This document shows positions 1 through 64,000 of a stretch of DNA of 64,000 nt, one piece after another. The stretch covers positions 1 through 64,000 of the forward strand of contig JAGFCA010000055.1 in NCBI GenBank assembly GCA_022394755.1, in the 5' to 3' direction. The position numbers and the translations under genes were made by a program. The DNA is from Candidatus Poribacteria bacterium. Lineage in GTDB: Bacteria > Poribacteria > WGA-4E > WGA-3G. The notes beneath the pieces were generated by a model. The model made no database searches. It was not told the DNA's origin and saw nothing but the letters and a program-made list of their open reading frames with translations. Every line of letters starts with the position of its first letter. Position 1 is the first letter of the stretch.

Positions 1-837
1 GACATTTTTCAAACAATTCTATAAAACCTTTCAGCAACTGGTTTTAGAGCACTTTTTCTTCTCTGTATTAAAAATTGTGTTGTGAAAATAAAATAGTGTT
101 AGATTCCAGACCAAAAAAAATAAATACTTATGAAAATCTTAAAAGCAATCCTAATTACAATGAATCATTTATGTTAAAAAAACATTCCTATTTAACAAAT
201 GGAAATCTCAAAACCAGAAAGGACAAAATCACAGAATTAAACTTTTTTAAAATTATTATAAAGTTAATTTAAAGTGGCGTGAGCCCAGTCTGCAACAGGA
301 TTTATAGGGATAATCTACACTGATTTGAATCCTACACTTTGTAGGAAAAGTGTAACATTTTTTTGGTTTTCAACAAATAGATGATTGCATCATTTACACG
401 ATTCACCACCAAAGAACATTGGATAAAAAATCTATTTTGTGCCTTATTTTTCTCTGCATATTAGGATTAAATGTCTGTTTGTATTCTTATGGGTAATCAT
501 AAATATCAGTTCTTCAAGTACAATCTCAGAACAAAGATACAAAACCAAACAATGAGATGATGTTACAATCTGACTACCTAATATATGCAATATATGTACT
601 CAACACAAGATACTGGAATTCAGATAACTAATATCTACAGCCTATCTCATAAATACGGATCGTGCGATATTATTTAATTCCTCTTTCGTGGGGCGGGTTT
701 CCCAGTCCGTTGTATCAATATATAATGCATGGTAAGATACAAGAATCTTGAAAATATTATTTATGAGCTAAACTCTATATCTAATGTGATAAATTGAATA
801 GATTTATATTGAGATTATAGATCAAGCGAGGATTTAG
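1..837. other. Non-coding, AT-rich stretch
   Basis: No convincing gene. A 65-codon frame at 75-272 starts with TTG, is lysine/asparagine-rich and lacks a ribosome-binding site, so I do not call it. The tract holds one copy of a 34-base hairpin repeat (328-361) whose twin lies at 21681-21714. A short GC-richer patch around 688-710 (GGGGCGGG...CCCAGTCC) stands out from its surroundings and may be a worn repeat. Confidence 0.6.
328..361. repeat. 34-base hairpin repeat, copy 1
   Basis: Identical over 34 bases to 21681-21714. It contains two mutually exclusive stems: CCTAC/GTAGG around a 5-base loop, and TACACTTT/AAAGTGTA around a 6-base loop. In this copy the second stem is followed after two bases by a run of T (ACATTTTTTT), so on the plus strand it could also work as a rho-independent terminator. 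No coding sequence lies immediately upstream on either side. Function unknown. Confidence 0.85.
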
Positions 838-1995
838 ATGTATTATAAAACAATAAAAAATTATTTTTATATAGTAATTATATGCTTTTGTATTTTACAA
901 ATTTTGGGATGTGAAAAAATCACTCAAGTAATTGAACCAAATGAAATTGAAAATAGTAATATCCCAATAGGATTAGTGTTACCTCTGTCTGGTAGATTGT
1001 CTAATACATTTGGAGTGCCAATTAACCAGGCATTACAATTAGCAAATGATGAAATCAATGAAAGTACGAAGTACAATTTTGGTTTTAACTTTATTGTAGA
1101 AGATAATTATAGTACTGTGGTTGGTGCAACTAATGCATATAATAAATTTATTGAAGACGGTATATCTGTGATTATAGGACCTGCAACTTCAACCGCAACA
1201 AAAGAGACATTTCCTATAGCTGATAAAAATGGTGTAATAGCAATCAGTCCAACTTCAGCAGCACGAGGGTTAAGTTCATTAAGTGATTATGCTTTTAGGA
1301 TAGCGCTGACATCGGATGTTTTAGTTCCAAATGGAGTTGAAGAAATTCTTTCAAGATTTACCTTCTCGAGAGTTGCTACTTTATATGATAGAAACGACGA
1401 GTTTTCAAAGGATAGTGAACAAGCCTTACTTGAAATTCTTGATTTAAAAGAAATTGAAGTAGTTGTATCTGAAACATTCATTAGTGGTGATGTTGATTTT
1501 TCTCAACAGTTGGCAAATATTGAAATGGAAAAACCTGATGTTGTTTTTGTTTCATCTTTACCACCTGAAAAGGTCAGGATAATGAAGCAAAGTCGTGAAT
1601 TTGGTATTACAGCTCGTTTGGTAATACGAACTTTGACTGATGCGGATGTTGAAGCCGCGGGAGATGCAGCTGAAGGAACTATTACATTCACTGGATGGGG
1701 GACGGCAGTAGATAATCCATTGAATAAAGTATTTGTGAAGAATTTTATTAATAAATACGGAACAGTTCCAAAAAATTATGCTGCTCGTGCTTATGTCACA
1801 CTATATGTCTTAGCTGAAGCAATTTCTAATAGTACTGCAATTGATACTATGTCAATACGAGATGCACTCGGAAAAATATCTGAATTAGATACAATTGTAG
1901 GTAAATTCTCTTTTAATCAAGATGGTGATGCAGTATATGAACCACAAGTGTTGATAGTAAAAGATGGAAAATTAGAAATATTGGATACAGAATAG
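838..1995 (+). CDS. Branched-chain-amino-acid-type ABC transporter substrate-binding lipoprotein
   Basis: Likely an outer-leaflet-anchored ligand-binding protein of the Leu/Ile/Val-binding (type 1 periplasmic binding, Peripla_BP_6) family, 385 residues. The N terminus is a hydrophobic segment ending in a lipobox (LQILGC, Cys25). The mature part opens with the family's characteristic IGLVLPLSG strand, followed by 'LANDEIN' and a 'IIGPATSTAT' ligand-pocket stretch near residue 120. The ATG is preceded by a GAGG ribosome-binding site about 6 bases upstream. No permease or ATPase gene is next to it, so its transporter partner must be elsewhere, or it acts as a sensor-type binder. The ligand cannot be told from the sequence. 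Confidence 0.85.
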   Translation: MYYKTIKNYFYIVIICFCILQILGCEKITQVIEPNEIENSNIPIGLVLPLSGRLSNTFGVPINQALQLANDEINESTKYNFGFNFIVEDNYSTVVGATNAYNKFIEDGISVIIGPATSTATKETFPIADKNGVIAISPTSAARGLSSLSDYAFRIALTSDVLVPNGVEEILSRFTFSRVATLYDRNDEFSKDSEQALLEILDLKEIEVVVSETFISGDVDFSQQLANIEMEKPDVVFVSSLPPEKVRIMKQSREFGITARLVIRTLTDADVEAAGDAAEGTITFTGWGTAVDNPLNKVFVKNFINKYGTVPKNYAARAYVTLYVLAEAISNSTAIDTMSIRDALGKISELDTIVGKFSFNQDGDAVYEPQVLIVKDGKLEILDTE

Positions 1996-2007
1996 AATTT
2001 CTATTTT

Positions 2008-3138
2008 CTATACTGTATTAAATCTATTTGGTCTATAAGGGACAAACCATTCTACATTTATACCATCAACAATTTCTATTGTCGCCATTTCACTTATGAT
2101 AGGTGCTAATGTTACTCCACTATGCATTAGTGTTATATAAAGATTTGATACTGATTTTGTGAATCCGATTACTGGATATCCATCAATTGGCATTGGTCGA
2201 TACCCAACTGGAGTTGTAATTGCGGATGCCATTCCAACTGCTGGAAAATATGTCTTAAGGTTATCTAATAATGCATCCGCATGTTCTTGAGAATCGTCAG
2301 AATTAATTCCTTCTTGTGTTCCTTGTCCAATTCTAAGTGTTCCATCATCAAGTTGTCTCATATGAATGTGTTGATGTGTTTCTTTTTTCGATGGTGCATG
2401 GATAATTGCAGCATTCTGCATTATCTTTTTACATTTTGTAGTTTTAATGATTACACCTGGACTACATTGCTGTGGTAGATAGACATCGACTTTATCAGCT
2501 AAGGAAGTGGTATTCACTCCAGCAGCTAATACTACAATGTCACACGGAAATTCTGTTTCTGATGTGATTACCGAATATATTCTATCATTCTTTCTCTTAA
2601 AATCTATGACTGGTGTATTTGAATGTAGTGATATACCATTTTCAATTACCTTATTCAAAATTACAGACATGAACTTATCTGTTTCAATATGAAAATCTGC
2701 ATTTGAATATGAGGATGCTAATACATTACCTGGTGATAGATCTGGTTCCATACTCACCAATTCATCTTTTGTAATGATACGACAAGGATACCCCCATCCT
2801 TGAAGTTGTCGAACTCTATTTATTAGTGTTTTAGCACCATTCTCGGTATTTTCCCAACGTAATTCTCCTCCATGGTGTATACCTATATCCGAATCTAATT
2901 GATCTGATAATCGATACCACATATCTAAAGAACGTCTATTGAGTGTATGATAAGTCCGTGGTTCTTTTCCAAAAGCATTTACCCATGCAAACGAATGTTC
3001 TGTTGCTCCACTTCCAGGAATATCGCTATCCAGAACAGTAATTGAAATATTATTTCTTATAGATAAATGATAGGCTATGGAGATTCCTATAATTCCTGCA
3101 CCAACAATGACTATATTTCTGTTTCTACTTGATGTCAT
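2008..3138 (-). CDS. FAD-dependent oxidoreductase, D-amino acid oxidase (DAO) family
   Basis: A glycine/D-amino-acid-oxidase-like flavoenzyme. The dinucleotide-binding motif GAGIIG sits at residues 13-18, followed by the usual 'SIAYHLS' helix and an acidic residue ending strand 2 ('TVLDSD'). A late 'GYRPMPIDGYPVIG' stretch and a glycine-rich 'MHSGVTLAP' are typical of the family's C-terminal FAD-binding region. It probably oxidises an amine or amino acid to an imine with oxygen or quinone as acceptor. A GTG at 3144 is in frame, but an AGG sits 10 bases before the ATG at 3138, so I prefer ATG. It ends 13 bases from the convergent binding-protein gene. Confidence 0.85.
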   Translation of the reverse strand: MTSSRNRNIVIVGAGIIGISIAYHLSIRNNISITVLDSDIPGSGATEHSFAWVNAFGKEPRTYHTLNRRSLDMWYRLSDQLDSDIGIHHGGELRWENTENGAKTLINRVRQLQGWGYPCRIITKDELVSMEPDLSPGNVLASSYSNADFHIETDKFMSVILNKVIENGISLHSNTPVIDFKRKNDRIYSVITSETEFPCDIVVLAAGVNTTSLADKVDVYLPQQCSPGVIIKTTKCKKIMQNAAIIHAPSKKETHQHIHMRQLDDGTLRIGQGTQEGINSDDSQEHADALLDNLKTYFPAVGMASAITTPVGYRPMPIDGYPVIGFTKSVSNLYITLMHSGVTLAPIISEMATIEIVDGINVEWFVPYRPNRFNTV

Positions 3139-3213
3139 GCACACATACCTATCAGAATACAGTTTAAATTACTAATTTATTTTGTCTTTTTTAGACCGGA
3201 GTTATGTTGTAAA

Positions 3214-3837
3214 TTATCTATGTCCAACTACAATGAAACCCGTTAATCCGGTGAGTAGTAATTGAAAACCTGTTTGATAAAATAGGATTACAAATGGCTG
3301 ACATAGAGAAACTAATCCAAGAACAATTAGACCAATTGATAGTCTTTCACACAATGTTATTTTGGAGCTGATTATACAGAATAAGATCATTCCAGGCAGG
3401 AGAAGATGGAGGGTTGGTATACTTAAATCTAACAATGGATTTAGATAGAGGAAAAATGTCCCAAAGATGATAGATAGTAGAGCTATGAATATCGGTAATT
3501 TAGCGATATTGGTTGATATACCAAATGAGATTGAGAAACAAAATAATAAATGAAAAGAGGAGCTGCGAAAAACCGGTGATACAGGTAAGAATAAGAAAAT
3601 TAAACCTAATAATAGACCAATAGAGGAAAGAATGTTTGTTGCAAGTTTGTTTTTAAATACAACAGACATTAGTATTGTCGAAATACATAATACAACAAAT
3701 GAAATACCTTTTAATAGAATATCAAGTTGATTATACTCTATTGAATTATTTAGGAATTTGCTTATATCGAAATATAAGAGAAATAGACCGAGAAATAGAC
3801 CAATTATTGTTAATATTTGATTACGTTTTATGTGCAT
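3214..3837 (-). CDS. Multi-pass membrane protein of unknown function
   Basis: 207 residues made almost entirely of hydrophobic segments; I count about six to seven likely membrane helices with short loops, starting with 'ILTIIGLFLGLFLLYF' near residue 10. There is no recognisable transport, enzyme or binding motif. It lies alone between the flavin oxidoreductase gene and a small HTH/coiled-coil gene, with over 70 bases of spacing on each side, so context gives no hint. The start has only a weak upstream purine run. I do not recognise the family. Confidence 0.6.
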   Translation of the reverse strand: MHIKRNQILTIIGLFLGLFLLYFDISKFLNNSIEYNQLDILLKGISFVVLCISTILMSVVFKNKLATNILSSIGLLLGLIFLFLPVSPVFRSSSFHLLFCFSISFGISTNIAKLPIFIALLSIIFGTFFLYLNPLLDLSIPTLHLLLPGMILFCIISSKITLCERLSIGLIVLGLVSLCQPFVILFYQTGFQLLLTGLTGFIVVGHR

Positions 3838-3957
3838 TCTATCAATTAAGTGTTATGGGGTTTTAATTATACCAAATCTAATTATAGTTTAAAAAATATT
3901 AAGTTAAAAGAAAACATTAGTATGGAAAAAATAGTGTTGAAATATAATGTTATTAAT

Positions 3958-4386
3958 CTATTTCAACATTTGTCGGATATGATCTTTCCAATTTTTTGGG
4001 ATTTGATCTTGTAATTGGTTGATTTCAATTCGTAGGTCCGAATTCTCTTGTTGTAGAGTTTGAATTGCATTAACAGATTCGAGTTTTTCGGCTTCCAATT
4101 TTTCGATAGTTTCTTTCAAATATGCAATATGAACAATCTGACATATCAGATTCTCAATTATGTCATTTGTAGGAATATTAAAACTTAATTGTGTAATCAA
4201 TGGTGCTAAACCATCAATTCGTAATTGAAGAATTGGTTCTGTTTCAGATTCAGTATCAGTATTTCCGGATGTAACTCTCAAATATGGTTCAATTTCAGGC
4301 TCTTTACGTAATAAAGTGTGGGTAATTATATCTTCATCAACACCTATAATATCTGCAACATCCGAAGGATTTAAATAAAGATCCAT
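3958..4386 (-). CDS. Small protein with MerR-like helix-turn-helix and coiled coil
   Basis: 142 residues. Residues 3-35 ('LNPSDVADIIGVDEDIITH...') resemble the first half of a MerR-type winged helix-turn-helix, where 'SDVADIIGV' would be the positioning helix. A polar Thr/Glu-rich linker follows. The last ~50 residues ('LKETIEKLEAEKLESVNAIQ') form a clear heptad coiled coil, so it probably dimerises. The layout recalls RacA-like or MerR-like DNA-binding proteins with coiled-coil tails, but this is resemblance only. SD AGGAAAG precedes the ATG. It lies 66 bases downstream of pgsA on the same strand. Function not known. Confidence 0.6.
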   Translation of the reverse strand: MDLYLNPSDVADIIGVDEDIITHTLLRKEPEIEPYLRVTSGNTDTESETEPILQLRIDGLAPLITQLSFNIPTNDIIENLICQIVHIAYLKETIEKLEAEKLESVNAIQTLQQENSDLRIEINQLQDQIPKNWKDHIRQMLK

Positions 4387-4452
4387 TCAACTTTCCTGCT
4401 TAATAATATTGTTAATTGGTAAGAAACATACACTATTTGTATAGGTAGAATC

Positions 4453-5094
4453 TTATGTGACTTTTACTTGATTCAGTGCCCTAATCATATTTCTAAAATA
4501 ACTGATAAATGAAATCACTACAAATACTAATGAAATATACAGAAGATATATTTTTATATTATTAATAAATACATTTTCTAAAGAGGAAATTAAGTAAATT
4601 ATGACAGTGATAGATAAGGAGAAACTCGTACATTTACCCCATAGGTTTGATCGTGTAATCATTTTCGCTTTTATAGCAAGTATCACATTTCCAATAACTA
4701 TAGCAGAATCACGTAATATAATAGCAAAAAATGCCCAAATAGGAAATTCTAAGTTTGGACTAGATAAGATAAGGGCAAAAATACCTGCACCAATCGCACA
4801 CTTATCTGCGATTGGATCTAAAATGTAACCTAATTCAGAATGTTGGTTAAGTAACCTTGCAAAAAAACCATCTAATATGTCAGATAGTACAGCAATACAC
4901 CCAATACCTACTGCAAGTGTATATTTCTTCTGATATATTAGGATGAATAGTAAAGGTACAATAACCAGTCTAAAGGTTGACAGAAGATTACTAATATAAA
5001 GAAACTGACCTGGCGTAATATTTATCTCTTTTGTATCAGTAAATTTGTGGATAGGAGTTTTAAATATCATCGAAACTGTAGAATATTCTGCCAA
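4453..5094 (-). CDS. pgsA: CDP-diacylglycerol-glycerol-3-phosphate 3-phosphatidyltransferase (PgsA-type)
   Basis: Membrane enzyme that makes phosphatidylglycerol phosphate from CDP-diacylglycerol and glycerol 3-phosphate. The CDP-alcohol phosphotransferase signature D-G-x2-A-R-x8-G-x3-D-x3-D is complete: Asp75, Gly76, Ala79, Arg80, Gly89, Asp93, Asp97. Four to six membrane helices surround it. The residues before 'ISNLLSTFRLVIVP' are longer than in typical PgsA; the frame opens with TTG at 5094 and an in-frame ATG lies at 5070, neither with a clear ribosome-binding site, so the exact start is open. A phosphatidyl-inositol or -choline version cannot be fully excluded from the motif alone, but the N-terminal 'NLLSTFRL' pattern fits PgsA. 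Confidence 0.85.
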   Translation of the reverse strand: MAEYSTVSMIFKTPIHKFTDTKEINITPGQFLYISNLLSTFRLVIVPLLFILIYQKKYTLAVGIGCIAVLSDILDGFFARLLNQHSELGYILDPIADKCAIGAGIFALILSSPNLEFPIWAFFAIILRDSAIVIGNVILAIKAKMITRSNLWGKCTSFSLSITVIIYLISSLENVFINNIKIYLLYISLVFVVISFISYFRNMIRALNQVKVT

Positions 5095-5181
5095 AGTTTA
5101 ATGTAAACTAAATTAGCATATATCATTTAGTACAAAGACCAAATTGACATGAAGAAAGCACCTGAAGGTATGTATTAGAAT

Positions 5182-5835
5182 TTAATTATTTCGTGCAGTC
5201 AACTGAAAAGCAATTTGTTGATTGAGATGTTTTAAAATCTTAAATTCTTTTCTAAGAAGTTGGTCGAAGGATTCTAATTCAAGTAATTCTTGCTTTTCGT
5301 TAAGGGGTAATCGTAAACGTGAACCAATTTGGTAGGCTAATTGTTGAGGATGTTCTGGATTCTCATCAGGTGGTTGCCAACTAAACCTAAGAAAACTTGA
5401 AAGAGTCTCATATTCTTTATATACTTCTAAAGTTTCAGCAGCTACATCTGACAGATTAGGATCAGCATCAGACTCAAATGTATCCAATATCCGTACACGT
5501 GCATTTAAATAAGGCATATCTTCATTGATTTCCAGAATTTCAAACCGAGAATGTCCTGATGTTACAATATTCATACGTCCGTCCGGAAATCTATTCACAT
5601 CTACCAAATCTACCTCTGTACCAACTCTACATGGTATTGCAGAATCTCCAGTCTCTCGACCATCTTTTATCATTACTACTCCAAAGGATGATTCATCTCT
5701 GATACAGTGTTTTATCATTTCACGATATCGTTGTTCGAAAATGTGTAACGGTAGGTAACCACCTGGGAACAAGACCACATTTAATGGAAAAATTGGGAGT
5801 TCTTTTTCATTGATTTGATTTTTATCTAAATTCAT
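5182..5835 (-). CDS. Lon N-terminal (LON substrate-binding) domain protein
   Basis: Stand-alone LON-N domain without the AAA+ or protease parts of Lon. The diagnostic opening 'LPIFPLNVVLFPGGYLPLHI' is followed by 'FEQRYREMI', and later by 'LPLNEKQELLE', matching the family's C-terminal helical bundle. Such proteins are common, of about 200-220 residues, and have no settled function; they are thought to bind proteins. The frame extends to a TTG at 5886, but the ATG at 5835 has a good ribosome-binding site (TGAGGAT) upstream, giving 217 residues. It is monocistronic as far as can be seen. Confidence 0.85.
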   Translation of the reverse strand: MNLDKNQINEKELPIFPLNVVLFPGGYLPLHIFEQRYREMIKHCIRDESSFGVVMIKDGRETGDSAIPCRVGTEVDLVDVNRFPDGRMNIVTSGHSRFEILEINEDMPYLNARVRILDTFESDADPNLSDVAAETLEVYKEYETLSSFLRFSWQPPDENPEHPQQLAYQIGSRLRLPLNEKQELLELESFDQLLRKEFKILKHLNQQIAFQLTARNN

Positions 5836-5985
5836 CAGAATATCCTCAACACTAAAATTCAACCAATTACATTTCAAAGTAAACAAGAATTAGGATGTGA
5901 AATATAGGTGTGTAATATCATTTTACACATCAAGAATTATTTGTCAATTAATATTCAGAAACATGCCGTATTCCGACATTATTGA

Positions 5986-7065
5986 TTAATCGATTTGCCA
6001 TTCATTTAAACCAGTTGAAATTGGTGCTGGACGTTCAGTAGTACTTTCTATTAGAACGTGCTCACCGGATTCTGATGATTTGTCAAATGCCAGCATTACT
6101 TCAAGTACATGATATGCTAAATCACCATTTGCCCTGTGAATACGATCCGATTCAATTGCTGAAACCATATCTACCACCCCAATCATACGTGCGTTATTTG
6201 GATAACAGATTGGAACATCCTCCCAATCCCCTCCTGCTGGACATATTGCTACAGGACCTCCAAATGTATTTGGGTCCGGTACACGTAATGTCCCTGTTTC
6301 ACCATAGATTTCAATACAAGGAAGACTATGCCTCCACATATCAAAACTCATTATCATGGTAATTATTACTCCATTTTCAAATTCAAGTATACCTGTCAAA
6401 TGCGTTGTAGTATTGACAGGAATTCTTAATCCATTAACAGCTTGACTTGTAGCAATCCGTTCTTCAAATGCTTTTGTTGTAATTGCAGCAACTCGTTTAA
6501 CAGGACCGAGTAAGTTTACCAAAGCAGTTATATAATACGGTCCCATATCAAGCATAGGACCACCACCAATATCGTAATAGAAGGCGGGGTTAGGGTGCCA
6601 ACTTTCTGGTCCATGCCCACACATGAATGCTGTACCAGAAAGTGGTTTTCCAATTTTTGTTGAATCAATAGTTAGTCTTGATGTTTGAATACCTCCACCA
6701 AGAAATGTGTCTGGAGCTGATCCAACACGTAATCCTTTTTCGGCAGCAGTATCAATGAGTTGTTTACCACTGTCAATATCCACACCTAAAGGTTTTTCAC
6801 TATAAACATGTTTTCCGGCATTCAACACCTGTAAACCAACATCAACATGTACTCTTGGGATTGTTAGATTAACTACAAGCTCGATCTCCGAATCTAAAAG
6901 TAATTCTTCTACAGTGTAAGATTTACAGTTGTATTTTTCAGCTTTTGATCTTGAAGCTTCCTGATTGATATCTGCACAGCCTTTGATTTCTAATATTTCT
7001 GTCCTTTTTGCACCTTCAAAATATGCACCGCTTATAGTACCGCATCCAATTATACCAATTTTCAT
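5986..7065 (-). CDS. Gfo/Idh/MocA family NAD(P)-dependent oxidoreductase
   Basis: 359-residue sugar or cyclitol dehydrogenase family member. An N-terminal Rossmann fold begins with 'KIGIIGCGTISGAYF' (GxGxxx motif at residues 7-12) and the family's conserved catalytic-region lysine motif appears as 'YSEKPLGVD' near residue 93. The C-terminal alpha/beta domain has 'DMGPYYITALVNLLGP', the usual stretch containing the substrate-side Asp and Tyr/His. Substrate is not predictable; family members act on inositols, glucose derivatives and amino sugars. SD GAAGGAAA precedes the ATG by 6 bases. Confidence 0.9.
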   Translation of the reverse strand: MKIGIIGCGTISGAYFEGAKRTEILEIKGCADINQEASRSKAEKYNCKSYTVEELLLDSEIELVVNLTIPRVHVDVGLQVLNAGKHVYSEKPLGVDIDSGKQLIDTAAEKGLRVGSAPDTFLGGGIQTSRLTIDSTKIGKPLSGTAFMCGHGPESWHPNPAFYYDIGGGPMLDMGPYYITALVNLLGPVKRVAAITTKAFEERIATSQAVNGLRIPVNTTTHLTGILEFENGVIITMIMSFDMWRHSLPCIEIYGETGTLRVPDPNTFGGPVAICPAGGDWEDVPICYPNNARMIGVVDMVSAIESDRIHRANGDLAYHVLEVMLAFDKSSESGEHVLIESTTERPAPISTGLNEWQID

Positions 7066-7360
7066 TATAATTTCCTTCAGAGTGTAATTTGTTTAGACCA
7101 ATATATTCTTTGACTTAACCATGGCAGATATTTCTATAAAATATGATTATTGTGTATCTGATAAAATGGCTACTAATACATTATATTATACCAATCCTTG
7201 AACCGATTATCAATTACTATGAATTATGTCCTTGTCCCAATATTATATCCAAAACGATTTAACGTCCATAATTAGTCAGATAATTAAAATCCGAATTGTT
7301 TTTTCGGTATTGTTCCTAAAAAATTAACAACTTTTATTATGTGTTTCCAAAGGAGAGGAG

Positions 7361-7750
7361 ATGCGTCCTATACTAAGTAAAAAAGCAACAAGTCATATCA
7401 TTCAAAGTATAACATCTACATTAATTTTTTTGATTGGAATTGTAACCAATGTACACGGTAAAACAGTTACAATAGAAGATGGTTTAATTAGTTACTGGAG
7501 TTTTGATAATGAAATCTATGTTGATACAAAACTTGAAAATTCGACAGATAATCAATCAGGAAATATCTACTAACCCGACCACATCTTCTTTCTAATGTGT
7601 CATACAAAGATGACAACGAAGATTTTTCACATAAAGCATAATTGATGGGTGCGTATTTATGAACGACCACTCAGTGAAAAAGAGATTGTTAATAATCTTG
7701 AAGCAGAAGGTTTAGCAGTAGAATCGAATGGAAAACTAAGTCTTACGTAG
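7361..7750 (+). pseudogene. Decayed LamG (concanavalin-like) secreted protein gene
   Basis: A strong ribosome-binding site (AAAGGAGAGGAG) leads into a signal peptide and the LamG opening 'DGLISYWSFDNE'; the frame then stops at 7571-7573. Downstream, in the same frame, 7646-7750 encodes a typical LamG ending ('WVRIYERPLSEKEIVNNLEA', then 'EGLAVESNGKLSLT' and stop). Between them only about 70 bases remain, with a second in-frame stop at 7643-7645, where an intact LamG domain would need well over 100 residues. The gene has therefore lost its middle and cannot make a folded domain. The good SD and intact signal peptide suggest fairly recent decay. Confidence 0.75.
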
Positions 7751-7799
7751 CTTCAAATTAAGTATGATACAATCTAATTACCATAATGGAGTAAGCAGT

Positions 7800-8735
7800 A
7801 TGAATATATCTCGGAAATATTATAGTGTGTTTAAGAAGTTCAAAATTATCTTGTTAGCTATTTCACTATTTATTATACCAATATTATCGGTCGATTCACA
7901 GGTAACTGGAGTTGAGTATGCTGTTCTTATCGGGGTTGACGGGATGAGTCCAGACGGGGTGGATAAAGCAAACACACCTATTATGGATGATCTCATTAAA
8001 CAGTGTGCTTATTCTATGAGTGCTCGGGCTGTAATGCCTTCTTCAAGCAGTCCTAATTGGTCATCAATGATTATGGGGGCTGGTCCTGAACAACATGGTA
8101 TTACTTCTAACGCTTGGAGACCTGATAAATTCCAGCTACCACCAACTGATATTGGGATTGGGGGTATATTTCCAACTATTTTCAGTTTACTTCGGGAACA
8201 ACAACCATCTGCAGTAACTGCTTGTTTTCATGATTGGGGTGGAATTACACATCTCATTGAACATAATGCAGTTAGTATAATTGAGGATACTGATGGTCCA
8301 GTTCACACCACTGAACGTGCTGTATCCTATTTTAAAGAGAAAAAACCAATATTTACATTCATTCACCTTGACCATGTTGATCATGCAGGACATGCACACG
8401 GTTATATGTCTCCTGAATATTACAAATCAGTGGAAGAAGCAGATAGATTAATTGGAGAGATAATTAATGGACTAAAGACTGCTGGGATGCACGATAAAAC
8501 CATCATTATTATTACATCCGACCATGGTGGTGTTGGAAAAGGGCATGGAGGTGCTTCTCAGGCTGAGATATTCATTCCATGGATAATCACTGGACCCGGA
8601 GTAGTTCAAGGAAAAGAACTAAAATCCTTCATTAATATCTATGATACCGCGTCAACTATAGCTTACGTTTTAGGTATAAAAACACCAAAATCATGGATTG
8701 CAAAGCCTGTATTGGAATCGTTTGAATCTAAGTAA
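7800..8735 (+). CDS. Secreted type I phosphodiesterase / alkaline-phosphatase-superfamily hydrolase
   Basis: About 311 residues: a signal peptide (basic 'KKFK', then a hydrophobic stretch up to about residue 30), then the alkaline phosphatase fold. 'VLIGVDGMSPDG' provides the first metal Asp; 'MPSSSSPNWSSMIMGAGPEQHG' holds the nucleophile region (Ser/Thr-rich, followed by the MxTGxxPxxHG-like motif of nucleotide pyrophosphatases); 'HLDHVDHAGHAHG' and 'ITSDHGGVGKGHGG' supply the remaining Asp/His metal ligands. It probably hydrolyses phosphodiester or phosphomonoester substrates in the periplasm. A start at 7764 is in frame, but the ATG at 7800 has GGAG 9 bases upstream. It follows the LamG remnant closely. 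Confidence 0.85.
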   Translation: MNISRKYYSVFKKFKIILLAISLFIIPILSVDSQVTGVEYAVLIGVDGMSPDGVDKANTPIMDDLIKQCAYSMSARAVMPSSSSPNWSSMIMGAGPEQHGITSNAWRPDKFQLPPTDIGIGGIFPTIFSLLREQQPSAVTACFHDWGGITHLIEHNAVSIIEDTDGPVHTTERAVSYFKEKKPIFTFIHLDHVDHAGHAHGYMSPEYYKSVEEADRLIGEIINGLKTAGMHDKTIIIITSDHGGVGKGHGGASQAEIFIPWIITGPGVVQGKELKSFINIYDTASTIAYVLGIKTPKSWIAKPVLESFESK

Positions 8736-8801
8736 GGATTTTATTCAATAATGAAGACAAGGAATACATCTACCATCAAAAGTGATTAATTCCTTTCTTC
8801 C

Positions 8802-10415
8802 TTATAATCCTGCTGCATGCCTCTTTGCATCCGGGTCACCAGCAGCATAATATATTCCACTCTCTTTATCAACATATATCATCACAGGTACAGCTATCGG
8901 ACCTGACTTTCTGTCAACCTTATGCCCCCGATTAGCAAGTCCATCTATAACATCCTGACATACGGTAGTATTTATACTTAATGAACCAACCTTTTTAAAA
9001 GTTCTCTCCCGTATTGGATTTGGATCGAATGAATCTTGGTGATGAAGAGTCGCAAAACGTGGTGTTGTTACCGCTTCTTCTGGTAACATACCGAATTCAA
9101 CAAAGTTTAACAGAAGATTCATTGTTGTCTGGTCCTGTAAATCACCACCTGCAACACTAATTGCCAAGACCGGTTCTCCATCTTTTAAGACCAAAGTCGG
9201 TGTCAATGTAATTCGTGGACGTTTTCCAGGTTCAATACAATTTGGATGATTTGGATTCGTATTTAAACTTCGCAAACGATTCCCCCAACTAACTCCAGTT
9301 GAACCACCCATGTTTTCTTCTACATGCACATTCGCACTTGGGGTAGCAGAAACAACATTTCCCCATTTGTCCGCAACAACACATGTTGTTGTCCCACCAT
9401 CTCCTGGACGGTATACACCATCTGCTAATATGGGTTTCATGTTTTCAACATCACCTGGTCTGGCTTCATCTGATGCAATTTGCATATCTATCAAAGTTCG
9501 ACGTATTTCAGTATACTTATCTGATAATAGTTTATCCAACGGAACATCAACGAATTCAGGATCCGCATAATATGTATCTCTATCAGCCATAGCCAATTTG
9601 AGAGACTCAATTACAACATGTATATAATCAGCAGATAGATGTCCCATCTGCTTTAAATTAAAATCTTCAAGTAAACGTAATGCTTGACATAAATATGGAC
9701 CCTGTGTCCAAGTACTACACTTACAAACTGTATACCCACGATAATCAATTGTCACGGGATCTTCAACCTTTGTCAAATGTGCTTGAAGATCATTTTTTCT
9801 TAGAAATCCACCTTTTTCTATATAGTAGGACTCTAATTCCTCAGAAACATCTGGATTCACACCATTTCTTCCATAGAATCGATCACTTGCTGCTTGTATT
9901 TTCTCTTCTCGATTACCTTTTGTGTTTCGTTCTTCATCAACAAGTCGTCTTAAGGTGTTAGCTAATTTTGGATGCCAATCAGCATTACCATCATCAAGTA
10001 ATCGTAGTGTAGGTGCTACAATATCTTTAAAACTCATGGTCCCATAAAGTTTAAGTGTTGTCGTACACAGGTCTACAACTGACGGTACTGGTGCCATCTT
10101 TATATCACCGTTAGGTATACCGTTTTTCATATACCAGTCAATGGCATTTTGCGATAACGGAGCTCTACCGAGACCTGATAAAGATTTCACTTCTCTTTTC
10201 TTAGCATCAAAAATTAGAAGTGGCACTTCACCACCAATAGAGCAAAGAACATGGTCAGTAACATTCAAAGCAAGAATCGTTCCTGCAGCAGCATCAGCTG
10301 CATTTCCACCTGCTTCTAAGATTTCTACACCTGCTGCAACTGCTTTTGCACCACCAGCAGCTACTATACCTTCAGTACTCTCAGCCTTCCAACCAATATT
10401 TTTGACATCCTGCAT
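8802..10415 (-). CDS. Gamma-glutamyltransferase-family (Ntn-hydrolase) protein
   Basis: 537 residues from the ATG at 10415, which has GAGG 8 bases upstream; a GTG at 10439 is also in frame but less favoured. The large-subunit part carries 'LEAGGNAADAAAGTILALNV', the family hallmark, and the autoprocessing site region 'GDGGTTTCVVADKWGNVVS' places the candidate nucleophilic Thr at residues 342-344. 'SVAGGDLQDQTTMNLLLNF' matches the C-terminal small-subunit core. There is no signal peptide, unlike the periplasmic E. coli enzyme, so a cytoplasmic acylase-like role is possible. Gamma-glutamyl or cephalosporin-acylase-type activity cannot be separated from sequence alone. Confidence 0.85.
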   Translation of the reverse strand: MQDVKNIGWKAESTEGIVAAGGAKAVAAGVEILEAGGNAADAAAGTILALNVTDHVLCSIGGEVPLLIFDAKKREVKSLSGLGRAPLSQNAIDWYMKNGIPNGDIKMAPVPSVVDLCTTTLKLYGTMSFKDIVAPTLRLLDDGNADWHPKLANTLRRLVDEERNTKGNREEKIQAASDRFYGRNGVNPDVSEELESYYIEKGGFLRKNDLQAHLTKVEDPVTIDYRGYTVCKCSTWTQGPYLCQALRLLEDFNLKQMGHLSADYIHVVIESLKLAMADRDTYYADPEFVDVPLDKLLSDKYTEIRRTLIDMQIASDEARPGDVENMKPILADGVYRPGDGGTTTCVVADKWGNVVSATPSANVHVEENMGGSTGVSWGNRLRSLNTNPNHPNCIEPGKRPRITLTPTLVLKDGEPVLAISVAGGDLQDQTTMNLLLNFVEFGMLPEEAVTTPRFATLHHQDSFDPNPIRERTFKKVGSLSINTTVCQDVIDGLANRGHKVDRKSGPIAVPVMIYVDKESGIYYAAGDPDAKRHAAGL

Positions 10416-10536
10416 TTTTCTACCTCTATGTCTATACACATTTTAAGATAACTTAGATTAGAGCATATCATGAACATATAACCTTTTCAATATCAAAGAC
10501 CAGATAAATAGCGTTATACTAAATTAATCTATAAGT

Positions 10537-12105
10537 TCAAGGAATTCGACGATACAGACGATTATATTTCGTTGAGTCAATTAGTTCATACTCCTCTTCT
10601 AAGCCTTCAACATCATCATATTCTGTACGCCAAACAATAACATAATCTGCTGGTAAACCTTTGTTCTTATATCTCAATGGAAAATGATCTGTATTCGCTT
10701 CATAGTTATTTAAATATGCTATCCCTTTATTAACTATCAGATGACATTCAATATGACCAAACGGTTCAACGTATTTCGGCTCAAAACCAAGTTCATCTGA
10801 AACACCTCCCCATTCAGCAGGAATACTCATAAGAATTGTATTTTCATTATCAATTCCTTCTAATGATAGAGCCTCTTTAATATCTCGATTTAACAAGGTA
10901 TATGTGTGAAAGTTAAGTCCAAGATGGCATAATGACAACAAGATTAGGATTACTGCTATGATTTGGTTGACTTTTTTATATAAAGGTATTGAGAAAAATG
11001 GTAGTAATACTAAGAAAATATATAGATGAAACCTGTCATTAATCCATCCACCACTTAAACCAGACCATGGTGTAATAAAATACATTATAGTAATCAATGT
11101 TGATAATACAATAAACCCATCAGTCTCTAAAAAATATCGTGTCCAACCGGGTCTATCTTTTTCTGATTTATCATTCTTCATTGCAAACATAATTCTACCT
11201 ACTATCGTAAAAACAAAAGCAATTGAAAAGACTAACAGTAGAGTTTGACCAATTAGTATATGTTCATCACGAAATGAAACCAATGATTTCATTGAGACGA
11301 AATAATCCAATAACCATTCAAACCCCTTGTAGCCTTTATTAACATGCTTATCAGCAAGATATAGATAATGATTCAAAAACATAAAATATGAAGGAAAGAG
11401 AATACCAATAAAGTATAAATATGATTTTTCTCTCACTATGGACTTCTTCAAATGTGACAACAGTGTGTTTGATTCAGATTTAGTTGACGACATGTTTATC
11501 ACTATATTGTATAAAGATAAATACATCGAAAGGAATGTCATAGATAAGATAAGTAATAAAAAGGAATGAAAATGTGTGAGATAAGAAATTATCAACAGAA
11601 TGTATATAATGACAATATTAATTATGTTTATCTCATCCTTGATTCGCCACCAATAACCAAGTGTGAAGAAAAATAGAGACATACTCAGTACAAAATTGTA
11701 AAACCCCATATGAAGAAGATAGTTATATGCAAAGATGAAACCAACAAGACCAAAATATATGTTACCTTCCTTAATTCCTTTGAGAAAATAGAAAAGTGAT
11801 AATGGCAGAAGAGTAATACAGAGAGTAAGGACGATTTTTTCACATACAATTGGTGGAAATATGTACATCAATATCAATAGAAGTGCGTGTGAAGTCCAAT
11901 TAGGGAATAAAGTAGGATTTAATTCATAAACTTCCCGTAATTGTGTATTATTAGGGTTATTATACTCTTTCAATACATAAGCGTTATAAATGTGACTGGC
12001 ACCATCTTGTGTAGGAAAATACTTGAATCCCCATACAGGTATTAGATGAAGTACAATTAACACGATTACGACAATAACCCCTTTTGACAATCTATGTTTT
12101 TTCAT
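10537..12105 (-). CDS. Large multi-pass membrane protein, GT-C glycosyltransferase-like
   Basis: 522 residues with about ten to twelve predicted membrane helices and a soluble tail of roughly 100 residues. After the first helix comes an extracytoplasmic loop 'FPTQDGASHIYNAY', an acidic Asp-x-x-x-His pattern in the place where GT-C enzymes carry their catalytic acidic residue; the tail has beta-rich sequence ending in 'YELIDSTKYNRLYRRIP'. That topology fits polyprenyl-phosphate-sugar-dependent glycosyltransferases, but I see no family-specific motif, so the call is structural only. No adjacent glycan genes support it. Confidence 0.5.
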   Translation of the reverse strand: MKKHRLSKGVIVVIVLIVLHLIPVWGFKYFPTQDGASHIYNAYVLKEYNNPNNTQLREVYELNPTLFPNWTSHALLLILMYIFPPIVCEKIVLTLCITLLPLSLFYFLKGIKEGNIYFGLVGFIFAYNYLLHMGFYNFVLSMSLFFFTLGYWWRIKDEINIINIVIIYILLIISYLTHFHSFLLLILSMTFLSMYLSLYNIVINMSSTKSESNTLLSHLKKSIVREKSYLYFIGILFPSYFMFLNHYLYLADKHVNKGYKGFEWLLDYFVSMKSLVSFRDEHILIGQTLLLVFSIAFVFTIVGRIMFAMKNDKSEKDRPGWTRYFLETDGFIVLSTLITIMYFITPWSGLSGGWINDRFHLYIFLVLLPFFSIPLYKKVNQIIAVILILLSLCHLGLNFHTYTLLNRDIKEALSLEGIDNENTILMSIPAEWGGVSDELGFEPKYVEPFGHIECHLIVNKGIAYLNNYEANTDHFPLRYKNKGLPADYVIVWRTEYDDVEGLEEEYELIDSTKYNRLYRRIP

Positions 12106-12226
12106 TACCTATATTCCCTTTGCATAATCATAATTTTAATTCTATTCAACTCTATTTTAATTCAATACATATATTGATTCAACCCTGATATGTCAAATTC
12201 AATTACACTATTATAACAAAAACACC

Positions 12227-12254
12227 GATTACAGATTCTTACATTTCTGTAATC
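12227..12254. repeat. Inverted repeat between divergent genes
   Basis: GATTACAGA (12227-12235) and its exact complement TCTGTAATC (12246-12254) flank a 10-base spacer. It lies in the 273-base gap between the divergently transcribed membrane protein (start 12105) and the GIY-YIG gene (start 12379). It could be an operator for a dimeric regulator or an RNA hairpin; no T-run follows, so a terminator is unlikely. Confidence 0.6.
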
Positions 12255-12378
12255 TGTTGTGATTCCAAACTCACACCCTTCGTTTTGACTTTCTGGTTAA
12301 TTTCTGTTATTATCTTCAAAGAAAATAAAATATTTGATGAATAAAAATTTCTTCGCACATATATTAGACTGATTAAAA

Positions 12379-12951
12379 ATGGATATTCCAACAATAAGAA
12401 TTATTGGGGAAAACACCCAAGCAGGTACATATATACTCCGATTTCAATTAAAGAGTGAAATTGAACTACAATTTGGACGATTTAAAAAAGGAAAACTAAT
12501 ACACTTAAATGCGGGTATTTATACCTATGTCGGTTCCGCTCTATCAGAAAAAGGAGCAACTTCCTTAGCACGACGACTTGTACGACATGCCACACGCTCA
12601 GATGAAAAACCACCACATAGTATAAGGGATGAGATGGTAAGACTGTTTAAAGAAATTGAATTAGGACCTCAAAACCCGTTACCAAAGAATGGAAAGAAAT
12701 TGTTTTGGAACATTTACCATCTATTAGATTTAGACAGAGTTGAAATTAAAAATATAATTGCTATTAGATCAACCACAAGGTTAGAGAACAATATTGCTGA
12801 GTTCTTAGAACAAGATTCTGGAACTGAAATTATAGAAAAGAGTTTAGGTGCAAATGATTCACCAAAGAACACACATATCTTACGTGCAAATCCTGATGAA
12901 TATTGGTGGATGAATCTATCAAATGAAATGAATAGTAGGTATCAATCATAA
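12379..12951 (+). CDS. GIY-YIG nuclease family protein (DUF123-like)
   Basis: 190 residues with the split signature Gly46-Ile-Tyr and Tyr50-Val-Gly52 ('GIYTYVGSA'), followed by 'LARRLVRH', the conserved basic helix (Arg of the GIY-YIG active site). 'LFWNIYHLLDL' matches the W-[HN]-I-D-[HY]-L stretch of DUF123, here with Asn-Ile-Tyr instead of His-Ile-Asp. DUF123 proteins are found alone or fused to endonuclease III and are thought to act in DNA metabolism. The C-terminal half is less conserved. The start has no clear ribosome-binding site. It heads a plus-strand run with the aminopeptidase, sulfatase and PhyH genes. Confidence 0.75.
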   Translation: MDIPTIRIIGENTQAGTYILRFQLKSEIELQFGRFKKGKLIHLNAGIYTYVGSALSEKGATSLARRLVRHATRSDEKPPHSIRDEMVRLFKEIELGPQNPLPKNGKKLFWNIYHLLDLDRVEIKNIIAIRSTTRLENNIAEFLEQDSGTEIIEKSLGANDSPKNTHILRANPDEYWWMNLSNEMNSRYQS

Positions 12952-13018
12952 TTTTCGGTTAATTATAAGCTTACTAACTTCAGATTACATTTTATTAAAT
13001 AAAACCAATGGGAGAGAA

Positions 13019-14134
13019 ATGTACGATCCACGATTTGATGAACTTGCTAATGTTCTAATTACACATTCTACTAAAATCCAACCTGGAGAAGTTGTACTAA
13101 TTGAAGGCATCGAAATTCCACAAGAGATGGTAATTGCTCTTATCCGGTCTGTTCGAAAAGCTGAAGGAATTCCAATTGTAGAAATAAGACAGACACGAAT
13201 TCAAAGAGAGATTATTCTCGGCGGGACTGATGATGGTATTAAATTAATTGGAGATTATGAATGCTACCGCATGAAACAAGTTCAAGCCTATATCGGGATA
13301 CGAGGAAGTCATAACATCACTGAAATGTCTGACGTTCCTTCTGAGGCATTGCAAAGATATCAAAAATTATTATCACGACCACTCAATGACATTAGAGTAC
13401 CAAATACAAAATGGGTTGTCTTAAGGTGGCCACATCCTGCAATGGCACAACAAGCATCTATGAGTACTGAAGCATTTGAGAAATATTACTTTGATGTATG
13501 TACGCTTGACTATAGTTTGATGGAAAAAGCAATGGTACCATTAACAAAAATGATGGAGAATACAGACGAAGTACATATCAAAGGTGAAAATACCGATTTA
13601 CGGTTCAGTATTAAGGATATACCGGTAATTCCATGTGCAGGAGAGTACAACATTCCAGATGGTGAATGTTTTACTTCTCCTGTTAGAGATTCTGTAAACG
13701 GTATGATCCAATTCAATACACCTACAATTTATCAAGGAACTACTTTTACAGATGTCTGTCTACATTTTGAAAACGGTAAAATAGTTGATGCCACAAGTAA
13801 TCATACAGAAAAACTAAATAATATACTTGATACCGATGATGGTGCAAGATATATTGGAGAATTTGCTATTGCATTCAATCCTTATATCACTAAGCCACTG
13901 TTAGATATTCTATTTGATGAAAAAATTGCTGGATCTTTTCATTTCACTCCTGGACAAGCCTATGAAGAAGCAGACAATGGAAATCGTTCTGCGGTTCATT
14001 GGGATATGGTAATGATTCAAACACCAGAATATGGCGGTGGAGAAATATATTTTGATGGAAAACTCGTTCGAAAAGATGGTTTATTTTTTCATCCTGAATT
14101 AGAAGGTCTTAATCCTGAAAATCTCATTAGTTGA
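13019..14134 (+). CDS. M29-family metalloaminopeptidase (aminopeptidase T/AmpS type)
   Basis: 371-residue cytosolic leucyl-type aminopeptidase. Likely metal ligands and catalytic residues are in order: Glu216 ('NIPDGE'), Glu281 ('IGEFAIAFNP'), His308 and Tyr315 ('SFHFTPGQAYEEADNG'), His327 and Asp329 ('AVHWDMV'). The His-to-Tyr spacing of seven and His-x-Asp pair match Thermus aminopeptidase T. The N-terminal domain ('LANVLITHSTKIQPGEVVLI') is also typical. GGGAGAG precedes the ATG. It ends 13 bases before the sulfatase start, so the two are probably co-transcribed. Confidence 0.9.
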   Translation: MYDPRFDELANVLITHSTKIQPGEVVLIEGIEIPQEMVIALIRSVRKAEGIPIVEIRQTRIQREIILGGTDDGIKLIGDYECYRMKQVQAYIGIRGSHNITEMSDVPSEALQRYQKLLSRPLNDIRVPNTKWVVLRWPHPAMAQQASMSTEAFEKYYFDVCTLDYSLMEKAMVPLTKMMENTDEVHIKGENTDLRFSIKDIPVIPCAGEYNIPDGECFTSPVRDSVNGMIQFNTPTIYQGTTFTDVCLHFENGKIVDATSNHTEKLNNILDTDDGARYIGEFAIAFNPYITKPLLDILFDEKIAGSFHFTPGQAYEEADNGNRSAVHWDMVMIQTPEYGGGEIYFDGKLVRKDGLFFHPELEGLNPENLIS

Positions 14135-14147
14135 TATTGGAGTACTT

Positions 14148-15584
14148 ATGCCTCAAAAACCAAATATTCTGTTTCTTCTGACCGATCAACAACGATATGA
14201 TTCCTTAGGATGTAATGGTGCAACTATTTGCCAAACACCAGCAATTGATAGTATTGCAGCATCTGGAATGCGTTTTTCTAAGGCGTATACCCCAATTTCC
14301 CTCTGTTCACCGGCACGTGGGTCATTACTTACAGGATTATATCCACATAATCACGGCCAACTCTCTAATATGGGTAACTTTAACGGAGTGTTTTCTGATC
14401 AAATTCTTGATAAACCTGCATATCCACAACTCCTGAAAGATAGTGGATATAATGTTTCATGTATTGGAAAATGGCATCTTGCTAAACAAGGAGACACTGA
14501 GTTTTGGGGATATGATAAATGGCATCCATATAATGAATGGCATCAAATGCTAAAAGAGGACGGTATTGATTACAGAATCGATCAGGATGCCGTACAACCC
14601 TATGAGTGGGGTGGTAATGCACCTTTTTATGGTGAACTACCACTCCCTATTGAAAAAACTATGGAAGCATGGACTGCTGATAAAACTATTGAACTACTTG
14701 ATGGATATAATGATTCTGATAAACCTTTCATGATTGCTGCGAACTTTTTTGGTCCACACTTCCCTTATGCTGTTCCCGAACCTTATTTATCAATGTATGA
14801 CCCAGATACAGTTGAACGATGGGGGAACTTTGATGAGATGTTCATCAATAAACCGTTAATACAACAAAAGGAGATGTTAAGATGGAATTCGAGTCATCTG
14901 ACATGGGAAGATTGGCAAAAGGTTATTGCTGCATATTGGGGATTCTGCACTTTTATAGATGATCAGGTCCAACGAATTTTAAACTGTCTTACAGAAAATG
15001 GCATGGATGAGAATACAATCGTCATCTTTTCTACTGATCATGGCGATATGCTTGGTAGTCATCGGCTGTTTAATAAAGGATTCCATATGTATGAGGAGAC
15101 ACACCACATACCATTGGTCATCAAGTGGAACGAAGTGACTGACCCAGGGTCAACCTGTAATGAGTTTGTTAATCTGGTGGATTTAATGCCTACCTTCTTA
15201 GAAATTGGAGATGCTAAAACACCAAATAATCTTGATGGAAGATCTATTGTACCATTACTTAATGGTGAAACTGTTGACGATTGGAACGACGATGTATTTG
15301 CTGAATTCCATGGATATGAACCAACACTGGCTACTGTTAGGATGGTTCGTACTGATAATTGGAAATATGTCTACAATCCATATAGTGAAGATGAACTGTA
15401 TGACATGAAGAGTGATCCTCATGAACTACATAACCTTGCAACCCATCTCGGTTATAAACATGTATTACGAAGAATGAAGGATAGAATGGTGAAATGGTTA
15501 CGAGAAACAAGAGATAACATCGTTATGGAAGGGGGTTGGCAAAGCAACTCATTCGATTTACTTATTTCTGATCGTGAAAGATAA
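14148..15584 (+). CDS. Sulfatase (arylsulfatase/choline-sulfatase-like)
   Basis: 478 residues, no signal peptide. Formylglycine-dependent sulfatase: Cys53 in 'LCSPARGSLLTG' is the residue expected to be converted to formylglycine; 'LLTDQQRYDSLG' supplies N-terminal metal ligands (Asp13, Gln14) and 'FSTDHGDMLGSH' the second metal pair. The family hydrolyses sulfate esters of glycans, choline or aryl compounds. Lack of an export signal suggests a small imported substrate rather than a polysaccharide. SD GGAG lies 7 bases upstream. No formylglycine-generating enzyme is recognised nearby; the radical SAM protein at 61543 is distant and not clearly an anSME. It sits 12 bases before a PhyH gene. 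Confidence 0.92.
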   Translation: MPQKPNILFLLTDQQRYDSLGCNGATICQTPAIDSIAASGMRFSKAYTPISLCSPARGSLLTGLYPHNHGQLSNMGNFNGVFSDQILDKPAYPQLLKDSGYNVSCIGKWHLAKQGDTEFWGYDKWHPYNEWHQMLKEDGIDYRIDQDAVQPYEWGGNAPFYGELPLPIEKTMEAWTADKTIELLDGYNDSDKPFMIAANFFGPHFPYAVPEPYLSMYDPDTVERWGNFDEMFINKPLIQQKEMLRWNSSHLTWEDWQKVIAAYWGFCTFIDDQVQRILNCLTENGMDENTIVIFSTDHGDMLGSHRLFNKGFHMYEETHHIPLVIKWNEVTDPGSTCNEFVNLVDLMPTFLEIGDAKTPNNLDGRSIVPLLNGETVDDWNDDVFAEFHGYEPTLATVRMVRTDNWKYVYNPYSEDELYDMKSDPHELHNLATHLGYKHVLRRMKDRMVKWLRETRDNIVMEGGWQSNSFDLLISDRER

Positions 15585-15596
15585 AAGGAATTCAAT

Positions 15597-16346
15597 ATGG
15601 TAGAAGAATCAATCGAACATTTAGACACATACGGATATTGTTTGATAGAAAACGCCATTCCTTCTGATATGGCAGATACAATGGCGGAGAAATACTACCA
15701 AATTCATCAAGATCTTGCTAATAAGTGGTTGTTTCAAAACCCAAATGACGACCTATATCAAACACTCTTTGGTATTGCTAATCTCGACGATTTGTGTCAG
15801 GATTGTATTGCTCATCCACAAGTCTTAGAGGTTGTTCGACACTTTATTGGTGATAAGGTTCGGCTTGGAGAGGCATGTACCAAATGGGTAAAACCTGGAG
15901 CCGGACAGGGTGGAATACACACAGATTCTACTCATGACTTACCAAAGATTCTACCAGAAACACCTTGGATGATTAATACTATATGGATGATTACAGATTT
16001 TATTGAGGAGAATGGTGCAACTATTGTTGTACCTTTCAGTCATAAGACAAGGCGTAGACCGACAAGTAATGATCTTGCTACATGTATCCCTATCCCAATA
16101 GTTGGAAAACGCGGTTCAGTTCTATTATGGCAGGGAGGAACTTGGCATGGAAATGGTGCCAATACATCAAAAAACCAACATCGAATGGCTCTGAATATAG
16201 CATATTATCCGGCTTGGTGGAATCTTATGCGTGAAGGTGGACATCAACCCATTTATCCTGATGTTTTTCAAAGAATGCCTGAGACAGTTAAAGCACTTGT
16301 CAAACACAAAGTAGCAAAACGTAGAGAAGACATTTACGAAATTTGA
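15597..16346 (+). CDS. Phytanoyl-CoA dioxygenase (PhyH) family Fe(II)/2-oxoglutarate oxygenase
   Basis: 249 residues, cupin-like fold. The iron-binding facial triad is His108-x-Asp110 ('GIHTDSTHD') and distal His184 ('GGTWHGNGAN'), with Arg196 placed to bind 2-oxoglutarate. A conserved 'ENGATIVVPFSHK' strand matches the family's 'NG.l.v.PGSH' motif. It would hydroxylate an unknown small molecule with oxygen and 2-oxoglutarate. It is the last gene of the aminopeptidase-sulfatase-PhyH run; a shared substrate (a sulfated or peptidyl metabolite) is plausible but inferred. SD AAGGAA precedes the ATG. Confidence 0.9.
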   Translation: MVEESIEHLDTYGYCLIENAIPSDMADTMAEKYYQIHQDLANKWLFQNPNDDLYQTLFGIANLDDLCQDCIAHPQVLEVVRHFIGDKVRLGEACTKWVKPGAGQGGIHTDSTHDLPKILPETPWMINTIWMITDFIEENGATIVVPFSHKTRRRPTSNDLATCIPIPIVGKRGSVLLWQGGTWHGNGANTSKNQHRMALNIAYYPAWWNLMREGGHQPIYPDVFQRMPETVKALVKHKVAKRREDIYEI

Positions 16347-16365
16347 GTCTGTTAATTCTAATCAT

Positions 16366-17619
16366 TTATCGGACCCTTTTACCAGCTTGAAATACTGCTT
16401 GAACCCGACTAAATGCATTCACATTTGATGTTGGATCCCCTTCTACAGCAACAAGATCAGCAATTTTTCCCGGCTCAATTGTTCCAATTTCATCTCCCAT
16501 CCCAATAGCTTCCGCTGAAATCCGAGTTGCAGAGATTAAGGCTTCAGCAGGTGTAAAACCAACTTCAACAAGCAGTTGTAAATCGTAATCAAGATGACCA
16601 AAAGCAAGATTGTTAACACCTGAATCCGTCCCGGGAACAATACGATCCTTTAAACAATAATCAAGCATACGACGCATTACATCCAAGCGTCTTTCTATTT
16701 GCTGTTCCTGATATTCTAAGTCCTTAATCTCCTCAGATGAAATGTCATCGTTATCTCTTTTCTTTCGAAGTTCGACAATCCTTGGATAATCGGTCCATGC
16801 TTGAAGAGTAGGACTAATCCAAATACCTGATTCTGCCATCATCTCAGCTATTTTTGGATCAAAACGTAGTTCACCATCAGGTTCAAGGAATTCGGCATGT
16901 TCCATCAGATCAATCCCAGCTTCTACAGCGCGAACCATAGACTCAGAGGCACGACAATGAGCAGCTGTTAATCGATGAAAATGATGTGCTTCGTGGACTG
17001 CTGCATGTAATTCTTCAACCGAATAACTTGCACGTCCTGGGATAGTTCCTTCCGTTCCACCCCCTGAAGCCATTATCTTTATATAATCTGCTCCTTCATG
17101 TACTAATCTTCGAACGGACTTACGGATCTCATCTACACCATCTGCAGTCTCATTACACATATGAAAATGTCCACCCGTACAAGTAATCGGTCTTCCACTG
17201 ACTAAGGTACGTGGTCCTGCGATATAACCATGTTCCAATCCCTCCTTCAAGTAAAAACCAACTTTGTTCCGCGCACCATGTTCTCTGATGGTTGTAATTC
17301 CTGCTGAAAGATGTAATTCTAAATTCATGGCACCGATTAATACCATCATCTCATCTGAATCAGAAAACATCTCTACATAATTACTACCATTTCCTGAAAG
17401 ACTCAAATGAGTATGACCATCTATTAGTCCAGGGATTATACATAAATCTCCAAGATCAATTATTTCGGTATTCGATGGTATCTCTTTAGATATAGCCTCC
17501 TGATGTCCAACCCTTACTATCCTACCATCTGAAATGACAATTGCTTGATTTGATTGGATAGAAGTAGTAATCCCATCAATGAGTGAACTGCTTTTGACAA
17601 CAATTACTTTATTCTGCAT
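16366..17619 (-). CDS. Metal-dependent amidohydrolase (imidazolonepropionase/prolidase-like)
   Basis: 417 residues of the amidohydrolase superfamily. Metal site: 'IPGLIDGHTHLSL' (His69, His71), 'YIKIMASGGG' (bridging Lys region), 'TAAHCRASES' and 'LMEHAEFL' (His ligands), and 'PGTDSG' (catalytic Asp). The N- and C-terminal beta-sandwich flanks ('GKIADLVAVEGDPTSNV') are complete. Substrates in this subgroup include Xaa-Pro dipeptides and cyclic amides. AAAGGA lies upstream of the ATG. It is followed in transcription order by nothing obvious, and preceded 39 bases upstream by a carbon-nitrogen hydrolase, suggesting a joint amide-degrading function. Confidence 0.9.
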   Translation of the reverse strand: MQNKVIVVKSSSLIDGITTSIQSNQAIVISDGRIVRVGHQEAISKEIPSNTEIIDLGDLCIIPGLIDGHTHLSLSGNGSNYVEMFSDSDEMMVLIGAMNLELHLSAGITTIREHGARNKVGFYLKEGLEHGYIAGPRTLVSGRPITCTGGHFHMCNETADGVDEIRKSVRRLVHEGADYIKIMASGGGTEGTIPGRASYSVEELHAAVHEAHHFHRLTAAHCRASESMVRAVEAGIDLMEHAEFLEPDGELRFDPKIAEMMAESGIWISPTLQAWTDYPRIVELRKKRDNDDISSEEIKDLEYQEQQIERRLDVMRRMLDYCLKDRIVPGTDSGVNNLAFGHLDYDLQLLVEVGFTPAEALISATRISAEAIGMGDEIGTIEPGKIADLVAVEGDPTSNVNAFSRVQAVFQAGKRVR

Positions 17620-17658
17620 ATATGAAGTCCTTTTTGATACAAAAAATATTGAACGATC

Positions 17659-18501
17659 TTACACTTTTACCACAAACTCACAACCTTGTTGGAACCATTC
17701 TCTGAGAATTGTATTCTCATTATATGTACGTTTTGCTAAATAACCACTTGCCTTACTAAGGTCTAACGTGGCAGAAATAACGGTATCCCCAAAGAAACCT
17801 GCTTCTTCAATTACATTTCCATTCGGATGAATAATCTTTGAATTACCATGTGAGGATCCTGGATCTCTAATATCATCGGGATTCGAAGGTGTGTTTGACA
17901 TCACAAGAAATATACCGTTTTCAGTAGCCCGCGAAATAGGCATTGCTCGATATGCGGACAACTTTGCTTCAGAGAGTAATCCTGATTCACATGAACAGAA
18001 AAAACAGATTTTCGCTCCCATAGCAGTCGGAAGTTTTACTAATTCTGGATAACGTACATCATGACAGATAATAAAACAACACTCTACACCAGCAAGTTCA
18101 ACAATAGGTAATTTTCCTCTATTGTTAGTACACCACTTTTCACCTGCTAAGAAAGTTTTACCATATCTATATTTCAGAGTTCCTTGTTGATCAATTATTG
18201 CTAAATCATTATGCCAATTCTCCCCATCATGATGTGCTGAACCAACAATTACCGCAATATTATGTTCTCTTGCAGCTTGTGCAATTTTGGCTTCTGATTC
18301 TTTAAATACTTGAGGAGATATATTATTCCAATATTCAGTATCACAACAATATCCGAACAGGCATCCTTCTGGAAAAGCAACAACTTCAATATCTTCATCA
18401 GCACAAATTTCTAAATAATGGAGTACTTTATCAGTACTCAACGGAACATCTTTACTTGTTAGTAATTGACACGCTGCAACAGTAATACTATCGACCTTCA
18501 T
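17659..18501 (-). CDS. Carbon-nitrogen hydrolase (nitrilase superfamily)
   Basis: 280 residues with the complete Glu-Lys-Cys catalytic triad: Glu45 ('FPEGCLFG'), Lys115 ('YGKTFLAGE') and Cys146 ('FIICHDVRYPEL'). The fold is that of amidases such as omega-amidase or N-carbamoyl hydrolases; the short length and simple triad argue against a fused NAD synthetase or N-acyltransferase. SD GAGGGA precedes the ATG. It lies between an ABC-2 permease gene upstream (22-base gap) and the amidohydrolase downstream. Substrate unknown. Confidence 0.9.
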   Translation of the reverse strand: MKVDSITVAACQLLTSKDVPLSTDKVLHYLEICADEDIEVVAFPEGCLFGYCCDTEYWNNISPQVFKESEAKIAQAAREHNIAVIVGSAHHDGENWHNDLAIIDQQGTLKYRYGKTFLAGEKWCTNNRGKLPIVELAGVECCFIICHDVRYPELVKLPTAMGAKICFFCSCESGLLSEAKLSAYRAMPISRATENGIFLVMSNTPSNPDDIRDPGSSHGNSKIIHPNGNVIEEAGFFGDTVISATLDLSKASGYLAKRTYNENTILREWFQQGCEFVVKV

Positions 18502-18523
18502 TTGAATTATCCCTCATAACGAA

Positions 18524-20137
18524 TTAATCATTAGGCTTTTTCTTATATCTAAAAAGAACAAAGATTCCTCCGACAACTATAATTGAATACACTCCTACAT
18601 ATACCCTTACATGTATGAACCGGGCTAAGAACAAGATTCCTATTAATAATGTTAATGCAGTTGAATATATTATAACTGTTAGACACCCAGATCCAATTTC
18701 TCCTTCTACTCTTTCTTGAGATAGAGGATGACTTAATCCTGATTGTTTAAATGTATAGATAGATAATAGTACTAACACTAAACCTGGTAATACATAAAAA
18801 ATACCATTAATACCCCATAGAAAACATGCAAATATAATACTGAATAAGGTACAGGGTAGTAAGAGGAAAATTAGGACTGTAAATTCTGCTCCCCGCCACA
18901 TATTAGATTTATTTCCATACGGTGTAATATCCAGTATCCATTTAGCCTTCCAATGTTGTGAATAACGCACCGCCTGAAGGAACCCAAGTGATAAACTAAA
19001 TCCAATAATTCCGTATAACCCAATAAATCCTGGACTTAGACCAAGTGCATAATTATATTTTATATATTCGATTGGATAAATTCCTCGAATAAAGAGTATC
19101 AGAGTCATTATAATGACGGTAATACCTTCAGCACTAAATTTTGCTGCTAATTTTTTATCTCGACGTAAATAAATCCAACATAAACTCATGCTTGCATAGG
19201 TTTCAGGATTCTTAAAGAATCTGGATAAAATACTATTTCTTATTCTCAATTTCTTCATACTTCTATTGACATTTTCTAAGAGAAACGCAAGATAACCAGA
19301 ATAGGTCTTCGCTATACTCCTAAGTGGAATCAAGACAAGTATAAGTGTTGAAACTAATGCAACGCCAGTGAGAATTATATCCCTTTGAAATCCAATTCTG
19401 TCCATTTTACTGACTACAAGGGAAACTATACTCGCAAACCAACCTATAGGTAAATAGCTTAGATATTTAACAATAGAATTATAATGCTCCTGGAATAATT
19501 CAAAAGGAATTAAATAGAAACTCAGAGGAAATAATATTGGTAAGATAAACTGTGAGGATTTCGTAACTTTTTGTAACTTCTTAATTGAATATAGTTTTGT
19601 CAGATACCCAACCAATGCAGCCATTATACCTATTGTAAAAAATCCTGATAAGAACACAACTGGCAGATAGACGAGAGGAAAAAAATAGCGTACAATTGTA
19701 AGATCTTCACCTTTGATAAAGATGCCACACACCGAAGGGAATACATTTAAACAAAATAATAGAATCACTGACGATTTTAAAATTTGTGTTAATTTTACCA
19801 TAAAATATGTCCGTGAAGATATTGGTGCATGGGCAATTACTTGATAATAAATAGGATTCAGTAGATTATCAAAATAAGGAAGGGACCACAAAGCAACAAT
19901 ACCCATTGACATTGAAACACCGATGATTGAATAAATAAACACATCAATGCCAAAGAAAACAACGAGGGATGAAAATATACTTATCAAAAAGCTAAAAGCA
20001 CAGTACAGTGCCAATGATAGTTTAGCAATACCTTGTTTTCCTTCATTTGCACGCTCTTCAAGTACTTTTTCGTTATCCAATATGAGTTTATAATGGTGTG
20101 GATTTGCCCCAAATTTAATTGCGAATTTTTCAAACAT
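18524..20137 (-). CDS. ABC-2-type transporter permease, large membrane protein
   Basis: 537 residues with about twelve to fourteen hydrophobic segments. It has no recognisable sequence signature alone, but starts one base after the stop of an ABC-2-type ATPase gene, the normal arrangement for two-component exporters of drugs, lipids or peptides. The N-terminal cytoplasmic stretch 'LDNEKVLEERANEGKQG' precedes the first helices. Charged loops contain 'YFMVKLTQILK', typical of the permease regions that contact the ATPase. Substrate is not predictable. Confidence 0.75.
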   Translation of the reverse strand: MFEKFAIKFGANPHHYKLILDNEKVLEERANEGKQGIAKLSLALYCAFSFLISIFSSLVVFFGIDVFIYSIIGVSMSMGIVALWSLPYFDNLLNPIYYQVIAHAPISSRTYFMVKLTQILKSSVILLFCLNVFPSVCGIFIKGEDLTIVRYFFPLVYLPVVFLSGFFTIGIMAALVGYLTKLYSIKKLQKVTKSSQFILPILFPLSFYLIPFELFQEHYNSIVKYLSYLPIGWFASIVSLVVSKMDRIGFQRDIILTGVALVSTLILVLIPLRSIAKTYSGYLAFLLENVNRSMKKLRIRNSILSRFFKNPETYASMSLCWIYLRRDKKLAAKFSAEGITVIIMTLILFIRGIYPIEYIKYNYALGLSPGFIGLYGIIGFSLSLGFLQAVRYSQHWKAKWILDITPYGNKSNMWRGAEFTVLIFLLLPCTLFSIIFACFLWGINGIFYVLPGLVLVLLSIYTFKQSGLSHPLSQERVEGEIGSGCLTVIIYSTALTLLIGILFLARFIHVRVYVGVYSIIVVGGIFVLFRYKKKPND

Positions 20138-20138
20138 A

Positions 20139-20909
20139 CTAATTGTTTTCAGTTATAATACGAACTGCTTCATCGGTCTTATCACTTATGCCTGTTGTCT
20201 CAGTGAGTTGAACAAATATCTCATTCAATGCATTTTGATTCGTCTGTTTTCTTAATTCCTCCACTGGGGCATCTGCAACTAACTTCCCTTCATTAATAAT
20301 TAAAATACGCGGACATAACGTTTCAGCTACTTCCAAGATATGCGTGCAATAAATAATGGTCTTTCCTAATTCCGCCAAACGATTGAGTAGATCTTTCAAA
20401 AACGTTACTGTTGTTACATCCAAATTCGTAAACGGTTCATCAAAAAGTAAGACTTCTGGATTATGAAGTAATGCCCCCATTATGAGACACTTCTGACGCA
20501 TGCCTTGTGAAAAACTACTAATTCTTTGATGAGCTTGTTCTTCCATTTCAAATAATCTGGTAAATTCAATGATTTTTCGAATAATCAATTGTTCTTCAAG
20601 ATGATATAGTCTACCTAATAATTGCAAATGCTCGATTAATGTAAGATGTTCATATAATTGTGCCTCTTCAGGTATGTAACCAACACGTTGTTTTATGTCC
20701 AATTGGTGAGTTTTTGCACCAAATCCGGCAACGTTTATATCACCCGATGTTGGTTCCAACAGACCAACTAACATCTTCAATGTAGTACTTTTGCCTGCAC
20801 CATTAGGTCCAAGATATCCAACCATTTCACCCTTATCAATTTTGAAACTGATATTGTCTATTGCTTTATTTTGTCCATATACTTTAGTTAAATTTAATAC
20901 TTCAATCAC
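20139..20909 (-). CDS. ABC-2-type transporter ATP-binding protein
   Basis: 256-residue nucleotide-binding subunit. Walker A 'GPNGAGKST' (about residues 35-43), Q-loop 'GYIPEEAQLYEHLT', signature 'SSFSQGMRQK' (SQG rather than SGG), Walker B 'VLLFDEP', and H-loop 'IYCTHIL' are all present, so it should be an active ATPase. It is CcmA/NatA-like. The start codon is GTG with AGGG 9 bases upstream. It directly precedes its permease partner (one-base gap). The 1.07-kb non-coding tract upstream must contain its promoter. Confidence 0.93.
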   Translation of the reverse strand: MIEVLNLTKVYGQNKAIDNISFKIDKGEMVGYLGPNGAGKSTTLKMLVGLLEPTSGDINVAGFGAKTHQLDIKQRVGYIPEEAQLYEHLTLIEHLQLLGRLYHLEEQLIIRKIIEFTRLFEMEEQAHQRISSFSQGMRQKCLIMGALLHNPEVLLFDEPFTNLDVTTVTFLKDLLNRLAELGKTIIYCTHILEVAETLCPRILIINEGKLVADAPVEELRKQTNQNALNEIFVQLTETTGISDKTDEAVRIITENN

Positions 20910-21095
20910 TTCTTTATTCCCTGTGTATTTTTAATTAATTGGAAAATAACAATATATATCTTATATCATAAATATACATAAGTTTCCACAATTGGATCTA
21001 CACGGGTACGTACAGTTTTCGACATTTTATGCACGAAAATCTAATTGCAAGAAAGATTTTTGGATAATATAAAGGGTAGCCTCAGGGAACCCCCG

Positions 21096-21149
21096 GGAAT
21101 ACCCTACCGCATTCATACCCGAGGAATGCCCTACCGCATTCATACCGTT
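21096..21149. repeat. 27-base tandem duplication
   Basis: Two adjacent units (21096-21122 and 21123-21149), 23 of 27 bases identical, with the shared core CCCTACCGCATTCATACC. The patch is much richer in G+C than its surroundings. AGGGTA at 21073-21078 and TACCCT at 21100-21105 can pair around it, so the left part may form a hairpin. Confidence 0.8.
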
Positions 21150-21180
21150 GATTCCTGATTCCTGATTCTTGATTCTGATT
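21150..21180. repeat. GATTCCT short tandem repeat
   Basis: Five degenerating units in a row: GATTCCT, GATTCCT, GATTCTT, GATTCT, GATT. They abut the 27-base duplication. This looks like slippage-grown sequence; no gene reads through it. Confidence 0.8.
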
Positions 21181-21680
21181 TGAGGGTGAAATGTGTGAAA
21201 TCCTATTCAGATTGGGGGATCAGACAATAAATGTAGCAAGACCGTTTATCCGCCTAATCCTGTATCATCCGAGATTCTGACATAAGGAGCGATAGTAGTC
21301 GACTATCAGAATTTCAAATAACAACATGCATAATACATAGAAATAAAATGAAGAAAATAAATTACAAAGCAACTAATACCATATAGATAAATACATATTG
21401 ACATAATAATAAATACACGTTACAATACCATATATAGGTTTAATATAATACATAGTAGCAAAATAAAGTATATAATAATCTAATCCAATAATCTGATTTT
21501 TACAGGAGTGAATCTGCCCATAAATAGTATGTTATGAGAATAATAATAGTAAAAACAGAATACTCGCTCATCAAGGAAAACTACAAAATTGTTACTTTTT
21601 TCAAATTTTAGAATTAGAGGTTTAATTCGCTACAAACCCAGACAGGGACTAATAGGAAAGGCAGTGTAATAACGATATAC

Positions 21681-21714
21681 AATCCTACACTTTGTAGGAA
21701 AAGTGTAACATTTT
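21681..21714. repeat. 34-base hairpin repeat, copy 2
   Basis: Exact match to 328-361 on the same strand, 21 kb away, again in a long non-coding tract. The same two alternative stems are present. After the longer stem only four T follow before CTC, so terminator function is weaker here than in copy 1. Confidence 0.85.
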
Positions 21715-21983
21715 CTCATACATCTAATAAAATGTACTAAAGTGGAAAAACGATAGAATTATCTTAATAATGAAATAGCTTAGATTTAATACTACTGTAA
21801 ACTGTATACTGAATACAAATCACTGTAATCTATAAAATATACACATGGAAAATAGGATATTTTTGCAAAAACTTTACATACCTCTTTTATTGTCATCTTG
21901 AAAAATAGCATTAGGTATGGTAATATAGAGAATGAAAAATTAGAGTTTATAATTATTGTAAGAAAGATATTGGATTACAAGAA

Positions 21984-24887
21984 ATGTCACACAAATTAGT
22001 TATATTTTTATTACTCAGTATTGGATTGACTTGGAATATAACCGGTTTCTGTCAAATACCACAAGAAACTGGAGAGCCATCTCAACAACCAAATCAGAAA
22101 ATTTCAACTACTGGTCTTACATCTAAAATATCAGGAAAAATTGTATGGGATGGATTTGATCTTTCACATACAAATGTATCTGTATATCGGGATGATAAGT
22201 TAAGAGAACTTTATACAAGTGGTCTATCTCTATCTTCTACTGGTACTTTCGAATTGAATGTTGAGCCAGGTAGATATTTTATTGTTGCTTATGTTGATCT
22301 TGATAGTTCAGGGAAATTTGATGAAGGGGATGGTTATGGAGTGTTAGGAATCTCTAATTGGGAAGATGAATCACAAAAACACCAGTCAATTGATGTTGGC
22401 AGTAATACAGAATTGAAAAACATACAAATTCCTATCACGGCAAGACTCCAACGTATAAACAAAAACCAGAAATTGGTCGCAGCTTCGTTATATCAACCAA
22501 GTGAATTTCAACAATTTAAGACTGATCTAAGCAAAGCGACATCTGGATGTCGAGGTATACTAAAATCTGATTTAAACATCACAGATGAAAATCAACAGAT
22601 AATTATTCTTGCATATACTGATACTTCATGGAAATATAGAGCAGGAATTTCAATTGTAGACAAAGAAACCGCAACATGGGAACTTCGATTAAAGCCAGGA
22701 AAATACTACTTGATGGCAATTTATGACAGAAATTCAAGTAATAGACTTGATAATGGTGACGTATTCGGTTTTTATGGGGTACCAGATATAAAAAAACAGG
22801 GGGCGTTTCCTGTTCCAGTATTAATTCAACGAAACACATTTACTGAAAACTTACAAATAGTTGCTAATGCTATATATGATACAAAACCTAAATTGGATTT
22901 AACAAAAGACAGTGCTATCATTGCTGGACGTGTATTGCCGATACCTGAACCTGATAAAGAAATTCGTGTTGAGGTTTATACAACTTCGGCACTTGTAAAT
23001 CCAGTTGCAAGCGGGATTGTTGATGAGGAAGGGAGATTCAACTTTAAATTACCAATTGGTGGATATTACATAATTGCAAATCATGATAGAGATGGGGATG
23101 GACGATATAGTAAAGGAGATTCTCTTGGCGGATGGGGAACAAATTCCATTTCTACAATTCCTCCAAAATTAATCGTTCTTGAAGATGGTGAAACAAGAAC
23201 CATCAATATCCAGATGAGTGCACAATATGATTCTAATGGACAACTCACTGATATAACTGTATCTGATGAACAATTCTTACCAGGCAATTTTGGTGCAAAT
23301 GGACTAACAGTAGAAAATCCTGAAGAGACAATTGGAAGTATTACAGGAAAAATAACCTCATTTTTTTCTAATTCACAAATCTCTAAGACTGATCAGGATA
23401 AGAATACAAACAGTGATGTACCAACTCCTGACGGTATATTGAGTATTTCTACATCACCAAAATTCCGTAATCCAACTTGGATGCCGCTTTTTTTAGACGA
23501 AAATGGAACTTTTCTTGTAGATGTTCAACCTGGAAAATACTATGTTATGGCTGTAGTTGATATAAACAATGATGGTCAATCTGGAACATCAGATGGTATT
23601 GGGATATTTGGTACACACCAACCCGTCAGGGGAAATCCAGCAACTATTACAGTTTTTCCTGGAAAAACAACATCACATGTAGATATTGATATCATGGCTT
23701 CCTATGTAGATGAAAAAGGGACAATGGCGGAAATATCAGATGGGGGTCAATGGAATTTAGCCATGATGTATGGAGAACCTGAGGATATATTTAAATATAC
23801 TCAGAATGGAAAATCCATTGAAGAATGGATGTATTGGACAAGAGGATTAGGTTTTACTTTTGAAGCAGATGGAGCTGGATGGAAACTGAAAGATAAAAAT
23901 GAGTTTAAGCCTAATGCCGATATGCTAAGACAAGATATAAGTAATCCTGAACTTGAAAATACGGCAATCAGCAGCAAAATACAGGATAACCCTGAGAATC
24001 TCAACACAACAAACTTCTCCCTTGCTACAGATAAGGTGTCAATTTTCTTCAGTCATGATGGTGTCTTATGGAGAATTGCTCCTTCAACTGGATTAATTCA
24101 ATCAGATAATAAGCCGAATGGTGATGAACTTATCAGACTCATAGATTCAAGAGTTGCCCCGCTTGGTGCAGGTTACAATCCTTCAGTATCTGAAAATGGT
24201 GCATTGGTTTATCATGATCACGATAACAATGTAATTCTTCAAGATGTAAATACAGGGAATAGAACAATTCTGTTAGATAATCGTGAACTTGCTCAGGAAG
24301 TAACAATTTCTCCTGATGGAGAATATATTGCATATTCTTTCTCAGAGAATCCTGAACGTAGTCGTATACTGATACGGCATCTTCGTACAGATAAGGTCTT
24401 CCAAATTCCATCGACTGCCATGGAAATGACTAACCCATCCTGGAGAAGAGACGGACAATTAATTGCCTATGCTACTGCTGGCACTATTGAGAATCCGATT
24501 TCACAAGAGAACCGAAATATTTATGCTTACGACCAAGCTAATAATAGAATTGAACCAGTGGTTATTACTCCAGCAGATGATGCTGAGCCAGCATGGCATC
24601 CATCTGAAATCAATACAATGGCATTTTCAAGAAGTGAAGATGGTAATATACGCCAAATTTGGTTGGTAACATATTCATCGGATGGAAAACCTACAGAGAG
24701 ACAAATTACTAATATGGGTGGTAGTAAACCTGTATGGGTTCCTTCTAATGGAAGTTGGATCATATATGAAAATAACGGACAACTATGGACCGTTGATATT
24801 AACAATCCTGGCAGTGAATCTCCGCTAATGAGTAATGGTAAAGTAGTATTTGGTTATCAACCAGCAGCTATTGCACCGGAGAAGTAG
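21984..24887 (+). CDS. Large secreted protein: four calcium-loop beta-sandwich repeats plus TolB-like propeller
   Basis: 967 residues with a signal peptide (hydrophobic to about residue 23). Four domains each end in a motif of the form PG[KR]YY-hydrophobic-DxDxDG...GDxxGxxG, first at residues 95-123 ('PGRYFIVAYVDLDSSGKFDE'), then near 225, 360 and 510; the Asp-rich loops look like EF-hand/dockerin-style calcium sites within a carboxypeptidase-regulatory-like sandwich. The last ~300 residues have TolB/WD40-like propeller blades ('ISPDGEYIAYSFSENPERS', 'MTNPSWRRDGQLIAYATAG'). No catalytic motif is seen. Probably a periplasmic or surface scaffold. It is followed after four bases by another secreted protein and heads the 21984-30722 cluster. 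Confidence 0.75.
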   Translation: MSHKLVIFLLLSIGLTWNITGFCQIPQETGEPSQQPNQKISTTGLTSKISGKIVWDGFDLSHTNVSVYRDDKLRELYTSGLSLSSTGTFELNVEPGRYFIVAYVDLDSSGKFDEGDGYGVLGISNWEDESQKHQSIDVGSNTELKNIQIPITARLQRINKNQKLVAASLYQPSEFQQFKTDLSKATSGCRGILKSDLNITDENQQIIILAYTDTSWKYRAGISIVDKETATWELRLKPGKYYLMAIYDRNSSNRLDNGDVFGFYGVPDIKKQGAFPVPVLIQRNTFTENLQIVANAIYDTKPKLDLTKDSAIIAGRVLPIPEPDKEIRVEVYTTSALVNPVASGIVDEEGRFNFKLPIGGYYIIANHDRDGDGRYSKGDSLGGWGTNSISTIPPKLIVLEDGETRTINIQMSAQYDSNGQLTDITVSDEQFLPGNFGANGLTVENPEETIGSITGKITSFFSNSQISKTDQDKNTNSDVPTPDGILSISTSPKFRNPTWMPLFLDENGTFLVDVQPGKYYVMAVVDINNDGQSGTSDGIGIFGTHQPVRGNPATITVFPGKTTSHVDIDIMASYVDEKGTMAEISDGGQWNLAMMYGEPEDIFKYTQNGKSIEEWMYWTRGLGFTFEADGAGWKLKDKNEFKPNADMLRQDISNPELENTAISSKIQDNPENLNTTNFSLATDKVSIFFSHDGVLWRIAPSTGLIQSDNKPNGDELIRLIDSRVAPLGAGYNPSVSENGALVYHDHDNNVILQDVNTGNRTILLDNRELAQEVTISPDGEYIAYSFSENPERSRILIRHLRTDKVFQIPSTAMEMTNPSWRRDGQLIAYATAGTIENPISQENRNIYAYDQANNRIEPVVITPADDAEPAWHPSEINTMAFSRSEDGNIRQIWLVTYSSDGKPTERQITNMGGSKPVWVPSNGSWIIYENNGQLWTVDINNPGSESPLMSNGKVVFGYQPAAIAPEK

Positions 24888-24891
24888 TATC

Positions 24892-26205
24892 GTGTTAAGA
24901 AATAAACTCCAAATCTTATTTCTTTCTTCCTATATCTTTCTTTTTTCTTTTTTATCTATTGGATCAGCGCAATTCTTGTTAGTGCCAATGGATAACATAC
25001 AGACAAACCATCTTAAGGCGTATGGATTAACTTATTGGGCATTAGAAGTACCACGTGAGTATACCTGTTTTTGGTGGTTGAATTATCGTGGGGGTTCCTT
25101 CGTACTACCTAATGTACAAAATGTCCAAATACGTGCTGTACAAATGGGAGTAACTGTGGAGACCATGTCTGGTGCTGAATACCAATCAATTAAAGATACT
25201 GTAATACAATCAGGTAATATGGATGAAATCCTATTAGAAAAAGCACCTAAAATTGCAGTCTATGCACCTCCAGAGAATTCTCCATATCAAGATCCATGGG
25301 ATGATGCAGTGAAAATTGCCTTAGATTATGCAGATATCCCTTATGACCAAATTTGGGATTCAGATGTACAAGCTGGTTTTTTACAGGTGAAAGAATACGA
25401 CTGGTTACATTTACATCATGAAGATTTTACGGGGCAACATGGAAAGTTCCATGCTTCCTTTTCAAGACAGGTTTGGTATCAACAACGTATTGCTCTTTTT
25501 GAAGAAGCAGCCTCTGAATCAGGTTTTAAAAGAGTACCGAGACATAAAGGACAGACTGCTTTAGATATTGCTGATTATGTTGCAAATGGTGGCTTTATTT
25601 TTGCTATGTGTTCAGCCCCTGAAACATTAGATATTGCATTAGCTACTAAAGGAGGGGAAATTGATATTGTTGATCCTGTGTTAGACGCATCCCCATTGGC
25701 ACCTGACTTCCATGAGAAATTGGATTATGAAAATACCTTTGCTTTTGAGAATTTTACGCTCTATCCAAATCCAAATAGGTATGAATTTTCTGATATTGAT
25801 AATCCAAACCCTGAACGGAGTCAACAGACTGGTGTAGAAGATTTTCAACTGTTCGAATTTTCTGCTAAACATGATCCTATTCCTACAATGTTAACTCAAA
25901 ACCATGTTTCAGAAGTTCCAGGATTTCTTGGACAAACTACCTCATTTAACTTAGATAGAATCAATCCTTCTATAACTATATTAGCTAAAATTGAAGGGAC
26001 AAACTATGCAAAGTATATTCACGGTTCTTTAGGAAAGGGTACATTTACATTCTTGGGTGGACATGATCCAGAGGATTACCGGCATCTTGTCGGTGAAGGT
26101 AAAATACCTACGAATTTAGATTTACATAAACACTCACCCGGTTATCGGCTAATCTTAAATAACATACTTTTTCCTGCCGCTCGTAAAAAACCACAAAAAA
26201 CTTAA
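24892..26205 (+). CDS. Secreted protein of unknown function with amidotransferase-like fold hint
   Basis: 437 residues from a GTG at 24892, chosen because GGAG lies 10 bases upstream and the protein then starts with a proper signal peptide ending near 'SIGSAQ'. The mature part begins 'LLVPMDNIQTNHLKAYGLTY' and continues with Trp-rich 'FWWLNYRGGSFVLP'. 'KIAVYAPPE' and 'YVANGGFIFAMCSAPETLDI' resemble strands of class I glutamine-amidotransferase-like folds, with a Cys at the nucleophile-elbow-like position; this is a weak structural hint. I recall related proteins being labelled asparagine synthetase B in some bacterial genomes, but none of that enzyme's domains are visible. It is translationally close to the upstream gene. 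Confidence 0.6.
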   Translation: MLRNKLQILFLSSYIFLFSFLSIGSAQFLLVPMDNIQTNHLKAYGLTYWALEVPREYTCFWWLNYRGGSFVLPNVQNVQIRAVQMGVTVETMSGAEYQSIKDTVIQSGNMDEILLEKAPKIAVYAPPENSPYQDPWDDAVKIALDYADIPYDQIWDSDVQAGFLQVKEYDWLHLHHEDFTGQHGKFHASFSRQVWYQQRIALFEEAASESGFKRVPRHKGQTALDIADYVANGGFIFAMCSAPETLDIALATKGGEIDIVDPVLDASPLAPDFHEKLDYENTFAFENFTLYPNPNRYEFSDIDNPNPERSQQTGVEDFQLFEFSAKHDPIPTMLTQNHVSEVPGFLGQTTSFNLDRINPSITILAKIEGTNYAKYIHGSLGKGTFTFLGGHDPEDYRHLVGEGKIPTNLDLHKHSPGYRLILNNILFPAARKKPQKT

Positions 26206-26274
26206 GCTCTCGCTTTTATTAATTCACTCATATCAAATACCAATTATAACTGAACATATTGAGTTACTAAGACA

Positions 26275-28380
26275 ATGAAAGCAACACTCGCGACTTGCAA
26301 CCTCAATCAATGGGCACTTGATTTCGATGGAAATTATGATCGTATAATTGAATCAATAAAACAAGCAAAAGCAAAAGGTGCCAGGTATCGACTTGGATCA
26401 GAGCTTGAAATTACCGGTTATTCCTGTGAGGATCATTTTCTTGAAGAAGACACACTTCAACATAGTTGGGAATCACTTGAAAAAATTATAAACTCTGGTC
26501 ATACTGATGATATTCTATGTGATATCGGTATGCCTGTGATGTACCAAAGCGTTAGATATAATTGTCGAGTGTATGTCTGTAATGGTGAAATTCTACTCAT
26601 ACGACCAAAAATGGTCTTAGCAACAGAAGGAAATTATCGTGAACCAAGATGGTTTGTTCCTTGGCAAAAAGGATGGACAACTGAGGATTATCGTTTACCT
26701 TTAGAATTACAGGAAATCACTAAACAGACGACAGTGCCAATCGGATGTGCTGTAATTGAAACACAGGATACTGTCATTGCTTCCGAAACCTGTGAGGAAT
26801 TATTTGCTCCTTTCTCTCCACATACCGAATTAGCTGCGAACGGGGTAGAGATAATATCAAACGGTTCAGGATCACATCACGAATTACGAAAACTTGATAC
26901 ACGTCTGTCTTTGATTCAAAATGCGACTGAAAAATGCGGCGGCGTCTATTTATATGCTAATCAGCAAGGTTGTGATGGTGGTCGGCTCTATTTTGATGGA
27001 TGTGCAGCTATTATACAAAATGGACATATTCTTTCACAAGGTTCTCAGTTTTCTATTAACGAAATTGAAGTTGTTACTGCAACTGTCAATTTATCTGATG
27101 TTCGTTCCTATCGTGGTTCCCGAATGAGCGGTGCTGTTCAAACAAGTCGTGCCATCACTATACCACGCATTTATGTAAATTTTAATATCTCAGACACAAA
27201 AAACACAAACCTTACTATACCTAAAAAACGACCCAATACACACATTCCAGAAGAAGAAATAGCATATGGTCCGGCATGTTGGTTGTGGGATTATCTGCGA
27301 AGGTCAGATGCTGCAGGATATTTCATCCCGTTATCTGGTGGTTCGGATAGTGGTGCTGTAGCAACTATAGTTGGGTCTATGTGCCAAATCATAGCAAAAG
27401 CAATTATTGATGGTAATCCACAGGTGACTAAAGATATTCAGAGAATGTTTGGTGAAGATTTCATAATGAAAATCAAAGATACTTCTCAAGATATTATGCA
27501 TACCTCACAATATATAGCAAATCACTTATTGTACACTTGTTATATGGGTACATCCAATAGTTCAAGAGAAACTCGTCAACGTGCTAAACAGTTAGCAAGT
27601 GAAATTGGAAGTTACCATCTTAATATAAATATCGATTCTTTGGTTACTAATCTTAGAAAACTTTTTAGTAATATTACAGGTAAAACTCCACAATATAAGA
27701 CTGAAGGTGGTAGTATAGTAGAAAATAAGGCTCTTCAAAACATACAAGCACGCCTACGTATGGTCATAAGCTATCTTTTCGCACAGACATTGCCCTGGGT
27801 CCGAAATAGAAAAGGAACATTGCTTGTCCTTGGTACAGGTAACGTTGATGAAGCTTTAAGAGGTTATTTAACAAAATATGATTGTAGTAGTGCAGATATC
27901 AATCCTATTGGGGGAATAAGTAAGACCGACCTTCGTAGTTTTCTTAGATGGGCACAAGAGAATTTAGGATATACAAGTCTTGAGAATATACTTGAAGCAC
28001 CTCCAACTGCTGAATTGGAACCAATAACTGAAACTTATACTCAAACTGATGAAAAAGACATGGGAATGACATATGATGAGTTGTGTCGGTTCGGTCAACT
28101 TCGTAAAGTTGATAGATGTGGTCCAGTTAGTATGTTTGAGAAACTCGTTGAGGAATGGAATCATATTTCTCCTACACAGGTCGCTGAAAAAGTAAAACAC
28201 TTTTTCATACATTACTCAATAAATCGACACAAGATGACCACATTAACCCCCTCCTATCATGCCGAATCATATTCTCCTGATGATAATCGATTTGACCTAC
28301 GCCAATTCTTATATAATACTCGATGGAACAGACAATTCAATAAGATAGATAAATTGGTTATGGAGATTGAGGAGAAATGA
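26275..28380 (+). CDS. nadE: Glutamine-dependent NAD+ synthetase, eukaryote-type
   Basis: 701 residues, close to the ~700 of yeast and human NAD synthetase. The N-terminal nitrilase-fold glutaminase has Glu45 ('LGSELEITGYS'), Lys112 ('IRPKMVLATEGNYRE') and Cys173 ('ASETCEELF'). The C-terminal synthetase has the PP-loop 'PLSGGSDSGA' (354-359), then 'GTSNSSRETRQRAKQLA' and 'GTGNVDEALRGYLTKYDCSS'. It converts nicotinate adenine dinucleotide to NAD+ using glutamine and ATP. The residue pattern around all three catalytic sites is that of the eukaryotic branch. Its stop overlaps the next start (ATGA). Confidence 0.95.
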   Translation: MKATLATCNLNQWALDFDGNYDRIIESIKQAKAKGARYRLGSELEITGYSCEDHFLEEDTLQHSWESLEKIINSGHTDDILCDIGMPVMYQSVRYNCRVYVCNGEILLIRPKMVLATEGNYREPRWFVPWQKGWTTEDYRLPLELQEITKQTTVPIGCAVIETQDTVIASETCEELFAPFSPHTELAANGVEIISNGSGSHHELRKLDTRLSLIQNATEKCGGVYLYANQQGCDGGRLYFDGCAAIIQNGHILSQGSQFSINEIEVVTATVNLSDVRSYRGSRMSGAVQTSRAITIPRIYVNFNISDTKNTNLTIPKKRPNTHIPEEEIAYGPACWLWDYLRRSDAAGYFIPLSGGSDSGAVATIVGSMCQIIAKAIIDGNPQVTKDIQRMFGEDFIMKIKDTSQDIMHTSQYIANHLLYTCYMGTSNSSRETRQRAKQLASEIGSYHLNINIDSLVTNLRKLFSNITGKTPQYKTEGGSIVENKALQNIQARLRMVISYLFAQTLPWVRNRKGTLLVLGTGNVDEALRGYLTKYDCSSADINPIGGISKTDLRSFLRWAQENLGYTSLENILEAPPTAELEPITETYTQTDEKDMGMTYDELCRFGQLRKVDRCGPVSMFEKLVEEWNHISPTQVAEKVKHFFIHYSINRHKMTTLTPSYHAESYSPDDNRFDLRQFLYNTRWNRQFNKIDKLVMEIEEK

Positions 28381-30017
28381 AACCCAATTGTTTCAAATTA
28401 ATCAGAATTCCTTCATTGATAATTGTCTTTTATTTAATTATTCTATTACTTATTCCAAACATAATATTTGCTGTTCCTAACCCACCATTGGATTTGCAGA
28501 GATGGGTTATGGATACACTTCGAAAACTTGAGATAACTGGAATTATTGATGGGTTCAATAGAAATTCTTTACCACTTTCTCGTTATGAAATAGCAAAGAT
28601 TCTTAATCAGACAGAAATTAAAATTAATTTAGGAGAAGTGACACCGTCTAAAATTGATAGTAAATTATTAGAAAAACTAAAACAAGAATTCAATAATGAA
28701 TTAGCTCATATCCCTATTCTTGATAAAGAATCTACAACAATACAAGACTCACGTCTAAGGGTAGATGGACAAATCAGAGGAACTGAGAAGTCTATTGCTC
28801 CTGCCATTCAGTCTGGTTTTCATTATTTTGTAGGTAATAAAAGAAACAATTTAACAATTTATTCAGAATTAGAAGTGTCGAATTTTGAACAAAAACAGGA
28901 CTATATAGAGAGTTATTTCCTGCCAAAATCAGACACTCTATTAAAATCGGCTGATCAAAGATATAAAAAATGGCATGCTGATTATGTTGTTGACTTCAAG
29001 CGGAGTTACCTTCAATACGGTATAAAAGCCTTTGAAAATACTGAATTTAATCTTTTAGTTGGTAGAGACTACATCTATTGGGGTACAAGTCCAAACTACT
29101 CCGTTGGAATATCGGATAACTCTCCTCCTTTTGAATTAATCAGACTAACTGGAATAATTCCATGTAAAGTAGGAACACTGAAGGCAACATCTTTCTCAGC
29201 ACAACTAAATTCAACATGGTATGACGATGGAACGAATCGCTATCTCGCAAAACGCTATATAAGTGCTCATCGACTTGATTATAAAGTAAATGATTGGATT
29301 GAAATTGGAATATCGGAGACTGTTCTATACGGTGGGGATACACAAACTGTAGATTGGCACTATCTTAACCCTATAATTCCTTATTATGCAGTTCAATATA
29401 ATGCTGTAAAGGATGATAATCTTATGTTAGCGTTTGATGGATCCATCAAACCAATTGTTGGTTTACGTCTTTATGGTGAGTGGCTTGCTGATGATTTTCA
29501 ATATCAAAGTGATTCAAATGATCCACATGCTGTAACATGGCTAATTGGTTTTGAATGGTATCCGAAACACCTAAAAAGAAAATTAGGTCTAAATTCAGAA
29601 TATGTTCGTGTAAATCGATGGACATATACACACCTGATTCCAGATAATCAATTTACACATTTCGGTACAATGATAGGTCATCCAATTGGAACAGATGCAG
29701 ATATATTCACAATTAGTTTATCATACGATGCTACATCCTCAACACGGATAATCACTCGCTATAGTCATCAACGAAATGGAGAGGCGAATGTGAAGGATCG
29801 TTATTACGGTGAGGACTATTTAAATATTCCATTCCCTTCAGGAATTGTTGAAAGCCTATCTGAGCTACGAATTGGGTTAAAGTATCAACCTAATTCAGTA
29901 TTTAATGGTTCATTGAACTATTCATGGCGTAATATAAGAAATGAAGCACACATTTCTAACAGTACTATACAACAGCATCGAATCGTTATACTGTTGGCCT
30001 ATGTATGGAGAAATTAA
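28377..30017 (+). CDS. Wzi-like outer-membrane beta-barrel (capsule assembly family)
   Basis: 546 residues with a signal peptide ending near 'IIFAVP'. The early part ('DTLRKLEITGIIDGFNRNSL') resembles the N-terminal region found before Wzi barrels, and 'GRDYIYWGTSPNYSVGISD' followed by 'PPFELIRLTG' is the family's most recognisable stretch. Alternating hydrophobic strands with aromatic ends run to the C-terminal 'HRIVILLAYVWRN', an outer-membrane barrel ending in an aromatic-rich strand. E. coli Wzi binds capsule at the cell surface; a role in surface polysaccharide or lipid handling is inferred here. Start overlaps the nadE stop by four bases. Confidence 0.8.
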   Translation: MKPNCFKLIRIPSLIIVFYLIILLLIPNIIFAVPNPPLDLQRWVMDTLRKLEITGIIDGFNRNSLPLSRYEIAKILNQTEIKINLGEVTPSKIDSKLLEKLKQEFNNELAHIPILDKESTTIQDSRLRVDGQIRGTEKSIAPAIQSGFHYFVGNKRNNLTIYSELEVSNFEQKQDYIESYFLPKSDTLLKSADQRYKKWHADYVVDFKRSYLQYGIKAFENTEFNLLVGRDYIYWGTSPNYSVGISDNSPPFELIRLTGIIPCKVGTLKATSFSAQLNSTWYDDGTNRYLAKRYISAHRLDYKVNDWIEIGISETVLYGGDTQTVDWHYLNPIIPYYAVQYNAVKDDNLMLAFDGSIKPIVGLRLYGEWLADDFQYQSDSNDPHAVTWLIGFEWYPKHLKRKLGLNSEYVRVNRWTYTHLIPDNQFTHFGTMIGHPIGTDADIFTISLSYDATSSTRIITRYSHQRNGEANVKDRYYGEDYLNIPFPSGIVESLSELRIGLKYQPNSVFNGSLNYSWRNIRNEAHISNSTIQQHRIVILLAYVWRN

Positions 30018-30032
30018 GGTGGACCATTATTC

Positions 30033-30722
30033 ATGCTCAAAATGAAAAAACGTCTATTTATCCGCATCTTAATCTCTTTGATTCTAATAGTTGGATTCAC
30101 TTTATTCGTTCGTGATTTGGCTGGAATACGACTATTGACTTCTACACCAAAAATTCTTAAGTATCGTCCTATCATTCAAAAACACGCTTCAAAACAGAAA
30201 TTGGATTGGCGACTAATTACAGCATTAATAATTCAAGAGTCTGGTTTTAATGAAAAAGCTGTAAGTTCTGCAGGGGCAAAAGGTCTAACACAACTAATGC
30301 CTGAAACAGCGAAAGAGCTTGGAGTTTCTGATCCATTTCATTCTGAAAATTGTATTGAAGCTGGTACACGCTATCTTCGTAGTCTTTACGATCTATATCC
30401 AAATAGTTATCATCCTGATCGTATTCGCATTGCCTTAGCATGCTATAATGGTGGTCGTGGTCATATTCAGGATGCACAAGAAATTGCGATTCATAAACAT
30501 GCTAATCCTTATTCATGGAATTCACTCAGTAGCAGTATTAGTTTGCTTTCTAAAAAAAACAGAGAACTTCATATGGAAATATGGGGAGAGAGTATTCCTC
30601 CCCACGGTTATTTTGAGGGATTTCTTGAAACACAATCCTATGTTGAAAAGGTGATGCTTTACTACGAAAGGCTTTGTTATATATCAGATTTGGTCAAAAA
30701 ACTAAATTTCATTACAACTTAA
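30033..30722 (+). CDS. Lytic transglycosylase (SLT/MltC-E-like)
   Basis: 229 residues. One N-terminal membrane-spanning or signal segment (residues 8-30), then the SLT goose-lysozyme-like domain: 'LITALIIQESGFNEKAVSSA' with the catalytic Glu in 'QESGF', 'GAKGLTQLMPETAKELG', and 'LACYNGGRGHI', the three standard motifs. It would cleave peptidoglycan to 1,6-anhydromuramyl products. AAGGTGG lies 12 bases before the ATG; a second in-frame ATG is at 30042. It closes the envelope cluster and overlaps the convergent gene by four bases. Confidence 0.9.
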   Translation: MLKMKKRLFIRILISLILIVGFTLFVRDLAGIRLLTSTPKILKYRPIIQKHASKQKLDWRLITALIIQESGFNEKAVSSAGAKGLTQLMPETAKELGVSDPFHSENCIEAGTRYLRSLYDLYPNSYHPDRIRIALACYNGGRGHIQDAQEIAIHKHANPYSWNSLSSSISLLSKKNRELHMEIWGESIPPHGYFEGFLETQSYVEKVMLYYERLCYISDLVKKLNFITT

Positions 30723-31843
30723 TTTTCTTCTATCGCTTCGACATTGGCACGAGGTAGAGTTATTTTTTTCCCATCATCAAATTCAACTTCCAAGACACGT
30801 ACTTCAGCTTCTGTTTCAAGTTTTTGCAACCCAATTGGTAATTCAGTAACACTTCCCAGTTTGCCAAAGTATGGTTCTCTAATAACTCTGACAGGGCTAC
30901 CTATATCTAATGTACTTACACTGATTTCATTAGGTGGGGTTTCACCATGTGATATATGAGGAATTAGAATCTCAGGACGGACAACACCTGCACGTATTTG
31001 AGTAGCACCATTAATAGATGTTTTCATTCCAACACATGCTTTTAATATTTCAAAAGTACGGTCTGCCATTGCAATTGTTCCAAATCCTTCTGTAATTACA
31101 AGAGTTATTCCAAGTTCTTCAGAACCAGTTATAGCGACTCCGAGTTCATAGCCAAGTAATTTTCGTAAATCACCATCATCAATACCGCCAGCAATGACAC
31201 CTTTAACACCAATTTCTACTGCTTTCATAATAGTTTCATTAGATACAAAAGAACCGCCTACCAGAATTTGATCTTTATGTACGGGTAATATATGCTCAAC
31301 GGTTAATATCTCATTAGGAGAATCAACAACCACAGCTAAGTTTCCAATTGTCTCCCCTCCAATTCCAAAAATACCTTGAATATATGTTCCATAAGATTCG
31401 ATGGTGACCCCCTCATTAGGCACTATTTCGGTGACCGTTCCATCCAAATATGCTTTTACTTCAACAGGAATTGGGGGTTCACGCAAAATTACCTGTCCAG
31501 TTACATCAGATATTGATTCTATTACACCGTCAATCGGGGATCGAGCATGCGACTTGAAAAGTCCGAAAAGACCTTTTGTAGAAGCAATGATCTCATCCTT
31601 TAAAACCTGCTCAGAAGGGGATTTTACCATATTCTCTTCTATTTCGTTTGGAGTCAAACTCAAAAGATTTGCTATATTCACCAATTGAACATTCCCAGGT
31701 AAATCGGCTTTAGCAACCACATCCTCAGCCTTTACTGTAGAACCTACTTCAACAACCACCTCTCCCTCAAGTGGTAGACGACGGTTCTTTTCTATTATTA
31801 TTCCTTCTGTGACCTTTAGTCCAGGTGTATATGCATGTGCCAT
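30719..31843 (-). CDS. Conserved protein with barrel-sandwich segments and KOW-like end
   Basis: 374 residues, no signal peptide or membrane segment. Residues 14-62 ('VEVGSTVKAEDVVAKADLPG') and ~100-150 ('ARSPIDGVIESISDVTGQVI', 'YLDGTVTEIVPNEG') read like hammerhead/barrel-sandwich halves as in biotinyl-lipoyl or RnfC N-terminal domains, but without a modifiable Lys-Met-Lys. The middle is Gly-rich alternating beta/alpha ('GVKGVIAGGIDDGDLRKLLG'). The last ~60 residues ('GSPVRVIREPYFGKLGSVTE') look like a KOW motif of nucleic-acid-binding proteins. SD TGAGGAT precedes the ATG. I do not know its function; the combination is unusual. Confidence 0.6.
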   Translation of the reverse strand: MAHAYTPGLKVTEGIIIEKNRRLPLEGEVVVEVGSTVKAEDVVAKADLPGNVQLVNIANLLSLTPNEIEENMVKSPSEQVLKDEIIASTKGLFGLFKSHARSPIDGVIESISDVTGQVILREPPIPVEVKAYLDGTVTEIVPNEGVTIESYGTYIQGIFGIGGETIGNLAVVVDSPNEILTVEHILPVHKDQILVGGSFVSNETIMKAVEIGVKGVIAGGIDDGDLRKLLGYELGVAITGSEELGITLVITEGFGTIAMADRTFEILKACVGMKTSINGATQIRAGVVRPEILIPHISHGETPPNEISVSTLDIGSPVRVIREPYFGKLGSVTELPIGLQKLETEAEVRVLEVEFDDGKKITLPRANVEAIEEN

Positions 31844-31986
31844 TAAATATCCTCAATATTAATGTTATGTTATAAGTGGAAGTTGGAATCTATAAAAACA
31901 TTACATATTATAACACTAAATTAATCCTTTCTGTAATTGTTTTTGTTTTATGGTAAAATATATCAAAATCATGAATAGGTATAATT

Positions 31987-32835
31987 ATGTCAACTGAAAG
32001 AAAATACTATAACACAAATAAAATAATGCCGACAACAGAACAACTTGATGAAATGGGACGTGTTCTTAAATTCTTTCCAAGTGATACTAAACATCCAGAC
32101 ACACTATCTATACAACAAATCTCAGAATTCAACAGATTAGGTTATATAAATAAAATAAAAATCTTTAATGAAACTGAGATAGACCAACATCGTCAATACT
32201 TTGATTCTTTATTACACGATGTTTTATCTCAAGGGGGAAGTAGCTACTCAATTATTTCCGCACATATGAAATTCGGTAATGTTTATGATCTCCTTAAGCA
32301 TCCCAGAATAGTATCTTGTGTAAGAGATATACTTGGTGAAGATGTGATAGGATGGGGTGCACACTATTTCTGTAAAATGCCAAAAGATAACAAAACCGTT
32401 GGATGGCATCAAGATGCAGGGTACTGGCCTTTAACTCCTTCAAAAACTATAACAGTTTGGCTTGCTATTGATGATGCAACTATTGAAAATGGTGCTATGC
32501 GTTTCGTAGCAGGATCTCATAACTCAGGACATTTAATTTCAAGACAAAGCGATCCAAATGAAAATAGTGTATTGGGTCAAATCGTTGAAAATGTGGAACA
32601 GTATGGAGATATCGTTGAAAATGAATTGAAGGCAGGAGAGATTTCAATTCATACAGACCTATTATTACATGGGTCTAAAGCTAATCCTTCATCCAATCGT
32701 CGTTGTGGTCTTACTTTACGCTACTGTACACCGGATGTCCAAGCATCATTTAGATGGGATAGAGAAGGGGTCGTTGTAAGTGGAATTGATAAAACTGGAC
32801 AATGGGGGAATCCTGCACGGCCATATAACGATTAA
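31987..32835 (+). CDS. Phytanoyl-CoA dioxygenase (PhyH) family oxygenase
   Basis: 282 residues. Iron ligands His141-x-Asp143 ('GWHQDAGYW') and His228 ('DLLLHGSKAN'), with the 2-oxoglutarate Arg at 238/239 ('SNRRCGLTLRY'). 'TVWLAIDDATIENGAMRFVA' followed by 'GSH' is the classical family strand, a closer match to canonical PhyH than the gene at 15597. It would hydroxylate an unknown metabolite. SD AGGTA lies before the ATG. It stands alone, convergent with a 2-hydroxyacid dehydrogenase gene. Confidence 0.93.
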   Translation: MSTERKYYNTNKIMPTTEQLDEMGRVLKFFPSDTKHPDTLSIQQISEFNRLGYINKIKIFNETEIDQHRQYFDSLLHDVLSQGGSSYSIISAHMKFGNVYDLLKHPRIVSCVRDILGEDVIGWGAHYFCKMPKDNKTVGWHQDAGYWPLTPSKTITVWLAIDDATIENGAMRFVAGSHNSGHLISRQSDPNENSVLGQIVENVEQYGDIVENELKAGEISIHTDLLLHGSKANPSSNRRCGLTLRYCTPDVQASFRWDREGVVVSGIDKTGQWGNPARPYND

Positions 32836-32915
32836 TGCGAGGTGTAGTGGTAGTTCTTACTCAGAATATTCTCTCATATACTCTTCGGATAACATTATTT
32901 ACTTGAGATAATTAA

Positions 32916-33932
32916 TTACCTTAGCTTAACACGCAATTTCGGACTATCTACCACTTCTCTGTTTACAATCCACTGCGGTAATTCGCCAGATGCTACATTG
33001 ATTATACTTTGACAAGCACTTTTTCCATTCAATTCAAAACACTCATCTGTCCAACATATACTGTGTGGTGTAACTATTACGTTATCTAAACCTAATAGTG
33101 GATCATCATCCTGAATAGGTTCAATTTCAAACACATCAAGACCCGCCCCTTGAATTCGATTGTTAGCCAGTACATCTGTAAGTGCCTTTTGGTCTACAAT
33201 CGGTCCACGTGCTGTGTTAATCAAATACGAAGTCGGTTTCATCATACTAAGATATTTTTCATTAATTAATCCTCGTGTATCCTCTGTTAATGGACAACAT
33301 ACACATACGAAATCGGCAGTAGACATTAATGTTTCTAAGTCCACTATTTCTGCTTCTACATCTGTTGCATCTTCTGAATTGACAAATGGATCGTATGTAA
33401 TATGGTTCATACCAAAAGGTTTGGCGAGTTTAAAAGTCTCTTTCCCAATATTACCCATACCAACAAGACCAAGAGTTCTCCCTACCAAACCCATTCCCAT
33501 ATAATCTTGTTTATCCTCCCATCTGCCTTCACGTGTTAAACGATCTTTGATCAATAATTGATGGCTTAATGAAAGTATGAATGTCATGATTGATGTTGCA
33601 ACTGGTCTTCGCACACCATCTGGAGCAATCGTAAGTAAAACTCCATTTTCAGTACATGCATCTACATCAACCTTATCATAACCTACACCAAATCTGGCGA
33701 TAATACTTAACTTTTCTGCACCAATAAATGTCTTTTCAGTAATAGCCGCACCTAAAACAAGAAGGGCATCATAGTCTCTTACCTGTTCACCAGTTAAATG
33801 AGATGTGTTATCGGCAATATATTCCCACTCCAAACCTACTTTATCAAATAGTGTCCCTGCAATATTATCTAAATCTGAACTTCCATCAGGTTTTACAAAG
33901 TCACGAGTAATACCAACTTTAAAATTCATCAT
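32916..33932 (-). CDS. D-isomer-specific 2-hydroxyacid dehydrogenase (phosphoglycerate dehydrogenase-like)
   Basis: About 338 residues from 'MMNFKVGITRDF'. The NAD-binding Rossmann motif is 'LGLVGMGNIGKETFKLA'; catalytic residues are the Arg in 'NTARGPIVDQKAL', the Glu in 'DVFEIEPI', and the His in 'VTPHSICW', all present. It lacks an ACT domain, so it is more likely a glyoxylate/hydroxypyruvate-type or sugar-acid reductase than a regulated SerA. The open frame extends to 34037, but that would overlap the upstream gene's end by 83 bases; the paired ATGs at 33932/33929 follow AGGTG/AAGAGA, so I start there. Confidence 0.88.
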   Translation of the reverse strand: MMNFKVGITRDFVKPDGSSDLDNIAGTLFDKVGLEWEYIADNTSHLTGEQVRDYDALLVLGAAITEKTFIGAEKLSIIARFGVGYDKVDVDACTENGVLLTIAPDGVRRPVATSIMTFILSLSHQLLIKDRLTREGRWEDKQDYMGMGLVGRTLGLVGMGNIGKETFKLAKPFGMNHITYDPFVNSEDATDVEAEIVDLETLMSTADFVCVCCPLTEDTRGLINEKYLSMMKPTSYLINTARGPIVDQKALTDVLANNRIQGAGLDVFEIEPIQDDDPLLGLDNVIVTPHSICWTDECFELNGKSACQSIINVASGELPQWIVNREVVDSPKLRVKLR

Positions 33933-33954
33933 TCTCTTAACTACACCTTTGCGT

Positions 33955-35673
33955 TTAATTTGATTCAAACGATAGATTTCTGAGATATTTCCATCCGGAT
34001 GGTGAAAGTTTAACATTCCTAACATTATGATTAGCAACTAATAACCGTTGCCCATGAACTAATGGTACCCAAGGAACATCCCTATGAAAAATAGCTTGTG
34101 CTTTTTTATACAACTCAATCCGTTCAGCTCTACTTATATTGATTCTTGCTTGATCAATTAATTCCTGCATCTCATCACTTCTATAAAATGAGATATTCAA
34201 TGCTGGTTTTTCAGCAGTATGTTGACTAAGGAGATAATAGAAAAAATTATCTGGGTCAGCACTCGCAATCCAACCAAACATAGCCATTTCATGTTCACCA
34301 TTTTGAATTTTATCAAGATATGTTTGCCAGTCATGGCTCATAATTTTTGCTTGAATACCTATTTTACTTAAATCAGATTTAATTTCCTCTGCAAAAGCAA
34401 AACCATCAGGGATGTAAGGCCGAGGGATAGGAAGTGCCCAAAGTGTAGTATCAAAACCATCTGGAAAACCCGCTTCAGCAAGCAACTGTTTAGCATGGTG
34501 AGGATCATATGGGTAATCTATGATTGAATTGTCATAACCCCATAACGATGGTGGAATAGGATTTTTTGCTGGTATTCCCGTACCTCTATATAGACTTTCA
34601 ACTATTTTAGACTTGTTTATAGCATGATTTATTGCCAAACGAACCTTTAAATTATCGAAAGGTGGTTTATCCAAATTCATTGCCAAATATCCTATATTCA
34701 AACTTGGTTTCATGTAGAGTCTTAAATTAGGATCTTCAAGTATTATAATTAGTTCGATTGGATTTGGAAATTCCATTACATGAATATTTCCTTTTTGAAG
34801 TTCAATAAGACGTTTGGAATTATCAGGTATAGATCTAAAGATGAACCTATCAATTGAAGGTTTACCTGTCCAATGTTCAGAATTCGCTGTCAGTTCTATT
34901 TTTCCATTCTTATGCCATTTATCAAATTTATATGGACCTGTACCTACAGGATTCATTGCAAAATCATTACCAAAACGGTTGACAGCAGCCATACTTACAA
35001 TAGAATTTTCTATGCTTGCAAGAAAACTGAGAAATGGGGCATAAGGAGATTTTAATTGAATCTGTACTGTAAATTCATCTAATGTAGTAATAGAGTCTAC
35101 AAAATCGCTCAGAAAACTACTTGTCTGGACATTAGGACGTAGTAAAGAAAAAACAACGGTGTCCGCATTAAGTTGGGAACCATCATGGAATTTGACATCC
35201 TGACGTATATTAAACATCCATGTTAATCCATCCAATGTATTTTCCCATGATGTAGCTAAAGCAGGTTCTATATCTGTCGTCTCTCCCTTGTATTGTACAA
35301 GTGTATCAAAGATCATATCACAAACCTTAGCAGATTCACCATCAAGGACTCTCGATGGATCAAGTGTTACAGAATCTCCACCTCGACCAAATATTAATGT
35401 CTTCTGATGTTGTGATTCAACACTTCCAAACATTGAAACCACATATACAAGATCCAATATATTAATAACCCCATCTCCATTTACATCAGGGTTAACTTCC
35501 TTAATTGTTTCAAGATTACTACCGATATATTTAGCAACGACTGTTAAGTCGAGAATATCAATAATACCGTCTTTATTGACATCAGCATCTCCACTGGCTT
35601 CTTGAGTACATATTGGTATAACCAGTAGTAGTATAACGATAACTTTAATAATATGAGATGTATTCTGAATCAT
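33955..35673 (-). CDS. Family-5 solute-binding protein with N-terminal dockerin domain
   Basis: 572 residues in three parts: signal peptide (to about residue 24); a type I dockerin at residues 29-84, with two calcium loops Asp31-x-Asn33-x-Asp35-Gly36 and Asp63-x-Asn65-x-Asp67-Gly68, each followed by 'ILDL'; then a complete oligopeptide/nickel-type extracellular solute-binding domain (SBP_bac_5) starting at 'LIFGRGGDSVTLDPSRVLDG'. The binding domain is clearly paralogous to the next upstream gene, which has no dockerin. TTTAGGAAAG precedes the ATG, two bases after the upstream stop. No permease or ATPase gene is adjacent, and no cohesin is visible in this window. Confidence 0.9.
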   Translation of the reverse strand: MIQNTSHIIKVIVILLLVIPICTQEASGDADVNKDGIIDILDLTVVAKYIGSNLETIKEVNPDVNGDGVINILDLVYVVSMFGSVESQHQKTLIFGRGGDSVTLDPSRVLDGESAKVCDMIFDTLVQYKGETTDIEPALATSWENTLDGLTWMFNIRQDVKFHDGSQLNADTVVFSLLRPNVQTSSFLSDFVDSITTLDEFTVQIQLKSPYAPFLSFLASIENSIVSMAAVNRFGNDFAMNPVGTGPYKFDKWHKNGKIELTANSEHWTGKPSIDRFIFRSIPDNSKRLIELQKGNIHVMEFPNPIELIIILEDPNLRLYMKPSLNIGYLAMNLDKPPFDNLKVRLAINHAINKSKIVESLYRGTGIPAKNPIPPSLWGYDNSIIDYPYDPHHAKQLLAEAGFPDGFDTTLWALPIPRPYIPDGFAFAEEIKSDLSKIGIQAKIMSHDWQTYLDKIQNGEHEMAMFGWIASADPDNFFYYLLSQHTAEKPALNISFYRSDEMQELIDQARINISRAERIELYKKAQAIFHRDVPWVPLVHGQRLLVANHNVRNVKLSPSGWKYLRNLSFESN

Positions 35674-35675
35674 AT

Positions 35676-37325
35676 TTACTTTCCTAAAGTAATATTTTTA
35701 AAATATTTCCAATTCAATGGATGTAGTTGAAGGTGTTCTACTCTCTTATTGATAACTAACACTTGTTGAGCATGTGCTAAAGGAACCCATGGTATATCTT
35801 GATGAAATAAATTCTGTGCTTTTTTATATAAGGCTATACGTTGGTCATTATCTGATATATTTCTTGCTTTCTCCAAAATCTGTTGCATTTCATCACTCTT
35901 ATAGAATGAGATATTTCCTGCTGGTTTCTCTGCGGAGGATTTACTTAAAAGGAAATATAGAAAATTATCAGGATCCCCAAAGTCAGCACTCCATCCCAAC
36001 ATTGCCATATCATGCTCTCCATATTTCGTTTTCTCAAGATATGTACCCCAATCATAGGTAACTATATTAGCTTTAATACCTATTTCTCGAAGTTCAGATT
36101 GTAAAACTTCTGCAAGAGCTCTACCATCCGGAATGTATGGTCGTGGAACTGGTAATGCCCATAATGTTGTCTCGAAACCGTTAGGGTATCCCGCCTTAGT
36201 TAAGAGTTCTTTGGCAAGTTTAGGGTTATGTTCGTAATCTTCAATAGAGTCATCATAACTCCATAATGTTGGGGGAATTGGGTTTTTTGCTGGTATACCC
36301 AATCCTTGGTAAAGGTGTTCAATAATTACCGATTTATTGATCGCATGATTAATTGCTAAACGGACATTGTGATTGTCGAAGGGTGGTTTTTCCATATTCA
36401 AAGCTAAATACCCTACACTCATACCTGGTTGCGATAACAACTCAAGGGAGTCATCATCACGTATCTGTTCTAAATCATCAGGATTTGGAAATTCCATTGC
36501 ATGTAAATTTCCTTGTTGAAGTTCGATGAGTCTAACTGAGTTATCAGGAATCGATAAGAATATGACTCTATCTAAATTAGGCCTACCACCCCAATAGTTT
36601 TCATTCGCTTTTAATACTATTTTGTCTCCTCTGTCCCATTGTTGAAAAATGAATGGACCAGTTCCTACAGGATGATTAGAATAATTATTACCTTTCTCTT
36701 TTACAGCAGTAGGACTGACAATCGAAAATGGTGTAATTGCTATAGCATTAAGAAAGGGGGCATAGGGGGAATTCAGGGTGATTTTAACTGTAAAATCATC
36801 AATTGAGACAATTTCATCAACTATTTCTGCTAATCCGGTTGCTACCCAATAAGTATATGATCCTTCGACATTATGATAAGGATGGTTCTTATCATGTTGT
36901 CTATTTAGACTAAATAGTACTGCTTCTGCATTAAAAGGGGTACCATCGTGAAATGTAACACCCTTTCTTAAAGAGAATGTCCATGACAGGCCATCTTCTG
37001 AACTCTCCCATTTTGTAGCCAATCCAGGCTCAATTTCAGTGCTACCATCTTTGTAATGTATTAATGTATCGTATATATTATCACATACCTTGAAGGATTC
37101 ACCGTCTTCCTCAAGTGCTGGATCTAAGCCGACAGAATCACCACCTCTTCCAAATAAAAAAGTTCCTCCTTGTTGATGTGAATCTGCAATTGCAGTATTT
37201 AAAAATAAGGTAAAAGTGAAAAAATATAATAATATAATTAAATATTGCAGGGTATATTTTGTAAACTCAAGTGATAATAATTTTCCTGACTTCATTTGTT
37301 CTACATCTACTGATTTAATATACAT
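35676..37325 (-). CDS. Family-5 extracellular solute-binding protein (peptide/nickel ABC transporter type)
   Basis: 549 residues. An unusually long N terminus precedes the hydrophobic export segment ('LQYLIILLYFFTFTLFLN'), after which the mature domain starts 'FLFGRGGDSVGLDPALEEDG'. Signature stretch 'ATKWESSEDGLSWTFSLRKG' followed by 'VTFHDGTPFNAE' is diagnostic of SBP_bac_5. CGGGAGAAAG directly precedes the ATG at 37325, supporting the long form; an internal ATG at 37295 would give a more normal signal peptide. It is tandemly duplicated with the dockerin-bearing copy (near-identical blocks such as 'NSVRLIELQQGN' versus 'NSKRLIELQKGN'). The ligand is probably a peptide or glycan fragment. 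Confidence 0.92.
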   Translation of the reverse strand: MYIKSVDVEQMKSGKLLSLEFTKYTLQYLIILLYFFTFTLFLNTAIADSHQQGGTFLFGRGGDSVGLDPALEEDGESFKVCDNIYDTLIHYKDGSTEIEPGLATKWESSEDGLSWTFSLRKGVTFHDGTPFNAEAVLFSLNRQHDKNHPYHNVEGSYTYWVATGLAEIVDEIVSIDDFTVKITLNSPYAPFLNAIAITPFSIVSPTAVKEKGNNYSNHPVGTGPFIFQQWDRGDKIVLKANENYWGGRPNLDRVIFLSIPDNSVRLIELQQGNLHAMEFPNPDDLEQIRDDDSLELLSQPGMSVGYLALNMEKPPFDNHNVRLAINHAINKSVIIEHLYQGLGIPAKNPIPPTLWSYDDSIEDYEHNPKLAKELLTKAGYPNGFETTLWALPVPRPYIPDGRALAEVLQSELREIGIKANIVTYDWGTYLEKTKYGEHDMAMLGWSADFGDPDNFLYFLLSKSSAEKPAGNISFYKSDEMQQILEKARNISDNDQRIALYKKAQNLFHQDIPWVPLAHAQQVLVINKRVEHLQLHPLNWKYFKNITLGK

Positions 37326-37394
37326 CTTTCTCCCGATTATATATGAAAAAAATTAACAGTAATATTATATTTTAAAATCAGGTATGTCAAGTCA

Positions 37395-37421
37395 ATTCTA
37401 TAGAATATAGAATCTTCTATA
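37395..37421. promoter_or_regulatory. Nested TATAGAA/TTCTATA palindromes, operator-like
   Basis: ATTCTATAGAAT (37395-37406) is a perfect 12-base palindrome; directly next to it TATAGAA-TC-TTCTATA (37406-37421) is a second inverted repeat of the same heptamer. Four half-sites are thus packed into 27 bases, about 70-95 bases upstream of the binding-protein start at 37325. This is the geometry of a cooperative repressor site. Chance occurrence in AT-rich DNA is possible. Confidence 0.5.
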
Positions 37422-37451
37422 TTTACAGTGGATAGTATATAAATAGATAGT

Positions 37452-37483
37452 AAACCTATTTTAATTCTAATAAAAATAGGTTT
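37452..37483. repeat. Hairpin with 11-bp stem
   Basis: AAACCTATTTT (37452-37462) pairs exactly with AAAATAGGTTT (37473-37483) across a 10-base loop. Both flanking genes point away, so it does not terminate either. It may lie in a 5' leader or be a regulator site. Confidence 0.65.
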
Positions 37484-37683
37484 GATTAATCGCTATTAAA
37501 CTAAGTTAACATGCAATCTTATTTGATTTCAGCATTTAGTAATTGTAAAGTATTATAAATTTGATGTACCAGTTTTACGTTAAACTTCGTTAATTTATTG
37601 CTGAGTTATATATAATCTAATTTATACTTCAATATTGTTACCATGATCGTATTATGATAACTAACGAATAACTTCAATATAAT

Positions 37684-39591
37684 ATGTCATCTATCGAATA
37701 CTTATCGGACATAATCACCGATTCATCACAACCAATTACTTCACGCCGAGCAGCGGTTATTGAACTTGCTGAAATAGGTAGTGTTGAGGTATTACCAATT
37801 TTAACTCAAGCATTATCTGATAATGCTGCGGGTGTTAGACGTGAAGCAGCTACAGCATTATCGAAATATAATGGTGATGAAGTCATTGAAATACTACTTA
37901 ATGTCCTTAGGGTTGAAGAAAATGACTTGACACTTTGGACTGTTATTGAGGTACTTGGACTTAAAGGGACTGAAACTACATTACCACATTTAAGTGAAGT
38001 ATTAAAAACCTCAATTTCTCCATTAACGCGAAGAGAATTACAGAAGAGTATCAAATTAATTGAAGACAGAATTCATTCTTCCAATATATCAGATCAAAGA
38101 TATATAGAAAACAATGAAGATGAAGAAAGTAATAATAATGATTCTTTTCAACAATCTGATGAAGAAATAAAAAATGGAGAATTCGATTCAGTTGATAACG
38201 AGCAAAATGATGTTGACATAACTACTGACTTATTCGATGAAAAAAATGAAAATGGAACACAAGATATAGAAACTGATATCAATAATTTAGAAGAATCTGA
38301 CAATCTAAATGACACTGATCATGATTCAATTATTGATATTTCTATTGATAATGAGGATGATATACGGATAGAAGAACCATATTCTGAAGTAGTAATAGAA
38401 ACTGATTCTCCTGATAGTGATGATGGTCACTTAGAAGCAATATCTGAATCAAAACAGCCATCGGATACTAAACAAAAACATTTCAATAAGAATAGTGCCA
38501 CACCTTCACTTCCTGTTTTAGTCCCAAATACTTCTGTGGTAATATATGAACGGCGGGAACATGCATATCAACCGAGTATATTCGATTTAGTATTACGACC
38601 GAACGAATATTTAACAAAAAGATGGGTCTCACGGACACGTCTTTATTTTGTTGTATTCTGTCTATTGATTACATCCACAATTATATTGGTGTATTCTCAA
38701 CTGCAGCGACAACCACATACACCATATTCATCACGTACAAAATTAGCATTTATATCTGACCCCAACCCATATTTTGAGGATGCTGGACTATTTCTTCAAC
38801 AAGGGGATTACCGTAGAGCAATTGATACTTATGAATTAATTAGATATTCGAATGATTTAGAGCAATCATTTTATCCAATATTAAATAGAAATTTAGGCTA
38901 TGCATATTTCCAAGAGAACCGTTATGGTGCGGCAGTCGGTGCTTATGAGGATTATTTAAAGAGATCAAAATTCCAAGCTCAAAATCCATTTAGGACAGAA
39001 TATGCTTATGCATCAAGTGGTTCTTCGCCCCTTCAATATGGAATGTCAGATTATATGACATATATTCTTCTTGGAAAAGCATACAAAAACATAGGATATA
39101 TCAATAAGGCACGGTTGACATTTGAAAAGGCAATTGAAATTGAACCCAAAGAAGCAGATGCGTATAGTAATTTAGCTCTTCTTTATTCAAAAGACTATAA
39201 ACAAAATTACCTGCTGGCAGAGACTTTAGGGTACACTGCAATAAAACTCAATCCAAATAATGCCGAATATCAAGATTCTTTAGGTAGTGTATTAATTGAG
39301 AATGGAAGATTAAACAAAGCAACTGACGTGTTAGAATATGCTGTGAGATTACATAGTGATTATTATCCTGCACATTATCATCTTTCTATGATTTCTATGG
39401 ATTCGAAAGAACCTAACCATTCATTAAATATTGTTAAAAAGAATCTTGTACGTAAATCACGAGGATTAAATCAAGCACGTAGTGCCATGATAGGTTTACT
39501 TAGCTATATATATGAGAATAAAGTAAGAGAGAAGAATAGATTAATACCATCACTTTATCGTATACGAGGACTTCATAGATCAATAAGATAA
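37684..39591 (+). CDS. HEAT-repeat / acidic linker / single TM / TPR protein
   Basis: 635 residues with a clear four-part plan. Residues 1-130 are two to three HEAT/PBS-lyase-like repeats ('GVRREAATALSKYNGDEVIE'). Residues 138-265 are a very acidic, low-complexity Asp/Glu/Asn linker. A single membrane helix lies at about 320-339. Residues 360-620 are tetratricopeptide repeats ('INKARLTFEKAIEIEPKEAD', 'AYSNLALLYS'). The acidic HEAT half is most likely cytoplasmic and the TPR half periplasmic, making it an inner-membrane adaptor. No enzyme motif. The start has a weak ribosome-binding site. The partner complexes are unknown. Confidence 0.75.
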   Translation: MSSIEYLSDIITDSSQPITSRRAAVIELAEIGSVEVLPILTQALSDNAAGVRREAATALSKYNGDEVIEILLNVLRVEENDLTLWTVIEVLGLKGTETTLPHLSEVLKTSISPLTRRELQKSIKLIEDRIHSSNISDQRYIENNEDEESNNNDSFQQSDEEIKNGEFDSVDNEQNDVDITTDLFDEKNENGTQDIETDINNLEESDNLNDTDHDSIIDISIDNEDDIRIEEPYSEVVIETDSPDSDDGHLEAISESKQPSDTKQKHFNKNSATPSLPVLVPNTSVVIYERREHAYQPSIFDLVLRPNEYLTKRWVSRTRLYFVVFCLLITSTIILVYSQLQRQPHTPYSSRTKLAFISDPNPYFEDAGLFLQQGDYRRAIDTYELIRYSNDLEQSFYPILNRNLGYAYFQENRYGAAVGAYEDYLKRSKFQAQNPFRTEYAYASSGSSPLQYGMSDYMTYILLGKAYKNIGYINKARLTFEKAIEIEPKEADAYSNLALLYSKDYKQNYLLAETLGYTAIKLNPNNAEYQDSLGSVLIENGRLNKATDVLEYAVRLHSDYYPAHYHLSMISMDSKEPNHSLNIVKKNLVRKSRGLNQARSAMIGLLSYIYENKVREKNRLIPSLYRIRGLHRSIR

Positions 39592-39627
39592 TTTATATCA
39601 ATTCAAACTAATTTATCTATAGAAATT

Positions 39628-42600
39628 TCACCTTACCACTGAAACAGTGCCTATCTTTCGTCCTCCAAAATGCTCAATGACAAAAACATAGATTCCATTA
39701 CTTATATTGTCTAACAACCAGACTTTACGACATTTGTTCCCTTCTTCAAAATGGTCAGTCGATATTTGGACTTTAATTTCTCTACCTGATACATCATAAA
39801 TGTAAATACGTGATCCAACCGGCAATTTATTAAATGTAATCTGATTCCCTTTAGCAGGATTTGGATATACAATTATCTTATTCGTTGTACCTAAATCAGT
39901 TTCAACTGGAAAAAATCTGGATGATTCTATTATACTTGATCCATTTTTATCCGAAAGTTTGATAGTTTCAATTTTATAAGAATCACCTTCCTTTAAAACA
40001 CCATTAGCAAAAGTCAATACAACTCGTGTATGTGATTGATCAAGAATAGCTGAGATTGGTACAAACTTCTCTGTCAGATTGGTGGAAAAGCTATTGTTAG
40101 TTGAAGAATCATTTATCTGATGTAGAATGTATCTTGCAGGATTAGAAGCTGTAATATTCATCGTGCTGTTGAATTTAATTATCAATTGGTTTTGGGGGGA
40201 AACCACTGCTGAAATCACTTCCACTGGTAAGCTGGGAACACATTTCACTATTTCTGATATAACGGATTGTTTACCAGATTCACTCACTGATTTGATTGCA
40301 TACCAATAAGATTCACCCTTAATTAATCCTTTGTCTATGAAACTCTTTTCAGTCACATCCATTCGAATTTGTTCTAAATTATCTTTGGTTTCACCTCTAT
40401 ATATAATATAAGATTTGTGGTTTTCAGATGGTTGCCAATCTAATCTAATTGTATTTTCATCCAGTGGTCGGGCATTTAAATTCCAGGGTGGTGATATATA
40501 CTCATTTCTGCCTTTAGTATCTATACTACTGTAACTATTTAAACTATCGTCAGAATTAAAGATCAACTCATTTAAGTTATCATTATCTAAATCGGCAACT
40601 ATCGGATTGAATGTTTGGCTTGCAGGATGATACCAAATTGGACGATAGGATGAACCATCAAATTTGATTAGATAAAAATTAGGGGATACGGCAATACATA
40701 GTTCATTCAATCCATCATTATTGATATCCCCAATAGTCAAACCACTATCTACATCACGTAATTCACGAATACGTTGTTCCCAGACTATATCGTATCTGTC
40801 ATCTCCTTTAGTAGAATATATTGTAATTAACCAATGTTGTCGCGGTAGATCGAAAAGTGTTGTCCATACCTTTGATCCTATTACAAATTCTGGTTTTCTA
40901 TCACCATCCAAATCACCAGAAGCAAATAATTGTGGAATTCCGTCATTGAGTCTATTTTCCCATGTGAGTTGATATGTATTATCACCTTTGTTTTCATATA
41001 TATAAATATCACCGTCAACATCACCAGTAAGAATTTCAATACTACCATCTCCATCATGGTCCCCAAATGCAAACCTTGTACCGATTGTATTAATACCTTT
41101 TGTAGTATTTTCAAGCTTTGCAATTAATCTATAATGACTGTTGTTATAATACTCATGAACCCAGATACTGTTAGAGGAATCATGACGAGAGTATATTTCA
41201 GGAGTTCCATCATAATCGGCATCTACAATAATTCCACCCCATATACCTTGTAATTCCCATATCCTGTTATTGGGATATTCACCTTTCTTAGATTGCTCCA
41301 ATAAAAATGTCGTATCCCTTTCATTACATAATATTTCGATCAAACCATCATTATCAGAATCACCATATGTCCATATACGTGATACAGTGTGTTCAAGTGA
41401 TGCAGTCATTATGAAGTTATAATTTTCCATCTCGTATATTAAAGGTACGGATTGACTATGAGGCCCAATTTCTATACCAATTATCTCTAATTTTCCGTTA
41501 CTATCTAAATCCTTTGGAGATACAATTGCATGCATCCCAATATCTGCTGATGTAGATTGAGTTAAATAATATGGCTGTATTTTTTGGTTCGTAATATTTA
41601 ATGGATAGAAATTACCACCATTGTCATCAATGCGTAATTTTCCATTTCGATTAAGAGACTTTAATCTATATGAATAATCTCCTGTTGATAACCCTATGCT
41701 TGATAAGTTAACAATATGTTGCAAATTTACTGAATCTGAATTGACAATCTGTAGAAAAGAAGTCTCAATTTGGCTACTATTAATACCTTCATTATAAAGC
41801 TCTAAAAAACCATTTGATAATACATCTGTTTTCCATATAACAATCGAATCCAAATTCTCTCCATTTAACCAAATTCCAGCTTCATGTTCAGAAATAACAG
41901 GAGGAGAATGTTGTATTTCAATAACTCTTTTATCTCGGATAGTTCTATCTTCACCTTTTACACTTAATCTGACAGTGTAAATACCAACATCTAATTCTGA
42001 GGTATCAAACTCTTGAAGAAATGAATTATATATTTGTTCTGTTTTAGGATATCCTATTGGATACCATACATCTGGAATTTCAGTCACACCATATTCCAAC
42101 CAGAAATGAATAAATCCATTACCACCGGCTGTTCCATTGATATTAATTACTCCTTTTTCATCAGAATTGGATGTAAATAATATTTGTGATTTCAGTTGTA
42201 GTTGATTTGTTAATGTTCGATAAGCGTCTACTACACCTGCACCCACTAAATTCGAGATAGATAATTCAGTTGCAGCTGATTTTAGCCATTGTTGAATTTG
42301 TAGGTTATCACATAATGGATTAGCAGATATTAGAAGTGCAGCAACACCCGAGACATGAGCAGTTGCCATTGATGTTCCAGAGCGGATACGATAACCTTCT
42401 TGAATAGATGTCTCCTGAAGATTAAAATCTGTACTTATGATATCTTCACCTGGTGCAGCAATATCAATGGATGAACCGAAATTTGAGTTGCCTAATTGTA
42501 GATTATTATCTATTGAAGCCACTGATATTACCTCATTTAAAGCTGCGGGGTAATATGCTCCTGGTTCAGGTGAATTACCTGCGGCTGCGACGAGAACACA

Positions 42601-43563
42601 TCCACGATTAAACGCATATTCAACAGCTGCTGAAATTAAAAAAGCATTTACAGTGTCACCTAAACTGAGATTAATAACGTTTGCTCCATTATCTGCTGCA
42701 TATACAATTGCAGCTGCAACATCATCATTTTGAAGAAATGAACCTAAACCAATACGAAACCCAGCCCTTAAAGTCATGATTTTACAGTTCGGCGCAATAC
42801 CGGCAATACCTAAGTCATTATCGGTTTCTGCTGCAATTATTCCGGATACATGGGTTCCGTGGCCTGTTTCATCATCTGGTGAATTATCACGATTAATCCA
42901 ATCACCTTGCCCTGGTAAGGTTGGTGCATCACTAAAATCCCAACCATTCAAATCATCAACATAACCATTCTGATCATCATCTATACCATTTAATGGGATT
43001 TCATCAGAATTGTTCCAGAGTTGGTTTTTTAAATCTGGATGATTCATAATTATGCCACTATCAACAACAGCCACTGTTACTGTCTTCCTACCTTGTTCAA
43101 TTTTCCATGCCTCAGGTATATTTATTGCGCTTAGATTCCACTGTTTAGAATAGCTTGGATCAGATACTTCTACATCATAACAGTATTGCTTAAGATAATT
43201 CATCTCAACATTATCCACAAGTTGATTGTCAACACATGATTGTAGCTTTCGTTGTAAATTAATACTCTTAGAAAACCTAAGAAGATAAAAATCCTCAAGT
43301 AATGGATGTTGTCCTGCAGGGGTGTTTGGTGAAAAAACTTTTGAATAAGAAGTTACTCCGATTTTCTTAGTAAATGATTCTACTTGAGAAAACGGAGTGT
43401 TAGGTTTAAAACGAAGAATCAATTCTTGAGGGGAAAAAAGGTTCATTGAACCATTGCCAGAATAGTTAGAGGATGTTTCGTTATAGGGTTGTTCAGAAAG
43501 GGCTGATGGTATACAAAAGGTGAGAAAAAAATAGGTATATAAGATAATTAAAAATGTACGCAT
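39628..43563 (-). CDS. Giant secreted subtilisin-family (S8) protease with FG-GAP-like repeats and sorting-type tail
   Basis: 1311 residues. Signal peptide (1-23), inhibitor-like propeptide, then an S8 catalytic domain with Asp168 ('VAVVDSG'), His235 ('GHGTHVSGI') and Ser398 ('SGTSMATAHVSGVAALL'). After ~460 come beta-rich linkers and a series of VCBS/FG-GAP-like repeats ('GDHDGDGSIEILTGDVDGDI', 'GDINNDGLNEL', 'ADLDNDNLNELIF') forming a propeller with calcium-type Asp loops, then a fibronectin III-like segment (~1060-1150), and a C-terminal ~80 residues ('IIVYPNPAKGNQITF', 'SGREIKVQIS', 'NGIYVFVI') that match type-A sorting domains of the type IX secretion system. It is probably a cell-surface or released protease. 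Confidence 0.9.
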   Translation of the reverse strand: MRTFLIILYTYFFLTFCIPSALSEQPYNETSSNYSGNGSMNLFSPQELILRFKPNTPFSQVESFTKKIGVTSYSKVFSPNTPAGQHPLLEDFYLLRFSKSINLQRKLQSCVDNQLVDNVEMNYLKQYCYDVEVSDPSYSKQWNLSAINIPEAWKIEQGRKTVTVAVVDSGIIMNHPDLKNQLWNNSDEIPLNGIDDDQNGYVDDLNGWDFSDAPTLPGQGDWINRDNSPDDETGHGTHVSGIIAAETDNDLGIAGIAPNCKIMTLRAGFRIGLGSFLQNDDVAAAIVYAADNGANVINLSLGDTVNAFLISAAVEYAFNRGCVLVAAAGNSPEPGAYYPAALNEVISVASIDNNLQLGNSNFGSSIDIAAPGEDIISTDFNLQETSIQEGYRIRSGTSMATAHVSGVAALLISANPLCDNLQIQQWLKSAATELSISNLVGAGVVDAYRTLTNQLQLKSQILFTSNSDEKGVININGTAGGNGFIHFWLEYGVTEIPDVWYPIGYPKTEQIYNSFLQEFDTSELDVGIYTVRLSVKGEDRTIRDKRVIEIQHSPPVISEHEAGIWLNGENLDSIVIWKTDVLSNGFLELYNEGINSSQIETSFLQIVNSDSVNLQHIVNLSSIGLSTGDYSYRLKSLNRNGKLRIDDNGGNFYPLNITNQKIQPYYLTQSTSADIGMHAIVSPKDLDSNGKLEIIGIEIGPHSQSVPLIYEMENYNFIMTASLEHTVSRIWTYGDSDNDGLIEILCNERDTTFLLEQSKKGEYPNNRIWELQGIWGGIIVDADYDGTPEIYSRHDSSNSIWVHEYYNNSHYRLIAKLENTTKGINTIGTRFAFGDHDGDGSIEILTGDVDGDIYIYENKGDNTYQLTWENRLNDGIPQLFASGDLDGDRKPEFVIGSKVWTTLFDLPRQHWLITIYSTKGDDRYDIVWEQRIRELRDVDSGLTIGDINNDGLNELCIAVSPNFYLIKFDGSSYRPIWYHPASQTFNPIVADLDNDNLNELIFNSDDSLNSYSSIDTKGRNEYISPPWNLNARPLDENTIRLDWQPSENHKSYIIYRGETKDNLEQIRMDVTEKSFIDKGLIKGESYWYAIKSVSESGKQSVISEIVKCVPSLPVEVISAVVSPQNQLIIKFNSTMNITASNPARYILHQINDSSTNNSFSTNLTEKFVPISAILDQSHTRVVLTFANGVLKEGDSYKIETIKLSDKNGSSIIESSRFFPVETDLGTTNKIIVYPNPAKGNQITFNKLPVGSRIYIYDVSGREIKVQISTDHFEEGNKCRKVWLLDNISNGIYVFVIEHFGGRKIGTVSVVR

Positions 43564-43832
43564 ATAGTTATTTAAGCTTCTTTTATTAACTTTGATCCAA
43601 TATGTGATAAATTCTTCAGAAAAATGATTTAACTACTATATATCATTTCGTATTAGAATTGCAATTTCGGTTTTAATTTGTTATAGTTTATCAGTTAATA
43701 CTAATGTAAAGAAATTTCAATAAGATCAAAAAAGATTGTCTCATCTATACAACAAACAACATACACTGTATTATTACAATTGTATAGAATTAATGAACCA
43801 TACATCAAGATAAAATCAGTTAGGTGAAAAAA

Positions 43833-45470
43833 ATGAAAGCATCAGAATTGATGGTTAAATGCTTAGAAAATGAAAAGGTTCAATATATATTTGGTATACC
43901 TGGTGAAGAAAATTTAGATCTTATGGACGCTTTACTGGAGTCACAAATCGAATTCATACAGACCCGTGATGAACGGGGTGCTGCTTTCATGGCTGATGTA
44001 TATGGGAGATTAACAGGTTCGGCAGGTGTATGTCTTGCTACACTTGGACCTGGAGCAATGAATCTGGTAACTGGTGTGGCAGATGCGAATATGGATAGAG
44101 CTCCTCTTGTTGCAATTACAGGTCAAGCAAGTTTAGATAGAATGCATAAGGAATCTCACCAATATATGGATGTTGTTTCAGTTTTTAAGCAAATGACAAA
44201 ATGGAACACTCTAATCCATCTTCCTGATATTATTCCAGAATCAATTAGTAAAGCTTTTAAAACAGCAATTAGTGAGAAACCTGGGGCAACACACATTGAC
44301 TTTCCTGAGGATGTGGCAAGTATGCAGATTGATTCTGAACCGATGAGACATGACTTTCCGAGTGAAGCTGAACCTGTAGAAGCATGTTTAAAACGTGCTG
44401 CACAACTTATCAATGATGCAAAACAACCAATTATTCTTGCTGGAAATGGAGTGGTGCGACAAGATGCATCACGTATTTTAACCCAATTTGCAGAACTGAC
44501 TAATATTCCAGTAGCACACACCTTTATGGGAAAAGGATGTATACCTATGACTCACAGATTGTCATTGTTGAGTGTTGGATTGCAAGCAAATGATTATGTT
44601 TCTTGTGGCTTTGACAGAGCTGATCTTGTCATTGCTATAGGTTATGATATTGTTGAATACCATCCCCGCCTTTGGAATCCTAATCAGGATAAGAAGTTGA
44701 TTCACATTGACACACAACCAAGTGAAAGTGATTCATCCTATGTTACTGATGTAGAAATGGTAGGAAATATTAAACAAAGCCTTAGACATCTTATGACTGA
44801 AGAGATTTACCCAAAAGATTCAGAATATGCATCAAACACTTTAAGAAAAATTATCCTTGATCAATTATCTGAATATAAGGAAGATAAAGAATTTCCAATA
44901 AAACCCCAAAAGATCCTTAGTGATATACGTTCTATTCTTGCTGAAGATGATATTCTTATTTCTGACGTTGGGGCACATAAAATGTGGATCGCGAGAATGT
45001 ATCCATGTTATAAACCTAATACTTGTATAATTTCAAATGGATTTGCTTCTATGGGAATAGCAGTTCCCGGTGCTTTTGTTGCAAAGCTTATTTATCCAGA
45101 ACGAAAATGTTTGGCTGTTTGTGGCGATGGCGGTTTCTTAATGAACTCTCAAGAAATTGAAACAGCAACTCGGGTCGGTGTTCCATTTGTCACACTCATT
45201 TTTAATGATGAAGCATACGGGTTAATTGAATGGAAACAGATGAATGGATTTGGTAGACCTGCACATATTGACTTTACGAACCCAGATTTTGTTAAGTATG
45301 CTGAAGCATTTGGGGCAAAAGGCTATCGTGTAGAAGGTAGTGATGAATTGATACCGATTTTAAATGACGCATTTCAACAGACTGTACCGTCTGTTATAGA
45401 CTGTCCGGTAAATTATGCTGAGAATTTGAGATTAACAAATGAATTAGGACAACTAACCTGTCCGATCTGA
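43833..45470 (+). CDS. Acetolactate synthase large-subunit-like ThDP enzyme
   Basis: 545 residues of the thiamine-diphosphate family. The catalytic Glu is in 'FGIPGEENLDLM', the ThDP/Mg motif is 'CGDGGFLMNSQEIETATRVG' followed by 'VPFVTLIFNDEAYG', and the central domain reads 'AKQPIILAGNGVV'. It condenses pyruvate to acetolactate; with no small regulatory subunit (ilvN) next to it, a catabolic AlsS role is possible. A GTG nine bases earlier (43824) is in frame, but that GTG is part of the AGGTG ribosome-binding site for the ATG at 43833, so ATG is the start. Confidence 0.88.
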   Translation: MKASELMVKCLENEKVQYIFGIPGEENLDLMDALLESQIEFIQTRDERGAAFMADVYGRLTGSAGVCLATLGPGAMNLVTGVADANMDRAPLVAITGQASLDRMHKESHQYMDVVSVFKQMTKWNTLIHLPDIIPESISKAFKTAISEKPGATHIDFPEDVASMQIDSEPMRHDFPSEAEPVEACLKRAAQLINDAKQPIILAGNGVVRQDASRILTQFAELTNIPVAHTFMGKGCIPMTHRLSLLSVGLQANDYVSCGFDRADLVIAIGYDIVEYHPRLWNPNQDKKLIHIDTQPSESDSSYVTDVEMVGNIKQSLRHLMTEEIYPKDSEYASNTLRKIILDQLSEYKEDKEFPIKPQKILSDIRSILAEDDILISDVGAHKMWIARMYPCYKPNTCIISNGFASMGIAVPGAFVAKLIYPERKCLAVCGDGGFLMNSQEIETATRVGVPFVTLIFNDEAYGLIEWKQMNGFGRPAHIDFTNPDFVKYAEAFGAKGYRVEGSDELIPILNDAFQQTVPSVIDCPVNYAENLRLTNELGQLTCPI

Positions 45471-45542
45471 ATTCAATACAGAAACTTGTGTATTTTTCAA
45501 CTAATAGAACTAAAGAAGATAATAGGAAGGTAATCAATAACA

Positions 45543-46583
45543 ATGGCTTTTTCAACTATTGAATGGGATAATGGGAAAATAAAATTAATCGATCAGACTT
45601 TATTACCAAATGAATTCAAACATATCTATTGTGATGATCTTCCATCTATATGGGAGGCAATTAAATCCTTACGTGTAAGAGGAGCACCTGCAATAGGAAT
45701 TGCTGGGGCACTTGGGGCTGTTCTTGGAATATGGAATTCAGCTGCAAAGACTTATGAACTGTTTTTAGCAGAATTAAAAGAGGCAACTGATTACCTTGCA
45801 ACCTCAAGACCAACTGCAGTGAATTTGTTTTGGGCACTTGATAGAATTACAAATACTGCAAAAGAGAATAGTAATTTATCAATTTCAGAATTAAAAGAGG
45901 TCTTGTTGGCAGAAGCACAGGTTATCATTGAAGAAGATAAAGCTATGTGTCGTGCAATTGGAAAGCACGGGATGGCATTACTGAATGAAAATGATACAAT
46001 TCTAACACATTGTAATGCTGGTGGATTAGCTACTTCTGATTATGGAACAGCATTAGCAGTGATGTTTAGTGCTCATGAAGCTGGTAAAAAGATTAGTGTT
46101 TTTGCTGATGAAACGCGCCCCCTATTACAAGGAGCACGCCTAACAACATGGGAATTAATGCAAGCAGGAATAGATGTTACACTTATTTGTGACAATATGG
46201 CTGCACAAGTAATGAAAGAAGGAAAAATTCAGAATGTAATTGTAGGAGCAGATAGAATAGCTGCAAATGGGGATACAGCAAATAAAATTGGCACATATAA
46301 TGTAGCAATCCTTGCCGATGCACATGACATACCATTTTATGTTGCTGCTCCAACTTCTACACTTGATTTTAATCTAAAGACTGGATCTGAAATTCCAATT
46401 GAACAACGTTCATCAGAGGAAGTCACTGAAGGTTTTGGAAAAATGACCGCTCCTGATGGAGTTAAAGTTTATAGTCCTGCATTTGATGTCACACCTGCTT
46501 CTTTAGTCACTGCAATTATCACTGAGAATGGTGTAGCACATCCTCCTTTTACTGATAGTCTAAAGCTTATGCGTAACGCATAA
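45543..46583 (+). CDS. mtnA: Methylthioribose-1-phosphate isomerase
   Basis: 346 residues, the normal size. It interconverts 5-methylthioribose 1-phosphate and 5-methylthioribulose 1-phosphate in methionine salvage. The catalytic Cys157 ('LTHCNAGGLATSDYGTAL') and Asp237 ('VGADRIAANGD') are present with family spacing, as are 'RVRGAPAIGIAG' and 'ADETRPLLQGARLT'. No other salvage gene (mtnB, C, D, K) is adjacent. AGGAAGG lies upstream. It follows the acetolactate synthase gene by 72 bases; that linkage has no obvious metabolic meaning. Confidence 0.95.
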   Translation: MAFSTIEWDNGKIKLIDQTLLPNEFKHIYCDDLPSIWEAIKSLRVRGAPAIGIAGALGAVLGIWNSAAKTYELFLAELKEATDYLATSRPTAVNLFWALDRITNTAKENSNLSISELKEVLLAEAQVIIEEDKAMCRAIGKHGMALLNENDTILTHCNAGGLATSDYGTALAVMFSAHEAGKKISVFADETRPLLQGARLTTWELMQAGIDVTLICDNMAAQVMKEGKIQNVIVGADRIAANGDTANKIGTYNVAILADAHDIPFYVAAPTSTLDFNLKTGSEIPIEQRSSEEVTEGFGKMTAPDGVKVYSPAFDVTPASLVTAIITENGVAHPPFTDSLKLMRNA

Positions 46584-46594
46584 ATAAATTTTAT

Positions 46595-47884
46595 TTACGC
46601 AGCTTTTGCAATATTTTTTCGTGTACCTTCAATATCGAAGCATTCATATTGATTCTTATGCATAATTCGGTCTGCAAATTCCATGGCTTGTTTCTCAGTC
46701 ATATAACCATCATCTATTTCTGCTTCAAGAGCGCGTGTAATTTCGTTTCTTGCCTGAATAGCATATGCCATTGCACTTGTAGGCCAACCTGTGTCTCCTC
46801 CAAATGCAAATAACTTATTTGATGGTACAGCATGGATACATCTACGAAGAAAATCACGAGAACTATATGGATCAATACTCCATGCCCAACAAAAATCTAC
46901 CCAAATATTTCGATAATGTTTCGCCAAAGCTACTAATTCATCATTATATGGGTATGAGATATGCATTAATACAAATTTTGCATCTAAGTACCGAGCAAAA
47001 AGTGCACACATATTTCCTGAGGGTATTCGATTCACTGGCATTCGATCGTTCCCAGCATAATAACCTGTATGGATTTTAAATGGAAGATGATGTTGTATAG
47101 TTAATTCTACACCTTTAGCCCAACACCAATCTCCAAGACATAGACGGGTTTCAGCATCTATTTCTTCATTCGTTTTAGTCAACACTTTTTGTAATGCTGC
47201 TGATGCTTCTTCATCAGAACGTTCTATCCAATTCAGTGTTCTATTGTAGGCATGTTGAGATTTTACTGCTATAGCATTAGGACCATGTTTATCAAATAGT
47301 GCATCCATACTTGATTTAAGTGTAGAGAGATCAATGACTTCAATACCTACTTCACCCTGAATACTATTTACATCTATTTGTCCATTACAGAAATTTGCCC
47401 AAGATAAATCATATAAGAAAAAATCTAATCCAGAACTATCGGGATCACAATTCCAACTAAAATCATCTGTTTGGATATGATCAAGATTTGCAATGTCATG
47501 TAAGATTTCATAACGTTTTCCAGGAGTTTGAATTCTTTTAACTTTTTCTTGTGCTTCTGCGAGACTTTTTCCTGTTAGTTCGTCAAGACCATATATATGT
47601 TTGGCTATAAGACTTACTGCTTCACCATAACCTGTAAACTGTGTTGCTTCCCATGCATTCCGTATACCTTCAAATCTGGATTCGATGTCTTTAGATGCAT
47701 CCATAAGGTTACGCATTGCTTCTTGTGTTGCCCCAGCAGTATTTAGATCTGCAGGAACATAATTACCAAATAAGTCTTGAAGTATGTCCGGTCCGTTTTC
47801 TACCCAATCATTTTCACGTCGCATATGTTCATGGGTATCAACTAAAGGTATAGATTGTATATGATGTGCTAAATCAGAAGGCAT
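46595..47884 (-). CDS. Amidohydrolase (TIM-barrel, amidohydrolase-2 type)
   Basis: 429 residues. 'VDTHEHMRRENDW' gives the first metal His-x-His; 'IHTGYYAGNDRMP' and 'MHISYPYNDELVAL' supply later His ligands; 'FAFGGDTGWPTSAM' the catalytic Asp region. It resembles the glucuronate-isomerase/amidohydrolase-2 branch, whose members hydrolyse or decarboxylate aromatic and sugar-derived acids. 'LTIQHHLPFKIHTG' is characteristic. A strong ribosome-binding site (AAGGAG) precedes the ATG. Substrate unknown. Confidence 0.82.
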   Translation of the reverse strand: MPSDLAHHIQSIPLVDTHEHMRRENDWVENGPDILQDLFGNYVPADLNTAGATQEAMRNLMDASKDIESRFEGIRNAWEATQFTGYGEAVSLIAKHIYGLDELTGKSLAEAQEKVKRIQTPGKRYEILHDIANLDHIQTDDFSWNCDPDSSGLDFFLYDLSWANFCNGQIDVNSIQGEVGIEVIDLSTLKSSMDALFDKHGPNAIAVKSQHAYNRTLNWIERSDEEASAALQKVLTKTNEEIDAETRLCLGDWCWAKGVELTIQHHLPFKIHTGYYAGNDRMPVNRIPSGNMCALFARYLDAKFVLMHISYPYNDELVALAKHYRNIWVDFCWAWSIDPYSSRDFLRRCIHAVPSNKLFAFGGDTGWPTSAMAYAIQARNEITRALEAEIDDGYMTEKQAMEFADRIMHKNQYECFDIEGTRKNIAKAA

Positions 47885-48287
47885 TTGAATGCTCCTTGTT
47901 TTCCTATTAATTATTAACTGTAAATAACTAATTACATTTATGAAATATTAACTTTTTTAGACATATCAATAGGTGAATATTGTTCTGATAAATTGGAATG
48001 AAACATAAATTCAACCTTGACAAACGAACTAAGTATAATGTAATATAATACCTATTATCACAATAACACTATTTACATATAGTCTTTAACTATAATTACT
48101 TGTAAAAGTATTTGTGTATAGTTGTTTTATATAAGGCTATAATTTTAGTCTATTATAGATAATATCTTTTGTTGTGTCAAAAGAAACATAGAACATATCA
48201 AAATGAAGAGATGAATATATTTCCACAACCAATAAGTAATAGCTTTAGACATCTTCACAATTTCAAGAAATACACAGGTGCATAAAA
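47885..48287. other. Non-coding region, long leader of the cold-shock fusion gene
   Basis: 403 bases with no gene. It separates the minus-strand amidohydrolase from the plus-strand cold-shock/Hfq-like gene and contains a candidate promoter at 48017-48046. That would leave a 5' untranslated leader of roughly 235 bases, with several short AT stems (for example TACTT/AAGTA near 48099-48112). Long leaders are usual for cold-shock genes. Confidence 0.55.
48017..48046 (+). promoter_or_regulatory. Candidate sigma-70-type promoter
   Basis: TTGACA at 48017-48022 is a perfect -35 box; TAATAT at 48041-48046 lies 18 bases on as a fair -10 box. A perfect TATAAT at 48044-48049 is spaced at 21, less good. 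It points to the cold-shock/Hfq-like gene. Confidence 0.45.
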
Positions 48288-49211
48288 ATGCCTACAGGAC
48301 GGATTAAGTATTACAATCCGGATAAAGGATTTGGATTTATAGCTCAAGATAGCAGTGATGAGGATGTATTCTTGCATAGTTCTGCGATTAAACAGGCGGA
48401 TTATGAAGAACTCAGAGTAGGACAACGTGTTAAGTTTAATATCGTTGAAGGTGATAAAGGCTTAGTGGCAAAAAATGTTGAAGTCTTACTAACACCAACT
48501 GAACGTAGATGGTTACGTCAAGGCAAGACGATTATTCCACGAGGTTATTCTGGTTTTCCATCACAAAATCAAGATCAATTTCTTGAAAGAGATACAGAAT
48601 TTTCAAAAGATATTGATAGAGATAATATTGATAATTACACATATGACAGTCCTGATGACAGTAAAGATAGTAGCGAATCTTCAGGACGTACTTTACCTGG
48701 AAGTGTTGGGAAAGAACAATCTTCCAGACAATTGAGTTTTGGTGATCTTTACATTCTCAAGCAGATAAACTTTGAAACACCAATGTTTTTTTCTTTGTTC
48801 AATAATCAACAATTACCTGCAATTGTATTACAGATGACTCTATCTGGATTGACTGTAAACTCCAATGGTAAGGAAATGGTAATTCCGAAAAAAGACATAA
48901 AATATTGCTATAAGGATGTAGATGCTGAAAATGTCCATACTCTATTAGTATATAATGAAGAAATAAAATCACAGGAACTTAAACCTATTGATTCTACTGA
49001 AGATAGTTATATAATTGATTCAGAACTAATTCGTCAAGCCAGAAAGGATGGTAATTCTATTGAAGTAACTCTTAGAGAGGGTGAAATTTTTCTTGGCACA
49101 GTAGATTGGATTAGTCCTTATGAAATTAAAATGGTTTTGAAAAACGGTTCGAAAGTAGTTGTTTTTCGTCATGCAATTTGTGCTTTTTCACTGGTAACGG
49201 GGGAGATGTAA
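48288..49211 (+). CDS. Cold-shock domain fused to two tandem Sm/Hfq-like domains
   Basis: 307 residues. Residues 1-68 are a complete cold-shock domain with RNP1 'KGFGFIA' and RNP2 'DVFLHSSAI'. Residues 69-147 are a basic then acidic, Ser/Asp-rich flexible linker. Residues ~151-208 ('ILKQINFETPMFFSLFNNQQ' ... 'VIPKKDIKYC') and ~245-301 ('LIRQARKDGNSIEVTLREGE' ... 'VVVFRHAICAF') each have the Hfq layout: short N-terminal helix, then five strands, with the second ending in FRHAIC against YKHAIS of E. coli Hfq. The first Sm unit lacks the His. Likely an RNA-binding chaperone. SD AGGTG precedes the ATG. The next gene starts one base after its stop. Confidence 0.85.
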   Translation: MPTGRIKYYNPDKGFGFIAQDSSDEDVFLHSSAIKQADYEELRVGQRVKFNIVEGDKGLVAKNVEVLLTPTERRWLRQGKTIIPRGYSGFPSQNQDQFLERDTEFSKDIDRDNIDNYTYDSPDDSKDSSESSGRTLPGSVGKEQSSRQLSFGDLYILKQINFETPMFFSLFNNQQLPAIVLQMTLSGLTVNSNGKEMVIPKKDIKYCYKDVDAENVHTLLVYNEEIKSQELKPIDSTEDSYIIDSELIRQARKDGNSIEVTLREGEIFLGTVDWISPYEIKMVLKNGSKVVVFRHAICAFSLVTGEM

Positions 49212-49212
49212 T

Positions 49213-49809
49213 TTGTCTACTGATCCTGCTCAAGTCAAGGAAAAATATCGCCAACTTGTGTCCGAAATAAACCAGGATGTAGATCGTATTCGACAAGAAT
49301 ATGGAAAATATCCTTGCCCAACAGATTGTTTTCAATGTTGTAATAACACATCAACAATCCCAATAAGTGAAGTTGAGGCAAGAGACTTACAGATCGGACT
49401 AAATGCCCTCCCAAGACAAATTAGACTTCATATATATAATAAAGCCTTAAAGACTATAAAGGTTTTGGAGTCTAAAGGATTTACATCCGATTCAATGGTG
49501 AAAGATTCTGGACTCGAAGCCATTGACATTATAAAAGGACAATCTTATGGTCAATGTCCTATGTTAATCGGCGGTGTCTGCTCTGTATATGAACATAGAC
49601 CTGTCATTTGTCGTGTCTGGGGATATCCTATTGACAACGGAAATGAATTGGCTTGTTGTCGGAAGACATTTATAGGACAACGTAGAAATTTCAATCCTGT
49701 AAAATACTCTCTATATTGGCAGAAATGTAAGACTTTGAGCGAGGATCTGGGTGTATTTAAAAAAACACCCGCTTGCTATACAGTCTTAAAGTTAATAGAT
49801 ACAAAGTAG
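49213..49809 (+). CDS. YkgJ-family cysteine-cluster protein
   Basis: 198 residues starting at a TTG that lies one base after the stop of the cold-shock/Hfq-like gene, with GGGGGAG upstream, so translation is probably coupled. The family's Cys pattern is complete: 'CPTDCFQCCNN' (C-x3-C-x2-C-C) in the N-terminal part, then 'CPMLIGGVCSVYEHRPVICR' and a later Cys pair ('LACCRK'). YkgJ-type proteins are thought to bind iron-sulfur or zinc; some related proteins act in oxidative modification or metal handling, but no role is settled. Pairing with an RNA-chaperone-like gene hints at a shared function, which is inference only. Confidence 0.85.
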   Translation: MSTDPAQVKEKYRQLVSEINQDVDRIRQEYGKYPCPTDCFQCCNNTSTIPISEVEARDLQIGLNALPRQIRLHIYNKALKTIKVLESKGFTSDSMVKDSGLEAIDIIKGQSYGQCPMLIGGVCSVYEHRPVICRVWGYPIDNGNELACCRKTFIGQRRNFNPVKYSLYWQKCKTLSEDLGVFKKTPACYTVLKLIDTK

Positions 49810-49874
49810 ATTGGGATAATTTAATTAGTGAACCCTTCGATTTAATTGTATAGGAGTAGTAAAATATCTGTCTA

Positions 49875-50177
49875 TTATACTGTTAATTCCCTTAAGAAAT
49901 CGTATGTATATATACCCGTTTTGTGTCCATCACTCCACTGAATTCGAATAGCATACCTTCCAACCTTTTGTATATTCACAATTTGTAGCTTCTCCCAAAA
50001 TTCATCAGTTGGTAATATCTGTAAAGGATTTTCTTCATTTCTAACAGCATCACATCTGGCACAAGGACATTTTTCTCTTAATGTACGGTAAGTGCATTCA
50101 GATTCCACACCATCTTTCCATTGAATAAATAAACTATTCGTCAGACGTCTTATTTCTACTGGTTGATTTTCATTCAT
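49875..50177 (-). CDS. DUF971-family protein
   Basis: 100 residues, the usual size. Two strand-rich halves frame a Cys motif 'CPCARCD', and 'RIQWSDGHKTGIYTYDFLRE' is the family's hallmark ending (as in the N-terminal domain of gamma-butyrobetaine hydroxylases). DUF971 proteins are linked to iron-sulfur cluster assembly, often fused or adjacent to Mrp/ApbC ATPases. It is 31 bases downstream of a ferredoxin gene on the same strand, which fits that role. No clear ribosome-binding site is seen. Confidence 0.88.
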   Translation of the reverse strand: MNENQPVEIRRLTNSLFIQWKDGVESECTYRTLREKCPCARCDAVRNEENPLQILPTDEFWEKLQIVNIQKVGRYAIRIQWSDGHKTGIYTYDFLRELTV

Positions 50178-50208
50178 ATATTTTTTTTAATTTCTATTTA
50201 CATAGTAT

Positions 50209-50478
50209 TCAGTCAAAACGAAAGAAGTTTGCATTTATCTGAGTGTAATGTTCCCATTCATCTGGAACATCTTCTTCCATGAAGATAGCCTCAACAGGAC
50301 ACTCTGGTTCACATACGCCACAATCTATGCATTCATGAGGATCAATATAAAGCTGATTAACTGATTGATATTCATCTGGATTATCAACTGGATTGGGTTG
50401 AATGCAATCAACTGGACATACATCAATACATGCATTGTCTTTGAGATCAATACAAGGTTCACATATTACATATGTCAA
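50209..50478 (-). CDS. Seven-iron-type ferredoxin (3Fe-4S/4Fe-4S)
   Basis: 89 residues. Cys9-x7-Cys17-x3-Cys21-x3-Cys25 ('CIDVCPVDCI') and Cys50-x2-Cys53-x2-Cys56-x3-Cys60 ('CIDCGVCEPECPVEAIF') reproduce the spacing of Azotobacter ferredoxin I, which holds one 3Fe-4S and one 4Fe-4S cluster; an extra Cys6 is present and a ~10-residue insertion ('NPVDNPDEYQ') separates the two halves. It carries electrons in the cytosol. The start codon is TTG, supported by GAGGAG nine bases upstream. Its neighbour is a DUF971 gene. Confidence 0.93.
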   Translation of the reverse strand: MTYVICEPCIDLKDNACIDVCPVDCIQPNPVDNPDEYQSVNQLYIDPHECIDCGVCEPECPVEAIFMEEDVPDEWEHYTQINANFFRFD

Positions 50479-50647
50479 AGTAATTTTCTCCTCAATAAAG
50501 TTTGGACTTTATGAACAATGTAAAACAACCTATCCTATCATCTGTAGAAAGTAAGTTGATTAACACAACACTTAATTTCATAGAAATTCAAACGGTTACA
50601 TCCATGAAGTAATACTATAAAAGGTTTGAAATCATTAGAAAATACTA

Positions 50648-51460
50648 CTATTCTACAGCAACAATTGATATTTTCCATTTCTCAGCCTGTTCATAGAACG
50701 TATCGGAATCCATAATAAATGTACGGTTAGCCTCTACAGCTAACACACTACCATTTACAGAGTGAATTGTCTTTAATGTATCCATACCTACCGTAGGAAT
50801 GTCAATACGAAAGTCATGCTCCACAGCTGCAGCTTTTGCAACAATTATACCTTTTCCACCTAATTCCCCACCTCTACAAATGGTAAGGTCTGTTCCTTCA
50901 ATAGCTTCTACAGCTAATACAATCTGATTTTTGACGACAACAGTCTGTCCTATTTCTTTATTAGCAGTCTCTCTGGCAATATTTATCCCCAATTTAATAT
51001 CTTCCCATTGAGAAGAAGTAGGTTTACGTTTTGTTAGAATTCCTGGTTTAGGTAACAAATGTGGAAGAAAATGATCCTGCTTTAAAATTGAAAATCCTGA
51101 CTCTTGAAAATGACAAAGGATTGCTGTTACAATCGATGATGGATTATGACGATGTTTCGCAAGGAGTTTAATAGTAGTTTTATCGATTTTAAATGGACTT
51201 AATAATATACTGGGTTCAACTTTTCCTATGAGAATTAAATGTGTAACACTACGATCCAGAAGTTTCTTTGTAATCTTCCCTATCTGACCAACTCCAAATT
51301 CATAAACATCACACTTTAAATCTGAGTAACAAGGATGATCATCCTTTGAAACTTTTATGATAACGGGGTGTTTTCCTTGTTCGATTGCGTTTTTTGCTAC
51401 AAGTAAAGGTAACTGACCTGCTCCAGCAATAATACCTAATTTATCAATTTCATTACTCAT
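50648..51460 (-). CDS. lpxI: UDP-2,3-diacylglucosamine pyrophosphatase LpxI
   Basis: 270 residues (formerly DUF1009). It hydrolyses UDP-2,3-diacylglucosamine to lipid X and UMP in lipid A biosynthesis, as an alternative to LpxH. The N-terminal domain starts 'LGIIAGAGQLPLLVAKNAIE', and the C-terminal catalytic domain has 'NIARETANKEIGQTVVVKNQ', 'AVEAIEGTDLTICRGGELGG' and 'RIDIPTVGMDTLKTI', all family signatures; the Asp of 'EGTD' is the expected catalytic-region residue. Its presence means the organism has lipopolysaccharide or a similar lipid A. No other lpx gene is next to it. Confidence 0.93.
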   Translation of the reverse strand: MSNEIDKLGIIAGAGQLPLLVAKNAIEQGKHPVIIKVSKDDHPCYSDLKCDVYEFGVGQIGKITKKLLDRSVTHLILIGKVEPSILLSPFKIDKTTIKLLAKHRHNPSSIVTAILCHFQESGFSILKQDHFLPHLLPKPGILTKRKPTSSQWEDIKLGINIARETANKEIGQTVVVKNQIVLAVEAIEGTDLTICRGGELGGKGIIVAKAAAVEHDFRIDIPTVGMDTLKTIHSVNGSVLAVEANRTFIMDSDTFYEQAEKWKISIVAVE

Positions 51461-51505
51461 AGATAATCGTATTGAATTATTATATTGAAAACCAAAATTT
51501 TTGTA

Positions 51506-52747
51506 TTACGTATGCCTAATAGCATCAATTGGAGTAAGCTTAGCAGCTTGACTTGCAGGATAAAAACCGAAAAATATTCCAACAGCTGTTCCCGCTGCAA
51601 CGGAAGTTAGAACAGATTTTATAGTAATTACGGAAGGCCAACTAAGTGCTCCATTCATAAATTTATCAACTGCCCAAGAAAAACCTTGGCCCATAAATGC
51701 ACCTAATATAATTCCCAATATACTACCTATGAGACATAATAAGATAGATTCAGTAAGAAATTGGAATCTAATATGATATTTTTTCGCCCCTACAGCTTTT
51801 CTCAATCCTATTTCAGGAATACGTTCAGTAACAGAAACAAGCATTATATTAAGTATACCGATACCACCAACAATCAGAGATACAGAAGCAATAATTACCA
51901 GTACCATCTCAATAATAAAGATTGTCCTTTTCGCACTTTCAATACCTTTTTGTGCTTGCCATGTCCTAAAGAATGTATCATCTCCACCATGGTTACGTCT
52001 TATAATGGTTTGCACTTCTTTAACCGCTTGATCCACTAATAATGGACTTTTTGCCCGTACCATAATATGACCTACATTGTCATGACCCCAGAACCTTGTT
52101 TGAGCAGTTGTAATAGGAATGAATATCATATTGTCATCACTCTTACCTGCCTCTAACCCTGGACCTCGACTATCCATGATTCCTATCACGTTATAGCGTT
52201 TCCTATTAATAGATATTTCTTTTCCTATAGGATCCATTCCTTTGAATTGTTCTTTCCATACTTGCGATCCAATCACACACACTTTATTCCATAAATCCAT
52301 ATCTGTATCAGCAAGAAATCTCCCATACTGTGTATGCCATTGACGAACAGCTTGATATTCCACTGTTGTCGCTCGCATATAAGTTTTCTGATGTTTGCCT
52401 TGTACTTCCAAATCAATGTAATAACTACCCTCTACAGTTGCAACCTCTACTGATGGACATTGATTCATCACATCTTGTAAGTCCTCCATGTTTAAATAGT
52501 GTGGACTTGTATTTCTTTGCCATCGATTGTTTTTGCGGATATGTCCTGGTCTATAAACCCCAAACATGCTTGGACCGCCAATCTTTTCAAACTCTAACAT
52601 TATGAGTTTTTCAGCACCAGCTCCTAACGACATCATCGCAATAACTCCTGCAATTCCTATAGTTATACCTAATAATGTAAGGATTGTCCGAATTTTACTT
52701 GCTTTTAAAGCAGAAAGTGCCGTAATAAGATTTTCTATGATTCTCAT
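51506..52747 (-). CDS. MacB/FtsX-type ABC transporter permease
   Basis: 413 residues. One N-terminal membrane helix ('IRTILTLLGITIGIAGVIAM'), a ~230-residue periplasmic MacB-core domain, then three C-terminal helices with 'GIGILNIMLVSVTERIPEIG' and 'LRKAVGAKKYHIRFQFLTES', the classic FtsX-domain coupling region. MacB-family pumps act on macrolides, lipoproteins or peptides by mechanotransmission. The ATPase and membrane-fusion partners are not adjacent: the gene upstream is divergent and lpxI follows. 'Orphan' permease here. Confidence 0.9.
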   Translation of the reverse strand: MRIIENLITALSALKASKIRTILTLLGITIGIAGVIAMMSLGAGAEKLIMLEFEKIGGPSMFGVYRPGHIRKNNRWQRNTSPHYLNMEDLQDVMNQCPSVEVATVEGSYYIDLEVQGKHQKTYMRATTVEYQAVRQWHTQYGRFLADTDMDLWNKVCVIGSQVWKEQFKGMDPIGKEISINRKRYNVIGIMDSRGPGLEAGKSDDNMIFIPITTAQTRFWGHDNVGHIMVRAKSPLLVDQAVKEVQTIIRRNHGGDDTFFRTWQAQKGIESAKRTIFIIEMVLVIIASVSLIVGGIGILNIMLVSVTERIPEIGLRKAVGAKKYHIRFQFLTESILLCLIGSILGIILGAFMGQGFSWAVDKFMNGALSWPSVITIKSVLTSVAAGTAVGIFFGFYPASQAAKLTPIDAIRHT

Positions 52748-52824
52748 GATAAATTACTACTATATAGAATTTGTATTATCAGATACAGTTATAGTCATTG
52801 TGAACGTATAATACAGATGGTATA

Positions 52825-54753
52825 ATGGATTCAATATTTACTACTATATTAGTATTACAGTATACTACAAAGTCTCTATATGTGCAACTGTCTTCAAGTA
52901 TACATTACTATGAAACATACAGAATGAATACAGACTTAAATACATTCCTACAATACCCAAAGAATACTCAATCCACTCTACATCACTCTGAATTAAAAAA
53001 AATAGATTCATATGGGAATAAAGTTTGGATACAATTGCCTAATAATCTAATTCAGACCCGTTATTTCTTAAATGTAATTCAGCTTAAATTCAACCCATCT
53101 GATCCAACAGATGTTATTAGGGAAGAACTATTAAAGGTTACTACAGTTAATGACACAGTGAAACATGGTTCAAAATACAACGGCTATTTCCTTATTGGTG
53201 AATCTCCTATTCGCGGATTATTTTATAACATTACTCAACAAATTAATGAATCAATTGATTCTGATAAAATACTAAATAAACTACGGGGAAGATCCGTTCT
53301 TTATATATATCAGACTAAAATTGGTAAAAATGATTTGTTATCAAATAAAGGTGTAAGCAAATTCATTAATGAAACACTAAATAGTTATATTGAGTACTAT
53401 GGTACAGATTCAATACTTGGCTTCTCAATTGAGTTACCTAAATACCTTTCAATTTTATCCTCTAATGGTTTAATGATCCCTTGGACAAATTCTATTACTG
53501 ATTATATTGAGAATTGTTTGGACAGTATTGATAGCGATCTATCGTCAATCAATAATCAAAGTTTATTACCATCTATATTTTTTGAAACTCACAATTCACC
53601 TATTATCAGAGGTATTTATTGGCAGTATTTGACATTTAAATTTAAGACATGCTTTCTTGATACGATAAATGCATATTGTAATGATAAATCTCTTCAATTT
53701 GCTGTAACTATCAATGAGAGTGCAAGGTGTTTACAATATGATTTGGGAACATTATTAAGTAATATAGATTTCCCAATACTAATATCAGATGATACTGATA
53801 CCACACGACGTTTTGTTGTAGTAAAATCACTATGTAGTCAATCAAGACAAGTTGGAATTGTAAGAAAGAATGAACATACTACCCTTTTATGTCAAAATGA
53901 TGCCTCCAAAGGATTCACTGAATGGCTTAACTATGACTGTCGTTCAATTCAAAATGTCCCTAATACCATCGGATATCTCCATAAGAATTTAATTAATGGA
54001 GATCCAATCAGACCTATACTCATCTTGTCACCAATACAAAGTCTTTGGATGAAACCCGATGAAAAAGAGTGGAATAAAATTACAAGTCAATTTGCCTGGT
54101 TATGTGATTGTGTATGGAAATTAGGATATGATTTTGATATCGTTTCAGAAAAACAATTGGCTTCAGGTATTATTGATACTTCAAATAGATCAATCACTAT
54201 TGAAGATACCATATACCAACTCGTTTTAATTCCATCCTGTATATCATTACATGAAATTTCAGTTAAACGATTAAAGGAATTTACCAAATCTAAAGGAAAA
54301 TTAGTTTTTAATAATCCATCACCATATCTTCTTAATGGTAAAATAGGTTTAGCACCTTATCAATTAGAGAAATTGATTTATGGTAGATCTACATATATAC
54401 TTGATGGCACACCAACTGAAAGAGAAGAGAAATTACGACGATGTTTTTCTAAGTGGGCTAATTTAAACATTAACGTCTATTACCATAATAAGGAAAACAG
54501 AGCTGAAGAAATAAAAGTTCATGAAAGAAAAATAGCTAATGGAAATATATACTATTTGTTTAACTCAGTTAGTAATAACATTCATACTATTATTGAATTT
54601 TCAGGTGATAACCAGAGTATTGTTGAAATAGATCTAAAAAATGGGGACATATTACATCCAGAATATAGGAATGCAAACAAAAAGACTTACCATGATTGTA
54701 TTTTCTCACCAATGCAGCCTCGACTTTTCATTGTAAAAAATACTGATATATAA
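52825..54753 (+). CDS. Glycoside-hydrolase-like protein with degenerate barrel
   Basis: 642 residues if started at 52825; an in-frame ATG at 52924 ('MNTDLNTFLQYPKNTQ') may be the real start, as the first 33 residues are poorly coding-like. Residues ~130-340 read like a TIM-barrel glycosidase ('GYFLIGESPIRGLFYN', 'SILGFSIELPKYL', 'PSIFFET') in an order seen in GH42/GH106-like enzymes. Residues ~395-500 ('IRPILILSPIQSLWMKPDEK', 'LGYDFDIVSEKQL') match the trimerisation-type flavodoxin-like domain of those families, and the tail is a beta-sandwich ('ANGNIYYLFNS'). No signal peptide. Catalytic acids not certain. Confidence 0.5.
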   Translation: MDSIFTTILVLQYTTKSLYVQLSSSIHYYETYRMNTDLNTFLQYPKNTQSTLHHSELKKIDSYGNKVWIQLPNNLIQTRYFLNVIQLKFNPSDPTDVIREELLKVTTVNDTVKHGSKYNGYFLIGESPIRGLFYNITQQINESIDSDKILNKLRGRSVLYIYQTKIGKNDLLSNKGVSKFINETLNSYIEYYGTDSILGFSIELPKYLSILSSNGLMIPWTNSITDYIENCLDSIDSDLSSINNQSLLPSIFFETHNSPIIRGIYWQYLTFKFKTCFLDTINAYCNDKSLQFAVTINESARCLQYDLGTLLSNIDFPILISDDTDTTRRFVVVKSLCSQSRQVGIVRKNEHTTLLCQNDASKGFTEWLNYDCRSIQNVPNTIGYLHKNLINGDPIRPILILSPIQSLWMKPDEKEWNKITSQFAWLCDCVWKLGYDFDIVSEKQLASGIIDTSNRSITIEDTIYQLVLIPSCISLHEISVKRLKEFTKSKGKLVFNNPSPYLLNGKIGLAPYQLEKLIYGRSTYILDGTPTEREEKLRRCFSKWANLNINVYYHNKENRAEEIKVHERKIANGNIYYLFNSVSNNIHTIIEFSGDNQSIVEIDLKNGDILHPEYRNANKKTYHDCIFSPMQPRLFIVKNTDI

Positions 54754-54816
54754 AGCTGGTTCTATAAAGTTGTAGTTGCTTAAGAAACCGTCGTATAGAC
54801 CTAACACTTGTATTAA

Positions 54817-55032
54817 TCATTGTAGATCCTTAACATTAATTAGTTCATCTATACGTTCAGTACCGTCAATAGGTGATGTCATTGTTGCGTTATAAATTGC
54901 ATTCAATAGTTGGTGTTTATATCTTCCTCTTTCACATTTATTATCAGGTTTTTCACAACCCTTTCCATATACTTTCTTGAATGCTTCTGAATCAAGTAAT
55001 AACCACCTTTCAATATGTGGTTCAGGAATCAT
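54817..55032 (-). pseudogene. Remnant of the AAA-ATPase partner gene (TOPRIM/DUF4276-like end)
   Basis: 71 residues beginning 'MIPEPHIERWLLLDSEAF', then 'KCERGRYKHQLLNAI'. This reads like the C-terminal half of a protein of the DUF4276/OLD-partner type; nothing of an N-terminal half exists, because the ATPase gene ends nine bases upstream. The match is by pattern only and the family name is tentative. Together with the ATPase wreck beside it, it is probably the end of a dead two-gene module. Confidence 0.4.
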
Positions 55033-55040
55033 ATTAATTA

Positions 55041-56337
55041 CTATATCAGAAAAGGAGATAATCTACTATTTTCTGTTAATGTATTTTCTATTTCAGATGT
55101 TTTAAATAAGTGTCCATGACTTGCGATCTGAAACGGTATAATTTCTGTATTATCTTCGACCTTACGACAAACAAATAGAGATTCAGGAGGTATTAGATCA
55201 GGCAATACCGATGAATGTGTAGTAGCGATAAATTGTATGTCTTTAAGAATCATCCGAGTTTCCAAGAATTTTGCAATTCTTTGAATTCTGCGTGGATGTA
55301 TACAGTTCTCTGGTTCCTCAATCCCAATCAATGTAGGTGGTTCCTTTCCTCCAACAAGTGTCAATAGTCCAATAATTCGTAGAGTTCCTTCCGATAAAAC
55401 ACGAGCTGAGATATGTATTGTTCCTTCTTGTGAATCTAATTCTACTTATCCAATTTCATTTACATTTACATTGATAGCAGTAATTGAGGAATCATTTTAT
55501 TTAAAGATTTCTCAATAGACTTAAATTAATCAATATTGTGTACTTTTAAATTATTGAGAAAAGCAGACAGATCCTCTCCCATTGGTCCTATATCGTTTGC
55601 AGCTTTAACAGGATTTGGCAAACGCATTTGTTCTCTTGGTTCAAGATAAAAGTTAGCCAATTTGCTAATTCCTCTTACATAGCTGTTAAATGGGGATAAT
55701 GTGGCGGATAATGTGTTCTGGATAGTATACTGAAGTCAAGAAAACGGTCATAAAATAGTGGATGAGATTGTCCTTCCATTCGTAAGTGTAGTCTGTCGCC
55801 TATTCGTTCTAAAAAAGGTTTCCTGTTTTTCTTTGGTTTTCCAAGAGTAGATAGTGCAGCCAAATACTCATCCGAAACACGTAAGATACCTTTTTTTGGA
55901 AACATTTCTATTTCAATTCTGTATCTGAGTTCCGTTTCTCTTATAGGTTGTGTAGGTCTTATTGCAGTCCTATCATTAGATTGTTGATCTTTATCATTCG
56001 TATCTTTAATATCCTGAATTCGTTGGTTAACACTTCTAATGACTGAAAGTGATAGTTCTACATCCACCTCTATAAGAAACGATATTTTCTCTTTTTCTAA
56101 TAAACTTTTAATTCCCTCTACGCCAAAAGTAAAAGATTCTAATGGGTGTCCACGGTATGGAGGTTCAAATACATCCTCAAGTGAATGACAAGTTGCAATT
56201 CGTGAGAGTAATTGTAATGCATCAAGGAAATTACTTTTGCCTGATGCATTAGGTCCTACTAATACAGTAAGGGGTTTAAGCTTTAACTCAAGATCAACAA
56301 GAGATTTATATCCTTTAATTCTTATTCGTTTTAGCAT
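55041..56337 (-). pseudogene. Broken SMC/RecF-type AAA ATPase (OLD-like, AAA_21)
   Basis: An ATPase of about 430 residues interrupted by at least four lesions. The N-terminal part (56337-55675) has Walker A 'GPNASGKSNFLDALQLL'. Near 55690 the frame shifts; the sequence continues in another frame as 'NFYLEPREQMRLPNPVKAA' up to an in-frame TAA at 55526-55528, resumes as 'IEKSLNKMIPQ', shifts again near 55480-55495, and meets a second TAA at 55446-55448 before 'VELDSQEGTIHISARVLSEG'. The final part carries the Walker B 'LIGIEEPEN' and 'IATTHSSVLPDL'. Such ATPases pair with nucleases or TOPRIM partners in phage defence. SD AGAGAG precedes the ATG. Confidence 0.85.
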
Positions 56338-56350
56338 AATAGTACTCTCT

Positions 56351-57148
56351 TTAATACCCTAAACTACTTAGATATTCTCTATTGACTTTAGCTGCTTCTG
56401 CGGGTGGTCTTTCAGGATAAGGATGATCAAGTTCATTTGAAACCCAACCATCATACCCGATTGCCTCAAGCTCTTTTAGGACAGCTTTAACATCAAGACC
56501 AAGGTTACCTGCTCCAAGTTCAGCAAACCGTGCTTTTTCTCCAAAACGTTGGTTTCTGTAATCCCATGTAGCAGGATCATCTGCATGACAATCTTTTAAA
56601 TGAACATGTCCAATTCTGTTACGCAGTATATCACTTTCAAATACATCCATTGGATCACTTCCAGCTGCGAGTAGATGTCCTGTATCATAAAGCAACCATA
56701 GATTTGGAGCAACTGATAACAGCCGTTCTGCATCTTCAACTGTTTCAATCATTGTCCATAGATGTGCATGATGAAAACCTTTAATATCGTGTTTAACACA
56801 GTAGTCAAGTATTTCATCTAAGGTACGGGCAGCATTTTCAAAATCTTGATCAGATGGATCAGCACCACCCCAATCACCGCGTCTTAAAGCAGGAACTTCA
56901 GCTGCATTGTTACCTAAGGTGACATTATGTTTGACTCGATCAAGACCATCCCCACCAGCATTTACAATATGTAGACCTAAACTACGAGCAAGTGTTGCCA
57001 TCTCGACAAGACTTTCAGAGGAACTGATAGGAACACTTTCAACACCTTCCCATCCAGCTTCAGCGACTTCACCCAAAACTTTTTCAGGATTTTCTTGTTG
57101 TTCACCACCAAACTGTATTAAATGACATGCGAACTTTAGATCACTCAT
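56351..57148 (-). CDS. Sugar phosphate isomerase/epimerase (xylose-isomerase-like TIM barrel)
   Basis: 265 residues, AP_endonuc_2/IolE-like. Metal ligands fall at 'GFHHAHLWTMIE' (Glu), 'LLYDTGHLLAAG' (Asp/His), 'GHVHLKDCHADD' (His) and 'VSNELDHPYP' (Glu), the usual four-ligand divalent-metal site of this fold. It would isomerise a keto-sugar or inositol derivative. AAGGAGG, a near-perfect ribosome-binding site, precedes the ATG. It stands 13 bases upstream of the dead ATPase, so the two may once have shared a transcript. Confidence 0.88.
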   Translation of the reverse strand: MSDLKFACHLIQFGGEQQENPEKVLGEVAEAGWEGVESVPISSSESLVEMATLARSLGLHIVNAGGDGLDRVKHNVTLGNNAAEVPALRRGDWGGADPSDQDFENAARTLDEILDYCVKHDIKGFHHAHLWTMIETVEDAERLLSVAPNLWLLYDTGHLLAAGSDPMDVFESDILRNRIGHVHLKDCHADDPATWDYRNQRFGEKARFAELGAGNLGLDVKAVLKELEAIGYDGWVSNELDHPYPERPPAEAAKVNREYLSSLGY

Positions 57149-57258
57149 GTAAATACCTCCTTATTGACTATTGTTGTGTTCTGTGAGAGAAAATTTCTAT
57201 CAGGTAAGCCAACATTCCTATATTCTATGTTTTTTCCAAGTGGTAGAGACAAAATTAA

Positions 57259-58461
57259 TCAGTTAGAATCTAAGTTAATAGATTCTAAAAACTCCTTAAT
57301 CTTCCCAATTGCCTTCTTATCATAATCAAGAGCAGCATTTAAAATTGAGATTGCTTCTTGTCTAATTGTGTTGGTAAATTGATCGTGTTCTTTACATAAG
57401 TTGACAAGTTTGACTATCTCATTAATTTCTTTCTTATAATATGTAGCTGCTTCTGTAATAGATTGACGCGATTCATGATTAAACTGGTTTGTAATTTCCA
57501 ATAGATATTCTTGCGCGTTCTGACGCATTTCCCATAGCATCCAAGCAGAATGTTCAGTGAATCCAATATCAACATTCCCTGATTCTATCAGATTTATCCA
57601 CTGTTTATAGGCATCGAATCCAATAGTATCCACTTTATATGGAGCTTTGTCCAAATTAAACCTTTTACCATCGGCAAAATCTACAGCATGTTTGAGAATT
57701 GTAATATCAATATTAGTTGCATCAACTGTTTTCAATTTACTTGGAACCATGACACAATACCATTGTACTGGATCTGAATAACCAAACCCATTATAAGGAA
57801 CATGATACTCTATTCTATGTGTTTGATGCCGAACAATATATGTCTTATCCAGATCATTATATCCTACAAGTAATCCCCAACCAAATGCATTTACACCATT
57901 TTCACGTTGTTCTGTTGTCATAGGTTGCCATGCAATTGCAGGTATTCCGTTATCAATACTTTCTTTAACTTGATTCCATGTCTGTTTTTTAATGTCTTGA
58001 ATTTCATTAGGTGTAGGTGGTGGTTGAATTCCATTGAGAATCATCTGGTATTCATTGAAATCAACTCCAATGTAATTAATCATTTCCCAGAATAACCACC
58101 AGTCTATGTTTGCATGTTGCCAAACAACACCATTACCTTTCTTCATACTGAAACTAAAGGCATTACCAAATGTTGCACTTAGTCGCGGGATTGAGCATTT
58201 AACCTCTACTGTTTTTAAGATTGGGTATAATGTACCGACAAAATTACTATCATTATCAACAGGTTTTATATCTTTTAATATTGTTTCTCTATTGATTTTA
58301 TCTGATTCTCTATTCGTGTTTGATACTCCGATTTCTGAAGATATGATCAATGGAAAAATCAATATCAAGATTATAGCAATAATAAGAGATGTTGGTATCA
58401 ACTTTACTACAATATTTGAATACATGGTTGAAATTGATACGGATATATTGAGTTTACACAT
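57259..58461 (-). CDS. Membrane-anchored C39-peptidase-like / BtrH-like protein
   Basis: 400 residues. One membrane helix near the N terminus ('LIPTSLIIAIILILIFPLII'), then a domain whose stretches 'SATFGNAFSFSMKKG', 'DNGIPAIAWQPMTTEQ' and 'GWGLLVGYNDLDKTYIVRHQ' follow the pattern of C39-like and BtrH-like papain-fold proteins ('...GY D d...'), although a nucleophilic Cys is not obvious (Cys appears only at 'EVKCSIP'). The C-terminal ~100 residues are helical. Likely faces the periplasm. An ATG at 58425 is an alternative start; neither has a clear ribosome-binding site. Function unknown. Confidence 0.5.
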   Translation of the reverse strand: MCKLNISVSISTMYSNIVVKLIPTSLIIAIILILIFPLIISSEIGVSNTNRESDKINRETILKDIKPVDNDSNFVGTLYPILKTVEVKCSIPRLSATFGNAFSFSMKKGNGVVWQHANIDWWLFWEMINYIGVDFNEYQMILNGIQPPPTPNEIQDIKKQTWNQVKESIDNGIPAIAWQPMTTEQRENGVNAFGWGLLVGYNDLDKTYIVRHQTHRIEYHVPYNGFGYSDPVQWYCVMVPSKLKTVDATNIDITILKHAVDFADGKRFNLDKAPYKVDTIGFDAYKQWINLIESGNVDIGFTEHSAWMLWEMRQNAQEYLLEITNQFNHESRQSITEAATYYKKEINEIVKLVNLCKEHDQFTNTIRQEAISILNAALDYDKKAIGKIKEFLESINLDSN

Positions 58462-58500
58462 GATATTTCAAACAATAAAAATCATGGATAAGATCAAATA

Positions 58501-59466
58501 TTAGAATGGTAATGGAATATTTACCCGTTCAGCAACAGATCTTAATTGATTCTGATGCCCTTCCCCAATCGGTATCCCGATTTCAGACCATTCTTGTTCC
58601 CGTTCCCATTCTAAACCGCCAGGTAGGTCTGCTCTGTCATAACCTGGTGCTGGTTGCATTTGTCGTGCCTCGTGTATATGTTGATCAACTTCTCGTTTGA
58701 ACTCGTCAATAGGTCTGAACCGTGAAACGTCGAATGCAGCAATAAAAGCACCTTGATTTGCGCCTTCCCATATTCTTGGAGGATCTGGATCTTGATCAAA
58801 AAGCCAGATACCAGCTAAAAAACCACCGAGGCTATGGCTTATATGACTTAATCCTAATATCTTAAAAAATGCAGCTGGACACTGTTGAAAAGAAACGCCC
58901 CCATCCATACTTAATGCCATGTCTACTACTATAGGGGGTTGATCTCCTGAAGGTATGGCAAAACTCATAGGTGATGCTCCTGTAGCAGTAGTAATCGAAC
59001 CACTTGGACTATGACGAAAACGATGGCATGAAACAGCAAAACCTACACAATCCTCTTCGATTGCCATTCGAGTATATTTACCAGCACCTCCAAAATGGAA
59101 GTGGTTTCGAGTTGTTGCAGCACCCATTCCCATCTCTTTTGCTTTTTTCACTGCTGTTTTTGCAGCCTGATATGAAGCGAAATGTCCCATACCGCCATCA
59201 CCGTCATAGACTGCAGTAGTTGGAGATTCATCGATGCATTGTACATTAGGTTGGGGATTAACTTTTCCTTCAAGCATCATTCCAACATAACCAGGAGTTT
59301 GTTGTGTTCCATGACTAAAAACACCGCGAAGATCTGTAAGAACTAACAGATGTGCCATATGGGCAGCACCTTCATCAGTTGTACCTGCTTTTTTAAATGC
59401 TGCCCTGATGAATTCTCGCATCACATCAGGCATTATCCGGATAAAATCTTTTGGTACTGTATTCAT
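58501..59466 (-). CDS. Malate/L-lactate dehydrogenase (LDH2/YlbC-type) family oxidoreductase
   Basis: 321 residues. This NAD(P)-dependent family is unrelated to classical LDH/MDH; its signature stretches are 'DLRGVFSHGTQQTPGYVGMM', 'GDGGMGHFASYQAAKTAVKK' and 'GATTRNHFHFGGAGKYTRMA', all present, as is the later 'SFAIPSGDQPPIVVDMALS'. The catalytic His-Arg site in 'RGVFSHG' is intact. Members reduce 2-keto acids or ureidoglycolate; substrate unknown here. GAGGTG precedes the ATG. Its stop is 39 bases from the next gene. Confidence 0.88.
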   Translation of the reverse strand: MNTVPKDFIRIMPDVMREFIRAAFKKAGTTDEGAAHMAHLLVLTDLRGVFSHGTQQTPGYVGMMLEGKVNPQPNVQCIDESPTTAVYDGDGGMGHFASYQAAKTAVKKAKEMGMGAATTRNHFHFGGAGKYTRMAIEEDCVGFAVSCHRFRHSPSGSITTATGASPMSFAIPSGDQPPIVVDMALSMDGGVSFQQCPAAFFKILGLSHISHSLGGFLAGIWLFDQDPDPPRIWEGANQGAFIAAFDVSRFRPIDEFKREVDQHIHEARQMQPAPGYDRADLPGGLEWEREQEWSEIGIPIGEGHQNQLRSVAERVNIPLPF

Positions 59467-59625
59467 AATATTCTTTCACCTCATAGCATAGAGTAAAGAA
59501 AGTATATAAATCATATATGAAATTATTGAAGTATATAGACTCATCGTAATAAAGAATAAATCATTTTAACATAGACTAAATTCTTAGAATAGTAAATTCT
59601 CAACAGGGTTTGTAATTAATTTCAC

Positions 59626-60573
59626 TTAAACTTCAAACCTATCTTCTTGTGGATCATACAAACGGTATTTTCCATTACCTATACGCCAATAGTAATTGTG
59701 TTTAGATGATGGATGGTGACCTTTAGAATTATGATTGGTACATCCCGCAGTGATTTGGCCACTCACTGTTGAAGATTTAAAATTAGGGTTTTTTATATGT
59801 ATATGATTTTTGACATCCTTAATTGAAAATTCCACTGTTGTATCTCCATTTGTAATTTCATTAACAGCATCTTTTACTACCTCTCTTACTCCCTTATTCC
59901 CTGTCCATCGTGATGAAGATGTACCATTAGCATGTAGATTCTTCAATTCTACTTTATTATCATCTCCAATTATTGTATCCATGTCAACAAGTCTTTCACC
60001 TGTTTCCGTTTCAAAAACAGAAACCGAAATACAACTAATATCAACTCTCTGTGAAGATCGGAGATAATTACAAACACCAATAATTCTGTCAGGAATTTCT
60101 CCTGCGACTATATATAATCGTAATTTTCTATTTAGTAGAGGTAACTCGTCACTTTCTAATAAATCAAATGTATTTGTAAAAACATCATTGAACCCAATTC
60201 CTTGATGAATGTTATTTTCGTTAAAATAATTTTCAGCAATATTCTGTATTTCTTCCTTAGAAAGCCCATCCGCCCATGCTGCATATTCAAGGAGTTGTGC
60301 AACGACATCCCTTGGAGTTCTTGCTCGTTTAAATTCTACAATTACAAGATTACCATCAATATCAATACCTAATAGATCAGGATAAATTGTACCTTCTTCA
60401 TCTTTAGCACTCGGTTGCCTATCAATCCATAGGATAGTTTCATTCTGAATTAGTGCCCATGGACTATTTTCCAACCAATCTTCAATATGACTTTCATATT
60501 CTAAGCTTGTTTTTTTAGCGTGTATAAGTTTACATTCTGATGTCTCTCCACCTTCTAATCTATAGATTGCCAA
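59626..60573 (-). CDS. NucS/DUF91-like PD-(D/E)XK nuclease-type protein
   Basis: 315 residues. Core motif 'YPDLLGIDIDGNLVIVEFKR' followed by 'TPRDVVAQLLEYAAWADGL' gives Asp...Glu-x-Lys and a Q-x3-Y motif, typical of NucS/DUF91 endonucleases. A DNA-binding-type C-terminal region (~250-315) with a histidine-rich 'HNSKGHHPSSKHNYYWRIGN' follows. TTG start (60571-60573), supported by an excellent GGAGGTG SD four bases upstream. A perfect 24-base palindrome lies just before that SD (see 60593-60616). A role in mismatch-type DNA cleavage or host defence is inferred. Confidence 0.6.
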   Translation of the reverse strand: MAIYRLEGGETSECKLIHAKKTSLEYESHIEDWLENSPWALIQNETILWIDRQPSAKDEEGTIYPDLLGIDIDGNLVIVEFKRARTPRDVVAQLLEYAAWADGLSKEEIQNIAENYFNENNIHQGIGFNDVFTNTFDLLESDELPLLNRKLRLYIVAGEIPDRIIGVCNYLRSSQRVDISCISVSVFETETGERLVDMDTIIGDDNKVELKNLHANGTSSSRWTGNKGVREVVKDAVNEITNGDTTVEFSIKDVKNHIHIKNPNFKSSTVSGQITAGCTNHNSKGHHPSSKHNYYWRIGNGKYRLYDPQEDRFEV

Positions 60574-60592
60574 TTGTCACCTCCAAAATGAG

Positions 60593-60616
60593 AAAGGGAG
60601 GTATATACCTCCCTTT
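60593..60616 (-). promoter_or_regulatory. Perfect 24-base palindrome before the NucS-like gene
   Basis: AAAGGGAGGTATATACCTCCCTTT reads the same on both strands. On the minus strand it follows the sugar-isomerase stop by 25 bases and is followed by CTCATTTT, so it could be a terminator for that gene. It also lies eight bases before the SD (GGAGGTG, 60578-60584) of the next gene; its ACCTCC arm is complementary to that SD, so an alternative fold could hide the start. Confidence 0.6.
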
Positions 60617-60641
60617 ACTTAATTTATTTAATATTCTTAAT

Positions 60642-61505
60642 TTATCTGACAAAACAGGAAAGATATTCTTGGGAACGGATTAGACCTTCAGATTCTGACT
60701 CCCATGTTTTCCAATAACGGTAGTCTTCTAATTCTACACTGAATATCCCATCAAAACCTTCATCTTCAAGGATTTGAACAACTCTAAGCCAATCAACCAC
60801 ACCATCACCAGGAATCGTGTATCGCCACCAGTCTTCACCGAAGCCTCGCGCACCTTTGAAACTCGGTCCCAAATTTCCGTGTAAATACATAGCTTCTTCA
60901 TCAAAAGCAGTATCTTTACCGTGGACATGTTTAACTTTTGAGGCAAACTCATATAATGCTCGTATATGATCAATACCTATTCTAACAAGATGAGAAGGGT
61001 CGTAATTAAGTCCTAATCCTGAAGATGGACAATCTGCAAACATGGCACGCCACATTTCAGGTGTACATCCGAGGGCTGGATATGACGGTGCTCCCCCTGG
61101 CCAACCTTCAATTACAATTGTAACATCTTTGGATTCAGCATATTCTGCAATTGGTGGGACAGTTTGTTTCCAGATTTCATAGTTTTCACCACGACCTAAA
61201 CTTGCATCTTCTGGAACAAAAACACAGAACATGAGATGTACATCATTTTCTGCTGCAGCATCAATTGCAGCTTTAGCCTTTTGTGCCCCTGATTTTTGTG
61301 TAGACTTTTTAGTACTGAGGAGTTCACGTGTACCGGGTAAATCTGCTGTGCCAATTTCTAATCCAGCATCTCTTGCAGTTTTGACAACTTCAGGAGTGGC
61401 TTCACCTATATCAACTGCCTCATAACCATTATCTGCACACCATTTACAAAATTCTTCAAAAGGTAATTGTCTTGCTGTACCCGGAATTCGTAGACCTATT
61501 TTCAT
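60642..61505 (-). CDS. Sugar phosphate isomerase/epimerase (xylose-isomerase-like TIM barrel)
   Basis: 287 residues of the AP_endonuc_2 fold. Candidate metal ligands: Glu in 'IVIEGWPGG', Asp/His in 'NYDPSHLVRIG', His in 'VKHVHGKDTAF', and Glu in 'FSVELEDYRYW'. 'WRYTIPGDGVVDWLRVVQIL' is characteristic of hydroxypyruvate-isomerase/inosose-dehydratase relatives. Only distantly similar to the gene at 56351, so it is not a recent duplicate. SD AAGGAT precedes the ATG. Substrate unknown. Confidence 0.88.
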   Translation of the reverse strand: MKIGLRIPGTARQLPFEEFCKWCADNGYEAVDIGEATPEVVKTARDAGLEIGTADLPGTRELLSTKKSTQKSGAQKAKAAIDAAAENDVHLMFCVFVPEDASLGRGENYEIWKQTVPPIAEYAESKDVTIVIEGWPGGAPSYPALGCTPEMWRAMFADCPSSGLGLNYDPSHLVRIGIDHIRALYEFASKVKHVHGKDTAFDEEAMYLHGNLGPSFKGARGFGEDWWRYTIPGDGVVDWLRVVQILEDEGFDGIFSVELEDYRYWKTWESESEGLIRSQEYLSCFVR

Positions 61506-61542
61506 ATCAATCCTTACTGTTTAATTTATATTCCTGTTAATA

Positions 61543-62763
61543 TTAATAACCCATAAGACCACAACAACGGCGACATACCGGCATAGGACCATCTGTGCTG
61601 ACTGATTGTCGGAAAGTAGTGGCTTTCTGATTGTTCCACATATCTACCACTTTATCATCTTTTATATTCCCAATTATATAGTCATGATAATCTCTACAAA
61701 GACTAACATCACCATTACTATCTATTTCCATGGTCATAAAAATGCTGACACATTGATTATATCCGAATGTATGTTGATGATCAGTGTAATATCTTTGAAT
61801 TTCTCCCTTTGAGTTTAATTTTGGCATCATTATAGGTGGACAACGTTTCTGTTCATCAGAAATATTCTCCATTTCTTCGAACTTATCTAATATAATTCCG
61901 TGATCGAAATCTTTCCATGTGCCAATCCATCCATAATGTGTTTGTGGTTTAAACCCAAAACGATTTTCAAAATCTTCAGTATGTTCTTGTGCTGATTCAG
62001 CATCAATCCACCATGTCAAATAGAAAATTTGGGCATCAGCAAATTGACTTGTGAATTTGTATAGATCAACTACGACATCTATATTATACATTGTAACACA
62101 ACTAAGAGGTATGATATACGGAAATGCTTGTTTTCTATTCTTTTTCTCTGTACTCAGTGTTTCTAATGCAGCTTTTACATCTTTAAAATTATCGTAGTTT
62201 TCTGTTACTCCTGGTCGTTGTGTATTGTGTATTTCTTCATTTGGACCATCAACACTCAAGTAAATAATTTTACATGTTTCCAAGATATCATCTGCCCATC
62301 TTGCAATATTCGTAGCATTACTTACAAGTGAAATAGGCATACCTTTTTCTTTTATGTAATGAAGTAATTCAACGATACCGGGATAGAGCATAGGTTCACC
62401 ACCCCAGATATACCATACTGGTGACCATCCAGCATCAACGACTTGATCAACAAGATTTTTATATACTTCAACTGGAACTTCACGTTGTTTTAATTCCTTA
62501 ATCGATTTACCAACAAGATACCCGTTATCTCCCCATTGACCACAGGAATGACATCGTAGATTACACATATCTGTGATTCTAAGACTAACCAATTGAACTG
62601 CATCACCTTTTCCATGTTTTGCCCCAAATGGATGTCTCAAATTAAAGGTTTCTTTTGCTAACTGATATCGCATGAATTTTTGGGATGTATTCCAATCCTC
62701 TGAGAAAGCAGTAGCAAGTTGATTCACAAGGAATCTTGAAGAGATTCTACTTCTTAACGCCAT
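61543..62763 (-). CDS. Radical SAM protein with SPASM-type C-terminal cluster domain
   Basis: 406 residues. The 4Fe-4S/SAM motif is Cys67-x3-Cys71-x2-Cys74 ('CNLRCHSC'), with the glycine-rich 'YIWGGEPMLYPG' and SAM-binding 'LVSNATN' following. The C-terminal 'GDVSLCRDYHDYIIGN' and terminal 'PVCRRCCG' Cys cluster form a SPASM-like auxiliary-cluster site. Such enzymes modify peptides or mature sulfatases; here no precursor peptide is visible, and the sulfatase gene is 46 kb away. SD AAGGAG precedes the ATG. The exact reaction is not predictable. Confidence 0.88.
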   Translation of the reverse strand: MALRSRISSRFLVNQLATAFSEDWNTSQKFMRYQLAKETFNLRHPFGAKHGKGDAVQLVSLRITDMCNLRCHSCGQWGDNGYLVGKSIKELKQREVPVEVYKNLVDQVVDAGWSPVWYIWGGEPMLYPGIVELLHYIKEKGMPISLVSNATNIARWADDILETCKIIYLSVDGPNEEIHNTQRPGVTENYDNFKDVKAALETLSTEKKNRKQAFPYIIPLSCVTMYNIDVVVDLYKFTSQFADAQIFYLTWWIDAESAQEHTEDFENRFGFKPQTHYGWIGTWKDFDHGIILDKFEEMENISDEQKRCPPIMMPKLNSKGEIQRYYTDHQHTFGYNQCVSIFMTMEIDSNGDVSLCRDYHDYIIGNIKDDKVVDMWNNQKATTFRQSVSTDGPMPVCRRCCGLMGY

Positions 62764-62833
62764 TCATTCTCCTTATTGTCGTTTGCAAATTTAATGTACA
62801 TAATGAGATAATTACTACCATATATTTAATAAA

Positions 62834-63244
62834 CTATTCTTCATCTGATTTTACAAGTGATAATGCTGCAGAATTTAGACAATATCGTTTACCAGTTGGT
62901 TTAGGACCATCATCAAAAACATGACCAAGATGTGCATCGCATTTACTACATATCACCTCTATTCGTGGCATAAAGAAAATGCTGAAATCTTTCTTGGTTG
63001 CGATTGATTCATCTGAAACAGGTTCCCAAAAACTTGGCCAACCAGTACCTGAATCATATTTTGTATCTGATGTAAACAGTGGATTATTACAGCATATACA
63101 ATGGTATATTCCATTTTCTTTACAATCGTGATACTCTCCAGTAAACGCTCGTTCGGTTCCCTTCTTCCGTGTGACTTTATACTCTTCTGGAGAGAGTTGT
63201 TCTTTCCATTCTTCCTCAGATTTGATTACTTTTCCTTCACTCAT
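62834..63244 (-). CDS. msrB: Peptide-methionine (R)-S-oxide reductase
   Basis: 136 residues. It reduces methionine-R-sulfoxide in proteins. Zinc pairs Cys49-x2-Cys52 ('YHCICCN') and Cys99-x2-Cys102 ('[12 protein letters not shown]') and the catalytic Cys122 ('[11 protein letters not shown]') are present, with '[13 protein letters not shown]' a family landmark. A single-domain, cytosolic form with no fused MsrA. TGAGGAG precedes the ATG. It lies 70 bases upstream of the radical SAM gene, on the same strand. Confidence 0.97.
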
Positions 63245-63339
63245 ATTATACTCCTCAAGGTCTTGATGTATACTATCATAACTATATTTAAAAAATCAAG
63301 ACTGTTCCATATAGATATTAAATTGATAATTTGAAAGAA

Positions 63340-64000
63340 CTACTCATCCTTTTTTATTCTTCCTATAACTTTACAAGTTGTTGCTGATAAGATTTCATAT
63401 TGTACTCCACCCCATACAATTCTCCTTTGAAAAATAGCGTAGAATGCATTGATCCCAGCCAAGAAGATAGAGATTGGTGCGACATATTTACTTACACGAA
63501 TTATATCATTAACATTAGGTTTTTCACGTAACCATTTTGGTAGATTTTTACAAACAAGATGGTAGACAAAAATCTCGAAAAAAGGAATAAAGACAATTGG
63601 CAGGAGAGATTGATACCAATAAATGAACGGTATTGATCCAAATATCAACAACCCTTTAGGGAAAAACATGATGAGTGTACCAAACCATTGCGCTAATAGT
63701 CCCATATGACGTGTCATTATCATCTGTCTGTTGGTAAATTCGATTACTTGTTTCCATGTTCTATTTTGAGTACGTGTAACTGCAATACAATCTGGCACAA
63801 AATGTATTTTTAATTTTAGATCTCTCACTGCTTTTGTTGTATTCAAATCTTCAATTGTTGCATTTTCCCATCTTTTCAGTATTTCACCTTGATTGAGTAA
63901 TTCTCTACGGAATGCATTTGATCCACCCCACACCATTGTAAAAGGATGGTCCCCCTGTAATCCTAATTGGTAATTTACCCAGATTGCTTCTACAAAAGTT
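63340..64000 (-). CDS. Family-2 glycosyltransferase, C-terminal part (ceramide-glucosyltransferase-like)
   Basis: The reading frame runs off the right edge of the window, so only the last ~220 residues are visible and the N terminus is missing. 'MVWGGSNAFRRELL' (the acceptor-side G-G-x-N-A motif), 'ATIEDLNTTKAVRDL' (catalytic-base E-D) and 'QNRTWKQVIEFTNRQ' (the Q-x-x-x-W-like motif) are those of processive or lipid-linked GT2 enzymes such as ceramide glucosyltransferases. Two or three membrane helices follow. It would glycosylate a lipid from a nucleotide sugar. Confidence 0.8.
   Translation of the reverse strand, partial: TFVEAIWVNYQLGLQGDHPFTMVWGGSNAFRRELLNQGEILKRWENATIEDLNTTKAVRDLKLKIHFVPDCIAVTRTQNRTWKQVIEFTNRQMIMTRHMGLLAQWFGTLIMFFPKGLLIFGSIPFIYWYQSLLPIVFIPFFEIFVYHLVCKNLPKWLREKPNVNDIIRVSKYVAPISIFLAGINAFYAIFQRRIVWGGVQYEILSATTCKVIGRIKKDE

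Follow-up and report, generated by a model that had tools for sequence, protein, structure and literature searches.

Hfq acts as a hexamer of single Sm domains and has been studied as a separate small protein, as have the cold-shock proteins, which are usually free chains of about 70 aa. The locus described here raises the question of whether a single polypeptide could unite the two. In the window (the whole stretch of 64,000 nucleotides analysed, from Candidatus Poribacteria, sponge-type bacteria), a preliminary description made from the sequence alone had placed a 307-aa frame at 48288-49211 of the forward strand and read it as a cold-shock domain (CSD) followed by two Hfq-like units. The coordinates and frame were correct, with an ATG at 48288 and a stop codon at 49209-49211. 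The GC content of the gene is 34.1% vs 34.7% in its surroundings, and each segment of the protein has a net charge that is zero or negative. The gene and its parts are as follows.

48288..49211, forward strand: coding sequence of the CSD-Sm1-Sm2 protein, 307 aa; open frame with full-length orthologs in Poribacteria.
48288..48491, forward strand: cold-shock domain, residues 1-68 (Pfam CSD, PDB CspA, low dN), containing RNP1 (KGFGFI, residues 13-18) and RNP2 (VFLH, residues 27-30).
48492..48557, forward strand: conserved post-CSD motif TPTERRWLRQGKxIIPRGYxGF, residues 69-90 (ortholog alignment).
48558..48737, forward strand: disordered, fast-evolving linker, residues 91-150 (low pLDDT, high dN).
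48738..48929, forward strand: Sm1, residues 151-214, regarded as an Hfq-like unit that has diverged and lacks the Hfq His (AlphaFold2, hhalign, single-Sm bridging proteins).
48930..48998, forward strand: inter-Sm linker with two predicted helices, residues 215-237 (AlphaFold2).
48999..49196, forward strand: Sm2, Hfq-like, residues 238-303 (hhalign, Pfam, PDB).
49164..49175, forward strand: F293-R294-H295-A296, equivalent to Hfq Y55-K56-H57-A58, with the His kept in twin-Sm proteins.

The N-terminal part is a full cold-shock domain, as had been proposed. Pfam CSD matched residues 3-65 (E = 5e-21; 74.8 bits vs a curated cut-off of 27), the PDB match of the domain was CspA (E = 8e-14), and RNP1 and RNP2 were invariant in the 33 family members aligned. 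This complete domain with both motifs is common to CspA, CspB, CspD and CspE (PF00313); unlike these free chains, however, the poribacterial CSD forms the N-terminal fifth of a 307-aa protein and is usually the only CSD of its genome. The motif that follows was nearly invariant in the 33 orthologs, with a dN of 0 in six of eight pairs, and its residues 70-77 are predicted to be helical. Residues 91-150 had a pLDDT of about 22-35, in keeping with the disordered linker of the preliminary description.

CSDs can act as antiterminators, and the best NCBIfam matches were CspD and CspE. The protein might thus be a transcription- or translation-coupled factor, an antiterminator of the CspE kind or a ribosome-associated protein, rather than an sRNA matchmaker; a weak NusA similarity among the PDB profile matches (E about 0.1) would suit such a role. 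Yet this similarity falls short of significance and overlaps with Sm2, where Hfq fits far better, and we rejected it; the conserved neighbours identified comprise no nus or rho genes. We consider a coupled factor quite unlikely.

The C-terminal half was compared with Hfq at several levels. For the window protein alone, Pfam gave matches at residues 248-298 with Hfq_1 (4.7e-5, 23.9 bits) and Hfq (0.008, 16.2 bits), both below the curated cut-off of 27 bits, and the cyanobacterial Hfq-related NCBIfam model (Hfq_rel_Cyano) matched the C-terminal unit at 1e-4. Both Pfam models matched all 33 family members (best values 3.6e-7 for Hfq_1 and 2.5e-5 for Hfq), and other twin-Sm homologs, such as L103 with 41.1 bits, exceeded the cut-off. 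The family profile retrieved from the PDB a pair of M. jannaschii Hfq-like entries (1.7e-5 and 2.6e-5) and then Caulobacter Hfq (0.005). 'VFRHAI' of Sm2 aligned with 'VFKHAI'; the FRHAIC of the window protein had already been equated with YKHAIS of Hfq, and FRHA does align with YKHA. In hhalign, the Sm2 profile matched canonical Hfq with a score of 52.1 (probability 97%, E = 7e-11). Judged by these alignments, Sm2 is homologous to Hfq.

Single-sequence Pfam searches gave no match on Sm1, whose assignment therefore rests on profiles, structure and bridging proteins. AlphaFold2, run on residues 145-307 with an alignment of 33 sequences of the protein's own lineage, produced a model (pLDDT 82.9, pTM 0.80) in which a helix and five strands occur twice with near-identical spacing (strands, in model numbering, at 21-26, 30-39, 43-48, 51-56 and 60-65 in Sm1, and at 113-118, 122-131, 135-140, 145-149 and 153-158 in Sm2); the preceding helix is short in Sm1 and comprises 10 residues in Sm2. 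Foldseek ranked Hfq chain 1kq2_H first among PDB entries (E = 8.9e-4, prob 1.00, TM 0.88 by target). This was the only PDB match at E<=0.001; further Hfq chains came next and accounted for most of the top 50. Because the Foldseek output does not tell which Sm unit each match covers, Sm1 was also tested separately. Its profile aligned in register with both, scoring 18.6 against canonical Hfq (maximum of 60 column shuffles, 15.7) and 20.4 against Sm2 (maximum of 60 shuffles, 16.3), and CSD controls gave no match; as the hhalign probabilities were low (13-26%), these scores are no proof by themselves. Two proteins bridge the units: a single-Sm protein of 93 aa from elsewhere in the phylum (L168; Pfam Hfq_1 2.5e-10) matched the profiles of Sm1, Hfq and Sm2 with 26.6, 25.8 and 20.8 bits, respectively, and a protein with a CSD, one Sm and an intact KHA motif (L102) matched Hfq with 20.6 bits and Sm1 with 15.0 bits. 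The N-terminal helix and five-strand barrel of the Sm/LSm fold are found in both units by AlphaFold2, with Hfq as the best Foldseek match of the model, and for Sm1 the profile comparison and the bridging proteins point to this fold as well. We regard Sm1, on profile and model, as a divergent Hfq-like unit. The two Hfq-shaped units claimed at the outset are in agreement with this. Other candidates were set aside: tandem Tudor domains stood lower in the Foldseek list and were weak or badly superposed, matches in a viral fold library were mostly poor superpositions (best-ranked rmsd above 9), and FlgV, which used to carry an Hfq annotation in Borrelia and for which Poribacteria are named, is an unrelated two-transmembrane protein.

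Does the pair retain the means to bind RNA? The proximal site of Hfq comprises Q8, F42, K56 and H57 (PMC5379935). At these positions, Sm2 has D, Y, R and H, and Sm1 has G, mostly S or Y, K, and no His, the lack of the conserved His in the first unit having been pointed out before. Among 42 twin-Sm proteins of all kinds, the His equivalent to H295 is present in 39 and the Arg equivalent to R294 in 36, the F42 position of Sm2 is Tyr or Phe in most, and K201 of Sm1, at the K56 position, is Lys or Arg in 41. Sm2 of the window protein has Asp in place of Hfq Q8 and retains neither Q41 nor Y25. Several RNA-binding residues of Hfq are replaced in both units, so the protein may differ from Hfq in its RNA specificity. 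The residues would suit a particle whose RNA sites are unequal, as had been guessed in the preliminary description. Sm2 shares with Hfq (PF17209; PF21979, Hfq_1; Hfq_rel_Cyano) the fold, the glycines G29/G34, the aromatic residue at F42 and the basic-His-Ala motif. In contrast to canonical Hfq, with its one Sm in a chain of about 70-110 aa, the window protein carries two units in 307 aa, the first one degenerate, is fused to a CSD, lacks Q8, Q41 and Y25, and remains below the Pfam cut-offs.

Sm folds also serve non-RNA roles, and we considered that Sm1 and Sm2 might pack into a closed pseudo-dimer, or a small oligomer, with only a dimerising or scaffolding role, leaving the RNA work to the CSD of what would be an anchored cold-shock protein. 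Most Hfq motif residues are indeed lost in Sm1, the two-helix linker between the units belongs to the twin module as such, and Sm-like folds such as tandem Tudor do appear further down the Foldseek list. Against such a non-ring binder, Sm2 retains the Hfq motif with its His in twin-Sm proteins that are very distantly related, including ones that have no CSD, and this suggests that Sm2 has an RNA site of its own. We find this explanation rather doubtful.

The preliminary description had asked for the same three-domain order in other genomes. A CSD-Sm-Sm protein was found in about 69 of 85 Poribacteria genomes. Within the window's family, it is present at full length in 56 of 59 genomes (55/58 plus G098), with identities of about 60-83%; the three genomes without it are 81-91% complete. 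Twelve of 14 genomes from three other families of the order have it too (44-53% identity for one-piece matches), as does G073 from another family of the class; G075 has a CSD and one Sm. The same order occurs in both genomes examined of a second small phylum (L151, L152). Substitution rates were estimated by NG86 in eight pairs, and only the ranking of dN was used because dS was often near saturation. The dN amounted to 0.006-0.04 for the CSD, 0.007-0.13 for Sm1 and 0.06-0.16 for Sm2, far below dS in all three, and to 0.13-0.71 for the linker, which in most pairs exceeded every other segment. The CSD, Sm1 and Sm2 are under strong purifying selection, and these low dN values, together with the full-length identity across the family, indicate that the gene is not a chance reading frame. 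Gene order is conserved across families of the order: the gene is followed by a CxxCxxCC gene shortly downstream (most loci) and then by DUF971 and ferredoxin genes on the opposite strand. A plasmid search gave no match. The gene belongs to the core genes of Ca. Poribacteria and is inherited vertically.

We then looked for separate copies of the two classical chaperones. The strongest Hfq match in the 85 Poribacteria had 43.5 bits, vs about 62-108 for the best Hfq in genomes of the comparison phylum that have one. Apart from a 96-aa frame in G082, outside the class of the window's genome, all matches above the cut-off lay in frames of >=158 aa, and the majority of these frames fit the twin-Sm profile. 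A profile search of the 59 family genomes, mostly drafts, found no canonical-size Hfq, and the window's own genome gave no Hfq match at 0.001; the preliminary description had asked whether genomes with the fused protein lack a normal hfq, and none was found in the family genomes that carry it. CSD matches numbered exactly one in 39 of the 59 genomes, none in 3 and more than one in 17, where nearly every additional CSD sat in a frame of at least about 200 aa; just one additional frame, of 80 aa in G012, has the size of a Csp, and it lies at a contig edge. Free Csps are present in other families of the phylum. CsrA was found in 5 of the 85 Poribacteria and in 0 of the 59 genomes of the window's family. 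Absence from draft genomes is not absolute, and five family genomes (G010, G024, G037, G042, G044) are single contigs, each with one CSD and no canonical-size Hfq. Some genomes carry other twin-Sm paralogs, so the fused protein is not the sole Hfq-like protein there.

As no ordinary Hfq or CsrA and mostly no separate Csp were found, the fused protein may stand in for both classical chaperones. The probable explanation, in our view, is that it is a single-chain general RNA chaperone replacing the cold-shock protein and Hfq in Poribacteria. RNA binding is likely, and the CSD arms and an Sm assembly would most likely work on one and the same RNA. The CSD would bind and melt single-stranded RNA via RNP1 and RNP2, as others of its family do. 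Sm1 and Sm2 would be held side by side by the short helical linker, and chains would join through their Sm edges; in the simplest case, three chains would close a six-Sm ring. We have moderate confidence in such a putative ring, the pseudo-hexamer with three CSD arms proposed in the preliminary description. Sites on the ring would alternate between the His-bearing Sm2 and the His-less Sm1, and the flexible acidic linker could allow the CSD arms to hand RNA over to the ring, resulting in remodelling, protection or annealing of the RNA. Matchmaking between sRNA and mRNA might follow. The loss of Q8, Q41 and Y25 in Sm2, the lack of H57 in Sm1, the zero or negative charge of the segments and the indirect nature of the evidence for Sm1 count against a chaperone. 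More tentatively, one may picture a family that has lost free Hfq, CsrA and Csps and whose post-transcriptional control is run by one trimeric fused chaperone of a type not described before, with three flexible cold-shock arms and an asymmetric six-Sm ring in which three sites have the His and three lack it; this is possible, though we would not lean on it.

The best reading of the architecture is that of known folds in a new single-chain arrangement. A tandem (twin) Hfq, with two Hfq Sm domains in one chain, has reportedly been seen in Novosphingobium; it is alike in having two Sm per chain but has no CSD and belongs to another phylum. In the open literature, we found no description of tandem Hfq, CSD-Hfq, GmrSD-Hfq or sacsin-Hfq fusions or of a Poribacteria Hfq, most subscription literature being outside the scope of this search. 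A core gene that fuses Hfq and Csp, with no separate copies seen, offers a natural test of their cooperation on the same RNA, and also of how an Sm ring becomes asymmetric, a step that the eukaryotic Sm/LSm rings took.

The twin-Sm module also occurs outside this architecture. Five poribacterial proteins combine GmrSD_N with the twin-Sm or its Sm2 part and a CSD (L158:3224-5875(-), L159:3237-5930(-), L162:2890-5565(-), L169:129-2948(+), L166:716-4093(+)), the CSD being C-terminal in four of them; they are probably RNA/DNA-sensing defence effectors. CSD and twin-Sm have thus been paired repeatedly. Sacsin-type ATPases carry a C- or N-terminal twin-Sm (L155:536-4258(+), L156:4080-7703(-), L160:506-4279(-), L161:6004-9855(+)), and the two tested resemble Tiamat TmtA (L155: to 1.7e-106). 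One 1338-aa chain contains a UvrD helicase, a GrpE-like part, twin-Sm and S1 (L157:563-4576(+)), another protein joins twin-Sm to an RNase-H-like/PolB exonuclease domain (L163:1876-2961(-)), and in a third, which comes from outside the phylum, twin-Sm stands with a weak match to ParB_N (L150:2230-3840(-)). A second twin-Sm paralog without a CSD (L075, L077, L079, L082, L087, L093) has a disordered N-terminus that opens with a shared short motif resembling VWTPD.

Fusions of twin-Sm to GmrSD with a CSD, to Tiamat/sacsin-type ATPases, to UvrD and to an exonuclease domain raise the possibility that the window protein is itself a sensor of a defence or conflict system, its CSD and twin Sm recognising foreign RNA. 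Yet in a tree of 58 twin-Sm sequences, the CSD-Sm-Sm proteins of the order all fell into one clade (96/99) and the defence-type fusions into a separate one (98/92). The latter (GmrSD-twinSm-CSD, TmtA/sacsin-twinSm) share the module, sometimes with a C-terminal CSD, but have large effector or ATPase domains and a patchy distribution; the window protein gave only a CSD match in a PADLOC defence search, with no effector or ATPase domain, and, unlike typical defence genes, it is near-universal, keeps its gene neighbours and evolves under strong purifying selection. A defence role is very improbable. The CSD label required up to four changes on the tree and is compatible with one origin. The wider module seems to be a nucleic-acid-binding domain not described so far, and it merits a family model of its own.

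Returning to the general chaperone that we favour, the surroundings of its gene contain the following features.

48017..48046, forward strand: likely promoter TTGACA-18-TAATAT with a 5' leader of about 240 nt (consensus scan; candidate).
48276..48280, forward strand: ribosome-binding-site-like AGGTG, CAGGAG in relatives (leader alignment).
49213..49809, forward strand: CxxCxxCC gene (Zn/Fe-chelating, YkgJ-type; weak Pfam CxxCxxCC match, 3e-4).

In the window, the TTGACA box is found some 270 nt ahead of the start, and its position is conserved in most of the family loci aligned. It suggests a long leader as in cspA, and an Rfam scan of this leader gave no known element. The CxxCxxCC gene begins 1 nt after the stop codon and is probably co-transcribed with the CSD-Sm-Sm gene. 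A AAATGCTCGCGCAGGAACGCGAATGG-like stretch, a possible regulatory element, is conserved in the 5' leaders of many relatives (e.g. L032, L053, L058) and degenerate in the window. On the opposite strand, a perfect sigma-70 consensus promoter (TTGACA-17-TATAAT, 48152-48180), strongly conserved in relatives, faces the divergent amidohydrolase-like gene at 46595-47884. Further away, an AAA ATPase (OLD/RecF-like by eye) at 55041-56337 of the reverse strand is split over two frames and is perhaps a broken gene.
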